From Verpa conica (taxonomy: Eukaryota; Ascomycota; Pezizomycetes; Pezizales; Morchellaceae): a DNA stretch of 64,000 bases. The position numbers were made by a program, and so were the translations under genes. Under the pieces are notes generated by a model. It ran no database searches. It was given only the letters and a program-made list of their open reading frames with translations, and had not been told where the DNA came from. Location of the stretch: contig JAUFSD010000005.1 in the NCBI GenBank assembly GCA_033030425.1, positions 1,911,001 through 1,975,000 of the forward strand, given 5' to 3'. Positions 1 through 64,000 of the stretch are shown here, piece after piece; the stretch's first letter is position 1; each line of letters begins with the position of its first letter.

Positions 1-1752
1 TGCCGTGATATTCAAGCGGTACCCCCCTTTGCCGGAGATGTAAGCCGATTGTTAGTAGTTGCAGGTTGTACCCGATCGGAGGGCGTAGAGATGGAACACT
101 GGGGCGTGAGACATGTACAGCCGTACCCCTTGAGCTAGAGACGCGGAACGTCAAATATATACTAAACCGGACTTCCGGTACGAGGGATTTCCGTAAGCGT
201 TGATGACGTCATGACGCGATCATGCACCAGAGACATACATATTGGTTCATAGAGCGGGCTGAAGCCACTCGGAAGTCTCGTTCTGCTCTAGTTATGTTTG
301 GGGCTTGGAGGTGGATAATCCTGTAATTTCCTGGTACCGAGTGATATTTTATGTTCTTCGAGTAGAGTAACTGACTCAGTACTCGGGCGCGACTACCTGA
401 AATTCGGTAATGCCATAACGTGTCATTTCTAGGGTGCATGTAGTTGACTCCAGAATTATAGTTAGCGTGTATTAGCCAAATAGGTCGTAGGTATTAGCAA
501 GGTATTGAGAAACTTCAATGAAGCCCATCAACTCACAAATTACTGCTTATAAACATAATTATAAGAGAGGGTTCCACATAGTCAAAAAGTACTCACAAAG
601 GAGGACTAAGTCTCAAGCTATAAGACCCACGTACTGTGGAACATGCTAGTAACGAAGGGCTAGTGCCATAGGTAATTATGACACCTGGTCCCTAAGAGGA
701 TTACACAACCCTCTTCTCTCTTTGAATAGCTCCTCTCTTAGTGTTAGTTATCATCACAATTATTAGTCGTCTTTCCTCTCTTCGATTCTATTTTAGTGAC
801 ACGAAGCAGCCCACAGTACCCCTGGCGAGATGCTCTAAATCATAGTTAGGCTAGATACCAGCAAGGAGCCTTGGTATACATGTCTAGAGCAATTATAAAC
901 CCACGCTTTCTTGTAGCTTTTCTATTAAAGATACATGACAGTCAGATGCCCTAAGATTGCGACTGTTACATCTATCTAAAACTACATGTGTAGCTTCTTG
1001 CTGACATGATCTACTCTCATGATACGCTTACGTAATGTGCCAAGCATGCGCATGCAGTCTCAATCTTGGGGTGGTACGTGCACATAGCTTATCATAACCT
1101 CATCCTTCAAGTTCATAATTCAATCTTCAGATAAGTTTATTTCTCCCCATTGCTTTACTATTTTTCGCCATTTATCTAGTATTATCAACTAGCCCCAGTT
1201 ATTTACCCTCAAGCTTGTACGTGCTGCTAACGCTTCGCCTATAGTTTAAGGAGACTGCTACGATGAAAGGGTTAATTATTTTATATGCGATGTAACTAGT
1301 ATTCTGCGCTTCTAAGTTTTAGAATTATATTATCTTTGCTCCCCTAGCGAAAGAATTGGTATTGTTATTGGTCTGATCATGTATAGGGTTAGGGCTACGA
1401 TGAACGGATAAATATCTTTTGTTTAGCCTATTACCACTACTCGTAATCTCATGACTTTTGTAGAATAGACTACTATTGCATACAATACAAAATATTAGGC
1501 TTGGTGCAGTTCTGTATGGTATGCAATAGCAGTCCATTCTGCAAACACGAATATGCGAATTACCCTATCAAGTAATTTTGGATATTCACAGCTTTGTCCA
1601 ATAAAAGTGATAGTAATCCGACTTGGTGGAGCAAGGCTGCGAGTTCGGTAACTGTTGCCACTTTAGGTTCAATGACATGTAAACATCGTGTAGCTCCGCT
1701 CTAAAGCCCCGACCAGCTAGGTATCGGGTAGTTTTGATCCTCTTCAACCAAT
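1..1752. other. Gene-poor AT-rich spacer
   Basis: I see no reading frame here with a recognisable product or good splice signals. The few frames of 65-76 codons have no family signature. The sequence is AT-rich and resembles the other spacers of this window. Confidence 0.5.
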
Positions 1753-2185
1753 ATGGCAGACCCATTCTCGCTAGCAGCATCAATAGCTGGTCTGATCGTC
1801 TTAGGCACTCAGACCTCCAACCTACTCTATCAGTTTATTGGAAGTATTCGTACCGCCCTCGACGATATCCGTAGTTTTGGGCAAGAACTCACGGAGCTTT
1901 GTTCCCTCCAAAAGGCTTCAAACAGCGCTCTATAATTATGGTAGTCAGGGGTCAAGTAATCATGTGGGATTATTGGCAGACCTTGAGCTTGAGCCTGATA
2001 ACTGCAGGATAAGCTCTTGAAGCTTCAGCTCTTGGTGAAGGAGTATGGAATAAAGGATGGTGGTGAAGCGTTGGAGGATGTGGCGATGGGCATTCAAGGA
2101 GAAGGAAGTAATGGTATTAAAGACACAATTAGAGGCTCATAAAGCGACCTTGAATATGGCGTTAATGATTGTGACCTAGTCAGTA
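1753..2185 (+). pseudogene. Decayed N-terminal domain of a fungal STAND/NLR-type protein
   Basis: An ATG at 1753 opens with MADPFSLAASIAGLIVLG, the characteristic start of the N-terminal helical domain found on many fungal STAND/NLR proteins (the family also named after azaphilone cluster protein L). The frame stops after 60 codons near 1933. Similarity then continues in another frame (HVGLLADLELEPDNC, ending 2020), switches again at about 2012 (LLKLQLLVKEYG), and again at about 2080 (RWAFKEKEV, then a helix ending near 2180). The later pieces match the usual downstream part of the same domain, so at least two frameshifts break one ancestral exon set. No NB-ARC or NACHT segment follows. An undetected intron could explain one of the breaks, but not all. 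I read it as a truncated relic. Confidence 0.6.
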
Positions 2186-2455
2186 CATACCAAAATATCT
2201 GTTTTGAGCTATGCTGATGGGTTGTAATTATTATTCAGCACCGATTTTGCTTCGTTCAAAGATTTGTAAAATAGGATTGAGGGGGCCGTAAGGGAGATAA
2301 TTGGATGGTTGATTGGTTTTGGAGATGGCGAAAGTACCGCGGTAACTAATGATAATACAAGTTTTTTTCTTAATGGATGTCTTTCTAGCGCTAGCGGTCG
2401 GCATCCCTAACACTACAAAGATGTCTTGGCATAGATTCAAGGCAAGGCCCCACAC

Positions 2456-2905
2456 AGGTAGCCCTAGGTCCTAACCTAGACACAATACCCCAATGTTCTA
2501 CCCCGCGCAGTAGGTATGTGGATATTGGGGGCATAAGCTCTAGTCTAACATCTCGAGGTCCTACCCCGATACCCTCGAATCTGAGACAAGACCTCCCATC
2601 GGTAACGATGGGCCCTAGCCTAGACACAATACTCCAAGAGTCTGCTTCGCTCCTAAGCTCCAGTCCAATATCTCGAGATCCTATGAATGAATGAATGAAT
2701 GAATTTATCATTTAAGTACATGCAACCCTTAGGTTATGGTACCCGCACTAAAATCCACAAAAAACAATAAAAATGACAAAAATAAAAAATAAAAATAAAA
2801 ACACAAACGCAAATGCTATCTCCTTTCTACTCTCTCTATCTCGAGATCCTACACAAATAACCTCAGCCTCCACCCAAGGTCTGATATCTCCAGGTCCTAA
2901 TAATA
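2456..2905 (+). repeat. Short degenerate direct repeats with a GAAT microsatellite
   Basis: A unit containing CCTAGACACAATAC and then TCTCGAGGTCCT occurs at about 2475-2571, recurs at about 2610-2680 (TCTCGAGATCCT), and a third partial TCTCGAGATCCTAC lies at 2838-2852. Between the second and third lies a GAAT tetranucleotide run (2686-2706), then an A-rich stretch (about 2756-2810). The arrangement resembles the tail of a retroposed repeat, but I cannot assign a family. Nothing else is recognisable between 2185 and 3591. Confidence 0.4.
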
Positions 2906-3591
2906 TACCCCCAGATCCAACTCCGACTTGGATACACCATGACCCTCTTCCGGACTTGGTAGTTAAGGACTACATTCGGGTATCTGAAGTCTCTCGGGGA
3001 TTTCCGAGTTTCGCTCGGAATCGGGTTACTCAGGGTCCCATGTCGGGACATCAAGGCTCCATTCCGGTACCTCTAGACACGATAGGTCTAGCTAGTTAGA
3101 AAAATATCGGGGGAGGGGGGTATACGGACTGAGTTAATTTTCTCGGGTTAGTTTTCTTTGGCCTGGGTGTGGCTAGAGGGGACGTATCATAGTTAGACGC
3201 GAACACTTAGTGAGATTAGGATGGACTAATCGTGGTGTTTGATGGGAATCATAGAATATGGTTCTACATATTAAGTATATATGACTACACATAGTCACCC
3301 TGAGTGGTTATTGGGCATTTCTCTCATGTTACCACGATTAACCCCACGATCAGATTAGATCCACACAGCACATTATCTAATCAGATCCCCCACAAATAAA
3401 TCGCGAAAAGCAACCAAACAATTTTGCTACACTAACCGCGTCGTCTCGAAAACTTCACCCCAGCCACACCTCCAACAAACACACCTCAAAGACTCTCCAA
3501 AGACTCTCCAAACACTTTCTCCGATGGAAATCCCGCAATTGTAGATTAACTACTGATAACCGCTCTCTACTCCCTCGCCGGCGTAAGCGCA

Positions 3592-6500
3592 ATGCGTCTC
3601 CAGGTTCACATCATCCCTGCGCATGCCGTGCCGACAGCTGCACCGGTAACTACGTTTCTCGAAGTCGCGTCACCTACGCTCACCCTAGAAGACTTGTCCA
3701 TCTCCATCTCCAAACGATATGCAAGGCTATATCCACACCGTCCGTAGGTTTCTCCTAAGCCCACACTCTCGCTTCGGCACACACCTCTCCACAAGTTTAT
3801 CGCTTTAACACATCCCATCCTTTATAGTCTCCTCCGTATCGACAGACTTCAGGATGCATCCCAGAATGATCTCGATCTCTGCTATACAGTCTCGGATGTA
3901 TTCTCCGATAAAGCTTCAGACAATCTCAATTCGATTGTGCGGGTTATCCAAGCATCAACCCTCCGTGAATCTTCCATCCCCCCCGAGTCGGGACTACGGC
4001 CTAAATCATTCGTGAGAGGAAAGAGAGCGAGACCAGCACTGCTGGAGGATGTAAGGGAGGCTAGCAACGAAAGTGGTTCACACCATTCTCAGTCGTCAAT
4101 ACGGGAAAGGAGCAAGAAGAGGCAGAAAAGGGATGATTTCGTGGTAATGGACAGTATGGACGAGAGAGAGGATGATAGTCATATTGTTAAAACCTGGAAT
4201 GGACCTATTGAGGAATTATCAGATGACGATGACGAAGTAATACACGAGGAGCCGGAGGAGGTGGAGATAGAGGATGATAATGAATCGTTTAAAGATGCGC
4301 TCATGGGGTCCCCTGAGAGGTCTCATAGTTCTGCACGGTTAAGTCCATCGCTGGGCGCACGCACACCCGAGCCCACACTCCCCCCAGCACTTCCCTTTGT
4401 ACCTGCGAGCCCGGAGGTGCACGTAACAAGGATTACAAAGCTTTACTCGGCTGGGGAGCTACTCCCGGAGGTTAAAGAAGAAGAAGTTCCTACCTCATCA
4501 GCGTTTATAAAATTGGCTGAAGTTACAAAGACAGTCCTCCAACCTCGACTTAACGGCTTCTCACAGAGTTCTGTCTTGACCCCGAGTGAGTTACGGCAGA
4601 AACGCAGGGCAAGTCGGTCATCGATTACTTACTCATCTCCCAAGAAGCGCAGTGTCTATTCAGTTCCGGTTTCTAGTGATGAGGAGGCTCTGAATAGCAA
4701 CCCGACTCCCAGCTCCGCTACTAAGCGCTCCCGCCGCAAGCCTAGCATAATAAGTGAAACAGAATCCTTGGTGCAAGAGGGCGAGGCAGATGATGAATCT
4801 AGCCAGCACGTATTAGCTCGCAAGGCTGAACGTGAATCCGAGGACGCCGAGAGGGAAAGGGTAGCTAAGGAGGTCGAAGCGAGAGAGAGTGAGAGCGAGA
4901 AGCAGGCAATAAGGGAGGAGAGAGAGAGTAGGGAACGGGAAGCGAAGGAGAAGGAGGCAAAGGAAAAAGAAGCGAGAGAGAGGGAGGAGGCTAGGGAGAG
5001 GGCGGCAAGGGCAGCTGAGGAGAGGGAGAGAATTAGAGTGGAGAATGATAGAGTGGAGAAGGAGAGGCTGGAGAAGGAGAGGCTGGCGAAGGAGAAAATG
5101 GAGAAGGAAAGATTGGCGAAAGAGAGAGCTGAGAAGGAAAGGCTGGAGAAGGAGAGATTAGCAAAGGAGAGGATCGAGAAGGAAAGGTTGGAGAAGGAGA
5201 GACTGGCAAAAGAGAGGGTCGAGAAAGAGAATCAGAGAGTGGAGAGCGAGAAACTAGCTGCAGAGGAAGCCGAAAGGAAGAAGGTTGCCCAAGAGAAGGC
5301 TGCCAAGGAGAAGGCTGATCAAGAGATAGCTGCTCAGAAAGCTGTAGAGAAGGCTGCCGAAGAGGAATTGGCTTCCCAAGTAAAGGCTGCCGAGGAAAAA
5401 GTTTCTCGAGAGAAGCGGAAGCTTGAGGGGGCTAAACGGAGGAAACTTGCGGAGGAGAAAAAGGTCGCCCAGGAAAACGCTACCCAGGAGAATGTCCCTC
5501 AAGAAACTCCCCAGCAAAAGACCACCGAAGACACCCCAGACACGAAGAAGAAAAGGACAAGGAGTACCACAATCAAAGAGAAAAGAGAACAAGAAGCTCT
5601 CGAAAAGCAAAAACGTCTCGAGCAACAAAAAGCCGACCGCGAAGCTAAAAAGAAGGAAGCCGCTGAAGAAAAGGCACGCAAAGCCCAAGAGAAGGAAGAA
5701 GCCAAAGCAGAGAAGGAGAAAACCAAGGCTGAGAAAGAGAAACAGACTCGGGAAGCCCGAGATCTTGCAAGAAAGGAGTCCCAGGCCGATATAGAGAGGG
5801 AGCCCGAAACCTCCTCGAATGAGAGTGAGACGGTTCTTCCAGTTATTCCCAGCTCTGCATTGAGGCGGAGTAACTTGAGGGGCGTGGTTGTTAGAAAGCC
5901 AACCAGAGTGTCTTTTGCGGATGAACATTCCACGGCAAGTGTAACTCCACTTGCCTCAAGACCGACAAAACAGACGCCGATTTTACCACCGGGATTCAAG
6001 CCATCTAACACGAACCAGGCAGCCCCAGATTGGGTGAATACTAAAAAGACACCACCAGCGGCGAATGCAGAAGTGGTGGAATCTCAGACTATGAATGGGA
6101 CTTCAAAAAACACACCTGCGATTTCTACAGTAGAAGTAAAGGGTACAGCAGAACCGAGGACTAGAGCAGCGAAAGGGCTAAGATCAGGAAAGGCGACTTC
6201 CCCGGTCACAAAGGTCAATGGCAAAACCCAAGTAGTCCCACCTGAGAAATCGGTGCCTGCTGATAAGCACGATGCCAAGAAGTCCACTGTACCCAACTCC
6301 CAGTCAGGCTCAGAAACTGGTTCTGAGACTGAGACTGAATCCGACGACTCAACCAAGAAGGCAACCCTAGCTACTCCAACTCCAGGCACTAAAAAGAACA
6401 CTAGAGCTACTTCTAAAACTCTCCCACAGAAAGATGCAGAAAGTTCTAACACTACCAAACCCTCCCAAGCTCCAAAGGCCCAGCCTCTACTAGCTATCCC

Positions 6501-7149
6501 AAAGGCTACAAAGCCAAAAGCCAAAACGGTTGTAGCCCGCCACGCAGAGCCATCATCCGAAGCACCACCGAAATCACCTCTCCCGCCCACATCTGCTCAG
6601 AAAGCCTCAACCCAGAGCGAAAGTGGCACAGATACAGAAACAGGGTCTGAAACAGGATCTGGGTCCGAGTCTGGGTCTGAGTCTGGGTCCGAATCGGAGT
6701 CTGGGTCTGAATCTGCATCCGAGTCTGAATCTGAATCCGAGTCTGAAGAGGAAAGGCCAACAGTGGCAAAGACCCTCTTTAGTAGTCGCACAACCCCGTC
6801 TTCCGTACGGCATTCCCTAAGCCAAAGTGTAAGCATCAATGGAAGCCAGCGTTATAAGAGCTTGTCCGATATGGAACTAGATCCGATCCCGGACGTGAGG
6901 GATATACACCAAACTACTCGCACTAGCACTCATCCGAGGACTAATGGTCTACATTCATCCCGGAAGATCAAGAAGTCAACTGTGGCAGCAGAAGATGATT
7001 CAGAAGACACTGATTCCGATTCGGACACTGATTCTGATAGTAGTGATGAAGAAGTGAAGAAACCAGAGGTGAAGGATGCATTGGCGGGGAAAAGAGCAAG
7101 TACAGGACCCAAGAAAAAGGGTATGTTTGGGTTTGGGTTTAAGGTTTGA
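3592..7149 (+). CDS. Nucleolar protein Dnt1/Net1-like (Cdc14-binding family)
   Basis: The model is join(3592..3743,3828..7149), 1157 aa. Exon 1 starts MRLQVHIIPAHA and ends LYPHRP; an 84-bp intron (GTAGGT...TATAG) joins it to LLRIDRLQD, giving the conserved N-terminal domain of the Dnt1/Net1 family with its hallmark DLDLCYTVSDVF and VRVIQAS. In-frame stops inside the intron hide this start. The middle (about residues 380-620) is a very charged coiled coil built from repeats of EKERLAKER type. The C-terminal part is rich in Ser, Pro and Lys with SGSES/SDSD acidic runs, and the protein ends in a basic GFGFKV tail. Family members hold the Cdc14 phosphatase in the nucleolus (S. cerevisiae Net1) or act in mitotic-exit and checkpoint control (S. 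pombe Dnt1); the role here is inferred. It converges with the SelO gene downstream. Confidence 0.8.
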
Positions 7150-8657
7150 TCACTTTATACAAGAGAGCATCGGGTGCTTAGTCCTGAGCTAGCTTTGTAA
7201 AAGTAGAGTATAAGGATAGTCTCTGGGTAGTGTCTGCTGATACTCTGGGGATGTGAAAAGATAACGTGAGGATGCGATATTTATGGAGGTCTCATTTGTT
7301 TACAGGCCTCTACTGTGCATACTTATTCATTTTTATTCTAGTTCTAAGCCTGTTTTTTTTACCCTTTGTATTCTTCTCTTTCATTATGGGGTTCTTTCAG
7401 GTGTCAGGTTGTACTATTCGGATACTGTAAAAGTCATCCTTGCTGTAGAGTAGCGATTATTGTTAGCCGATTCTCTTTTGTGCACAATAAAATTTTAATC
7501 GCTTATTGAGGATTACTTTGCTCATCCGGTTCTAACTTATAAACTCATTATTGACGACATGTATCTAATTGAGTATCTATCTTAACAATTGGTAAGTACT
7601 TATCTACGGAGGTATATACTCATTTCGCTTACAGAGTTAATATCGTATGATAGATAAAATTCAGTTTTAAGTACTAATCACCCAGATAGAGATATAGTAC
7701 TAGTTTCTGAATCAAGTATCAAGGGTTCAGGTCTAGTCGAACATCTGGTCACTAGTGATTAAAGATACAGCTTTGCGTACTTTAGGGTCTTGTTCTTAAT
7801 GGGGTTTATTGATTAATAGCGCCCTCCATGCATAAACACCAAGAAGCTATATAAACGACACAAGAGAATAAAATGATTGTGTTAGGCTTTTCCTAGTTCG
7901 AGATTTTTTTAAGGTAAATCTTAAACGACTAACTATAGAGATGGTAAATCTTACCCTATGACTACGAGAATTGCAAGAGCGAAGTGATAAAGTTTCGTAT
8001 AAAGAAAAGGGAGGAAACAAAAATGCAGGTGACCCCGGTCAGCTCTTAAGTTTTTTGGAGGGTTTCCGCTATATTTCGGTGAGTACGTATAAAATAGCTA
8101 GGATATGTTTCTGGTCTCGTATCTAAATCTAGCTACATAGCTGGGTCATGATTCCTAGATGAAGTGAAGGGTTATAGGTGGGCAAAGGGCGTAGCAGGTT
8201 TTTGATCGGCGTGGCCTCTGGTATGATGTTATATGTAAGATCAAAAAAGAAAAGATATATGTACTCTTCTTTGAAAAGTCAATTTATGGAAGAGTGAGTA
8301 GTCTTGTGTTCCGTAGGTCCGGACACAATACCTTAAAGATAAGATACAGGATATTACTACTAAGCAACTCTGAGCCCCTTGTACTCTTTGGTTTATCGTT
8401 CAAATAAACTCTTTCGAGGAGAGCTCTACTTTAGGCGGGTGCTTTGCCCTGAGTGGAGTGGAGCTATAACTCTGCCCACTTGGTAAGGATCGCTCCCAGG
8501 CGTCGTCTCAAGTTTAGACTAGCACGTTATACCACCGTTATCATAGCTATTATACAGCAATCCCCTTAAAAGTTAATATTCTAATGTCTTCTTTGGTTAC
8601 AGGTAGATGGCCTGAATGCTCCCCGTAGATGATATGCCTCATGATCACATAGTCCAC
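7150..8657. other. Spacer between convergent genes
   Basis: This 1.5-kb interval receives the 3' ends of the Dnt1-like and SelO genes. It is AT-rich and contains T-rich stretches near 7355 and an AATAAA at 7486-7491 that could serve 3' end formation of the upstream gene. No coding signal is visible. Confidence 0.4.
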
Positions 8658-10685
8658 TCAACTACTACAGCTACATTGAATTGCCCTCTCAGTCTTGGGA
8701 ACATCACCAACCCACCTCTCTTCCTCAGCACTATCCCCACCCCAGCTATCTTCATATGGTCGAGCAACCATATCCATTACCCGCTTCAAGACGTCCCGTT
8801 CACCACCCTTCTCGACACGCTTAATGATTTCGTCAAGCACCCAGTTCCGCGGAACAAAATTCGGGTTAATAGCCTTCATACGTGTGATTCTGACTTCGTC
8901 TGTAAGGCCATCCTTCGCAAGACGCTCACCATAAATCTTCAACCAATCAATAATCTTCTCCTGGGCTTCCTTCAGCGAGAAGCCTCCACGAGTGCCGTCT
9001 TTCTGTATGAACACCGTAGTGGCTGCATACTGATCCTCGGACACGGACTCAAGCACCTTCAGAACCGGCATTGTTGAAAGGCGGCGGAAGAAATGGTGGT
9101 AGTCGAGCTCCAGTGCCTCCAGAACTTCTAGTAGGGGGCTAAATAACGTATCCATATCCTTCTCCTCAATCTTTTCAAAGCCAAGTCGGAGCGCCATAAG
9201 GCGCTTATATTCATCTAGGAAGGTCTTTTTGTATTCTTCTCCGATGTCTTCAATGATCTTTTCTGCGCGTTTGACAAGGGCTTCGCCTTCCTCTTGGGAT
9301 TGCACACCCGATTCTATAAACAACGGGTCATCAACATTTTGAGCGCCGAAAAGCTCGGCGGTGTCTTCAGCGAGGCGAACAAGATTCCACCAGATTATTG
9401 TGGGCTGGTTCTTGTAGGAGTAACGGAGGAGGTGGTCGTCGTGATTGGGGGTATATCTTGGGTCGAAGTTCTAGAGGTAAGATTAGAAATCGCGTAAGAA
9501 TAGGATGATTGAAGTGTAGTGTAGTAGGGAAATTACATCCATAAAAGCAAATGGTCCGAAATCAAGTGAGAGTCCGAGGATAGAAGTGTTATCCGTGTTA
9601 AGCACACCGTTCATGAACGCGTACGCCTGCCATTTCGCAACAGTCTTTGCATTTCTCATCACAATTTCCCTATACATAATCTCATACCTATTAGGCTTCC
9701 CTTCTTCCTCCAAATGCGGCGGAAGTCTCAAAACTTCATCTCTAACGTAATCAGCCAATATTCTCAACCTCTTCCGATCGCTACGTGCCCGAAATATATC
9801 GAACGTGCCGATCCGAATCCAGCTCTGTGCAAACCTAGAGACAATTGCACAGGGCTCTATCCTTTCCCTTGCTGCATGTTCTCCAGGGAGTAATGTAAGA
9901 CTTAGGGCACGAGTGGTTGGTATTCCGATGCTGTTGAGATACTCGCTCACGATGAACTCCCGTATACTCGATCGCAAAACCGCACGCCCATCTGCAAACC
10001 TCGAGTATGGAGTTTTCCCCGCTCCTTTGAGCTGTAACTCATATCGCTCTTTTGTCTCTGGGTTTGTCACTTCAAACAAAGAGATTGCGCGTCCGTCCCC
10101 GAGCTGGCCTGCCCATTGTCCGAATTGCCAGCCACCGTAGCATTGGGCCCAAGGGTAGACTTCATCCTCAAAACCTCCATTACCTGAGACTAGGCGCAGA
10201 AATTCAGGCTTGGATACTTCGGCGGGGTCGATTCCGAGGGACTTGAATCCAGCGGCAGAGGTAGCGAGAAGTTCTGGGTTTTCTTCTGTTACGTCGGGTC
10301 GAACATAGGTATAGAGTGCTTCTGTGACCATGCGGGGGCCAAGGGATTCTCTAGGGGCGTTTTTTGATGATTCAGGCGTTGGGAACTTTGGGTCCGCTAT
10401 GAAAGTTAGGTCCCTTGCTCATGTAGATCAAAGCAGGTTGGAATAGTTACGTGGGAGTTTAGAGGTGAAGACATTCGATTTTGGAATATCTTTCAGCGAG
10501 AGGCCGGGGAATTTTGTCCCACAAGTAATATTCTCTTCCAAGGGGCTCTTTGCCACTGGTGACGTTCCATTACCCACAAGGTTACTAATTGTACTGGTGG
10601 ATGTCATAGCGATAGTTGTAGAGAAGAGGCGACAAGTATGGAGCTGTGAGACGAGGCTTGTAATTCGCATACGGCTGAGAAGCAT
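8658..10685 (-). CDS. FMP40: SelO-family protein AMP-transferase, mitochondrial (Fmp40-like)
   Basis: The model is complement(join(8658..9470,9537..10396,10451..10685)), 635 aa, with introns of 66 and 54 bp. The start at 10685 gives a basic, Ser/Thr-rich presequence (RLFSTTIAM around residue 20-27) as expected for mitochondrial import. The pseudokinase-like core shows the nucleotide-binding GAGKTPYSRFADGR at about 203-216 and the metal-binding NTDNTSILGL...FGPFAFMD at about 346-365. NPNFVPRNWV lies near the C-terminus. SelO enzymes transfer AMP from ATP to protein Ser/Thr/Tyr and act in redox stress responses. The protein ends CSCSS, so the antepenultimate residue, selenocysteine in animal SelO, is cysteine here. 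Domain order and length are normal for the fungal family. Confidence 0.93.
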
Positions 10686-11171
10686 AAGACAGACTTTGAT
10701 AAGCCACCACGATTCCGAGATAGATGTGGAGGTTCTGCACCTGGAGCTGTGATGTGAAGCGTTTAGAGGTATATGGGGGTGAGACAGAGTGGGGATGTCG
10801 CTATTGCGTAATTATGCAGACCCCTGCAATTCGGTTATCGGGAATGTATCTTTGTACAACATCAGATATTGGTCTGGGTGGAACAGGCATGATATATCGT
10901 GGGAGATCTCTAGAGATCCGAAATGGACTCATTTAGTACAAACCTCTCATTGAATTTCTGAGAAAGGCAATTTCCTAGTTTTGCCATCTCCTACCATCTA
11001 AAGATAAAGACACCAATAATAGTCGTCTTGAAGCAGCTCATGTACACAGAATAAAACATTATAATTCCGCATACAAACCTATAGTATACGGATACCACCG
11101 TTCACCCAGTCTTGTAGTCCTCCAGCTCCTTGCGCGAATATCTTCTCCGAAGAACCCGGGCGCACTTTCAT

Positions 11172-11763
11172 CTAACAATCCGAAATTGGCAAGATCTGAA
11201 AGATAACTGGCTTACAGTAATCTGCAATCTTCTGGTCGTAGAGATTAGAAACTATCAAAACGTAAGAGTTAGCATAAGAATTTGTAAAAACGAAGTCTAA
11301 TAACTAAAAATAGGTTAGGGGGAAAGCAAGGGGTCCACCCACAATCTCCACTTGCACAAGACCAAAATCCCTTCTGCGGCCCGAGTGCCAAAGTTCCATC
11401 ATCACAAACAGACCACCCTCCGGTATAGATAGAACCTGATTGGGGTGGAGGGCCGTCGAACTGAATCTGCCTATTAGCAACGACTGCACCAATTCTCCCA
11501 ACTTGATCAACCATGATCCCATTAGTAAGCTTAATCTGTAGCTGTTCAGGACGAGAGGATATCGGGAAAAACCCAGGGGACTTTTCATAGCCGTATAGGC
11601 TTCTGAAGTTGAATTTCTGGTTGTAAGTGGTGCTACAGCCAGCTGGAATACCTCCTTCAGGTACAAGAGTTTCGAATTCACCTTGGGGAAGAGCAGTAGA
11701 ATTTGTACGATGGAATATAGAGAGGGAGAACACAAGAACGGAAAAGAGAGACAAGAACTGCAT
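11172..11763 (-). CDS. Small secreted PIR-type cell-wall protein
   Basis: The model is complement(join(11172..11251,11343..11763)), 166 aa, with a 91-bp intron whose donor is GTGGGT. A signal peptide (about residues 1-22, leucine/phenylalanine-rich) is followed by the C-terminal domain of fungal PIR proteins: the QIKLTNG strand, then GRIGAVVANRQIQFDGPPPQ, then LALG and CASGDFSNLYDQ. The cysteines run C-x15-C-x16-C, close to the classic PIR spacing, plus one near the signal peptide and one as the last residue. The N-terminal PIR repeats that make alkali-labile ester links to beta-1,3-glucan are absent, so only the cysteine domain remains. The splice is chosen because it restores the SNLYD motif and terminal cysteines that reading through would lose. 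It is expected to sit in the wall; its exact role is unknown. Confidence 0.75.
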
Positions 11764-12440
11764 TTTTAATGGTTGATAGCAAGACTGATGAGCTTTGTCA
11801 ATCTTTGATTACTGTTCGTTTCTGCTGGATGAAGACGGTTTAGAATGATTGGAAGATGATGAGTGGGAAGGGGTTTCGATTAAAAGCTATATATATACCT
11901 ATAATCCTATTTGTGTTGTGAAATACGCCTATTCGCTGTGTGTAATAGAACTCCACGTAAGAGCTCTGATGTATACGTATGAGTTCGAATTATACACGTG
12001 GAAGTATCGGGTCATTAAGCCACTATGGTCTAACCAACTATACTCAACCTCTTCCAACACGCATTCACATGCAGTTTCCCTTTCACAGCAGATATTAACC
12101 AATGCATCTATGAGATACGTGTCGTATATATATACCAAAAGTTTGCCTATAATATAAATTTAAAGACACCCACCACCTGCACTGACTAAAGACCAAGAAT
12201 CTCACAAAACTTATACTGTTATACTTAGCCTATTATAGGACCCTAAATTGTAGAGTAGCAACTGCCTTGGGTGTCCCATGCTCAATTGAATTGCAAACAA
12301 AACCCTGTTTGCCATCAGACAGGATTCGCCGTCACCCGTGAGTGACTGTAACTCTCTTTTTCATATAGCTAGCCAGCACGATTTTACCCCATTAGCGGTG
12401 GCGGCTTACTAACTACATGTAGTGGATATGGGGTGTTTGG

Positions 12441-12675
12441 GGTATTTAAACAGTAAAAAGTTCTCAGCAACGTGTCCCACTAGGCTCTATAGCCTGGTGG
12501 GACAGTGCCTGGTCGCATTAAAAGAATCACTTGCTGAAGGGCAATGGTTCGACTCTCCTCGCAAGAGGGATTTTGAGGGGTCTGGGGGATCCAATACATA
12601 GGATAAAAGAGGGTAACTTGGCTTTATGGCTCAAGGGGCCTGTTATTGGATAAGTCGTATATAACTACATTTTTG
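12441..12675 (+). repeat. SINE-like repeat, copy 1 (tRNA-derived head)
   Basis: This 235-bp segment closely matches 21048-21279. It carries a tRNA-type A box (TAGCCTGGTGGG, 12490-12501) and B box (GGTTCGACTCT, 12546-12556). A hairpin GTCCCACTAGG / CCTGGTGGGAC precedes and overlaps the A box. The unit ends GGATAAGTCGTATATAACTA followed by a T-rich run. Promoter boxes plus a dispersed copy suggest a pol III retroposon; the start boundary is approximate. Confidence 0.65.
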
Positions 12676-13900
12676 TCTATTTTTTCCCATTTCTCATCTA
12701 GAAAGCGGTATTGACTATCTGTAGGGGCACGTAACTACTCGTCGGAAAACAAAGTCTGACGATCGATTATATATCGGTACACACCACAAAAAAATTTACC
12801 CACAAGACCACGCGAAATATGAGATTTTAACTATTTTCGCTTGTTCATTTAGTATTTATGTATTACTTCTGGGATGTTTCCCAACTTTTTTATATAATCT
12901 CCCTCGTAGTCATTACTCTACATGTACAAATACATAAATCATCTTCAGGCTTAACTTTTCGGCGAGTATAAATGTCCGAATTGACATTCGCAAGTGACAA
13001 CACCTACGTGCCACCCAACACTCATATCTGAATGAATAAAAGTCACTCGGAATTAGCTAACAAGAGCAAATTCTGTGATTTATTTTAAGCCACAATTTTG
13101 TATGATAGAGTTAAAGGAACTACCTGAAAGCTCGATAACTAGGATCACACTTGATACGTCTTATAGGGACTATTTTTTTAGTATGGAGGTTCAGTTACAA
13201 TACAATACCCAGGGAACAGAGTACTATTTATACTCAAGGCTTTTTCATTTTATTTTCCCCATTAGTTACAAGAGCTTGTCCCTATGACTTATAGAACAGA
13301 AAAACTACATAGCAGTGCTTTTTACTCAAGGAATAAACATCTGACTATAAATGCGATCGAAGGTTTAGATATTAAATGTATATACAGTTCTTAGGTATAA
13401 CTCTGGTTCATAAGTCTTTTTGGGGCTTACCATACACTATTAAGTAGGTGACGTTGCACAAGCGTTACCATAGCCGGAAAAAGTCGATCCGGACTCCCCG
13501 TACCTATTTACTAACTTTGGGATTTTTAGACTCGAAGTTTCAGAATACCGAAAAAATATCCCATACCTCTCAGAAGTAGTAAGGAAGAAAATAATTGACT
13601 TTGAGAAGCCGATTGAAATTGCCGTACAATTGCTCCATAAGGGCTCGGCCTGTAAGGATATTGACTCTATAAGGATATGAGTTTGAGTCCACTCTTTTTG
13701 GTGGTAAAATAAGGATATTTCCATATAAGAAATATATCCCTGAATTTGTGTAATTTTTTGTATGGGATCCTATAGAAGGAGTAGGGTTAGGGTTCTTTCG
13801 TAAAAACTAATATGAACTTGAAGGGAATGAATAAATAAATTAATCATAAATATTATAACTTAGAGAGTTTAAAAATAAAAAAGAATAAGAAAAATCACGT

Positions 13901-14238
13901 ATATGTTCTGGCCCGTTGGGGGGACGTCCTCTATATGGGTCAGCCTACGTCCCCTGTATGGGTAACAACATAAAATAACTCCTGGCTACAAAAAAACACT
14001 CAGAACAAAGCTTCCAGCCTCCTACAAGTTCAATAAAGCATAGTATAAAATCCAAAAAAATCACAAATATAGTTCAAGATAGATTCATATTTTCTAGCTA
14101 TTATTCTTATTCTTTTGAGTGTGCCTGTATTAATTAGGCTATACTTTGTTAGTCCGCCCCATGGGTGTCCCTCCAGCGGGTAGGGCACCTAAAAGATTGC
14201 CCGTTGAGGGGACGTCCCCCCAACGGGCCAGAACATAT
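13901..14238. mobile_element. MITE-like element with perfect 29-bp terminal inverted repeats
   Basis: The left end (13901-13929) begins ATATGTTCTGGCCCGTTGGG and is perfectly inverted at 14210-14238. A second, internal inversion of GCCCGTTG/CAACGGGC lies at the right end. The 338-bp body has no coding capacity and is A/T-rich. The TGTTCTGG start is shared with the larger element at 27.6-28.2 kb. I could not fix a target-site duplication with confidence. Confidence 0.7.
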
Positions 14239-14584
14239 ATAATTCGAAATCATAAAAGGTCACTCGTATTTCTATAAGAATATGTATGAATGAATCAATC
14301 AATCATGAATATATGGAGAACACCGCACCATTATAGGATATAATGGTGCGGAACCGAGGGTCTTTCATACATGTATCCTTATGGGGCGACTGTACTGTAG
14401 CTAAAAATATCGACATGAATAAGACTTTAAGTATCTACTACAGTCCTCGCAATGTCCTCAATATACCGGCGTTTAAGCAATGGATCTCTTCGTATGTGTG
14501 TAGATTAATGATCTTTCCTGTATACTAAGACTGTGATCATTTTAACAGTAGACGTAGCCGTAGGGAACCTCTCGAGCTGAGAAA

Positions 14585-14755
14585 AAAAGTGGGACAGGCT
14601 CCGAATAATCAGAAAGTCGTATATAACTCATCATATCATAATCAGGTACTGTTTCATCATTTTATGGGGGTTGAACTATCGACCTTTAGCAAGGGCATAA
14701 TTCTTCCAAGTCCCAGTCCCACTAGGCTGTAATACCTAATGGGACGTGCTTTTGA
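14585..14755 (-). repeat. Degenerate reverse-oriented SINE-like copy
   Basis: The hairpin GTCCCACTAGG...CCTAATGGGAC recurs at about 14718-14747. Just before it, CGACCTTTAGCAAGGGCATAATTC matches the reverse complement of the B-box neighbourhood of the two better copies, and AGTCGTATATAACT lies at about 14612. The order indicates an inverted, eroded copy. Boundaries are approximate. Confidence 0.4.
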
Positions 14756-15760
14756 GGATCTTTTAGTGTCTAAGTACCAGATTATAGTTTGAGGGTGATG
14801 CAGCGCTAACTGGTGCATTGCCTACTTCACTCAATCAGAAAACCGCTTGATATACTGCACAGGAACATGACTTGTGTTCTTAGATCCATGCGAGTTTACT
14901 CTAAGCCTTGTCGATAGAAATCGGGAATACTAAAGAGATAATTATCTAGGTCAGGAAATCCGCCTATTCATTCAATCACTAGTAGCCTATGAAGCCTGGA
15001 AGTCCTAATCTGTTCAAAAACTACACGTATACTCATAATTAAGAGCACGTTACTATATGGAAACCATACTTATTAAGCAAGAACCTAACCCCCAATCACA
15101 AGAAATTACTACGGTAAAGTAAATAAGCATAGAAATTCTCTGGTCGTCCTTAATATTATAAATTATGCCTTCTATTTTCTCGAGACTCAATATAGCCGAG
15201 CTATGATAGCTTCTGAGACTGTGGTCATCCAACTCCCCGCAAAGCCTCTAAGGAATATCCTCAGTCTCTTCCTCTAGTCATACAGTGTCTCCGCTTATGA
15301 GTAGATTGATTTTCCAACTACGTGCTATGATTAATCAATCAGGCAATCAACCAATCCACTCTCGTTATTATGATCGAGTGACAATCTATGATCAAAACTC
15401 TACTCGACAGCTGGTCTATAAAAAAGGTGCGGCAACCAGCCTAGCACAACAGCCCCTCTCGTCTATATCAAAGAGGTACCGTAAAGGCTCGAAAAGATAA
15501 GAGCGCCCTTCTAAACCACCTAGCTAAATAATAACAAACTCCTGGGACTTATAGTGGTTTGGTTATCTATACTTTTCTTTTTACAAAGTTTCCGGCGTTT
15601 ATTTTGGCTGATACCCTTTTTTACCGACTAGTAAGCCTAAAATAATAGCAAGGGCTACCACGATGGTAATAACTCTAGAAAGAACATAAATTCTTTTATA
15701 CCCTTCATAAAGATAAATTAGGAAAATTATAAGGCAAAATTCAATATTGCTATGTTAAAC

Positions 15761-17533
15761 TTATTCTTCGTAGGGATATTTCTGTGAACTAGGCTTTTCT
15801 CTTGAGCTGCTGCCACCTAGACCTCCTTTTGGGTATCTAGACGGGTTATGCCGTCTCTCTGGAGGATTATGTTTTTTTGAAGGCTTCAGCCCGTCTTTTA
15901 GTTTGTCCATTCCATCTCCCACGTTCCCATCTTCTGGTTCACTTCCCGGAAACACATAAGGTGACTTCCATTTTTCCTCAATCCTCTTAGCCGAATCTTC
16001 GAGTATTCCGGGTTAATTAAATATTTACCATTATTCTAAGGAGAAACAGAGGGTGCTTCACATACCTATCCTTTTTAGTCGGAGTTCTCGATTTTTGAGT
16101 CTTTTTGACTCGCTCCTATCATAAATTTCCTCGGCCCAATTCTCTCCTACACCCATCTGTGGCACAGCTAGAGAAGAATTTAGTATTGGGTGAAATATGA
16201 AGGATTTTCTTACAAGAAAGATCCACATACCCTTTGTTTTCTGCCCCGCCGGCCTCATAGTGGCGCGTAACCCTATAGTCTCCAGTCCCTCCACCCCACG
16301 AACTTGAGCGGTTGGGGTTAGCAAAATCCAATAAAGATAATTGTAGGATCTTAACTTACTACTCCTTTTGCTAGCGATCTTTACTAGTTCTGGGTCTAGT
16401 ATACCGCCATTTGGATTCGGAATAGAGGTGCTTGCCCCCATTTGGATCAACAAGACCGTTGTTTTCTCAGAGTTATTTTCTAGAGCAAGGTGGAGTGGTG
16501 TGTTCCCTTTAAGATCTTGGATATCTCTTTTAGCACCCCTTTTAAGGAGCATAAATGCTGCTTTGTAATCGTCTTTCTCAGCTGAATAGTGGAGCGGCGT
16601 TCTCCCATGGCGATCACGAGATTCAATATCACCACCTTTGTCAAGAAGCATCTCTAGTAGAAGTTTCCGCCTTAGCTTTGCTGCGAGGTGGACCACCGTA
16701 CTCCCTACACCTTTTCGAGGCTTGATATTGGCACCCTTCTCCAACAATATCTTCGCCGCTGGTACAGAATTTCTTCTTATCGCAATACTCAATGGTGTCT
16801 CTTGGTCTTGGTTTCGGGCATCGATATTAGCACCCGCATCTAGAAGTGGGGCTATCATATCTTTCGCCTTGTACAGTATAGCACAGTGAAGTGGTGTAAA
16901 TCCTCGCCGATCCTCAATATCTACATTAGCTCCAAAATCTAATAGTAGCTGTGCTGCTTCGGGGAGGTCCTGTTGCGCCACCAAGTGAAGCGGTGTCCTT
17001 CCATCCCCATTCTGCTGGTTGATATCGACGCTACTCTTTTCCAACGCACGCCTGACTTCCATTTCCTTCCATGGGTCTACTGCCCAATGAAGATGTGTGC
17101 CTGCTTGCCTTTGCGGGATGACAGGACTTCCTTCTTTTTCGGCTTGAAGGTATTTTGTGAACCTCTTTCTCTCGAGGGGGCTCATTCTCGTCCTGGGCAG
17201 ATATACCCATGAGCGCTTCCATGGCTCACCTGCAGGCTTGTATCCCCCTGGAGTATAATCTGTTCCTGCGTCTTGTATCAATCCAAGTCCCCTTGGTTTA
17301 CAAACTACTTGGTCCTCGCTCCATTCTATATTCTCCTCTTTGGGAGCGTAATTTGTCAGTTTTGGCGTTTTCTTTTTTTTCCCTCTATCCAATATCCGGC
17401 TTTTTACACTTATTGGACGACAATTTAGTCGAAAGAAGGAACTGAGATCTTTAGTCCAAAGTAGCTTAGCAGTGGACAGTAGTTTGTCTATGAAATAGGA
17501 ATGACGTACGATATGAAGAGAATCCTTTACCAA
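15761..17533 (-). CDS. Ankyrin-repeat protein
   Basis: The model is complement(join(15761..15996,16066..16165,16214..16272,16360..17533)), 522 aa; introns are 69, 48 and 87 bp with GTATGT, GTAAGA and GTAAGT donors. After a basic N-terminus (RGKKKKTPK near residue 50) come about six or seven ankyrin repeats between roughly residues 155 and 375, with clear DGRTPLHLVAQ, RGFTPLHCAI, QETPLSIAIR, HGRTPLHYSA and KGNTPLHLAL turns and GAN(V/I)D loops. The C-terminal exons encode a Gly-, Lys- and Pro-rich tail without a recognised domain. Ankyrin arrays bind proteins; no enzyme domain is present, so the partner is unknown. The gene is divergent from POB3 with 277 bp between start codons. The first-intron acceptor is chosen to keep frame; another acceptor at about 16300 is possible. 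Confidence 0.7.
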
Positions 17534-17810
17534 GACTTCTTCCTAGGCAGTTGTAGTTCATCATAAATTCCTGAGGTCTAAAATCCAACTTTCGGAGGGG
17601 ATTGGCAACCAACGCTCATGTAAAGTTGCTACGAGTTAAAATTTCGATATCACGTGATTTAGTTACCCTGCCCATAACGCGTTGGTGTCTTGGCCTCCCC
17701 TGTTCTCGATTATCGCGACAACAAACTCCCCTTCACAAAGAACCTCATCCGTTATCCTCATCCGTCTCTTCAATCATTTTAACGCAATCTCACGAATCAA
17801 TTACGACAAG
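17534..17810. promoter_or_regulatory. Shared promoter between ankyrin gene and POB3
   Basis: Start codons on opposite strands are 277 bp apart, so both 5' UTRs and promoters must lie here. Pyrimidine-rich stretches precede the POB3 start. I see no clear TATA box. Confidence 0.5.
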
Positions 17811-19763
17811 ATGCCTGGCGATTATGAGACCTTCGAAAACATCTACCTTGACCTCTCGCTCCAACCGGGCAAATGTCGGTTTGCTGCGAGTGGAATGGGC
17901 TGGAAGCCGAGTGGTGGCGACACTTGGACGCTGCAGAATACAGAGATCAGTAATGCACAATGGTCTAGGGCAGCGAGAGGTTATGAAGTGAAAATTTTTA
18001 CCAGAACGATGGGGATTGTGCAGCTCGACGGATTTGAGTTAGATGTAAGACACCCCCGAAGTTCTTTCATAGCCTTGCTCCAGTTCAGTAGAAGCTGGAG
18101 GCATATTTTTCTTTCTCCTGAATTAAACCGGGAATCAGTACTAATCTTATTCATATTCCATAGGATCTTGATCGAGTTAAAGACACGTTGAAAACCTACT
18201 ACAAGATCAACCTTGACCACCGAGAGCACGCCCTCAAGGGATGGAACTGGGGAAAGGCTGAGTTTTCGAAGCAGGAGCTATACTTCAACGTAGCTAATAA
18301 GCCAGCGTTTGAGATCCCATTTTCCGAAGTTTCAAACTCGAATTTGGCTGGTAAGAACGAGGTTGCTGTAGAGTTCGCCACTGCCGATGGAAGCACTGGT
18401 TCAACCAACGGAGAGAGCAGTAAGAAAAAGAAAAAGAGCGCTCAGGGTTTAGACCAGTTGGTTGAAATGAGGTTCTACGTGCCAGGAACAGTCAAGAAGG
18501 GAGAAGGTGATGAAGGAAGTGATGCTGAGGGAGAGGGCGGCGAAGAGATGAGTGCGGCAAACTTATTCTACGATACCCTAAAAGAGAAGGCAGATATTGG
18601 GGAAGTTGCTGGGGATACCTATGCTACCTTCTTGGATATTCTTTTCCTTACACCAAGGTATTCATTCTTCGAATATACTTGGAGTTCTTGAAGCGCTAAC
18701 CAATTCAATAGAGGTCGTTACGATATCGATATGTACGAGACTTCTTTCCGTCTCCGTGGAAGAACATACGATTACAAGATTCAATATGACAATGTCAAGA
18801 AGTTCTTCCTTCTCCCCAAGCCTGATGATGTTCACCATATGATCGTCATTGGGCTGGATCCTCCCCTACGACAAGGCCAAACAAAGTACCCCTTCTTAGT
18901 AATGCAGTTTAAGCGTGAAGAGGATATGGAGTTTGACCTGAACATCACAGAGGAGGTACTGAAGGAAAAGTATGACGGAAAGCTCCAGATGCACTACGAG
19001 AATCCTGCGTACCAGGTCGTGTCACAGATCTTCAAGGGGTTGACTGGGAAAAAGATTACTACCCCGTCAAGGGACTTTAGCAGCCATCACCAGCAGTCAG
19101 GTGCTAAGTGTTCGCTCAAGGCCAATGAGGGTCATCTTTTCTGCCTAGATAAGGCATTTTTGTTTGTTCCCAAGCCGGCAGTCTTCGTTTCCTTCGATAG
19201 AGTTGCCCACGTTACTATGTCTCGGTATGTGTGCCCCCATTTTAGAAAGCCCATTAGTCATATTCTAATCAAAAAACAGTGTTGGCGGTTCCGTTTCAGC
19301 ATCTCGCACATTCGATGTCACAGTCACCCTTAAGCAAGGTGATGGCGGCGGAGAATACCAATTTAACAACATCAATCGCGAGGAGCAATCATCCCTTGAA
19401 GACTTCTTCAAGACCAAAAACCTTCGCATCAAAAATGACCTTGTCGACGACTCTAGCGCCCTTCTCGCTGCTGCCCTCGAAGACGAAGATGACGACATGG
19501 ATGAGGATGTTGCTGTTGCCCGTGCTGACCGGGGTTCTGCTGATGAGGATGAAGAGTCTGTTGACGAGGACTTCCAGGCCGAGTCCGAGTCTGATGTCGC
19601 TGAGGAGTACGATTCTGCTCATGAGAGTAGCGGATCAAGTGATGAAGATGGTGGCCCAGATGCCGCTGTCGCAGACGATGATGACGATGAGGAGATGGAA
19701 GATGCGCCAAGCGAGGCTGAGGCGCCGGCGAAGAAGAAGGCAAAGACTACTAATAAGAAATGA
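17811..19763 (+). CDS. POB3: FACT complex subunit Pob3 (SSRP1-like)
   Basis: The model is join(17811..18044,18164..18657,18712..19224,19280..19763), 574 aa, with introns of 119, 54, 55 bp and one 54-55 bp class acceptor each in frame. The N-terminus (about 1-100) is the dimerisation PH-like domain, containing GKCRFAASGMGWK. The structure-specific-recognition (SSRP1) region follows, with GRYDIDMYETSFRLRGRTYDYK near 250 and VIGLDPPLRQGQTKYPFLVMQF. A second PH-like (Rtt106-type) domain holds RDFSSHHQQSGAKCSLKANEG. The C-terminal tail is strongly acidic and ends in a short lysine patch; as in fungal Pob3 there is no HMG box. With Spt16 it forms the histone chaperone FACT that reorganises nucleosomes during transcription and replication. 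Length is normal for the family. Confidence 0.96.
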
Positions 19764-20493
19764 CTATCCGACGTTCAAGTGAGGAACTAAAAGGATTTAT
19801 GCATTTATGTTATCTGGTTTTGTTTTTTGTTTTTTGACCATGGATTTATTGAACGTTCAGGAAACAGAATGAAGGGCGATTTTGGGTGTGTACCATAAAA
19901 ACAAGGTAGTATTCTTTTTTCTGTGGTTTACTACAATTAGGGATATGGAGGATATGGATAGACAGTTTAATTTATCAGTACTTGTTGGCTTGGGCTTCTC
20001 TAGATTTGAACAGCTGTGTGGCGAGTGAGAATCGATGATCAAGGACTAATACCTATAAGTAACGGCACAACCGAGAGATAGGGTAATGAGAATCCCACTA
20101 ATTCTTCGAAGATGCTACACTTTCGATCCTGTCAAGCTCGTTTAAAACGCTTTGAAAGATGCTATATGAACATTTGCCATACCAAACCCTTTAATAAATA
20201 CAGAAGACAGGAAAAGCTAGTTAAGAGCTATTAGGGCATTTGCACTATACCTGTGTATGTTCCAGAGTACAGGTGTGATGGCTGGCTGCGGTCCCCAAGA
20301 CACGTCTGCCAGCGGAAAGACTAGCTCTCTACTAACTTTGATCAAAAGATGACAAACTCAAGAATATTATTGTCTTCCTCCTGCATCGGAGGGATGATCC
20401 TCTTATGGAGGATCACTAGCTAGTGTGACAAAGATATTACGTGTTCTTCACGTGACAACAGGTGTATGCCTGTTAAGAGAAGGGGGTACCAAC

Positions 20494-20850
20494 TATTGTC
20501 GGGGGACAAAAATAACGGACACCCTAAACCAATGGGTACAACAATCGTTACACCAAAGACTCTTGAGTAGACAACGCATAGACCTAAGTACTCTAGGTTT
20601 CTAAAAGGTCTCTAGGATTGTGGTTCTAGTTAAAGAGTGGTGCTATAGTAACATTCTGTAAATGTCACTTGTACTCATAGGTTATGGGTGTTGTAGGCTG
20701 TCTTCTGTTCACAAGACTGTGTATCGACCGATCATAAATGACATCAAACAATGGATCATTTATTTTGTGACTGAAGGTCACATAGCTATGGTTATATAAT
20801 CTCAACTAGCCACGTACGCTAATGAGGTGCCACAGTGTCCCCCGACAATA
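20494..20850. mobile_element. Non-coding element with 15-bp terminal inverted repeats
   Basis: TATTGTCGGGGGACA at 20494-20508 is perfectly inverted at 20836-20850, enclosing 357 bp without coding capacity. The size and perfect short TIRs fit a MITE. Flanking duplications are not clear. Confidence 0.55.
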
Positions 20851-21047
20851 CATATAACCAAGACTATGATATCACAAGATTCTGCAGAACCAAAGCTTTT
20901 CCCTTACCACTACATGTAGCCCGAATAGTGGAGCTTGGTTGATAGCTGCTAACTAGCCCTAACTAGCTAGCGAACTCTAGGGTCGGTTTAGTCTCTAGAT
21001 ATGGCTAGGGAGCTAGTAACATCGACTACGTAACCAAGTGGAGCTTA

Positions 21048-21279
21048 GGTATTTGAGCAGTAAAAAATCCTCAGCAGTGTCCCACTAGGCTCTATGACCT
21101 AGTGGGACAGTGCCTTGGTCCAAATAAAGGAATCACTTGCTAAAGGGCAGTGGTTCGACTCTCGTCGTAGGAGTCTTTGTGGGGTCTGGGGGATCCAATA
21201 CTTAGGATAAAAGAGGGCGATTTGGCTTTAGGGGTTCAGGGGGCCTGGTATTGGATAAGTCGTATATAACTACATTTTT
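21048..21279 (+). repeat. SINE-like repeat, copy 2
   Basis: This copy matches 12441-12675 along nearly its whole length in the same orientation. Its A box (TGACCTAGTGGG, 21095-21106) and B box (GGTTCGACTCT, 21152-21162) are closer to the tRNA consensus than those of copy 1. The hairpin GTCCCACTAGG/CCTAGTGGGAC is perfect here. It ends GGATAAGTCGTATATAACTA then a T run. Confidence 0.65.
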
Positions 21280-21572
21280 ATACATTTATTCATAGTCGGA
21301 TAAGTCGTAACTTAGCATTCCTTTATATCACACGCAGGATAACAACTTTTTTTTATCGGGCTTCAGTTAACCAGTTTGAAGACCTGCGTCGAGCAGGTGG
21401 TTTAGTGTACAAAGCGATAAAATAAAATCAAGAGGATACATGTAGTACAGCTACATCACGTAAAGGGGGGGGTAAACATCAAATAGAACATAAGAGAAAT
21501 TAATGTATCTGTCAAAAAAAAACCATATTCGCATTTTAAAAGCCACTTCATCCCTAATCAAGCACGACCAGT

Positions 21573-22335
21573 CTAATCCCGATACCTTCTCCCCCCACCA
21601 TTCCTCCCCCTTCCATAGCCTCCACCAGTGCCGCCACCACCCCTCACAGGGGGAGGTTCCCTCCCCACAACATTATCCTCCACCCTCTCCCCCCTCCTCC
21701 ACTCCCCCTGAGGCACTCCAGCGGCCCTCGCACCACCACGCACCCTGAACCCACCGAACCCATTCTCCCTCGGCCCCCCCAACACGCCACCTCTCCCGCC
21801 GCCGAATCCACTTGCAGCGCCAACCCTCCCACCAGCAGTAGCACCAACACCCCCGTGTCCCTCCGGATACACAGCCACATCGATCCAATCCCCAACAACA
21901 AAGGCAACCTCGCTCAGCGTCTTCTTGCCAACGTTATCCAGCGCCGCATCACCCCCGGGAACCACCGCACCGAGGTCTTTCGATGTGTACCGCGCGGCAC
22001 CGTACCGGGTGTCGGCGTATATGAGGCGGAAACCACAACGTGAGCGTGGGGGACAGATTGTTGGGAGAGAGGTCGAGAGAAGGAGGGATAGCTCGGAGAG
22101 GGTGCAGTCACGCCAGGTGTAGATTGTTACATAGTCGTGTGGCTGGGCGTGAGCGCGGAAGTCATCGAGGCTGGGGAATGTTAGTGGGTTCTTACTTTCA
22201 GAGAGAGAAGGAGGGAGGAACAAACCGGTGGAAGCCGCCTTGTCTGTAAAAGAGCTTGAGTAGGAATGGAGTAGTGGTCTTGCGATCGACCTTTGTAGAC
22301 GCGGCAGTACCGGTGACAGTACCGGTTGTAGACAT
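21573..22335 (-). CDS. SAP18: SAP18-family Sin3-associated protein
   Basis: The model is complement(join(21573..22170,22226..22335)), 235 aa, one 55-bp intron (GTTTGT...CCCCAG). Exon 1 encodes MSTTGTVTG and the family hallmark RKTTPFLLKLFYRQGGFHR; exon 2 continues with LDDFRAH, then VTIYTWRDCTLSELSLLL, FRLIYADTRYG and DLGAVVPG. This is the ubiquitin-like SAP18 fold. SAP18 works in the Sin3 histone-deacetylase co-repressor and in the ASAP exon-junction-associated complex. The C-terminal third is a long Gly/Arg-rich tail with PQGEWRRGER, common in filamentous fungi and likely RNA-contacting (inference). The gene lies just downstream of EMC6 on the same strand. Confidence 0.9.
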
Positions 22336-22792
22336 TGTGTTTGAATTGTAGAGGAGAACTCGTGTGTGGTGGTTCGTGATGAGAAAGAGATGAGAAAGAA
22401 AGTGGTGGTGTTCTGGAGGTCGCGTTTATGGAGATCTTATCTTATCTGATCTGGGAATTGATGACAGCTATCAACAGCTCTACGAATGAGATCTTATGGA
22501 TTTTGTGTATTCGTAGGAGGTGTATCATTACAATGAATATAGAAGAGGTTCTATTTTACTTATTGGAGGAATTGTACTCTTGTGCTTGTAGAAAAAAAAA
22601 CATGATATATTACAGTATCTAGACTGTTCCTACAGTTGAATATAGCTCCGGTCTATCGATTCATAGACCCCCATGATAGCCTTTCCATAATAATAACCCC
22701 CCCCAATACCCCTTATTCGCATAAAAGAAGCCCACCAAGATTACCAAATACCTGCATTACCCTCATTACCATAACACCTTTCCCACAGTACC

Positions 22793-23205
22793 TTAAACCC
22801 GTAACAGCCCAAAGAAAAGTGTCCACGTCAAGATAAAACTCGATAAACTACTCCCACTAAACACCTCCGTTGTCCAAACCTCACTCGCACCTCTAAAGTA
22901 CCGTTCTGGCTTCCCACCCGTGGTAAGGACCACCACCAACACGCTCACCATGAACGAGCCAACAAGATAGAAGATGAAGCCCCAGTAAGACTCGAGGCCA
23001 AGGATACCGGCAGCGATACCAAAGACAGATGATGTAACAGATCGAATGTCTGTTATTGTCTGTGCGGCGTGGGGAGGTTAGTACGAGCTGGGGGGACAGA
23101 GAGCTAAGAGGACAGAGAAAGGGGGGGCACCTTTGTGTTGTGGAGGACATTCTCAGGAACGACCGGATTAAGGAGGAGTTCACGTTCTTCAGCGGAAGAG
23201 GTCAT
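22793..23205 (-). CDS. EMC6: ER membrane protein complex subunit 6
   Basis: The model is complement(join(22793..23059,23131..23205)), 113 aa, one 71-bp intron (GTGCCC...CGCACAG). Exon 1 gives MTSSAEERELLLNPVVPENV and HNTK; exon 2 begins TITDIRSVTSSVFGIAAGIL. Three membrane segments follow, with a GLESYWGFIFYL helix and a TGGKPERYF loop, the family signatures. EMC6 is a core membrane subunit of the EMC, which inserts tail-anchored and polytopic proteins into the ER. Each exon is short, so the gene is easily missed. It is divergent from SEC65, another ER-targeting gene, across 261 bp. Confidence 0.92.
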
Positions 23206-23466
23206 GTCTGTAGAGTAGATTTTGTATTATAAGGGAGATGATAGTTGTGATGTTGAACAAGACTCCAGGTGTCTGTCGAGATAATTTCTATGCAGCGACG
23301 CCAAGAAGACAGAGGCAGCCACACTCCAATAGTCAGCCACACTCACACAGACTAGCTCCCGTTGAGCCTCCCCCACCAACTTCAACTTCATCGAGAGATA
23401 TCTCGACATATCTCGACATCAGCTTCAACTCCCCTTCCTCAATTGCCATATACAACACCTACAGCC
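23206..23466. promoter_or_regulatory. Bidirectional promoter EMC6 / SEC65
   Basis: The two start codons are 261 bp apart on opposite strands. Pyrimidine-rich tracts lie upstream of SEC65, and a near-perfect repeat TCGAGATATCTCGACATATC occurs at about 23393-23412. Both genes serve the ER, so shared control is plausible but unproven. Confidence 0.5.
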
Positions 23467-24267
23467 ATGTCTCGAAATCCCCAGATAGAAGAGGTCTCTG
23501 ACTCTGACCCCGAGGACATGGACATTGCCCTCTTCGACCCCCGCAATGCCGCATCTACCTCCAGGCCCCCCCCTTACACCTCCAACCAGGGCACCTCCTT
23601 CCCCATAAACCCATCCCACCTCAACCCCTCCGCAATCCCCTCCTCCAGCGACCCATCCACCCAATACGTCAGTGCCGGTGACGCCTCCCTCTACAAAACC
23701 TTCCAATGCATCTACCCGGTCTACTTCGACACCTCCCGGTCCCGGTCCCAGGGCCGACGCGTAACCAAGAGTCTCTCCGTCGCAAACCCACTCGCCCGAG
23801 AAATCGTAGATGCCTGCGCGTTCCTGCAGCTGAAGACTGTGTTTGAGCCCGGAAAGACGCATCCAAAGGACTGGGCGAACCCCGGGAGAGTTAGGATCCT
23901 ACTAAAGACCGAGGACGGCGTGTACAAGCATGATACTATCAAGAATAAGTTTCTGCTGTACAAGGCGATTGGGGAGTATTTGGTGCAGCACCCGACGACG
24001 AAGGAGGCGCCGTTGAAGTTGAGGATTCCGAATATGCCGTTTGATGGGAAGCCTCCGGAGCCACCGGCGGTGCCGAGGGGCTGGAAGATGGGGTCCATAT
24101 TGCCCTTGCATAGTGCGGCGTTGAGTGGTGGGGGGGTGAGTGATGATATTTTCAAGGAGATGATGAGGGATATGGGGATGCCGGGGATGGAGGGCCCTGG
24201 TGCTGGTGGAGGGGGTGGGGAGGTGGTCAAGAAGGAGAAGAAGGAAAAGAAGAAAGGGAAGCGGTAG
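23467..24267 (+). CDS. SEC65: Signal recognition particle subunit SRP19/Sec65
   Basis: An intron-less frame of 266 aa starting at MSRNPQIEEVSDSDPEDMD. I prefer this ATG (23467) because the sequence before it in frame is Ser/Pro-rich and resembles 5' UTR. The SRP19 domain spans about 85-195: FQCIYPVYFDTSRSRSQGRR, then SVANPLAREIVDAC, PKDWANPGRVRI and LRIPNMPF. The last 70 residues are Gly- and Lys-rich (KKEKKEKKKGKR). SRP19 binds helices 6 and 8 of SRP RNA and allows Srp54 to join the particle. The conserved Arg/Lys positions for RNA contact are present. Confidence 0.93.
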   Translation: MSRNPQIEEVSDSDPEDMDIALFDPRNAASTSRPPPYTSNQGTSFPINPSHLNPSAIPSSSDPSTQYVSAGDASLYKTFQCIYPVYFDTSRSRSQGRRVTKSLSVANPLAREIVDACAFLQLKTVFEPGKTHPKDWANPGRVRILLKTEDGVYKHDTIKNKFLLYKAIGEYLVQHPTTKEAPLKLRIPNMPFDGKPPEPPAVPRGWKMGSILPLHSAALSGGGVSDDIFKEMMRDMGMPGMEGPGAGGGGGEVVKKEKKEKKKGKR

Positions 24268-24739
24268 AGAGTTGAATACGGGTGAAGGTGTAAATATGGG
24301 TTTTGAATTGAGAATTGTCTTGCGAGTTATTGATATCACGAAATTCACTAGATATCTTGGAATGTCTTGAAAGTGATCTTCATGACTTACCACCTGCCAG
24401 ACAGAAACTCACAACTCTTCAAAGAGTTGTAAATGCAGAGACAAATATCAATTCCACTACCCATTACAAAATCACTTTTGAAGATGTAGATTACACATGT
24501 GTCTTGTTATGAACCTTCCCTCAGCATCTTTAGAGCTCAACCATAAAATGTATCGTAAATTAGCATTCAGCATAAAAACAGCCATAGCATAACAAACATC
24601 AGACTGTCCGCCAGCGTCAGCCACCCTCCTCTATTGTATACCCACAGTCTTCCCCTCAGATCCAAAAGGAAAAACACCCTCTGTATAGAATACTCCGGAC
24701 GCCATTCCACGAGCTATCAAAACAGAACACAGAAGCAAA

Positions 24740-26053
24740 TTAAAACTTATCCCAATTATCATCATCCCAATCGTCATTCTTCTTCGCACTTGGTCCACCG
24801 GTGCTTTTCTTGACCGCCCCAGTCCCTAAAGCACTGTGTCTCTCCTTCTCGGCCACCGGCTCCCCAAACGTATCCCAAAAGTCACTACGCTCATTAGCCA
24901 CCCCTCTTGCGCCACCCGCCGCACTCCCGCCCGGCTGATTAACCCGCGAGTACTGCGGCCCCCCAGCATTATCCACCAAACGATTAATCGTCTCGAACCC
25001 ATACTTGCCAGTCTCCTGGACCTTCTGACCCACCACGGCCACATGTTTCGCCAAATCGGCCTCCGCCAGCTTTGCCGCGGTGGGCTGAATAACCACATCA
25101 TTGACCGTTTTTGCGCTCTTGGCCACCTGCGTTGTAAAGAAGCCAAACCCCTTCGTCAGCGCTCCTACAGGGTCACGGCTGAAGTCGTCGAGTGTCGGAG
25201 CACCAGGTTCGGTGTTGTTCCGCACAGGATTGGGGTCGGATCCGAAGCCGGAGTACTTTCCGCCCTGTGAGGGGGGCAGGTCGGCGGAGCGGGTTGCGTT
25301 GGCGTTGCCGAGACGCGCAAAGTAGGCTTCGTTCTTGTCTTTGCTGGTGTTTGGTGTGCCGGAGGCGGAACGTGCTGCGGCGGAGGAGAGGGGGGTAGAC
25401 TGGGTGCGTGCGGGCTTTGGACGCTCTGTTTTAACCCATTCGACACCGGAGACGTCGGCGGTGAGCTAGAGAGGGCATGTCAGCAGTGGAGGAGGGAGTA
25501 GGGGAAGAGAGACGGGGGTTATTCACCTTCTCTTTATAGTCCTCTCCAAATGTACTACCGTACAGTTCAGCAATACTCATCCCTTCATGGAATTCCGGCG
25601 CCTTTTCAAAAAACTCCCGACACTTCTTATTCCCGCCGTTCTGCATCCGTAGGATTTCCTCCGCCTTGAATGAGTCCATAGTAATACTACGAACAAACGA
25701 GATATGAACCCCAAGACCCCGGTGCACCCCCGCGCAGGTCAAGCAAATGAAAATCTATGTACCCCCCGTAAGCTTCTTCTTCTTCTTCCCCCTACTCTGC
25801 GCAGACGGGACATACACCGAACTTTGGACTAGCCCATTGCGGGGCCGGGGCGCCACAGTCGCAACATGAGTTGTTACCGTCCTTTTTCTGGAGCTCGAGA
25901 AGCTAAATGCCGCGCATCAGTACACAGTGAAACAGAACACCCGGTGAAGCAAGCTAAGAGGTGAGTACTTTGAAAAAGGGGCATGGAATACAGGGTAGGG
26001 GTATAGGCTACCTTTCGACGAGTCTCTGGGTCTATCTCCCACATTTTAGACAT
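24740..26053 (-). CDS. GCS1: ADP-ribosylation factor GTPase-activating protein Gcs1-like
   Basis: The model is complement(join(24740..25465,25527..25754,25816..25902,25903-joined start exon 26012..26053)), that is exons 24740..25465, 25527..25754, 25816..25902 and 26012..26053, 360 aa; introns are 61, 61 and 109 bp. It begins MSKMWEIDPETRRK. The ArfGAP zinc finger reads C-x2-C-x16-C-x2-C (CCDC...CLTC), followed by GVHRGLGVHISFVRS with the catalytic arginine. An NDVVIQPTAAKLAEADL stretch and flanking amphipathic segments in the second half resemble the lipid-packing-sensor regions of ArfGAP1/Gcs1. The tail ends DDDNWDKF. Gcs1 stimulates Arf1 GTP hydrolysis on Golgi and endosomal membranes. Four exons, two under 90 bp, make the start easy to miss. 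Divergent from PRP18. Confidence 0.93.
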
Positions 26054-26287
26054 TTCGAATATATTCCTAAGCTATAGAGAGAGTTATAGAATCGTAGAGA
26101 GGGGTATAGAGTATCGAGTCTGAGTGTTATCGGGGGGGGGGAGCAGAGGGGCGGTGTTTCCCCTTGCATAGGAAGCATCACCGTGTTACCCGGCTGCTGC
26201 AGCTACAGCTCTTCCAACGTCACCTCTCCGTTCTTCACCCCCGACACGCATCTACACAGCATCCCCCAGGAAGAGAATACACCAAAG
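26054..26287. promoter_or_regulatory. Bidirectional promoter GCS1 / PRP18
   Basis: Only 234 bp separate the opposite-strand start codons. A G-run (26133-26141) sits in the middle. No TATA box is clear. Confidence 0.5.
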
Positions 26288-27383
26288 ATGGACTTCGCCT
26301 CAATCCTCGCCTCGGAGATCTCAAAAAAGCGGAAAACAGACCCTTCAAAGCCCTCTTCCTCGGATGCTGCCCCACCGCCAAAAAAGTACCTGAAACGCTC
26401 CGAAGTAGAAGCCCAGCGCCGCCGCGAGTACGAAGAATCTCAAGCCCGTCTCGAAGCAGAACGCCGCGCAAAAGCCGACAAGAAGCGCGCCGATGAGGAG
26501 GCAGAGTTCCAGCGCCGCGAGGCAACAAAGCTGAAGCAAAAACAACTTGCCGAAGCGCGCCGGAAGAAGGAGGATGATGCTGCAGAGGAGGAGGCTGCGA
26601 GGATCAAGGCTGCGAATGGGGGTGTGGAGGAGGAAGTTGTGCCTGTGCCGGGGGAGATGACGGAGGAGGAGGCGATAACCCATTTGAGGGCTCTTGGGGA
26701 GCCGGCGAGGTTGTTTGGTGAAAGTCATACGCAGAGGATCCGGAGGGTGAAGAGACATCTAGCGGCGGCAGATGCAAGGACGGTAGCGGCGGCACCGCCG
26801 CTGACGTATGAGGAGATGATGCTGGATATGAAGGATGTCAATGTGGATGATGATAAGGTGTACCGGCAGCTCAATGCATGGTTCGCGTTGGTACTCCAGG
26901 AGTGGGATGCGGCGTTGGAGGCGAGACCACTCGCGGTTAAAGAGAGTTTCCAGGGCAAGGCGGCGACAAGGTCAATGGCGCAGGCGCAACAGTATATGGG
27001 ACCGTTGTTTCAGCACTTCAAGAATAAGGACTTGAAGGAGGAGTTGTATAGTAAGATCTGCGAGATTGTCGTCGAGGCTCAGGCGAGACGATACGTCAAG
27101 GCGAATGATCTATACCTACGATTAAGTATTGGAAATGCGTATGTCACCTACTATACCCCCTAGAAAAACTAAGTACTAACACAACTACAGTGCCTGGCCT
27201 ATCGGTGTTACCATGGTTGGTATCCACGAACGTTCTGCGCGAGAAAAACTCCACGAAAAAGGAATGGCGGCCCATATTATGAGTGACGAAGTCACACGGA
27301 AGTTCCTACAGAGTATCAAGCGATGTCTCTCGTTTTGCCAGACCCGATGGACCCCCGAGGACCCTCTGCAATTGATGGGCTAG
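26288..27383 (+). CDS. PRP18: Pre-mRNA splicing factor Prp18
   Basis: The model is join(26288..27138,27191..27383), 347 aa, one 52-bp intron (GTATGT...CTACAG). The N-terminus MDFASILASEISKK and a long Lys/Glu/Arg coiled coil precede a splicing-factor motif (THLRALGEPARLFGES near 140). The C-terminal Prp18 domain includes QLNAWFALVLQEW, MGPLFQHFKNKDL and the highly conserved WPIGVTMVGIHERSARE loop, which is split by the intron. Prp18 acts with Slu7 in the second catalytic step of splicing. The gene itself depends on splicing within its most conserved motif. Confidence 0.95.
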
Positions 27384-27618
27384 TTCGGAAATTAGTGCTA
27401 CATATAGGCGTTGATCGTTTCTGGGTAATGGGGATATAATAACGAGGGAAAAAAATTGACATTTGTATAACATGGAATAGGAGATGAGTTAATGGTTTTC
27501 TTTTCTATAGAGATCTGAATCAAGATGATTATATTTGGGAGTGGATTCCGCCTACATTATGATTTTGTGGTATGGCATGGTAGTAATGATATTCTTCACT
27601 ATTGGATAGGCCCGCATC

Positions 27619-28226
27619 TATCAGGGCTATCTGTTCTGGGCCACTCGCGAATTTCACAATTTCGCGAATGGACCCGGGCCATTCGCGAACGGACTGCCCT
27701 TTGTATGTATTCACGACTTGCCCGGTCCATTGACGAATGGCCTGGACTTACAGGGATCTAAAAAAAATGTTAGACCCTCATCAGCCATACTATATAGCTA
27801 GGTGCCCTATGGGTACCCATGTACTGGGAGCTATCTCTCAATTATAACCACCTGGGGATGCTTAGCAATTAAAGAGGTATATACTAACTCAAATAAAATA
27901 ATTATGATCTGGTATTAACATATTAAGATCAACTTGCCCCCTAAATTAAAATTATAGGGTTTATATACTAGAGATTAACCACATAAATGCTCTAAGTTAT
28001 TATGTATTTATTTGGGTGTACAATGTGTCTTCTCTAAGCTATTATGTATTTATTTGGGTGTACAATGTGTCTTCTCTAAGCTATTAGGGCTGATGAGAGT
28101 CTACCATTTTATTTTAGATCCCTGTAAGTCCAGGCCATTCGTAAATGGACCGGGCAAGTCGTCAATACATACAAAGGGCAGTCCGTTCGCGAAATTGGCG
28201 AGCGGCCCAGAACATATCCACTGATC
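27619..28226. mobile_element. Long-TIR non-autonomous element
   Basis: The arm 27619-27787 (CTGTTCTGGGCC... to ...CCCTCATCAGCC) is repeated in inverted orientation at about 28088-28226, about 140-170 bp per arm with scattered mismatches and one indel. Arms are rich in TTCGCGAA-type motifs. The 300-bp core has no coding capacity and contains a 42-bp tandem duplication. The TGTTCTGG end is shared with the element at 13.9 kb. The fold-back shape suggests a MITE or foldback element. Confidence 0.7.
27999..28082 (+). repeat. Perfect 42-bp tandem duplication
   Basis: A 42-bp unit starting ATTATGTATTTATTTGGGTG occupies 27999-28040 and again 28041-28082, identical in both. It lies inside the core of the long-TIR element. 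Confidence 0.85.
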
Positions 28227-28298
28227 TTTTACAGTTAACTCAGTTCTAAAATTTAATACTAAATAGAATCACGTATATCTATAAAATCCCATTTGAGC

Positions 28299-28445
28299 TA
28301 TCCCATAACCTGGTGAAGCTGCCCCTTTTCGGTGGGGGCCAAAGTTGTGTGGCTAGACTTAGGGTTCTACTCTTTTTCATAGGCTACTATACGTTGAGCC
28401 ACCGCCACTTTGGGGGGGCAGCATTTTTCACCGGGTTATGGGATA
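28299..28445. mobile_element. Small MITE-like element (TATCCC ends)
   Basis: TATCCCATAACC at 28299 is inverted at the right end (GGGTTATGGGATA, ending 28445), with partly matching arms of about 45 bp that include CAGC/GCTG and GTGGGGGCCAAAG. The element at 47003-47251 has the same type of ends. It has no coding capacity. Confidence 0.6.
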
Positions 28446-29356
28446 GTCTCGTAAATCTTCCGGAAGGTACTACACCTATAGTAGCGTACCGGTTTACTTA
28501 TAGACATAGGATATCACCCGGTATACAGGGACATTCGAGTACGAATGAATAAATACATGGGTACTAGAGCACGCACTATCTCCTAAATTGTCACATAACC
28601 ATTCGAGACCGGTCTTTCAATGATATATCCCACTACAACACCTCTAGATATTATAGGAATTATGCTAGAAAACTTAGACTACATACATTCTCTAAACCAT
28701 AACCAATATAAGTTCAATGGGTGGTTGGGTAGCAAGGCTGGAGAATCGGGGGTTATGGCAAAGACCAGTCAAAGGGATAAGAATAAATAGCCCGTAATAA
28801 TATAAAATCTCGGTCCCAAGCACATTATTATAACGGAAGTCTACTTTAGTAGCTATTCTAATTAAGAGGGTATTTGGAGAACTCTATGTTCCTAGAACCC
28901 AATCCTGTCCCCTCTATTATCAAAATTCCCCGAGTGGTCGCTGTAATAATGCTGGCTCTTTACCATAGTGGTTTAGCACAACTCCAATGATAACATCTTA
29001 TTGATTAAGAGTGTCAAAACACAAGATACTAGCATCTGAGAAGCACAGTACTAAACAGGCTGATAAAAAAAACACCTAAGGGTGAAAACCCGTCCTAATA
29101 CCCATACAAGACTCCAATGACAGTTATCGGCCCATACAAGTCATCCCAACCGTAATCAATATCTGTACCTAACAATAATTAAAATTACAAATTAACCCGA
29201 TAAATGTTTAAAACCATATCCATGACTCCCAGGCAACCCCTCCCCATATCCCAAGCACTACATATCTGAGCCTTAAAGGTAACCCAGAAAATAAATCGCT
29301 ATAACAACCCGAGAAAAAGATACAGCGCAGATTTGCCCTTAGTGCCCCTACGCTTC
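28446..29356. other. AT-rich spacer downstream of the NLR gene
   Basis: No gene or clear repeat is seen. It receives the 3' end of the NLR gene, which is transcribed towards it. Confidence 0.4.
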
Positions 29357-32300
29357 TCATGCCGTTACCAACAGCATATATGTTCCGTCCAATTCTCCTT
29401 TAGCTAGCTTTGTGTCGGGATGTTCGGCCCCTAGCCTCTTTAACCGTACCTCATATACCTTCCTTTCTAATACCTCAGCCTCTTTAAAACGATCCTGAGA
29501 GGCATAAATTATCGCTAGGTTGGCCATAGCTACGAGGGTTTCCAAACTCTCCTCCCCTAGCACTTTCTGCCTTCCATCCACCACTTGTTGCTGTAGCTTC
29601 TCTGCATCTTTCCATCGTTCTTGCCCTCTGTAGGTTGTCGCTAGGGCTTCCATGGCTTTTAGGGAGAGTGTATACTCTTTGCCCTTCAAGTCTTTCCTGG
29701 CCTCCACCACTTTCAGCTGTAGATCCTCCGCCTTTTTAAACTGTTCTTGTCTATAGTAGATAAGTCCTAGGTTGGCTATAGCTGTTACCGTTTCTGAATG
29801 TTCCGTACTCCTCACTCTCTTATTTGCATCCACAACCAGTAGCTGCAGCTTTTCCGCATCTTTCCACCGCCCTAAGTCATTATGGATTCTCGCTAACCAA
29901 CTGAAGCCATCAGTCAATGATATGTCGGCCATCTCAGCGCTTAAGTATCTCCCAGCATTAGCGCCCACCACCTCTACGTGCGGTATGATCCTGTTCGCGT
30001 GCTCCCAGTAGTTGGGTGTTTTTTCGTATTTGCATGAGATCGCATTGCCAACTAGAACTGCGGCTTCGGCCGCTTTTTCGACACGTTCAAGACCTGTAAG
30101 GCGCTCGTGGGCCCATAGATGGACCATAGGGTTGATATAGAAGCTTTCTTCACGTCCTTTACGTTGGATCAAGGAATATGAAAATAGAAGCTTCAGCGAA
30201 TCGTGTAATGTGATATCTGTTCAGAAGGCTCATTAGTTTAGTCAATACTCATCTAGGCCTTGAACATACCATCATCCTCAAGCTTCTTCCCACGACGTAA
30301 CATGTCCTCTTGAATGTCCTCATTAGACAAGAACGAACACAATGATAGCAGCTCTGCAGCATTTGTATCCCCCCTTTTCACTGCTTGAAACGAGATGTCC
30401 CAGGTGGTGAAGATCGTATGAGCCCCATCACTAAAATCAAAATGTGATGGTTTTTCGCTCAAAACTTTAGCATAGTGTTTGTCGAAGATATCTCGGTATC
30501 TTTTCAGCTGCATCTTACGAGACCCGATGTAGGCCCCCGCTTGGATGATAGCAAGAGGTAATCCTCCAAGCTTCTTGATGACCTCTTCCGCCATAGGGTC
30601 TATAATTTTCGTTAGCCAAGATACTGTAAAGGATATATCGGGGCCAGACTTGCCTCGAACTTTCGGATCAAGGTCCAATTGTGCACTCTTTAGAAGAAGT
30701 TCTACAGCTTCTGTATTATTCATCTCTGTTACCTGCAAAGGCGTACCGAAATTGCCACATTCGGGTCTCCTGCTTGTCATTATGATTGTACCATGCGAAA
30801 CCGATGGGAGGAATTGCGCTATCCCAAAGTCCAGATCGTCAACGCGGTCGAAAACAATAAGCCAACTCTGATTCTTCTCCCTAGCAAGCCATAGCTTCAC
30901 CCCTTGAACAATGCAATCGTGGTACTCTTCTTTAAGAGAGACACGTCCTTGGTCATCAACCGCATCTGCCATATCAAGCTCCTTTGCTATCAAATGATAG
31001 TTAGGTCTCTCCTCATGTGAGTTTTTTGCATACTGCTTTATCAGGCGTTGGGCCGCCTTTCTGAACCCAAGTATTGTGGTCTGTTTGGTGGTTGCGTCGA
31101 TCCAGAAAATCGAATCATAATGACTCTTGTAGGTGTAAATATACTCCAAAGCGACCTGTGTTTTCCCAATGCCCCCAACCCCGTAAAGAACTACTGGTAC
31201 TGATTTCTTGTACCTTGTCTCTTCATTGATCTTATTTATTAGGTTTCGTCTGCCAGTGAATTGTTTGTTTTGCCCACGCTCCAGCTCAAAAGGAATCTCA
31301 AAGGTGATGTGCACGCCATTTGCTCGAGCGGCTTATTGAGGTTAGCAACCGTGAAAACTTCACTTGGGGTTCTTATCTTTGAATACCTTCAACTCTCCTC
31401 CAGTCCTTCCAGTTCTTTGAAGCCCTTCCTGGGGCCTCGTTCGACATTAAGAGGATACATAAAGAGACCTTCAGGTAATTCCCATCCTGGTCTGATTTGT
31501 ACTTTACGAGGTTTTCATGGTCACTATTAATCCCGAATACTTCGGCATCAGTAGCGCCTGGGACCACCGCAGAGTCCCTCGGTACAACCTTCGATATATT
31601 AGCTTCACTCCAGAGCAGTCACTTATCTTTGTAGACACTTACAAAACCGTTGACGTCACGTGACTGATACGTCTCATAGAAAAACTTTGTATCAAAGTGC
31701 TTACTGATATGGGTGTACTGCCCGATTTGTTTTTGAAGCGATTTTGAACCTCCCTTTAGACTCCGGTGGATAGCGTTGTTTGTATTTGTGAATATTGAAG
31801 CAGCACTGATAAAGATTTTTCCCCATGAGAGGCCAGATGTCCCTTGGTGAGGTGTGCCGAAGAAAAGGATGCCGGTGGTAGAGGTTTTGATTGCGTGATG
31901 GTGTTGTACGTTGTGTATATTGGCTGAGTTTGAGTGGATAAGCGCCTAAAGATTTACGTTAGAAAAGCTACACTAAGCAATGATTCTGTTTACAAACGCT
32001 AAGGGAGGATTTACATCTTTAACAATAATACCTCCTATGCTATGAGCAATAAAAATGATTGGCCGCTCGATTGTCTAGGCATGTAAGTATAATTCTGTCA
32101 ATCCTCTTAAGTGGAATATCTAGACCTACATTTGTCTTTTTTCTATAAAGGCTGAGATCTGTGACCAAGCCGACTGCGTGATCATGGAGTGTCTGACGAC
32201 TCAATGGTGTCGACCCACGAGTCCTGCCATCGTAGCCGTAGGTGAGGATACGGGCATTGGTGACTACCTTAGGAAGCCAATCACGAAGCCATAAGCCTCC

Positions 32301-33738
32301 ACCCTCTGCTGTCCAGGTACCTTCACGATGGCCGTCAAGCCCATGCACAGCAACCAAGCTAGATAAACATATTAATAAATATTGTTCCTCGGACTATAGC
32401 ATACCCAGAGAACTCACTCAACAACTGGATTATGTCCTTCAGCAAAAACTCCCACCCCGACTAGTTGCTTAAGTGCCGGAGTAGAACTTCGAGATAGAGG
32501 GCTCCAGGTAGAGACCCTAGAGATTGGACTCGAAGAGTTTTGAGATCTTAGACTAAATCCTAGAGATCTCGGGGAAGAGCTCTCAGACACTGGGCTCGGA
32601 GATGAGTCTCGGAATACTGGACTATGATTGGGATCTAGATACATCGTAAGACCCAGGAATACTTTATGCGAAACTGAATCTAGAGATATTATGCTTGAAG
32701 GCTTAGGGGTATCATACCTGGAGTTGGTACTGAGAATGTCACATCCGAAGTAGAACGTTGGTATACTGGGCTCGGGTTGGGACTTGGAGTTGATCTTGAG
32801 GATTCCATATCCGAAGTAGAACCTTGGTATATTGCGCCAGAGCTGGGACCTAGAGTTGGTCTTGAGGATTCCATATCCGAAGCGGAACCTTGGTATATTG
32901 GGCCCGAGTTGGGACCTGGAGTTGGCCTTGAGGATTCCATATCCGAAGCGGAACCTTGGTATATTGCGCCCGAGTTGGGACCTGGAGTTGGCCTTGAGGA
33001 TGCCACATCTGAGGAGCCTTGATATACTGCGCTCGAGTTATGACCTACAGGTCGTCTTGAGACCACACCTGAAGAGCCTTTGTATACTGCACTAGAGTTG
33101 TGACCTGGAGCTGATCTTGGGGGTGCCACATCTGAGGAACCTTGGTATACTCCGCTCGGGTTGTCATCTAGAGTTGGTCTTGAGGATATCACATCTGAGA
33201 AACCTTGGTATACTGCGCTCGGGTTGTGATCTGGAATTGGTCTTGAGGATGCCACATCTGAGGAACCTTGATATGTTGCGCTTGAGTTGTGACCTACAGG
33301 TCGTCTTGAGACCACACCTGAAGAACATTTGTATACTGCACTCGAGTTGTGACCTGGGGCCGATCTTGGGGGTGCCACATCTGAGGAACCTTGGTATATG
33401 ACGCCCGAGTTGTGACCTGGAGCAGACCTTGGGGGTGCCACATCTGAGGAACCTTGGTATATGACCCCCGAGTTCGGACCTAGAGTTGGAACACCCGAAG
33501 TTGAATCCAAGTACACTGGATTACCTCTAGATACTGAGCCCGGAACTGGATAGTGAGAACCTTGAGGTAGAGTATGAGAATGTAAGGTAGGGCCAGGGCC
33601 TGAATACTGGGATTGTCTAGGTCTAGGACCTATTCGATCATCAACTAACCCGCAACCCCCTCTGCACCCTAAACGTTCCCAGTACTTCCGGACTGCCCAG
33701 CCCTTCCGCGTCTTTTCCCCTAATCGTGTCTGGGCCAT
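29357..33738 (-). CDS. NLR protein: tandem-repeat N-terminus, SesB-type hydrolase, NB-ARC, TPR
   Basis: Eight exons: 33738..32718, 32661..32418, 32358..32130, 32074..32015, 31945..31643, 31588..31387, 31331..30270, 30216..29357 (reading downward); 1326 aa, every junction in frame. Residues 1-70 are basic. About 90-345 is 12-13 near-identical 20-22-residue repeats (type HNSSAVYQGSSDV). An alpha/beta-hydrolase of SesB/DUF676 type follows: VAVHGLDGHREGTW (about 424), nucleophile elbow FIAHSIGG (Ser about 510), FFGTPHQG (about 546). The NB-ARC has the P-loop GVGGIGKT (about 737-744), Walker B LIVFDRVDD, TSRR and GLPLAIIQAGAYI. The C-terminus is about four kinesin-light-chain-type TPRs (e.g. AIANLGLIYYRQEQFKKAEDL). 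Such proteins are fungal non-self/incompatibility receptors whose NB-ARC oligomerises and triggers the N-terminal effector. The exon 1-2 acceptor is the least certain. It is divergent from a stand-alone SesB-like gene. Confidence 0.85.
32718..33520 (-). repeat. Coding minisatellite of 60-66 bp in the NLR N-terminus
   Basis: The first NLR exon contains 12 clear and at least one degenerate in-frame copies of a 60-66 bp unit, visible on the plus strand as recurring CCTTGGTATA...GAGTTG...GACCT blocks. Some neighbouring copies are almost identical (for example 32860-32995), pointing to recent unequal exchange. All copies keep the frame. Confidence 0.9.
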
Positions 33739-35022
33739 GACTAAACAGTATTAAGTAGAAGAGATAGAAAGACAAACAACTGATTTGAGTGATGTTACAG
33801 TTGAAGGCAAGGTATTGCGTCAAAGGAGGAGACTACCGAGCTTAAATATGTTCAGCACGGAAGGTGCGGTTTATGTGTTCCTAGAGTATTATAATTATTG
33901 TATGTAATCCGTATAACACCTTTAACCTCATCAGCGATATGTGGGGTGAGACACTATACCGTATAATCTTATTAAACTCGGCCCGCTATAGCAGAGGCGT
34001 TGACAGGCGCTCGAACAGTTGGGGCAATGGAAAATCCCAGTACTAGGACAAGAAGATACATACTTGTACTGATACAGACTAAACTATCTTGCTTTCTTTG
34101 TTTTTTTTGCGTTAACTATTGCGCAAAAGCACATGTTGCCCCGGCCGTAATGAGTCGGATTTAATCGGATTATACGGTACTCTGAATAGGGGTTATAAAA
34201 ATTAGATTATTACGCTCACCGGAGCTTGGTGCGCCCGGTTTTCTAATTGGCACCTGATGTGACGGCCTTATAAGACAAGTCTGCGCTGATCAATACGGTA
34301 CCTGGGGCGGTTCATCCCGCTGTTTGTAAGACATATTGGTACGGCCAGTGTATCATTTGCTTTTTACTTACCAGTTAGTGCCCAGCGCATGTCTCGCTTG
34401 TAAGGTGTTATCCCGCGAGTCAAATACGTCGGATCATGCCCGTCTTAGGAAGTGCTACCTTACCTTATTTTCAGCCAATCAGATTGCAAAGCTTCATGTA
34501 CCTTACACTGTTCTCAGCCCTGTCTAATCCATGGATAAAATAGTACTACTACTGATGTCTTTAGGAACAACCGGCCCCGCATACTACCCAACATTGTGTT
34601 CTCTACATATCCATTTTGGTGATATGCCGGCCTGTTCAATAGTATATTTCTTGCATATGTCTCGGCATAGAATTCAGCAAATAGAACGACGTGTGATACG
34701 ATCGGGGAATGTCTTGGCACAACAAAAGCCGATTGTCTCATGAGGCAATATATAAATATCGCAATTTGGGCCTGTGTCCAGAGTTCGCTGGGCAGGGGGC
34801 GCATTTGCTGTCCAGCCCAATGGACCAGGACACGTACATACTGCGCAGTCTTCTGCCAACGTTGCACGTACTCAGGGCTTTAGCCAGGGTGTACTTCATT
34901 GACCGTAACCCCGCCATTTCACATACTATCAACCAAACCAGCGCAGTCAATACATACCTAGGTATCCCGCATCGCACTCTCTATCCTTCGTAAATCCACA
35001 GTTTACACGAAAAGCCATCTTA
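33739..35022. other. Divergent intergenic region of the NLR / SesB-like pair
   Basis: This 1284-bp interval lies between the two start codons and should contain both promoters. Frames of up to 117 codons on either strand (for example around 34514-34867) show no family match and have mixed composition, so I do not call them. Confidence 0.45.
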
Positions 35023-36537
35023 ATGTCGAAAATGTTCAAACGATTCTCCTGGAAGATCTCATCTACAAGTAGTGAGGTATGTCACCTTGCTCCTCTACCC
35101 TCTTCCAAAGTCGCTTAATAACAGTGTCCCAGAAGACTACGAAGTCGCAGGCCGCTGAAGTTGATAGTAATGCATTTGGCCTTAAAGAATTAGCGCCTGG
35201 GATCAATCCAGTCTTGGAGTACGTAGCCTTTGGAAAAGTTAACACAATTATAGCGAGCACCCCGATATACCCGCAGTACAACTACATATGGGTTAACGAT
35301 GCCATAGATGGCAGAATCCGAGTTTTGCTGCAAATATATTAGGCTGGTCGTCAAGCGCTCTGAGAGTTTAAAAGCTAAACTACGCTACTTCTAGTATTGT
35401 CGCAATTCACGGGCTTAACGGTCATCGGGATAAGTCATGGATGGCGGATAATGGCGTCAACTGGCTCAAGGATCTATTACCAGAACAAAACCAAAACGCC
35501 CGTATATTCAGCTACGGTTATGACGCTAGGACCCACGGCTTCGTATCTCAGCAGCATCTTCACGACCACGGTATGGCATTGGTTGCTGATCTAAGCTTAC
35601 AAAGGAGGGCTACAAAGGTTGGTTCAACAGATACAATTAGGAGGGTCATTCAATTAACCTTAATAAAATAGACAGAGAGACGTCCTATTATCTTTATCGC
35701 ACATAGCTTGGGAGGGATTATTTGTAAAAGCGTATATACCTCTACTCATCTCGCTCATACCAGCTTTTTGATCAATGGTAGCTAAATTCTTTAATCAAGG
35801 CATTGATACACGCGAGCGCAACCAGCGAGGTCCATCTTAAAGCTCACAAAGACATCCACCTTTCAACATATGGCATACTGTTTTTTGGCACCCCCCACCA
35901 AGGCGGAAACGGCGTCGCTTTAGGAAAATTCCTTGTGAATGTCGCATCAACAGTCGTTGATACCAACAAAAAGATATTAAAACACCTAGAGATGCACTCT
36001 GAGATGCTCGAACAGCAGACAGCCCAATATAACGCTATCAGCGACCAGTTCGAAACAAAGTTCTTTTACGAAACATACGAGACCTCAACCCCTTTTGGCT
36101 CAAAACTGGTCAGTTCCAATAACTCAAACCTCTCTTTTTTTTCTCGTTACATTTTCTAAATAGATAAAATACCCTAGGTCGTCCCAAAATACTCTGCTGT
36201 GATACCAGGTGCCACAAATGCAGAAGAGATTGCCATCAACAGAAACCATACCGAGATGGTCAAATTTCGCTCGCCACAGGATGAAGGGTTCCGGAAAACG
36301 TCCTTGATTCTTACTCTCATGGAGGCTGAAGCGGTGCCGCGGATCAGCAACAACTGGCGTAAGTATGAGGTGCAGAACGGTTTAGAGCCAAGCAAGGCTT
36401 TCTACAGCCCTCCTGAAAGTGCTAGAAATAGTACTTCTGATGAGAGGCTTCGCGACAAGATGAACAAGATGGAATATGAGCTCCCAGAAGTTCCTACAGC
36501 AGAGCCGAGCTATAGGCCAATGAGAATGAGTTCCTAA
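35023..36537 (+). CDS. SesB-like alpha/beta-hydrolase (lipase-like)
   Basis: The model is join(35023..35076,35133..35218,35395..35617,35672..35731,35800..36108,36178..36537), 363 aa. Key motifs: VAIHGLNGHRDKSW, YGYDARTHG, the nucleophile elbow FIAHSLGG, FFGTPHQGG, and KFFYETYET followed by VVPKYSAVIPGA. These match the hydrolase part of the neighbouring NLR motif for motif. Four intron positions and phases are shared, and the nucleophile exon is exactly 60 bp in both. SesB-like proteins are lipase-like effectors associated with fungal NLRs; cell-death activity is known for related proteins but is only inferred here. There is no NB-ARC. The N-terminus (MSKMFKRFSWKISSTSS) is basic and short, without an obvious amyloid motif. 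The C-terminus is a Pro/Ser-rich extension. Confidence 0.82.
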
Positions 36538-38152
36538 ATGGAATGCGGAGGATATATATGAGGCTCTTTACATTGGACTGGGTTATAATAGGCTTAATTT
36601 GGGTGGCTATGGGGAAATCTAGCGCGTATTACTTAGAGACGGTGTTCTAGTATATTTTAGTTTTTGTATATTTTTATTAAGGTGGTATGGTATACCTAGG
36701 GATCTTTTGTGTATTACTTGGTTGAATCTTTTAAAACTCAGGCAATGCAGGCTACTAAAAGAGTGCGAAGCCACCTCCTAGGTCATAGTATGCCTTACAA
36801 GCAGAGAAGGAAGCCTACACACTGGAGATCTCTCTAAGCCTTGATCTCAACAAAACCCCTTTACGCCATCGAGCGCATCATATGATATCACTCAGTGTCG
36901 GAGATAGACTACCTAAACACCAATGAGTAAGGCTACACTGGATGTCTCGATATCACCATCCAGGCTGTGCAGGGAAACCTTGCTAATAAGAAACGCAAGA
37001 TTAGCGAAAGCCCGCTTATCATTGGTAATGCCAAGAAACACGCGAACCGTGGGAGTGGATCCACTGATACACAAAGCTTAACGCATCTATGGGATAACCT
37101 CAGACAGGGGGATAAGTGCACATTGCCCGTTCCCTCTAATTAGACAATCTCATATATCTACCATGCCGCTGCTTTGTGTATGCGCTTCCCCTATACATTA
37201 TGGAAAAAAAACAAAGTCAGGACAATACTCGCTTGTGGCTATGTGGTTAATGTCGCCTAAACATGCTAGATGCTACAGAGCCCCTCCCCCCACACATTGG
37301 AGCTTCCCCCCTCCCCGCTTGCTTGCAGTCGCCGACAAGGCTCCTGCAGATGTTATGAAAAACAATACTGAACCATAAGTTTCTGGTACTAAGTTGTCAT
37401 AGCCCTCCCCGGGAACCTGCCCGGCGCTAGCACTACGCATAGATCTACCTCGCAAGGCACCTTGGGGCCCCTCGAGAGATATATACTATGGTATCAATGC
37501 AAGTTTTATGACAGTTGTCAATAACGGCAGTGCGAAGGCTCAACCCGTAAAGCCTATCACGGCAGGAATTTGTACTAGGCGCCACCGCCACTAATGACCT
37601 ACAATATCTGATAATTGAAGGCAGACAATAAGTATCAGCTAGGAAATATAGGTATTGCCTTCACCAACCCACAAAAGTGACCTAAAAGATGCATCTAGAC
37701 CAATCCCACTGGAGTTGTTGCCTCCGTTAAGAACCTTTGGTCCGAGACTTCCGTTTCTTTTTTAGTACTTATTCGAGCACTGTTGTGCGCGCAATCTTAA
37801 AAGTGACAGGTTAAATTTGGACCTGAACCATCCTGGCCGCCTGTCGGGCCCTCTTCCCGAGCCGCCAGAGCCGCCACAGCCGAGTGATGTCTTGTGACAC
37901 GGACTCCCTTATTAATGTTTCTAGTAAAGACTAGTCCTCTTGTAAGTGTAAGTCTCGGGCAATGGTTTCTTATTTGAGGAAATGCCTATCGTGGGTGGAG
38001 TATACTTATTGGTTGGCGCGAACGAGGGTTGCATTATTGGGTACTTACCTACCTCGGGTACCGGGGAGTTTTTTTCCCTCAATAATTACATGAGGGTACC
38101 GGGGGATCGGGAAGCGGAGCTAGAGACATCTTGTTCGGAGCACTTTTTATAC
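36538..38152. other. Spacer with a possible coding relic
   Basis: No complete gene is seen. An ATG-less open stretch at about 36931-37143 (LDITIQAVQG and LTHLWDNLRQGD on the plus strand) has protein-like composition and may be a relic; I cannot name it. C-rich tracts occur at 37281-37318. Confidence 0.35.
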
Positions 38153-38168
38153 CTCGATTTGCGGCTGT
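38153..38168 (+). repeat. LINE target-site duplication, left copy
   Basis: CTCGATTTGCGGCTGT here is identical to 39751-39766. It abuts the poly-T run that marks the 3' end of the minus-strand LINE. Confidence 0.85.
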
Positions 38169-39750
38169 TTTTTTTTTTTTTTTTTTGTTCAAGTGATTTT
38201 ATTGTTCTGGGTACAAAATCTGGTATGCAGTATAAACTATGACCTAAAAAGAACCCTTCCCCTTCCTAAAAATAAAACACGACCCCCTTCAAAATTCCAA
38301 ATAACAAATAATTTAACACAGGAAATAGAAGAAACCATTTTAACAAAAACAATGTACTACTCAAATATAACTTCCTTCCTTCTGACTTATTGTCTTGGTG
38401 CCGTTATACACGGACTTGGTAGGCTTGATGACTCCTTATGATTCGGAGTAGGTAATGGAGGTGAGAGAGGATGTAGTGGAGAAAGTTGGCGCTGGTGACG
38501 GAAGCGCTTTTTTGGGAAAATTTATTTTATTTTGAACGACGAAGGTCCCGACGAGTAGCGAGAGAGCTTCAGAGCTCCAAATTTCGTCAAGGGATCTGAT
38601 ATTGGGTAGAAGAGAATTTCTGGACACGGCGAGAGTGGGGCAGTGCAGAAGCACATGCTCTGTTGTTTCGGGATAAAGGAGGCACCTAGGACAGGTGTCG
38701 GGAGTGTGAAGATTTATCCACGACTTGTGGGCGTTTAGGTAGCTCTTTTCCACCCGCATTTGGTGGAGACGGGAGGATTGGAACTTGTGGAGAGACATAA
38801 AGTAGGGTGTTGTTGAGAGAGAACAACCATATTTATAGTAGCTGGGTGGGGGGTAGAGAATCTCCCAATTCTTTAGGAGTTGTTGCTTAGCCATAACTGA
38901 GAAGCTCTTATGGCTGAGATTGGAGCCTAGTAACGGCTGAACTAGGGAACCTAGAAATTCGATTGGCAGGTGGTTCACGCCTGCTTTGGCGACCGAATTC
39001 CATTTTTTAGGGGGATTAGGGAGGCCTTTAAGAAGTTCGGAGTGTGAATAGTTCCGTTCGGGTGAGATTGTTGGAAACGACGAGTCAAACCGGGCCGTGA
39101 CTGGGTTGTTAAGAGGATGGGCAGTAGCAACTCGAATGGCGTGTTTGATCTTGAGATAGTGGAGATAAAGTATCAACGGGGGGGCGGATGCCTCCGCCCA
39201 TAAAGCGTGTAGATTGGTCGACCTAAAGCAACCTAGGGCCCATCTGAGGACGGAGTTCCAAAAGACCTCCATTTCTTTTAGGGCTGAGGTAGGGGTAAAG
39301 AGAGTGGCTCCGTAGGTAAGCATGGGACGAATAGCGAGAGTAGCAAGTTTCCTGCAGTTACCTGAGGAAAGGCCTTTCCCGGGAGAGGAAAATCTATGAA
39401 GAATGCCAAAGGAGGCCTGGGCGGACGCCAGTCTTCTTATGAAATGATCGTTAGGGTTAAATGAGGGTGAGAACCAGTAGCCGACCCACCGGACTATTGG
39501 CTTTGGATGGAAGGTGTGTCCATCAATGCACACGGAAAGATGTGAGACTGGGGACTTGTCTCTGGGAGTGCGCCAGTGCATCAGCTCAGTTTTAGCGACT
39601 GAGAAGGACACGTTGCGGGGGGCTGCATCGTTTTTAAGACGATAGTAATTTTCTTGTAGCAAAAGAATGTTTTCCTCAACTGTGGGTGAGGCAACCGTGA
39701 TGGCAAAGTCATCAACGTATGATAGGGTAATGCCTGGTGATGGTTCCAGG
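38169..39750 (-). mobile_element. 5'-truncated LINE (non-LTR retrotransposon)
   Basis: The insertion is flanked by a perfect 16-bp duplication (38153-38168 and 39751-39766). Its 3' end on the minus strand is a poly-A tail (T run 38168-38186 on the plus strand), preceded by about 250 bp of 3' UTR. The 5' end is truncated inside the reverse-transcriptase domain, just before the YVDD catalytic box. These are the marks of target-primed reverse transcription. The intact duplication and uninterrupted frame indicate a recent insertion. Confidence 0.9.
38436..39750 (-). pseudogene. Truncated LINE ORF2-type reverse transcriptase
   Basis: About 438 codons are open from the insertion edge to a stop at 38436. 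The fragment begins just upstream of SYVDDFAITV, the RT catalytic box, at about 39700-39725. It continues through the thumb (VRWVGYWF, RPMLTYGATLFTP) and ends with a zinc-binding C-x2-C-x8-H-x4-C (CPRCLLYPETTEHVLLHC). The endonuclease and most palm motifs are missing, so the copy cannot be autonomous. No stop or frameshift breaks the remainder. Confidence 0.88.
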
Positions 39751-39766
39751 CTCGATTTGCGGCTGT
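39751..39766 (+). repeat. LINE target-site duplication, right copy
   Basis: This 16-bp sequence is identical to 38153-38168 and marks the 5' edge of the LINE. Confidence 0.85.
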
Positions 39767-40583
39767 ATAACCTCTCTATTTATATGAGTTTATGGGTATC
39801 TTATCAAGTTAAGCATTGTTTCGTTTATTAATTTTTCCTTGTAAGGATCTATAGGCCTAATTATCGTGTCGCATTAGTAGTAAACAAGCCTCTAATACCC
39901 GAGTACATAAATATGTTTTTTCTTAGAGATAAATCACCAAATTTCATGGGACACTAAGGGCTACTTGGGGATTTTTGATATCTGTTGGTGGCTTTGGCAT
40001 TGTACCTTTAGGCTAATCCGCTACTCTTTTATCGACCTTAGTGCCAAGGCTTCTCGCCCAAATAAGACTATATAGTGATGAGGTATCAGACAGTCCTTTT
40101 TACAGTAATTAGGGTATAAAATATAGTATATTCCTTACTACTGTTAAGGGACCTAATTTCGCAGTACTGGTTTTGGTAGCTAGAGACTGTTAGTTTAACA
40201 TTGACCTAGCTTAGTAGTTTGATAAGCGAGGCTTGGTAGTATTTGGCTCTACTCGTTAAGATAGGACTAGGGGGAACCACCATCTGTTTCTTATTTCTCC
40301 TGTTTAATAATATCGAGTATTGTTGTCAAGTTGATATAGTTCTTCCTAGATGTCCTTCACTATATCTCCCTACGGTTTTGAGATCCAACTGGGTGCTTAG
40401 ATAGTTTTCATGAACGGGGGGTGTTGTAGTAATATTGCATAGAATAATGCTAAGAAAAGTATGTTTGTAGAAGTTGTGAATACATATATCCTAAGCTGAT
40501 CCGTGAATAAAGCAAAAACAAAAGTTTGTGTGTTGCCGCAGTCTCAATAGCTATGCATATGTCCCCCCCCGCCCTGAAAATTA
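39767..40583. other. AT-rich spacer
   Basis: No gene or repeat structure is recognisable in this interval. Confidence 0.4.
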
Positions 40584-41585
40584 CTAGACTGACTTCCTGT
40601 TTCTATTCCATCTTAACCCAAGAAATGTCAAGATTAATGTTGGAATACCGATCCCTAGACCAATCCCTATTGCGATTTTATTCTCAGTTGTGAGGCCTCC
40701 AGATGTCGGGGGAAAGCTGAAGTGTATACCAACTGGTATTAGAGATGAGTTAGGACCAGTACCTGTGGCGATAATTTCACAGTAAAGTGTTAATGTGTTA
40801 AGCTTCGTGATTTATATATTATTGGCCGTTTGAAGAAACAAGGGGAAAGTGGAAATACCATTAAAAGTGAAGTAAATATATACATCCCCAAAATTTGTGG
40901 GGGTAATTGAAGGCAAAATTTCTACGATGGTTGACATAGTAGTTTCAGGAGAAAGATAAATTATTGTTTCTGAAAAGGTGGGTATAGTTGTTGAAGGAAT
41001 ATACATAGTCGTTTGAGGAGTAGATATAGTTGTTCGAGAAGTAGATGTAGCCGTTTGAGGAGTAGATGTTCGAGAAGTAGATGTAGCTGCTAGGGAAGCA
41101 GATATAGCTGCGAGATCAACATCTTTACAAGCAGGTAAAGCTTTCGTACCCCTAGGATAAAACTGCCCACTTGCTTGATCACCATATGTCGTAGGTATTA
41201 TATACTGCTGCCCATCTGGCGTAACAGCTACACAAAGGTCCACCATCCCTCCATCAGAGCCCTTGAGTGAAAGGCAAGAGCAGAACTCATTGCCATCGCC
41301 TGGAACACTATCGGACTCAACCCCATTATCATAAGTAGCATACGTATCGCTCGATTGCCTATATTTCGACATTGCCATTCTGCAGTTGATCAGGTCGAAT
41401 GAACTCGTTATGCCAGCCTGGGTGATCTCCCCACATACTGGCTTGTAGTCGATGGCGTAGTAGGTTGCGGGCCAACCAAATAGGGTTACATTCCCATCTC
41501 GCAGGAATTCCAAGTTGCTGGCACAGCTAGCAAGATGTATCTTGAGAAGTACATGAAGGACTAGGGTTGTAAGTGTGCAGCGCAT
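40584..41585 (-). CDS. Predicted type I membrane glycoprotein, Cys-containing ectodomain
   Basis: The model is complement(join(40584..40762,40859..41585)), 301 aa, one 96-bp intron (GTATTT...CCACAG). A signal peptide covers about 1-22 (LTTLVLHVLLKIHLASCAS). The ectodomain (about 23-155) has cysteines at PVCGE, INCRM, FCSCL, LCVAV and PACKD. A Ser/Thr-rich stalk of TSTSRTT-type repeats follows (about 160-230), likely O-glycosylated. Exon 2 supplies one membrane helix (IAIGIGLGIGIPTLILTFLGL) and a short basic cytosolic tail (RWNRNRKSV). The layout resembles fungal wall-stress sensors such as WSC proteins, but the cysteine pattern is not a WSC domain I recognise. No function can be assigned. The splice is supported because it adds the helix in frame. 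Confidence 0.65.
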
Positions 41586-43211
41586 ACTTTGCCGAGTCGT
41601 CTTGGGGAAGCTACAAAGTCTTGTATCGGGGGTGATCGGCTTAACCTGTGAAGGTATTTAGAAATGCTCATCTAGATGGGTTCTAGGTGGGGGGTGCAGG
41701 AAGCTTTTCAACCTAAGGAGATCTGTGAGCATACCATTGAACCAAGAGTTCGGCAAATTATAAGCTAGGACGTGCTCGGGGGTCGAAAGTCAGTCCGATG
41801 ATGTATTCTCAAGTTGCTTCTGGCGATAAGTAGCAGTGGTTTCTTTAAAGAACACGGCTAGGCTCTATTGCATCGTTCTAGGGCCAGCGCAGCACCCCAT
41901 GGCTCGGTGCAGTTGATGTATTATTCAGTCTTCATCAGTGCGGCTGAGTGTGCATGGGGCATTAAATTCTCTAAGATTCAGATCTATCATAAGTGGTACA
42001 GCCTCCGGCAGAATTATTGTAAAAAACAGGAATTGGTGGGCGGGGTGCTATGGCCAATGCTCATTGCTAGAATCTTTGATGAGAACCTGGAAGGCCAATA
42101 AATACGGTGAATCTCGAACCCCGCATCTCTAAAATAATTTTGCCGGAGGCTGTAAATTCATGTAACGGCGCGTTGGGAAGTGCAAATTTGTTTACTGCCG
42201 TGTCATATTTTAAAGTGGACAAACCAACCAGTCATATCATTGCATACTTTGAGGCTTTGAAAGCACAGCTAGTAACGTAGATTCGAGATCTATCAAATAT
42301 CGAGAGGTAGTTTGCTAAGCCATGCCATTCTGGAGGTTGGTTAGCAACACCATAAAGATACCATTGAGAGGGAACTTAGCCCAAGGTTTGGCATAGAGCG
42401 TATTAGTGATGTATTGATTAGTCGTGCTAATTCTAATATTTCTATAGGCTTCATATAATCCATGAGAAGCCCTGCTGTTAATAACAAGCCTACGACTTGG
42501 CTACTGGCTTACTATATATTAGTAGACATTCACTGAATCTATGGAATTCTATTTCTTTAGTTATTAATTGAGTAGTCTCAAATTTAATATTTTGAGGCCA
42601 TAAAGACGGTAAAGTACCACCAATACGTCTATATTCAGCAATCCCTCATGTTGCAACTTACATGTAGGTCTAATTAGAAGAAGGCGGCTCCTGGGTAAGT
42701 AATTGGTAGCCTTCTTAGTAATTTTCCAGTATGAAGTTGGTGGAGCTAGAAGTTCTTTTCCTCTCAAGCATGCTCCGGTCTAACTACTTACATTTGTCTC
42801 TTATTATCTTAGTTTGACAACAATCAAATCATTACGGCTCTCTATTCACCTGCTATCGCCTAGATGTTTGTATACCTATACTTTATCAGTTTTCCTTAAA
42901 TTTATTTAGATTATTTACCTATAATATAGCTGCATCTTCCTGTCGACCGGGGGATTGTCTACAAGAGTAACATGCTCTATAGAACCTTCATGCATTGCCT
43001 AGTCTTATATGTATGGATTACGCGGGATTTTTTGAACTTGGACTGAACTTAATGGGTGCCTTCCGTGGCCATAAGGACCTCCGTAAAGATTTAAATAAAA
43101 TTTTTAATGGTCTAATCCCTAGCCTTAGCTAAGATATGAAAAGGAACCCTCTAAACAAAAATACAACAGCTATGGATCTCAAATTCTGGGTACCATCAAT
43201 TCTTAACTGTT
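41586..43211. other. Spacer with a hairpin element
   Basis: No supported gene. It contains the inverted repeat at 41999-42152. A frame at 42564-42767 lacks any recognisable domain. Confidence 0.4.
41999..42152. repeat. 154-bp hairpin with 20-bp arms
   Basis: CAGCCTCCGGCAGAATTATT at 41999-42018 is inverted at 42133-42152 with one mismatch. The loop of about 115 bp is non-coding. It could be a very small MITE or a structured RNA; nothing distinguishes these. Confidence 0.5.
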
Positions 43212-43942
43212 CTAAGCACTCCCCGCCTTCTTGCCCGCTGGCTTCTTCGTTTCAAAACCTGGTAACGTAATCGGCTCCGACGAACCACTGGCGCCCCATG
43301 TCAGCGCGCCAACATGGGGTTGCACGTTCCAGTGGAATGTTAACGTGACATTTGTACGCTCCGCAACTTTGCCGGTAATGTCGTTGATTTTGTATTTTGG
43401 CTGTTTGTTCTTAAGGTTAAGTTTCGCCTTTGTAGAAGTCGTGATTATTCTGTCCCAGATTACGACTTCGTTCTCGGTCTGTGGGTAGGTTAGCTTGAGC
43501 TAAGCTCGGGGTAGGGCCGGGAGAGCATACATATTTCTTGCCGGGGTACGAGGCAGAGACGTAGACAAAGACTTGCTTGGTGTTCCAATTGAAGAGAGGT
43601 TTCAGGTCTGCTATGGAGTTAGCTTCTCTTCTGGATGGGGGTAGGGGGAGGTGGAAGCGTACCAACGTCAAGGTCGAAATTGATTGACGCAAACTCATGG
43701 GGCTTTGCCGAATGGTACTGTCGGACCCGGCCTTTCGATCTACGTGTAAAAAGTCAGTGTTTAACTCTTTAAACCCTTTCTGGTGACCTAACATACACTT
43801 TGAAGTTTGTAACATCGACATTTGCGACTGCTGGGTCTGTAGGGAACAGCACCACCGACAGAGCGACCAAAGACGCGACAACGAAAGCGACAGAGGTAAA
43901 GAAGCCGAAGACGTTCTGAACACGGACGAGTGATGAATGCAT
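43212..43942 (-). CDS. SPC3: Signal peptidase complex subunit 3
   Basis: The model is complement(join(43212..43478,43531..43610,43663..43739,43797..43942)), 189 aa; introns of 52, 52 and 57 bp. It starts MHSSLVRVQNVFGFFTSVAF, a signal anchor of about residues 10-33. The lumenal domain includes FASINFDLDV, LKPLFNWNTKQVFVYVSA, then NEVVIWDRII, KYKINDITGKV and LTFHWNVQPHVG, all family signatures. Spc3 is an essential single-pass subunit of the ER signal peptidase complex, positioning the Sec11 catalytic subunit. Length matches fungal orthologues. Short exons of 77 and 80 bp hide the gene from simple ORF inspection. Confidence 0.95.
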
Positions 43943-44705
43943 TTTGTTTATAGAGCTGGAGGTTCAGGCGGTGGTTATTGGGACATGGGGGTATTGGGTG
44001 TTTCGTGGTGTCGGGTTGTGGACACCGTCGTCAATTGTATTAGGTTGAGGCTCAAGGTTGTGAGGCGCTAGGCCGTTTTGGGATACCCTGTCTATGCAGG
44101 TGCAGCCGACTAACACAGGAGTTTGTACCCCAAAGCGGTTTTACTATGGAGATTTCATAACCTCTCTCCAGCATATCAGAAACCCTAGAAATGCCGCGCC
44201 CGGGACCTAGAACTATTACTTTTCTTATAGCTATAACCGTCGGCTGACCTTAACTATCTTTAAACACTACTTTGGACTGATTAGCTCATCTTTCAGGTAC
44301 CTCCGTGAATAATCCAGCGGTTTAGGTTTCTTGCTCAGGTCCTACTCTGGTAGAAATATTTAGAAGAGCTACCAACGGTACTTACAGTCCAATATTGTGC
44401 CCTGTCGATTAGATCACTACGTATATGACTGTAACATACATAAAGTACAATACTAGTAACGCCGAAGATCGTCACGACGCTTCTATACCTCCCTAAGTTT
44501 ATGACAAGCGGTAAATTGTTCTATTATAGTGCCTTAACGTGCCTAGGAGTAGGGTTTCCCTCGAAGTGGGCCCCATCTATTGATTTGTGCATTTCTTACT
44601 AAGCCCATAGAATGAGTGATTGTCTATGATCTACTGACTAAGCGCCAAGTCCTGCTGAGCCAACATCAGTTGCTCTCTCAAACTAGAACGACACATCCCC
44701 CAGAA
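43943..44705. other. Upstream region of SPC3 and of the tandem array
   Basis: No gene seen. SPC3 is transcribed away from this interval, while the first array gene is transcribed in the other direction, so it may hold both promoters. Confidence 0.4.
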
Positions 44706-45182
44706 ATGCCTGATCAGAAGTTTGAATCTATAGTTTGCCCTACACCTTTTTCTGTAAGTACACTCAATATGCAAGTGCCGGCAAGAACTTTCGGGCTAAA
44801 CTTAGTGAACCTACCAGCGACCCACCCCTGATCCGGACATTCGGATACTATGTCCAGAGCCTGGTCTGGTAAAGATACTGAGGTATAGGTCGTCCTACAA
44901 TTTTTACCATCCAACGCTGTGCCCTGATGATGAGGTCGATACTTGGAATGTTCGTATCTCCCTAATAATTCGTACCTCCATAGTATGTGATGGAGAATTT
45001 ATCCCCTCAGGCTTGCTCACTATAAGTCATATTAGAGGCTAGAGAGAACACTTCAAGCAGTTTTTCCGGGTTGCGAGACAGATATCACGGTTTACTCACT
45101 CGATTGGTCAGTGATACCCAAGCAGTTTTGGAGTAAAGTCTTCGCAGCTACAACTACCAAAATATTCATTGTAAGATGTTAA
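44706..45182 (+). CDS. Tandem small-protein family, member A
   Basis: Proposed join(44706..44753,44818..44949,45036..45182), 108 aa. Exon 1 is MPDQKFESIVCPTPFS followed by GTAAGT. Exon 2 includes LCPEPGLVKIL and ends DDEVDTWN at a GTTCGT donor. Exon 3 begins RLERTLQAVFPGC and includes SVIPKQFWSKVFAATTTKIF. The same three-exon plan, phase-0 introns and motifs recur in members B-E. The order (strand, conserved Cys-Pro and Trp before a helix, Tyr/Ser-Asp strand, IP-x2-FW, final hydrophobic strand) is reminiscent of beta-grasp ubiquitin-like domains on some fungal STAND proteins; this is a weak inference. I do not recognise the family. Confidence 0.55.
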
Positions 45183-45901
45183 ACCAGATAAAGATATAAG
45201 GTCTTGTAAGAAGCCATCTCTAGTTGATATATTGCCCGCAAACTCACAAGACATATTTCAGTAGCGTAGAATATCTCAAGGCAGCGCGAATGGTCTGGAA
45301 ATGGAGTTCGGCTCGGCTAGCTAGTTGGAATACTAAGATAATATATACCTCCCTTTTAACTACCAACTAGATTAATCGTATATTTGATTGTGATGAATTC
45401 AATAAAATGCCTGATGAACTACCTAGCTATCTGCCTTAGAGCATTGGCTTAATACTAGATGCCAAACTCTTGCCGGGAGCAGCCCTTTTGTTGTCTGTGG
45501 CCCATGAGACACATGTGGATTATCTCTACCGCCATCATGGCTATATCGCATCCATATAACAACGACCGAATAACCAGGGGACGCCTTCAGATATAGTTCT
45601 CAGAAATTCAGTGTTTGATGGAGACTTGTAACCCTAACCCATATCACTCAAGTTGATTTGCACTTGATTACGCATATATATGCACCTACACTAGCTAAAA
45701 GAATACTACTAAGCGATTTTTTACTACTCTTGGGTTACCATCACTGATCAAGCTTATTACAAGAATTTATGTAAATGAATGGTTGCCGATGAATCCTTAG
45801 CTTACATAATTCAACTGAGTGCCAGCATGACAAACTCGCTTATTCAGGCCAGCCACTTTCAGCACATCATTCTCTCTCCGACAGTCTCAACTTTTACAGC
45901 A

Positions 45902-46374
45902 ATGGTTTACCCAGTGGTTTCAACTATTGTTTGTCCTACATATATAAGTGTAAGTCGCTTCTATAATATTTTTATGTTAGTTTTCGCTCGGAACAATCTA
46001 GGCTGATTCATCATACTTATTAGGGGACTCCTCCCAAAGATCCGGAGATCATGATACCTTGCCCAGATCCCGGTCTTGTCAAGATACTTGTCGTAGGGAG
46101 CTCTAGTAGTTGGTATCACCCAAGGCTCTGTCCAGTGGAAGAGGTTAATACATGGACTGTTCGTATAGTCTTAATTATCTGCGCCTCCTAAGGTACGAAG
46201 AGTTATAAACTAATGGTAGTAAAGAAGTTCGAGAAAACAGTGCGTATGATTTTTCCAGACTGCAAGCCGAACATCAAAGTCTTTTCATCCGACAAGTCTG
46301 TCATCCCCAAAGAGTTTTGGGACAAAGTCTTTGCGACTCTTGTTATTAAAGTATTTGTTGTGGAATGGTGGTGA
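45902..46374 (+). CDS. Tandem small-protein family, member B
   Basis: Proposed join(45902..45949,46024..46158,46225..46374), 110 aa, with introns of 74 and 66 bp. Exon 1 is MVYPVVSTIVCPTYIS then GTAAGT, the same 16-codon length as in member A. Exon 2 has IPCPDPGLVKIL and ends VEEVNTWT at GTTCGT. Exon 3 has KFEKTVRMIFPDC and SVIPKEFWDKVFATLVIKVF. An upstream in-frame ATG at 45779 would add 41 residues. No stop interrupts any exon. About 1.2 kb downstream of member A in the same orientation. Confidence 0.55.
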
Positions 46375-47002
46375 TGCGTACGTAGCAGAATGTATTCTTG
46401 TAACGTTACTTTTCTAGACCTTACTCTATTTTTACTGAATTAACGAGTCTAGCACTTGTGGCTTTAGTTGTTTTTTAGAAAATACGAGTAGTCAACAAAT
46501 CACCCAACCTTGGTTTTGCTGAGGAAATTTGATAACTATGTTAATATACATATATATTTATGCAATGCCTGTCGCTCCCTCGATTAAGGGTGTCCAATGG
46601 AGAATCAAGTTGATGATTTAATGAATAATTTTGCTATTCCCCTTAATTTATGATGTAATTCGTTGCTCCTAGCTTTTGTAGGGATCTAAGGAACAGCTAA
46701 TACGTCATTCGGTCTAGAATTCTACTTCATAGATTATCCCATAGGGAATCCTATTCTATATATACCTGGGGATTATGCAATTAACTACTAGCTTATTTTC
46801 TGTCAGCAGTTAATCTATGCTTTGCTACTGGGAGATTGCCTCAAAAAGATAGGAGCTCATTGATAAGCTGGGTTGTGCTTAACATTAGTAAATGTGCTTA
46901 AATCTCTTCATTAGGCCCACCTTTCTATATAGTATTACAAGCTCTGGGATGTAAGGCTATATATTTATAATAAATAATCTACGCTAAAACGAAAGGGTCC
47001 CG

Positions 47003-47251
47003 TATCCCTTACGCTGGAAAAGCTGACCCTCCCAAGTGGGGGCCGGGTCTTTCTACTGGACATGTTTAGACCACCAACTAGATATGGCAGGTATGATATA
47101 TTAAACGTAGAGAACTGATGGTTTTGGTATAACTGTTCACGGCCAGCCCAAGACAGAGACCTACGTTACCGGCGTTTAATAGATCATGCCTACTACACCA
47201 TAACTTTGGCCCCCACTAGGGGGTCAGCATTTTTTGACAGCGTAAGGGATA
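47003..47251. mobile_element. MITE-like element (TATCCC ends), second copy type
   Basis: TATCCCTTACGCTG at 47003 is inverted at the right end (CAGCGTAAGGGATA, ending 47251). Arms of about 50 bp contain GCTGACCC and GTGGGGGCC. Ends and arm motifs match the element at 28299-28445. It sits between array members B and C. Confidence 0.65.
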
Positions 47252-47659
47252 CATACTAATCACAGCTCAGAGACGGTAATAACCCTAACCCTTACATTGG
47301 GAACCCTAGCCCATATAAGCCTGATGCTTATCTGATTAGATCCACTGTCTACCATGTGATAATGAAGGTATGGATAGCAGCACCCCTAGCCCAAACACCG
47401 GACACCAGACATCAATCGGTCGGCGGTCATAGAATACCTTAGGCTTCTACCTAGGGCTAAACCGGGTAAATATTTAGTAAAAAATCTCATTTCAGAAATA
47501 TCTGTGGCTAAGCAGACTCGTTAAAGTTCTGTAGCTAATGTCCAATCAATCTTTCTGGGAGATCTTTCTTAATCGAGTGGCGCGCATAATCGGAAAGCTT
47601 GGGTTTGATTATATGTTTTCTCAACGACCCCGCTCCTTATTCAAGACACGAACTAAATG

Positions 47660-48159
47660 ATGCAGAACTCTCTAGAGATAAATCGCACAAGGGTAGAATA
47701 TCTCACTTCCCCTTATAAATACGTACGTTAGTCAATCCTACTTATTGACCTGGTGCCTATCTTCCCGTGGGACTGGCTTTGGCTTACTCTAGCATTCACT
47801 AGAATCCCGACACTGGCACGGGGCTTGAAATACGCTGCCCAGATCCGGGTCTAGTAAAAATACTCAGGAAACCCTGGACCCCGAGATTGTGTCATGTTGA
47901 TGAAGTTGATAATTGGAATGTTCGTGATGCATAGCTAGACACCTTCTGGGGTGCAAAGAGAGGGATATATAGGAGGGCTAAATTAAGTTCTGCGGCTAAC
48001 CACCAATCATAGAAGTTAGAGAGTACCGTACATATAATGTTTCCGGATTACCCTACTCCGCTCACCAGAATATATTCATTTGATGGATGTGTAATCCACA
48101 AACAATTTTGGGAAAAGGTCTTGATCACCACAACAGTCAGGATATTTTCCTTGGAATAA
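47660..48159 (+). CDS. Tandem small-protein family, member C
   Basis: Proposed join(47660..47722,47803..47919,48013..48159), 108 aa, with introns of 80 and 93 bp. Exon 1 runs MQNSLEINRTRVEYL to KY at a GTACGT donor. Exon 2 contains RCPDPGLVKIL and ends VDEVDNWN at GTTCGT. Exon 3 begins KLESTVHIMFPD and contains CVIHKQFWEKVLITTTVRIF. Members C and D are the closest pair and share sequence outside the exons too (compare 47570-47640 with 48840-48920), so they come from a segmental duplication of about 1.3 kb. Confidence 0.55.
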
Positions 48160-48940
48160 AGCGAGTGTAGGGAGGTTTTAAGAACTCAGATGTAACCTAT
48201 TCTAAGACAACAAGCTTTATTAGGAACATAGATCTATCACAGTACCTTCTATAAGATCAGTGGTCAGCCTAGTAAATATCTTTAGGGTGAATGAAGTAAG
48301 TAGCGTAATAGGGCTGCTATGTTGTGTCTGTTCGACTAAACGATACTTACACGGAGCGTAGCATAACTTATTCCAAAGCCTACTGAATCATCAACTCACT
48401 AAAGTAGAGGGAACACGTTTAAATAGTGGCTAATTTAGTGATACATTTACGGAGCTCTATTCAGTGTTGGATTTAGTTTTCCGAGTAGTATTGCTCAGGT
48501 GTAGTTGGACAAATTTCGAGTTATGACACCTGATTTCTCTGTAATCCACCAGAGTTTTGAATGAGAATCTCGGCCTAGTAAAATCTGGAGAACGTCCTTT
48601 ATCTAGTGTAATTACTAGAAGGGAATTCCTGGAATAATTTGGGAGCACTCGGTTTACTTGTAGCCAGATCGATCTACTCAAATCATTTGAAGATATTCAC
48701 TCGACAAACTAATCATATAACATTGCAGATAACTTAAGTTCGATATTAACGCCTAAAAAGGCGAGAAATATTTCCGCTACTTTTAATATATTGAAAATTA
48801 AGGCCGCCCAGGGTCTAGCTTCTGTCTAATCAGGCTGGGTAATCTTTCCAAATCGGGTGACACGCATAATCAGAAGGCTTGGGTGTCATATATCTTCTCA
48901 ACTACCCCACTCCCTTTCCTAAGCACGAACTACAGGTTTG

Positions 48941-49410
48941 ATGATAGAGAGCATTCCACCGATGTCTTCTACAAGGGTCGAAACTCTTGTCTTTCCTCCA
49001 GTTGATTATGTTAGTTAATCCTACCTAGTCGCCTGCTGTCTACCCCTATGTGTACGTTTTTGGCTAACTTCAGTGTAACTATTAGGCGGCAAACAGAGAC
49101 TCAGGGGTCAAAATGGCCTGTCCAGGCCCCCATCTAGTAAAAATACTCAAGAAGGGCTGCTACCCGAGACTGCACCACGTGAATGAGGTTGATACTTGGA
49201 GTGTTCGTGACACCTAAATCCATTAGATAGAGGGAAGCCAGGGCGTATTCTACGGCTAACTATCAAGTTTAGAAGCTAGAGAGTACTGTGCGCGTATCTG
49301 TGGGCCATACTTTGGGTAGGATTTTATCATACGATGGGTGTGTAATTCACAAAGACTCTTGGGAAAAGGTCCTTGCTGCCACCGCTATCAACATATTTGT
49401 TTTGGAATAG
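48941..49410 (+). CDS. Tandem small-protein family, member D
   Basis: Proposed join(48941..49009,49086..49202,49273..49410), 107 aa, with introns of 76 and 70 bp. Exon 1 runs MIESIPPMSSTRVETL to VDY at a GTTAGT donor. Exon 2 contains ACPGPHLVKIL and ends VNEVDTWS at GTTCGT. Exon 3 begins KLESTVRVSVGH, with CVIHKDSWEKVLAATAINIF. The IP-x2-F of members A and B is changed to IHKDSW, and the FPD motif is lost, so D may be diverging or decaying even though its frame is open. Confidence 0.5.
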
Positions 49411-50555
49411 AATGAGTCAGTGAGGGAGGGGACTAAATCTACATAGTTTCTTAAATTCATATACTGGCGATTTTCATGACATATCTCTGCGTGAATATCT
49501 CTGGTAATTCCTCGTCCTTATCTACGCATACCTATCTATAGACATAATACACGGGTTTTCAGGAGCTAAGAGGCAGAATTATGCGCTTAAATACCCATAA
49601 ATAATCACCACAGGATTTACCGGGCTTGTGATGAAGATGCGGATGTGTTTAGTTCCAAGTATTCAACATCACCTATCTTTAGATTATGCCTAGTGTTGTA
49701 TTCCGGTGTATGTTAGAAGGCGTGTATATATTACCTAAGTAGGAGTAAGTCAACATTCGATTAGGAGATAAGTCGTATAGGTCTTGAAATATGATCTATA
49801 ATCTAGCAAAGGTAAGACTCGACTTACTGGAATATAATAGAGTGGCTCCTCCTGAAGACCGATTATATTCTAGCGTAGCTGTAACTTAAGTACGGACATT
49901 CCCTAGGTGTAATGTTATTAATTATTTTAGCCTTTTCCTTTTGGATGCCTTATAGAATCTATAAATAATATAATAGACGGTAGTTTGAATTATCCAACCA
50001 GGAATTATTCGCTCACTTGGGGAGCTTAATTTGTTTGGTGGTGGGGTATATGCCGGCCGTGCTAGTATATATTAATATCATGGAATATTTGATACCAGGA
50101 TGCTTAGTGTATTATTCAGGACATCATAGGTAATTATCAGCATGGTAGTATTAAACATCCTTAGAGATGGCATATATTTGATCCCGCAAGAGCCTCTATT
50201 CCGTAGCTATAGACTTATGGTTGTAACTTTTTAATCTAAAATAATGCATATATACTTTATGTTATTAAAAGAGGCCTTATAATCTAAGGTAAATTTACCA
50301 AGCGAGTTGCTTGTGGAGCCACGCTCTCCATTTTCAGTTGTTTAGTACACCTTTACGGTGCCAGAAGGTATTTACGATTGTTTATCTAGAAAATAGGTCA
50401 CAAGTTTCCTATATAGGTGCCCTGCATACTAGTTGGGATGATTGGAAGTGTCATTTTTAGGCCGCCTACCTTTGTCTATATATGTACCCCTCTTTTTGTG
50501 TCACAGCCACTCCCTTAGTAATAACACCATCATAAAACTGTAAACTCCTTCTCAG

Positions 50556-51205
50556 GTGCTCTCAACGCACAACCTCCTCAAGAAACGCCCAGTGCCCTTA
50601 CGTTCATCGAACCAGCTCATATCCCTCAAATCTTCTTCTCGGGATTTCCTTTGCCCTACAACCCCGAGAACAGGGAGGTCACTCTTGTCATAGTATGATC
50701 GAGACTGGAGCAGTGGTTAGTTCCCCGAGTAGCTACGAATCTATCTCATGCTGATACATATACCTGACCAGGTACAACGACCAGCTACAATGTCCAGCAT
50801 CGATACTTCAATGACTGGTCTCGTAACACTGATTGAGGTTAAAGGAGACCGTGAAATAGGGAGGTCAATACTCTGTCCTTTTAATGAGATGGACACTTAC
50901 GAAGTACGTAAAACTCACTATATACCATCGGCACGTACGTACGTTAGCCGAGGTACCCCCCCGGATTTATTATTAACCGAGTAATATATATATATTAGAG
51001 GCTCGAGAAAACCTTGCTGCTACTTTTTCCGACAAAGGTTACTCATACTTATCTAGGCAATGGTGATCAATATAAAACGGATATTCGGAGTTTTCGAATG
51101 ATGACGAATTCTTGGGTAGTAATCCCTAAACAGTTTTGGGGGAGGATCTCCGCCCAGCAGACCGTGAAAACATTCCGCGTTGAGTTTGATCCCCCTCAAA
51201 CTTAA
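50556..51205 (+). CDS. Tandem small-protein family, member E (start not found)
   Basis: Proposed exons 50556..50692, 50772..50903 and 50999..51205. The first shown exon lacks an ATG and is Pro/Gln-rich (PPQETPSALTF) ending NREVTLVI at a GTATGA donor, so an earlier exon must hold the start. Exon 2 contains TGLVTLIEV and ends ILCPFNEMDTYE at a GTACGT donor. Exon 3 begins RLEKTLLLLFP and contains VVIPKQFWGRI, with an insertion of about 15 residues before it and a longer tail. It is the most divergent member. The second exon length (44 codons) equals that of member A. Confidence 0.45.
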
Positions 51206-52729
51206 TATATTCCTCGGATTTGAGACTTGGTTTCTTTTTTTTTTTTTTTTGTTATTTGGTAGGTTTATAGGATACACTTGCTACTGGTAGGGTGTGTGGT
51301 GGTGATGGAAAGTTAGGCTTATCCGTAGTATAGATGGGTCACTATATATACACATTGTGCTATCTTCACACTCCTAGTACTAGTGACAGACACTATTAAA
51401 TTATGCTGTAGTAAGAATTATGTGTTAATTTACACCTAACGCTCTGGAATATCGGTTTGTGCGAGGAGAACTATCAGTCAAGCTTATAATGTCTTAGCTC
51501 GGCTACATATATGCTGAACCCACCCAATCAGAAAATTTCATATCTTTCCACTGCTCATAAATCTGCCAGTTATAACTATAGCTAGCACCTAGAACACCTG
51601 CCGTATACATTTCCTATGCCTATGAGGACCTTATTCACCACCAGTCTATGTTTAATTAAACCCTCCGTTTACAACCGGCATACTTGTGCGGCTCAGCTTC
51701 GCCAGCCGTCAGGTCCGACTATGACACAAATATGAATCAATCTTTACTAAGAAAGAAACAGAGTACTAATTGAAGAAAAAATAACCAACCATACCTTTCA
51801 GCACTAGGAAACATTAGAGCCAGAACGAGTGTAAAAGAAGTGTTACCTTATCACTCTATACTATTGCCAGTGTATATTTTACAAGTTAATTAATGTTCTA
51901 AAAATAGATTGTCCGTCCGTCCGTCCACATGTTGGACGGACTGGCTTGGCTGGAAGACTGTGGTCCATTGTAGTCCTGACGGGACTTGCCTGGCGCCGTC
52001 GACTATAGTTGTCTGCTGTTGGCCTGGACGGCTGACAGCCCTGCAAGTTGTGCCTGTTTGTTTACTATCGCGTTATCAGCTTGCGATACCGTGGTTGCCA
52101 TAATCTACGAACCACGCGATACACCCGGATCTAATCAGCACGTGGGTTTCCAACTGTAAAATTGTTTTCGGGCGATTGCCAATCTGACTACCTGCTAACA
52201 CTAATCAATCCCTGTAATAATTATTAGACTATGTTCTTCTGCAGGCTTGGCTTGTGTTGTGCCTGTTGCAATTCGTGGAGAAACATGGAGTCATACCCCG
52301 GGTAATGGTTTGTTTTCCTACTGAAATGGATCTGCACTGAATTTTTACTGGTGTATTGTTTACTAGCGTGGGCGTTATTAGGGATATGATCTCGGAAAAG
52401 AGGAAATAAGTCATTAATTTTAGTAGATATAAGCAAGGATGCACAGCTTTAGTGTTTCATTTAGGCAATGATGCCAAGACATTGAACTCAGTAGGATTGA
52501 GGCTGAATTAAATAAAAGACGAGCGAAATACAAATTAAATCATCTTAACATTGGCAAGTCATGAAACCATAACTATAACAGAGCACCCCGGTATTAGCCC
52601 GAATATGACCAGACTAACACCGGGGTAGTAAATGAAATATATCCACTAATACAAGAAGCGAGGCAATTAAAAAAAACCTTTATATAATCAAAACAATAAA
52701 GAAATCTATGACTCTAGCAACACTGTCAA
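51206..52729. other. Spacer with homopolymer and GTCC repeat
   Basis: A poly-T run lies at 51236-51251 and a GTCC tetranucleotide run at 51911-51925. The segment 51925-52140 is GC-richer than its surroundings. A hairpin CACCCCGGTATTAG (52584) / CTAACACCGGGGTA (52614) lies just beyond the R3H gene and might act in 3' end formation. No gene is supported. Confidence 0.4.
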
Positions 52730-53800
52730 TCAAATCATAAGGTAGAGCGGCTTTGGTATGGCCTTGGAAGCAACCGAGATGGACGTAGATTTGCCATCCT
52801 TCAAGCCTACGTAGGCGAGACGTTTTGCGGGGTTACCGGTGGTAACACTCCAGCTCTTAAGGCCGTAGTAGGTTGCGATAGAATGGACCAACCAACGTCT
52901 ACAAATGATTTGGGTTAGTACTGGGATGCACACCCATTAGGGTAGGGGTGGAGAGGGGGGTAGAAACGTGAACTAGAAACATGGGATAGGGGTATACGAA
53001 CCCAAAAGAGGCACTAGGGTCTGACAGCAGACTCTCAAAGAGAACCTTCTCCGTGACCCTATCATCCAACACCGGTGGCGCCGTCTTCTCTGACTCTTGC
53101 CTGTTTATCTGGTATCGCATCTTCTTGCTGATAAAGACAATCTCCTCGTCAGATTCGTCCTCCACATCCTCGATATTCACATGTACCGGGCTCTCTGGAC
53201 GTTCAACCATAGCCTCGTCGGGGGTTTCTTGCTCGTCATGTGCATCGATTACAAACTTCCTGACCTCCTCCTCTAAAGCCTGGAGCAGATCGACAGCTGC
53301 ATGAGACCTTTTCAAGCGAGCCTTGAGCTCCTTCGGTACCTTGTCAACAGCTTGCTGACCACTGCGCTGGTGTCTCTTCTGGAAGGCGGGGCTATCCCAG
53401 AGGGTGGCATACTCGTAGGGGACGTGTTTCTGGGGGTGGAGGGCCCTAGGCTCCCAATCGGAGGCTGAAGGGGGGACGGCATGAGGGTTCGAGAGCAAAC
53501 GGTCTATATTGGCATGAGATTCACGAGCACAAAGAGGACACCTCAGCAGGAAGCAATACCGTTCTCCCAGCGTTGGCGGCGTCTAGTACCCTCCTTTCCT
53601 CGCAACAATGCATCACGGCGTTTCATGCTGTCTCTACGGTTGGTAGAGGCAGCGGCGGCTGCTGCTGCGGCACGGCGAGCCTTTGCGCTGGATGGCTGGG
53701 TGTCGAGGGGGATAGCCAGGGTGACACACGCTGTGACTCCACCGGGTGTAGGGGCATCCGTGGTAATGGGAGCAGAAGGGGGCAGAGGATGGATAGCCAT
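52730..53800 (-). CDS. R3H-domain protein with R3H-associated N-terminal domain
   Basis: The model is complement(join(52730..52898,53002..53503,53560..53800)), 303 aa, with introns of 103 and 56 bp. Exon 1 starts MAIHPLPPSAP, carries a run of eight or nine alanines and the basic RRDSMKRRDALLRGKEGTRRRQRWEN. Exon 2 continues DRLLSNPHAVPPSASDWEPR and ends with an acidic segment (EDVEDESDEE). The last exon has the R3H-type core RWLVHSIATYYGLKSWSVT and GNPAKRLAYVG. This is the fungal R3H-associated family; R3H domains bind single-stranded nucleic acid. The precise target is not known. The second intron uses a GTTCGT donor, needed to keep frame. Divergent from the NYN gene. Confidence 0.85.
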
Positions 53801-54362
53801 GATGGGCAATTAGGAGATGGAGAGATTGGGGATTCAAGAGGGATTCAAGAGATTCAGAGATGGATTGAAGGGATTCAGGAGAAGGAGAGGGAGAGGGAGA
53901 GAAGGGCAGAGATGACAGGGCAGATACAGAGAGATAACGGATGAGTCTATCTCCATTGAGATGAGATACGGGGACTGAACCCTAACCCAGACACCCGCGG
54001 GTAAACGGGGGGCTTGGCAGGTGTGACGTGACACCGCCACAGCTCAGCCCGGGTGAAACGGTGGAGAGTAGCCTTGGGGGAAACAACTCTGAGTGTTGTG
54101 TGTCTGTCTGTGTCTGGTCAGTGTCTGTGTCTGTGTCTGTTCCCTTCTATATTGCCCCCTCTCTCTCCCTCTGCCTCTCTTGTCCCCCCTTCTTCTACCT
54201 CTCTTGCCCTCTCTTCTTCCCTCTGTTGCCCTCCCCCGTTCCTCATTATACATACATGTCTACTCCCCCCCATCCTGACCATTAATCCCCTCCACTCCCC
54301 CGTTGCCACCCCAACCTAACCTAACCCTCCACTCTACACTCGGCGAGTCTCGCACATCGTAC

Positions 54363-55750
54363 ATGAGGGCAGGCTTCGATCTCGCGCCGGTGATTGATCT
54401 TCTAGATGCTCTCTCACCTACCCCGATAAACCCATTCGTGCTCGACCCAAAGGCGGTTGCTGCTGCTGGTGGCGTTGTCAGGTCTCTGGGGGACTTTTCT
54501 GCTCTTTGGCAGTTTCTAGATGATTATTGCACCGATGACTCTGCTCCTCCACCACCTGTAAATAGGGTGCCTGTCCCGACACCGTTTATCCCACCGCCTG
54601 CACTCACTCGGGATAAGAAGAGACGGAGGAGAAAGAAAGACTTCCCCAGTGACCCGACAATTAGCCCCGGACCACCATCCGCGGCCAAGTTGGAGGGGAC
54701 GGGAGGTGGTGCCGCCAGCTTAGATCCCCGGCCTGCATCCGACTCCGAGGGGAGACATGTCACCAGCTCGGAACCCCCGTCCGCATCCGACTTTGAGAAC
54801 CAAACCGATACTACCGAGGAGATACCCCGTGTCCCCGCCCCCCACATCCGCGTTGCCGCAAACTCCTACAGCTCGCCCCAGGGCGACGGCTTAGCATCCG
54901 TCCCTCTCGGTGGCCCCTTGCCCCAGCGCCCGGTAATTCGGGCGCCCCAACTTTCGTCTAGCGAGCGTAAAGCTCAGCTAATTCAGTTGATTGTCCACCT
55001 CTTTCCCGCAGATCGCCCTTTGCTCCTTAATCTCAACATTCCCAGACCAATCAATTCTCTGGATACCAACATACATGTCTTTGTGGACAATTCAAATGTG
55101 AGTCATCTCTTGTCGCACCAGCGTTTACCCATACTAACCCGGATCTCTAGATTTTAATCAGCTTCTACGAGCTTATCAAGCAGGCTCGTGGATTTCCAAA
55201 GGATGCGCGGGTTCGCGCCCCGAAATTCTCGTTCCATAATTTCTCCCTCATCCTCGAGAGAGGACGGGAAACTGCAAAAAAGGCCCTTGTCGGCAGCTTA
55301 CCGGTAACACCGGTTGTTCGCGAAGCCGAGGCCCTTGGCTACGAAACCAGCATACTCGAAAGAGTGGTCAAGGAGAGAATCAATAAATACAGCTCATCTT
55401 CGAGCGGTTCCGAGTCGACCTCCCCGCGGAAAACGCGGATGGCCAAGGTTGAACAGGCTGTTGATGAGATATTGCATTTGAAGATTCTTGAATCGATCCT
55501 GGACTATCCCCCGAGCACTATTGTTTTGGCCTCGGGTGATGCCGCGGCGGGGGAATACAGTCCCGGTTTCTTCAAGGTTGTCGAGAGGGCCCTGTCGAGA
55601 GGGTGGAAGATCGAGCTGGCGTCCTTCAAAAAGAGCCTTAGCTTCCAATACAAGTCGAGAGAGTTTAAGGAAAAGTGGAAGGGCAGTTTTAGGTTCATAC
55701 AGTTGGACCAGTTTGCCGAGTTGCTTTTGGACGAAGGACCAGTATATTGA
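54363..55750 (+). CDS. NYN (PIN-like) domain protein
   Basis: The model is join(54363..55097,55151..55750), 444 aa, one 53-bp intron (GTGAGT...CTCTAG). The start MRAGFDLAPVIDLLDAL is the first ATG in frame. The N-terminal 220 residues are Pro/Ser-rich with a basic KKRRRRKK patch that may be a nuclear signal. The NYN domain starts IHVFVDNSNILISFYEL, whose aspartate is the first metal-binding residue of PIN-like nucleases; the intron splits this motif. TIVLASGDAAAGEYSPGFFK holds the second conserved aspartate, and GWKIELASFKKSLSFQY follows. NYN proteins are predicted metal-dependent RNases; activity and target here are inferred. Confidence 0.85.
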
Positions 55751-56917
55751 TCAAAGGTGTCTAGCGGCGTATATTTTTTAGCCGGAGGAAAGCACCATGT
55801 TTTTGTTTCATTTCATTTTTATGTTACTTTGGATCCCATTTGTATGGGATCTCCCGATTTCAGGGGTTTTCTTTATTGTTTTAGGACACGCTGTCCATGT
55901 TTTTCGAGATTTGAGTCGAGGTTACTCTGGATAACAACTAGAGTACCTCCTCTATCTCTTTTTTTTGCTGGTAGTCATGGCGAGATTTAGCCGGACAGGC
56001 CGAGTGCACCGTATTTTTTTGTGTGCTTATTTGTTATTAATTGCTTTTTTTGCATTGTTTTCTGCAATGTTTTTCCTTTGGCAGCTTCTTAAGGAGGATT
56101 TCGGGTTGTAGCTGTCACGTCGTATATTTTAAGACGGATTTGGATGGACGAGAGGTTGGGATACTTTGTCGGGAATATTATCCAATTGATTCTGTTACCG
56201 ATTGTGTAGCACACTTTATCTCAAATTGTTAGCCTTAACTGGGTGTCTTCAGTAACTGTAATCTAAGGCCATGATTATATTAAAGACGACGGTTAGTAAT
56301 TCTTTTATAGCAGTGCCAAGTCACGTGAGCAGCCCCGACAGTAGCACTCAGGTAACTCAACATAAAGACTTGCTACCTCAAGAAACCCAGGTAGACTACT
56401 TGAAATCCGGTTCAATTCCCGATTCCCCGAAAGTCTTTATAGTTTCTTGCTCAAACCGTGGATTCCTTTGAATCGTAAAGACCCACAGCCGAGGTCTACC
56501 AAAATGCAACCGAGGCGTTATCCTAGTTGAGGGATTATTAGTGTTGCATTGATTAACCGAGTGAGATTCCGTGAATACACAGCTACAAGAACACACCAAT
56601 GAAATTGACGTACCAAGGGGATCTACGGATAAGAGCTTATTTGTGTAGGAGATACGAATGACCGCTTTCCTAAAATTGTTTGGAGCCGGCCTTGTACACT
56701 TATTATTTCACTAGTTGTTTCTCATTGCTTATTGTTTAATGTGAGGTAGGGTTTCTGACTGATTTTTTATTCCTTTTGAATATGGCTAGTTCTAGAGTGA
56801 AAGTTGCTTTGAAGTATCATGAAGACCTTTATCACATTATAGATCCAATACCAACAATCACTCCCATTGGTTCTCCTAAGTAACCAACACATTGTGCAGC
56901 CCACATGCATGCCCACC
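55751..56917. other. Spacer between convergent NYN and lipase genes
   Basis: T-rich sequence follows the NYN stop. A tRNA-like B box at 56416-56426 was considered and rejected. No gene is supported. Confidence 0.4.
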
Positions 56918-58054
56918 CTAATACTGAAACAATATCTCAGGATACTCATCCACCGGCCCATCAAAAAGCCCATCATCCAAACCCCACAACAAAAACCCAA
57001 AGAAAGCCCTAACATACCCCCTCTGCACCGCAATCGCCCTAATACCATCAATAGCACCGACCGCCGCATCAACCACATCCTTCGGCAACACATCCCTCAC
57101 ATTAAATATTTCAAAAAGCGCCGGAATATCACTATACGTCAGATGCTGCGAATCCGCAAGCACCAGTGCTTTTTTCCACCCTTGAAGCTTCGCCCACAGC
57201 ACACCCCACGTCGGGTCCGAAGTGAGGTTATGCACGGGGGTACCCATCAGGACCAATGGTTTATCCAAGTTGTTATTACCAACGTCACGGAATGCCGCGC
57301 CGTCCATGTCGAGACCGCCTTTGATTCTGGAGTCGCCGTAGACGATCAATGTGGTTGTTGCGCCGCCGAAGGAGTGGCCGAACATGCCGATGTTTTCGAT
57401 ACTCAGCCATCTACTCGCCGCGGGGATGCTCTGGGTGATGTTTGTGGAGAGAAGGTCTAGTGTGTATTTAACATCGTCCAAGCGGAGGTTTTGGAGTATT
57501 GTGAATGCGGATGGGTTGGTTATGTTGATGGTTGGGTTTGAGAGTATTATGTTTCCGGTGGATGGGAACTCGACGATTGCTGAGTCGTAGGGGTGGTCGA
57601 TTGTGATTACGATGTAGCCGTGGGAGGCGAGGTCTTCGAGGAAGGTGGTGTACAGGTGCCGGGAGGCGCCGTAGCCGTGGGAAAAGATGATTGCTTGGGA
57701 TTTGAGCGTGGGGAACATGGGTGCGTTGGTGCGTGAGTTGGATGTGAGCGTGCTGAGGGTGCCTGTGGTGAGGTTGAGTTTGTCTTCCCAGACTTGCGCG
57801 GTGGCGGGGGTCATGTATGGTGTGAGAGGGTGGGCGTAGGTGAGTATTGAGGGGTAGTATACGGAGATCATGAAGGAGCGGGGGCCTGGGTTGGAGGGGT
57901 CTGCTGCGAAGGGGTTGGTGCGGGAGTAGTCGTTGAGTTCGAGGTCTATGGTGCCGACTCTGTAGATGCCAGTGAGGGCTGGTAGGGAGAGTGCATTGAT
58001 GGCATCTTTGAGTAGTAAGCTGAAGAGAATAGTTAAGGTAAACGTATTGATCAT
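56918..58054 (-). CDS. Secreted PAF-acetylhydrolase-like lipase/esterase
   Basis: A single open frame of 378 aa. A signal peptide covers about 1-21 (MINTFTLTILFSLLLKDAI). It is an alpha/beta-hydrolase of the platelet-activating-factor acetylhydrolase group: the oxyanion region IIFSHGYGASRHLY (about 122-135), HGYIVITIDHPYDSA, the nucleophile elbow GHSFGGATT with Ser about 228, the acid in GGLDMDGA (about 249-251) and the His in DSQHLTYSD (about 304). The triad is complete. Several N-x-S/T sites fit a secreted glycoprotein. Family enzymes cleave short or oxidised acyl groups from phospholipids or related esters; the natural substrate is unknown. No intron is needed. Length is typical. Confidence 0.88.
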   Translation of the reverse strand: MINTFTLTILFSLLLKDAINALSLPALTGIYRVGTIDLELNDYSRTNPFAADPSNPGPRSFMISVYYPSILTYAHPLTPYMTPATAQVWEDKLNLTTGTLSTLTSNSRTNAPMFPTLKSQAIIFSHGYGASRHLYTTFLEDLASHGYIVITIDHPYDSAIVEFPSTGNIILSNPTINITNPSAFTILQNLRLDDVKYTLDLLSTNITQSIPAASRWLSIENIGMFGHSFGGATTTLIVYGDSRIKGGLDMDGAAFRDVGNNNLDKPLVLMGTPVHNLTSDPTWGVLWAKLQGWKKALVLADSQHLTYSDIPALFEIFNVRDVLPKDVVDAAVGAIDGIRAIAVQRGYVRAFFGFLLWGLDDGLFDGPVDEYPEILFQY

Positions 58055-61000
58055 TGCTGTGAGTGTTGAAGTATCGGTGGTGTATTGGTAGGAGATGGAG
58101 ATTCTTTAGTAACTACACCGTGGGCTAGTATTTATAGGCTTCAGTCTCGTAGAGGTTCTACCTTATATATATAGTGAAGGTTACAGTATGTCAGGCAATG
58201 AAGTTTAGGAAGGAGGTGATCTCTGAGCCTATCCAGCTGATCCCCGCCCAACCATTCCCACATAGAATATACGATTAACTTCCTTTTTCAGCCTTATATT
58301 TATTTATTATGACCTTGCTTCTAAAGTTTACAAGGGTTGTTTCGTACCGAGGTAATGTGTCTATTAGGCACACGTTTAGGTAGAGCCAAGGAACCAGCGA
58401 CGCTGTAGAACGCCTACTACCGTCTTTATCTAAATATACGTAAGAGCCCAAAATATGCCCGTGTTTCTAAGAAGCATATTAAAAGAGAATAATATAATAG
58501 TACATACGTACGAAAGAGACGGACCGAAATACCAACAACCCCCAGTATGGTCAATGAGGCCGAGGTAGTTTATGGCCCCGAGGTCTTGGTATAAGGACTG
58601 AGTAACAAGTATTATTAGTGATGTCTGGAGGTCTACTAATTCCTTATCCGATCTTAGGCTTATTGGGTGCTGACTAACCGGCATTACCAAGTACCGGGGT
58701 CTACAAGGCCGAGGTCCCTTGAATGTCAATGATTTTAAACTTATATATGTTCAGGTCTGAGGTGCGGAGACTCTTAGTGATTGGAGTCAGAGATTTCAAC
58801 TTGGAGAATATAATGATCATTGGCCAATTGCGACGTATAGAAGAGTATAGAATAAACTATTACCCAAACATTAATTTGTAGCAGGACAAAGATATCTGGC
58901 CACCTAGCAACCATGAGCCTCACCTTAATAAATGCCTTCCCCTAATATATAGAAGTTTATACAAATGAACAGTATATAAATTAAGTCTCCTGTTCTTATT
59001 AATGTGGATGAAGTGCCTGTTTGGAGTTGGAGTTGAAGTATGGTTGCCATACAGGTGAGCGGGTATTTTTGTCACTCTACAATATTGTAGTCCCATTTTT
59101 CGAGGACAGGTAATTAATGTTGGAATAAGCGGTTGCCACATTTTATTACAAGTCATAAAATGACTTATCTTATTTCTCTTGTCAACGGTTGAATATTGGT
59201 TGTAACACCAAGGCAAGCAGACACTTATTATGTCTATAAAAGAACAGCTTCGTCCCGGTGTATTCATTGCTTAGGCTAAGAATTCAGTTACTTATATCTC
59301 TTTGAACTTTAATTAATACACTAAGGGTGAACAAACCAGGGGTCCCCGATGCGAAGGTGCCTTAGATAGCCTCATTAGCCATACTAGTGATTCCACCCAT
59401 TATTCTATTTTGCCAGTAAGCGCATATAACTATTCTCTGGGAGGGCTGAATGGTTGAAGAGTGTTCTCAGGCCTTTAGGTTGGGGTCCTATCGTTGAGCA
59501 CTATAAAACGTTCTTTGGAGTATAAGTTAGGTTCTAGTTGTAGTTGGATGGTTTGAACACTATAACTGTAACGCGGTATCAAGCCCAAGGCATCAAAAAA
59601 CATATGTGGTTCATATTTATTACTCACCGACCAGCCTACAATACCTTTAATAGCAAGGTGGGAGGTGCACCCCATCCACAGAGCCGGTGGTAAACATTCT
59701 TTTAGGTGAATATGTCATATAACCGGCTCCAACTCCAGATATTCTATGCACATAATTGTATAAAGTATAAGAGATATATGAGGGCTTCTGAGATTCTCTT
59801 CCCGGCGGGGGGTAAGGGTAAGTCATAACCATGCTACTATATAACAGTAGTAGCTTAGTCAATTCCGCTAAATTTTCGAGGATGAGTATCACCTAGGAGT
59901 AGTCACTAAACTACGACTAGTTAGTTCACAAGTAAGAGTCTTTGTTGGCTAACATACGTGATGATAATGATCGGTGGCTGATAAAGCTTTTTTGAGTGAC
60001 TGCCAAGACCTCCCAAGCCCCACGTGACAATGAGGGCTATATTATCCTCGGAAATCATTCGTGCGCTGAGAATATCTTCTAGAGTTGTACCACCTCAGAC
60101 ACGTGGCTCATATCCCTCGCATTTGTCCTGGGAGGCCTAGTCCTCTAGAAAAAGTGAGTTATTAGGACAAGTTAAAATGTACGAATGTTTGAGTATAGGA
60201 TTACTACTATGACTGCTCTCGATTCTATTATTCCTTTACTATATTTGGCATTGAGAGTTATGAGAGAGGGTTTCCACCTCGGGCTTAGAGATAGCAATAA
60301 GTCACTTGGTACCTAAAGGGCCGTAAAGCGATGAAGAGATCACATGCGATACAAATACGGCGTTATTAAATTGTTGATGACCTAGCCTGAATTATCTGGC
60401 CTATAAGACTAGAGCCGAAGAGGAAGTCTGCTAAATAGTAAAGTTCGGATGTCAGTGTTGGATGGTACTATTAGTTATTTGTTTGGTACGGTTGGCACGT
60501 ACTGGGTGCAATGAGAAATCGACGCCGATAGGCCACACAAAGAAGCCAGTAGGTGCACCTTGGAGAATGCAAGATGTGTATGGGGAAAGCGTCTCCAGGG
60601 TTACAAGCTCTAGTCCACATTCTATCCAACCGGAGACAATTCTCATCACTTACCAGTAATACCCTATACTGCGGTTGTATATCGTTTCGGGATGCATATA
60701 ACGGTGTATGATTTATTGGGTGGTCTAGAAGAAGAGAGAGAATGTTATACACAACTAGCTCTAGTGTCATAGCATGTTCTACAGTACTTAAGTACACTGA
60801 GAATACCGTCATCATTCTACTCGGAACTCACAGCAGAATGCTGGGCCGAAACGCCACGGAAGTTGATAAACAGGCCACAAGAGTGCAAAAGACACAACAT
60901 ATAACGTCATCGGAATAGTGGTCATGCCTGCGCTCGTTAGGTATGCATATCATTGATCAATCTATCGCTATTGGGCGTTGAGTATTTTCATGTGTGTTTG

Positions 61001-61787
61001 GGGACACTTACACAGGGTCGCGTCGCCTAAACACTAGGATTGAGAGACGCGTTAAGCGAATAAATCTTGACATAGCTCAACCAGCGGGGCATATAATAGA
61101 AGCTTAACAGGCTGATGCATGTGCCGAGATCAAACCTCCCGGGGCGCAATAAGTCGGGGGCGATCTAGAGTTCGATGCATAGCGGTGGTTCATTAAACCC
61201 CGCTGTAAAAGCAAAACCACAGAAGCTTCTGCTATGAGGGCTTCCATATCTCTTAGTCTCAGCTCCAGTCGCAGGGCGAGATCGGTATACAACAATACCT
61301 TGCATCCTATCCATCTATACTAATATGAGTTATGGCAAGAGAAAGTATCGCGTTACGACGGGCTCTCCCCACTCATCTGGCAATCATAGGGCGTGCCAAC
61401 AATACGTGCATGTCTCAGCTTACCCCTGCCATGGATCTGCCAAGCTATCATGCGGAGGACTTTTGCAGCCAATGAGTTGACGTCGGTGTGACTAGGATTA
61501 ATCCATATGTCGAGAACTTTTGCCCACCAATCTTGATTGCGTAAACTCGGGCCATGCTTGTTTCGCGTATTCTAATATATACCAATATTATCACACTGAG
61601 CCTCATACACACATTATATAAGAAGAAATATCCAGCGCTTCATGGTCCCAACTTTATTCCCAACATTCAAATCCCTATACTCCTTTACTTCAGCTCTTCT
61701 GAAACTATAGCTCTTAGCGGCCGATCAACGCCAGAACATCACGCTAACAACAAAACACCATTGCCAGCCTACCTACAGACTTCAAGA
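58055..61787. other. Gene-poor AT-rich spacer
   Basis: Frames up to 115 codons occur (for example minus 58920-59267 and minus 59475-59675), but none shows a known domain or a convincing splice context. Some could be eroded transposon pieces. No clear inverted repeats were seen. Confidence 0.4.
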
Positions 61788-64000
61788 ATGAATCCCCCAG
61801 CTGTAGTGGTGCGGGAAGCCTGGGAACGAAACTTCAAACCTCGTGAGCACAGCGCGGCCGAATGGCAGCAGCGCTTTGACACTTTCAAGCAACTTTATTT
61901 TATCGAGGACCGTAGTCTTCCCGAAGCGAGGAAGATCATGGCTGAAGTTCATAACTTTTATGCTACGTACGTTATGGCTTATCGGTTACATTGTTTAATT
62001 ATATGGTAGAATTCAAGAGACTATGCTAACTTTGACTTCAAAAATAGCGAGGTTCAGTACAAGAAGCGGATTACGAAATGGAAGCTAGAAAAGAACATCA
62101 AGAAGAATGTGATGTTAGTGATGCTGAATAAGCGAGGAAAAAGAAAAGCCGAAGAGGGTAAAGAGACGGAGTTTTCCTTCAAAGGCCGGCTAGTTGAGGA
62201 AGAAAAATTTGAGCGGTTTCAGAAGCGGCATACGATTTTAGCTCAGTCACCAGAAGGAATGGGCTCCCCTGTGGGTAAGTGTATACTCCTATTTGCTGGG
62301 CCTATTCTATCGGGTCTTTCTAAGATAATGCTGGAATAGCAACACCCTCGTGCATAGATTATTGGACCCCTCGGCGTAGCGACTCTGATACACCGCTGTC
62401 ATTTAGTAGTCAGAGAGAGGATAGTACTCCACAGCCAGTGGACTACAGCTCACCCCCTCTTGCATCTATTGGTAGTCCTCTGGAAAATATTATATATCAA
62501 GATAGAACTAGTACATCTCTTTCACCAAGTCCGGTCATGGGGGGCGCTTCCCCGGCTAGTATTTTGAATTCACCAAAAGACTATATAGATCACCATTCCC
62601 CGCTTTATCCTTGGGGTCGGATAGAAGATTATTCTGGAATCAGTGCGAACCTACAACCTCAAATACCCACTACTCCTAGTGCAGATAATTCCAGCGGCCA
62701 ACAACACCATGTATTGCTTAACAGTACTAGATACCAAACTTCCTCTCCAAGGGGGGCTATGTACGTTAGCAATACCCCAATATATATTCAAGGGATAGAA
62801 ACTGACTTCTTTAGTTCTAGGGAGATAGTTGCTCATGGGAGCATAGGAGGCTTTGATGGACCCCAGCTGGATGATAGAAATGAAGACAAAAAAGCGGTGG
62901 ATTGTATGGAAGTGCTTTTTGGGAGCTTGAGGCAAAGAGTAGAGAATATATCGGAGACTGGTAAGTGAGCCTCCCTTCAGCACTTGGACTATAGTCGCTA
63001 ATATCTCTACCCGGAATAAGAATGGAGAGAGTGTCAAAATCTCGTTCGTCATCTTGGCTATAACAAACTTGCAATCAAACTAGCGGGAGCGTATATTGCC
63101 AACTCTAGGGTCTCTATCAGAGCATATGTAGCACTCTACAATGAGAATATTCAGAGGATCCTCCGCCTAAGTCACAAAGAGATCAGCACCGACGACGCAC
63201 GTATTACGGTGGCAGCCTTTGAGGTGTCTTTTGCGATGGTGAAACGGGAGTATGCCGAAAAAGCCGAACTTTTACTTGCATGTGCCTATCTACACCACGA
63301 GGATATTGCCGACGAGCTATTTTACCGTGGTCGGGGCTTATCTCTAGATGGTGAGTGGAGTAAATTTAATTTTTGTAGTTAAATTAGCTAAAATTTGTCA
63401 TTACTAGGTCCCACTATTAAAGAAGCGATAAATATCCTGCTTTCCTACTCGCTCATAGAGCGAGTACCCTCGGATGATGGGTTTTCGATAGACCCCCTCA
63501 TCCACTGGTGGTTAAGGGAACGTCGAGACTTGCGGACAAGTCAAGTAAAGATACAGGATACTGTGAAGCTGATCGGTGGTTCAGTCTCTCATATATCCCG
63601 TGATAGAAAAGCCGAGAACGTCATTTTTGAAAGACGGGTGCTACCTCATCTTCATAAATGCTGGCAGTATGTGAAGGCATGCACTGAATCGGACTTAAAC
63701 TCCCTAGATGTTTTAAGTTTATCCTGGATCGTGGGCACAATGGCATATCATGGCCATTATAAAGAAGCAGAGGTGCTGCAGGTGCAGGTGCTGGCAATGA
63801 GGAAGAGGGTGCTAGGTGATGATCATCCACGCACCTTATCAGCAATGGCCAACCTCGCAGCTACATACCGGGGCCAAGGACGATCCAAAGAAGCAGAGGC
63901 GCTGGAGGTGCAGGTGCTGGCCATGAGTAAGAGGGTGCTAGGTGATGATTATCCAGACACCTTATTAGCAATGGCCAACCTCGCAGCTACATACCGGGAC
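61788..64000 (+). CDS. Clr5-domain, NLR-like protein with TPRs, P-loop missing (partial)
   Basis: Proposed join(61788..61966,62048..62274,62340..62960,63021..63350,63408..>64000), all in frame; introns 57-81 bp. The first two exons encode a Clr5 domain: WQQRFDTFKQLYFIEDRSLP, then a splice at YAT/EVQYKKRITKWKLEKN. A Ser/Pro-rich linker of about 220 residues follows. Exon 4 opens with HLGYNKLAIKLAGAYI, which matches the GLPL motif of NB-ARC domains, and continues as the usual helical/winged-helix part (AELLLACAYLHHEDIADELF). No P-loop or Walker B precedes it. The last exon carries kinesin-light-chain TPRs (GDDHPRTLSAMANLAATYRG) and is cut by the window end. Probably a regulator or scaffold derived from an NLR; function inferred. 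Confidence 0.75.

Follow-up and report, generated by a model that had tools for sequence, protein, structure and literature searches.

A hidden tandem array of small intron-split genes in Verpa conica whose predicted products look like diverged relatives of the ULD_2 domain

In the window analyzed here, the whole stretch of 64,000 nucleotides of Verpa conica DNA, positions 44,706-51,205 appear empty when only long open reading frames are considered. The question raised by this interval is whether it holds genes and, if so, to which protein family these belong. A sequence-only reading had proposed a hidden tandem array of five three-exon genes encoding proteins of about 108 residues, kept open by past or present selection, from a family that it did not recognize. 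When the region was re-read in three frames and spliced at GT-AG sites, five tandem copies (A to E) with a common exon plan were recovered where this reading had placed them, together with the relic of a sixth. The features are as follows.

44314..44424, + strand: exon-2 relic of a sixth copy (exon-2 profile score 29.2, E 3.9e-8; two in-frame stops)
44706..44753, + strand: copy A exon 1 (open, phase 0, donor GTAAGT)
44818..44949, + strand: copy A exon 2 (AG acceptor, donor GTTCGT)
45036..45182, + strand: copy A exon 3, including stop
45902..45949, + strand: copy B exon 1 (donor GTAAGT)
46024..46158, + strand: copy B exon 2 (donor GTTCGT)
46225..46374, + strand: copy B exon 3, including stop
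47548..47655, + strand: copy C conserved 5' block, putative promoter/5' leader (77-78% identity to the copy D block; repeat families D8, D9)
47657..47722, + strand: copy C exon 1 (donor GTACGT)
47803..47919, + strand: copy C exon 2 (donor GTTCGT)
48013..48159, + strand: copy C exon 3, including stop
48828..48932, + strand: copy D conserved 5' block, putative promoter/5' leader (repeat families D8, D9)
48941..49009, + strand: copy D exon 1 (donor GTTAGT)
49086..49202, + strand: copy D exon 2 (donor GTTCGT)
49273..49410, + strand: copy D exon 3, including stop
50695..50715, + strand: copy E exon 1, tentative (7 codons, donor GTTAGT, 56-nt intron)
50772..50903, + strand: copy E exon 2 (donor GTACGT)
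50999..51205, + strand: copy E exon 3, including stop

Spliced models of copies A, B, C and D are 108, 110, 109 and 107 aa long, in agreement with the proposed length, but copy E is longer, with 112 aa without exon 1 and 119 aa with the tentative 7-residue exon 1 at 50,695-50,715. The three-exon plan likewise stands for A-D and for exons 2 and 3 of copy E, the first exon of which is tentative. From A to E, exon 2 comprises 44, 45, 39, 39 and 44 codons, all within the 39-45 codons proposed, and exon 3 comprises 48, 49, 48, 45 and 68 codons before the stop. Introns 1 and 2 measure 64 and 86 nt in A, 74 and 66 nt in B, 80 and 93 nt in C, 76 and 70 nt in D, and 56 and 95 nt in E. Every join used in A-E is in phase 0, as had been proposed, and every intron starts with GT and finishes with AG; all exon frames of A-E were read and no internal stop was found, which also agrees with the sequence-only reading.

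The motifs described for the family were present with one deviation. The residues ahead of the second donor are DTWN, NTWT, DNWN, DTWS and DTYE in A-E, so that copy B departs from the DxW[NST] pattern; CPxPxLVKIL is present in A-D and partial in E, and the exon 3 start motif [KR][LF]E[SKR]T and the later VI[PH]KxxW are found in all five copies. The second donor is GTTCGT in A-D, as claimed, and GTACGT in E; it had been placed directly after the Trp codon, but it follows the codon after Trp. Among the direct repeats, the exon-3 block occurs in all five copies, and the exon-2 block recurs in the relic as well as in A-D; copies C and D in addition share a conserved block immediately 5' of the ATG. 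The relic retains the exon-2 pattern and is weakly matched by copy B (E 6.8e-4); an exon 3 for it was not found. The array lies beside an SPC22-like gene in an AT-rich setting (GC 0.41 vs 0.45 for the window), and an NB-ARC ORF with an adjoining TPR ORF is located approximately 13 kb from it.

Comparison of the copies by their codons places dN/dS below 1 rather than near 1, and the proposal of genes under past or present selection was thus borne out. In a GY+F3X4 codon model, copies A-D gave an omega of 0.33 and a kappa of 2.6, and an omega of 1 was worse by 2dlnL 36.7 (18.3 log-likelihood units, best kappa tried) for A-D and by 40.9 (20.4 units) for A-E. For exons 2 and 3 combined, NG86 dN/dS was 0.18-0.38 among A-D; YN00 values were 0.39-0.59 (five A-D pairs). 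Differences at codon positions 1, 2 and 3 numbered 27, 27 and 51 between A and B, and 29, 23 and 37 between C and D. The 95% bootstrap limits of pN/pS were below 1 in nine of the ten pairs, the exception being D-E (0.61-1.08). In simulations of neutral change, a copy remained free of stops with a probability of 0.084 at 0.27 substitutions/site per branch, which is approximately the A-B distance; for the four copies A-D, taken as independent, the chance is about 5e-5, counting substitutions only and no indels. Between A and B, identity is 61-63% in exons 2 and 3, 48-58% in introns and 40-49% in the flanks. Between C and D, the pair with the lowest dS, it is 66-67% in exons 2 and 3, 60-67% in introns and 66% in the upstream 200 bp; since introns and upstream sequence are here as similar as exons, the case for selection in this pair comes from the codon pattern alone. 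These codon comparisons show that copies A-D carry the mark of purifying selection, exerted after the copies diverged.

The own genome (45,838,881 bases in 25 contigs) was searched with proteins B, C and E. Protein B matched A-D, the relic and one weak place on C23 (E 0.019, with a stop inside), which was judged a chance match; protein C matched A-D, and protein E matched itself and, weakly, A. The DNA of copy C matched itself and D only. The family was found only at this single locus in the genome. A transposon protein, similarity to which had been named as a check on the array, was considered and rejected, since there was no transposase or polymerase Pfam domain and queries B, C and E revealed no dispersed copies. 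With all five copies as queries, none of 296 protein-database candidates was a relative at E <= 10.

The family could nevertheless be linked to a known domain, ULD_2, and thus no longer stands as unrecognized: a Pezizales subfamily forms a bridge between the two by profile similarity, and the introns agree in position and phase. A search with PF22893 gave 16 matches in the own genome, grouped into 10 loci; one of these ULD_2 domains shows full identity to a Morchella conica protein across 78% of its length. In the collection of papers searched, none was found for 'PF22893'. Among these loci, L030 (G000 C25:116.5 kb) has a domain of 27.0 bits, above the Pfam ULD_2 cut-off of 24.5, in a long-tailed protein of 527 aa or more, with no stop up to the end of the stretch taken. 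As a query, L030 matched itself alone in the own genome and 11 database proteins of 445-689 aa at E <1e-20. Its relatives occur in Rhizina undulata (81% identity in the domain region), Morchella sextelata (84%), Geopyxis carbonaria, Terfezia claveryi and Tirmania nivea. These identities, together with that of the Morchella conica protein, point to a genome of the Pezizales.

In hhalign, the five-copy profile aligned to the subfamily typified by L030 with a probability of 85% and a score of 35.9, which was reached by none of 200 column shuffles (maximum 25.3), and to a mixed ULD_2 set with 88% and a score of 36.2 (0 of 200 shuffles, maximum 19.3); the reversed array, used as a control, scored 11. 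With a set of 128 ULD_2 domains to which L030 was added, the probability was 49% and the score 27.3, and none of 300 column shuffles reached this value (mean 10.7, sd 2.0, maximum 19.4). Eight own ULD_2 domains aligned in register with the five array rows (14%, P 0.0019, score 22.6), and 31 classical ULD_2 domains gave 18.6% and a score of 23.5. Natural decoys were provided by 94 ORF tiles from the window, the best of which, a tile of an ankyrin-repeat ORF, scored 23.3; in the same series L030 as a single sequence scored 28.3 and L021 alone 19.2. Since the classical match is about equal to the best decoy, kinship is argued from the bridging subfamily and the intron. With the ULD_2 HMM, the five copies gave weak scores of 2.5 to -1.2 bits, in stretches that coincide with these conserved blocks; L030 scored 23.2 bits. 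A Pfam scan of the five spliced models and four single exons, with a maximum E of 10, listed no ULD_2 match for any of them, either at the cut-off of 24.5 bits or below it, a result to be read with the HMMER filters in mind, which drop most matches above an E of about 0.1.

A single residue separates W (Y in E) from intron 2 of the array, which is in phase 0, and the mid-domain intron of ULD_2 was found at the equivalent site in all nine readable loci of the 10 in the own genome, where it follows, for example, CKKWS, CRGWE, CRTWE or VETWD, again in phase 0. The ends of these ULD_2 introns were placed by eye from genomic sequence alone, at a time when the array pattern was already known; L029, in which the upstream half is unclear, was left out of the count, and the acceptor of L027 was re-read 9 nt upstream, at TTTAG, with phase 0 retained. 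When copies B and C were aligned by MAFFT with the intron retained, a gap was opened exactly at the ULD_2 intron site.

The subfamily of L030 resembles the array in an aligned core that begins ahead of the intron and extends as far as the W in the last conserved block, and in a phase-0 intron after W+1, and V-[DEN]-[TN]-W immediately before the intron is common to A-D and L030. Unlike this subfamily, the array consists of stand-alone proteins of about 108 aa that stay below the Pfam threshold, and the genes for them lie in tandem and have one further exon and intron at the 5' end. Classical ULD_2 is represented by G000 C23:886 kb and by Morchella conica P167DRAFT_464273. It has a similar helix and a similar I/V-I-x-x-x-x-W block, and at C23:886 kb the intron position and phase are those of the array; the segment between the helix and the conserved W, however, is approximately 7-8 residues longer than in A-C (counted on the MAFFT alignment), and the C23:886 kb domain is embedded in a longer reading frame, whereas the array proteins stand free. 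Taken on their profiles and gene structure, the array proteins look like a diverged variant of ULD_2 (PF22893), that is, remote relatives; since no copy reaches the Pfam threshold and the structure models are weak, they are termed a diverged variant and not a formal member. A ubiquitin-clan domain is also described for fungal intracellular receptors. The array differs from Crinkler proteins, since the Pfam scan gave no Crinkler match and the models have no recognized second domain.

AlphaFold models of copy B had a pLDDT of 58.6 with array rows only and 66.7 with ULD_2 rows; the protein modelled read through the in-frame intron 2 and contained 22 foreign residues (46-67), which were folded in the models too. 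In the weak model with a pLDDT of 58.6, the exon-coded parts formed strand-strand, followed by helix-strand(-strand)-helix-strand, and neither weak model had a significant PDB match. The array proteins are 12-14 kDa in size, and copies A-D have 3-5 Cys. Conserved segments include an acidic turn ahead of the intron and VI[PH]KxxW. Conjugated ubiquitin-like modifiers (ubiquitin, SUMO, NEDD8) need a C-terminal Gly-Gly. The five models end in IVRC, VEWW, FSLE, FVLE and PPQT (A-E), and a conjugated modifier was rejected because Gly-Gly is absent from all of them. Inspection of the sequences revealed no strong N-terminal hydrophobic stretch.

Overall, the array probably consists of selected genes related to ULD_2. 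An unlikely alternative is a decaying family, formerly functional and now made up mainly of pseudogenes, in which open frames are leftovers of past selection. The relic with stops, the lack of a firm first exon in copy E, C-D introns conserved as much as exons, the AT-rich setting and the D-E limits of pN/pS that span 1 would all be consistent with decay. However, exons 2 and 3 are open and splice dinucleotides intact in all five copies, omega is well below 1 at 0.33 in A-D, and it would be rare for four copies to have stayed free of stops by chance at a distance close to that of A-B. Purifying selection, as an average over sites, also bears on whether these small, diverged, tandem proteins could be secreted effectors or polymorphic self/non-self determinants instead of cytosolic adaptors; being purifying rather than diversifying, it argues against this, as does the lack of a strong N-terminal hydrophobic stretch on inspection. 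Their Cys content in A-D and the NB-ARC ORF with its TPR neighbour are in favour of this possibility, which we consider very unlikely.

It is also highly improbable that the family is unrelated to ULD_2, perhaps new to the lineage, with a likeness due to convergence and a chance intron match. Pfam scans without a ULD_2 match, the missing database relatives, the weak structure models and the one window ORF tile at 23.3 could be explained in this way, but a score of 36 against the bridging subfamily that no shuffle of 200 reached, and an intron that agrees in residue and phase with that of nine of nine readable ULD_2 domains, argue against it.

For the favoured reading, of selected genes related to ULD_2, we propose that a gene for a free-standing, strongly diverged ULD_2 relative, which may have arisen by release of a ULD_2 domain, was duplicated in tandem, giving five small predicted genes and one relic. 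Exon 2 would encode the first two strands of a putative beta-grasp; the helix and the other strands would come from exon 3, with the ULD_2-type intron between the two parts. As there is neither a Gly-Gly tail nor an obvious signal peptide, conjugation or secretion is unlikely, and the proteins could be cytosolic. They would most likely serve as non-conjugated binding modules, either competing with larger ULD_2 proteins, modulating them or having partners in common with them, and tandem duplication with loop changes would diversify the binding surface; this mechanism by itself is a guess that we hold to be rather doubtful. A broader and distinctly unlikely possibility is that of a lineage-restricted, free-standing ubiquitin-like family, in which a ULD_2 domain freed from a large protein was tandemly diversified into proteins that antagonize ULD_2 proteins or act as their specificity partners, perhaps for the recognition of self and non-self. 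On this view, other Pezizomycetes may hold arrays of this kind that have been overlooked, since such exons are too short and too diverged for gene finders.

The array is real and hidden, and it is probably a diverged form of a known fungal domain, not a new kind. An apparent orphan array could be traced to this domain by a bridging subfamily and an intron position, and this traceability indicates that it has diverged past the reach of ordinary searches and did not arise from nothing. Provided that they are expressed, the genes would offer a small set of stand-alone ubiquitin-like proteins, deletable as a unit, with which the role of the ULD_2 domain may be probed.

L030, a locus in the window's own genome (G000) that represents a Pezizales ULD_2 subfamily and has a long tail, was found to exceed the Pfam cut-off for this ubiquitin-like domain when its domain was scanned alone, unlike the precomputed annotation of its database relatives, among which those listed carried no precomputed Pfam domains. 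Its position and those of ORFs in the window are:

G000 C25:116493-116946, -, L030, ULD_2 domain above cut-off
29357-30172, -, TPR ORF, TPR_10/TPR_12 repeats
30253-31314, -, NB-ARC ORF, domain match E 9e-12
43417-43923, -, signal-peptidase subunit SPC22-like ORF, E 1e-10
56918-58054, -, PAF acetylhydrolase-like ORF, E 6e-19

The adjoining NB-ARC and TPR ORFs form an NLR-type locus (29357-31314, -). Between array copies, short interstitial telomere-like motifs of the CCCTAACCC type were read from the sequence at ~45630 and ~47280.

The ~105 bp blocks directly 5' of copies C (47548-47655) and D (48828-48932) share 77-78% identity and could possibly contain a common promoter. Among the ORFs scanned, the SPC22-like ORF is the nearest upstream of the array, for which it could possibly serve as a synteny anchor.
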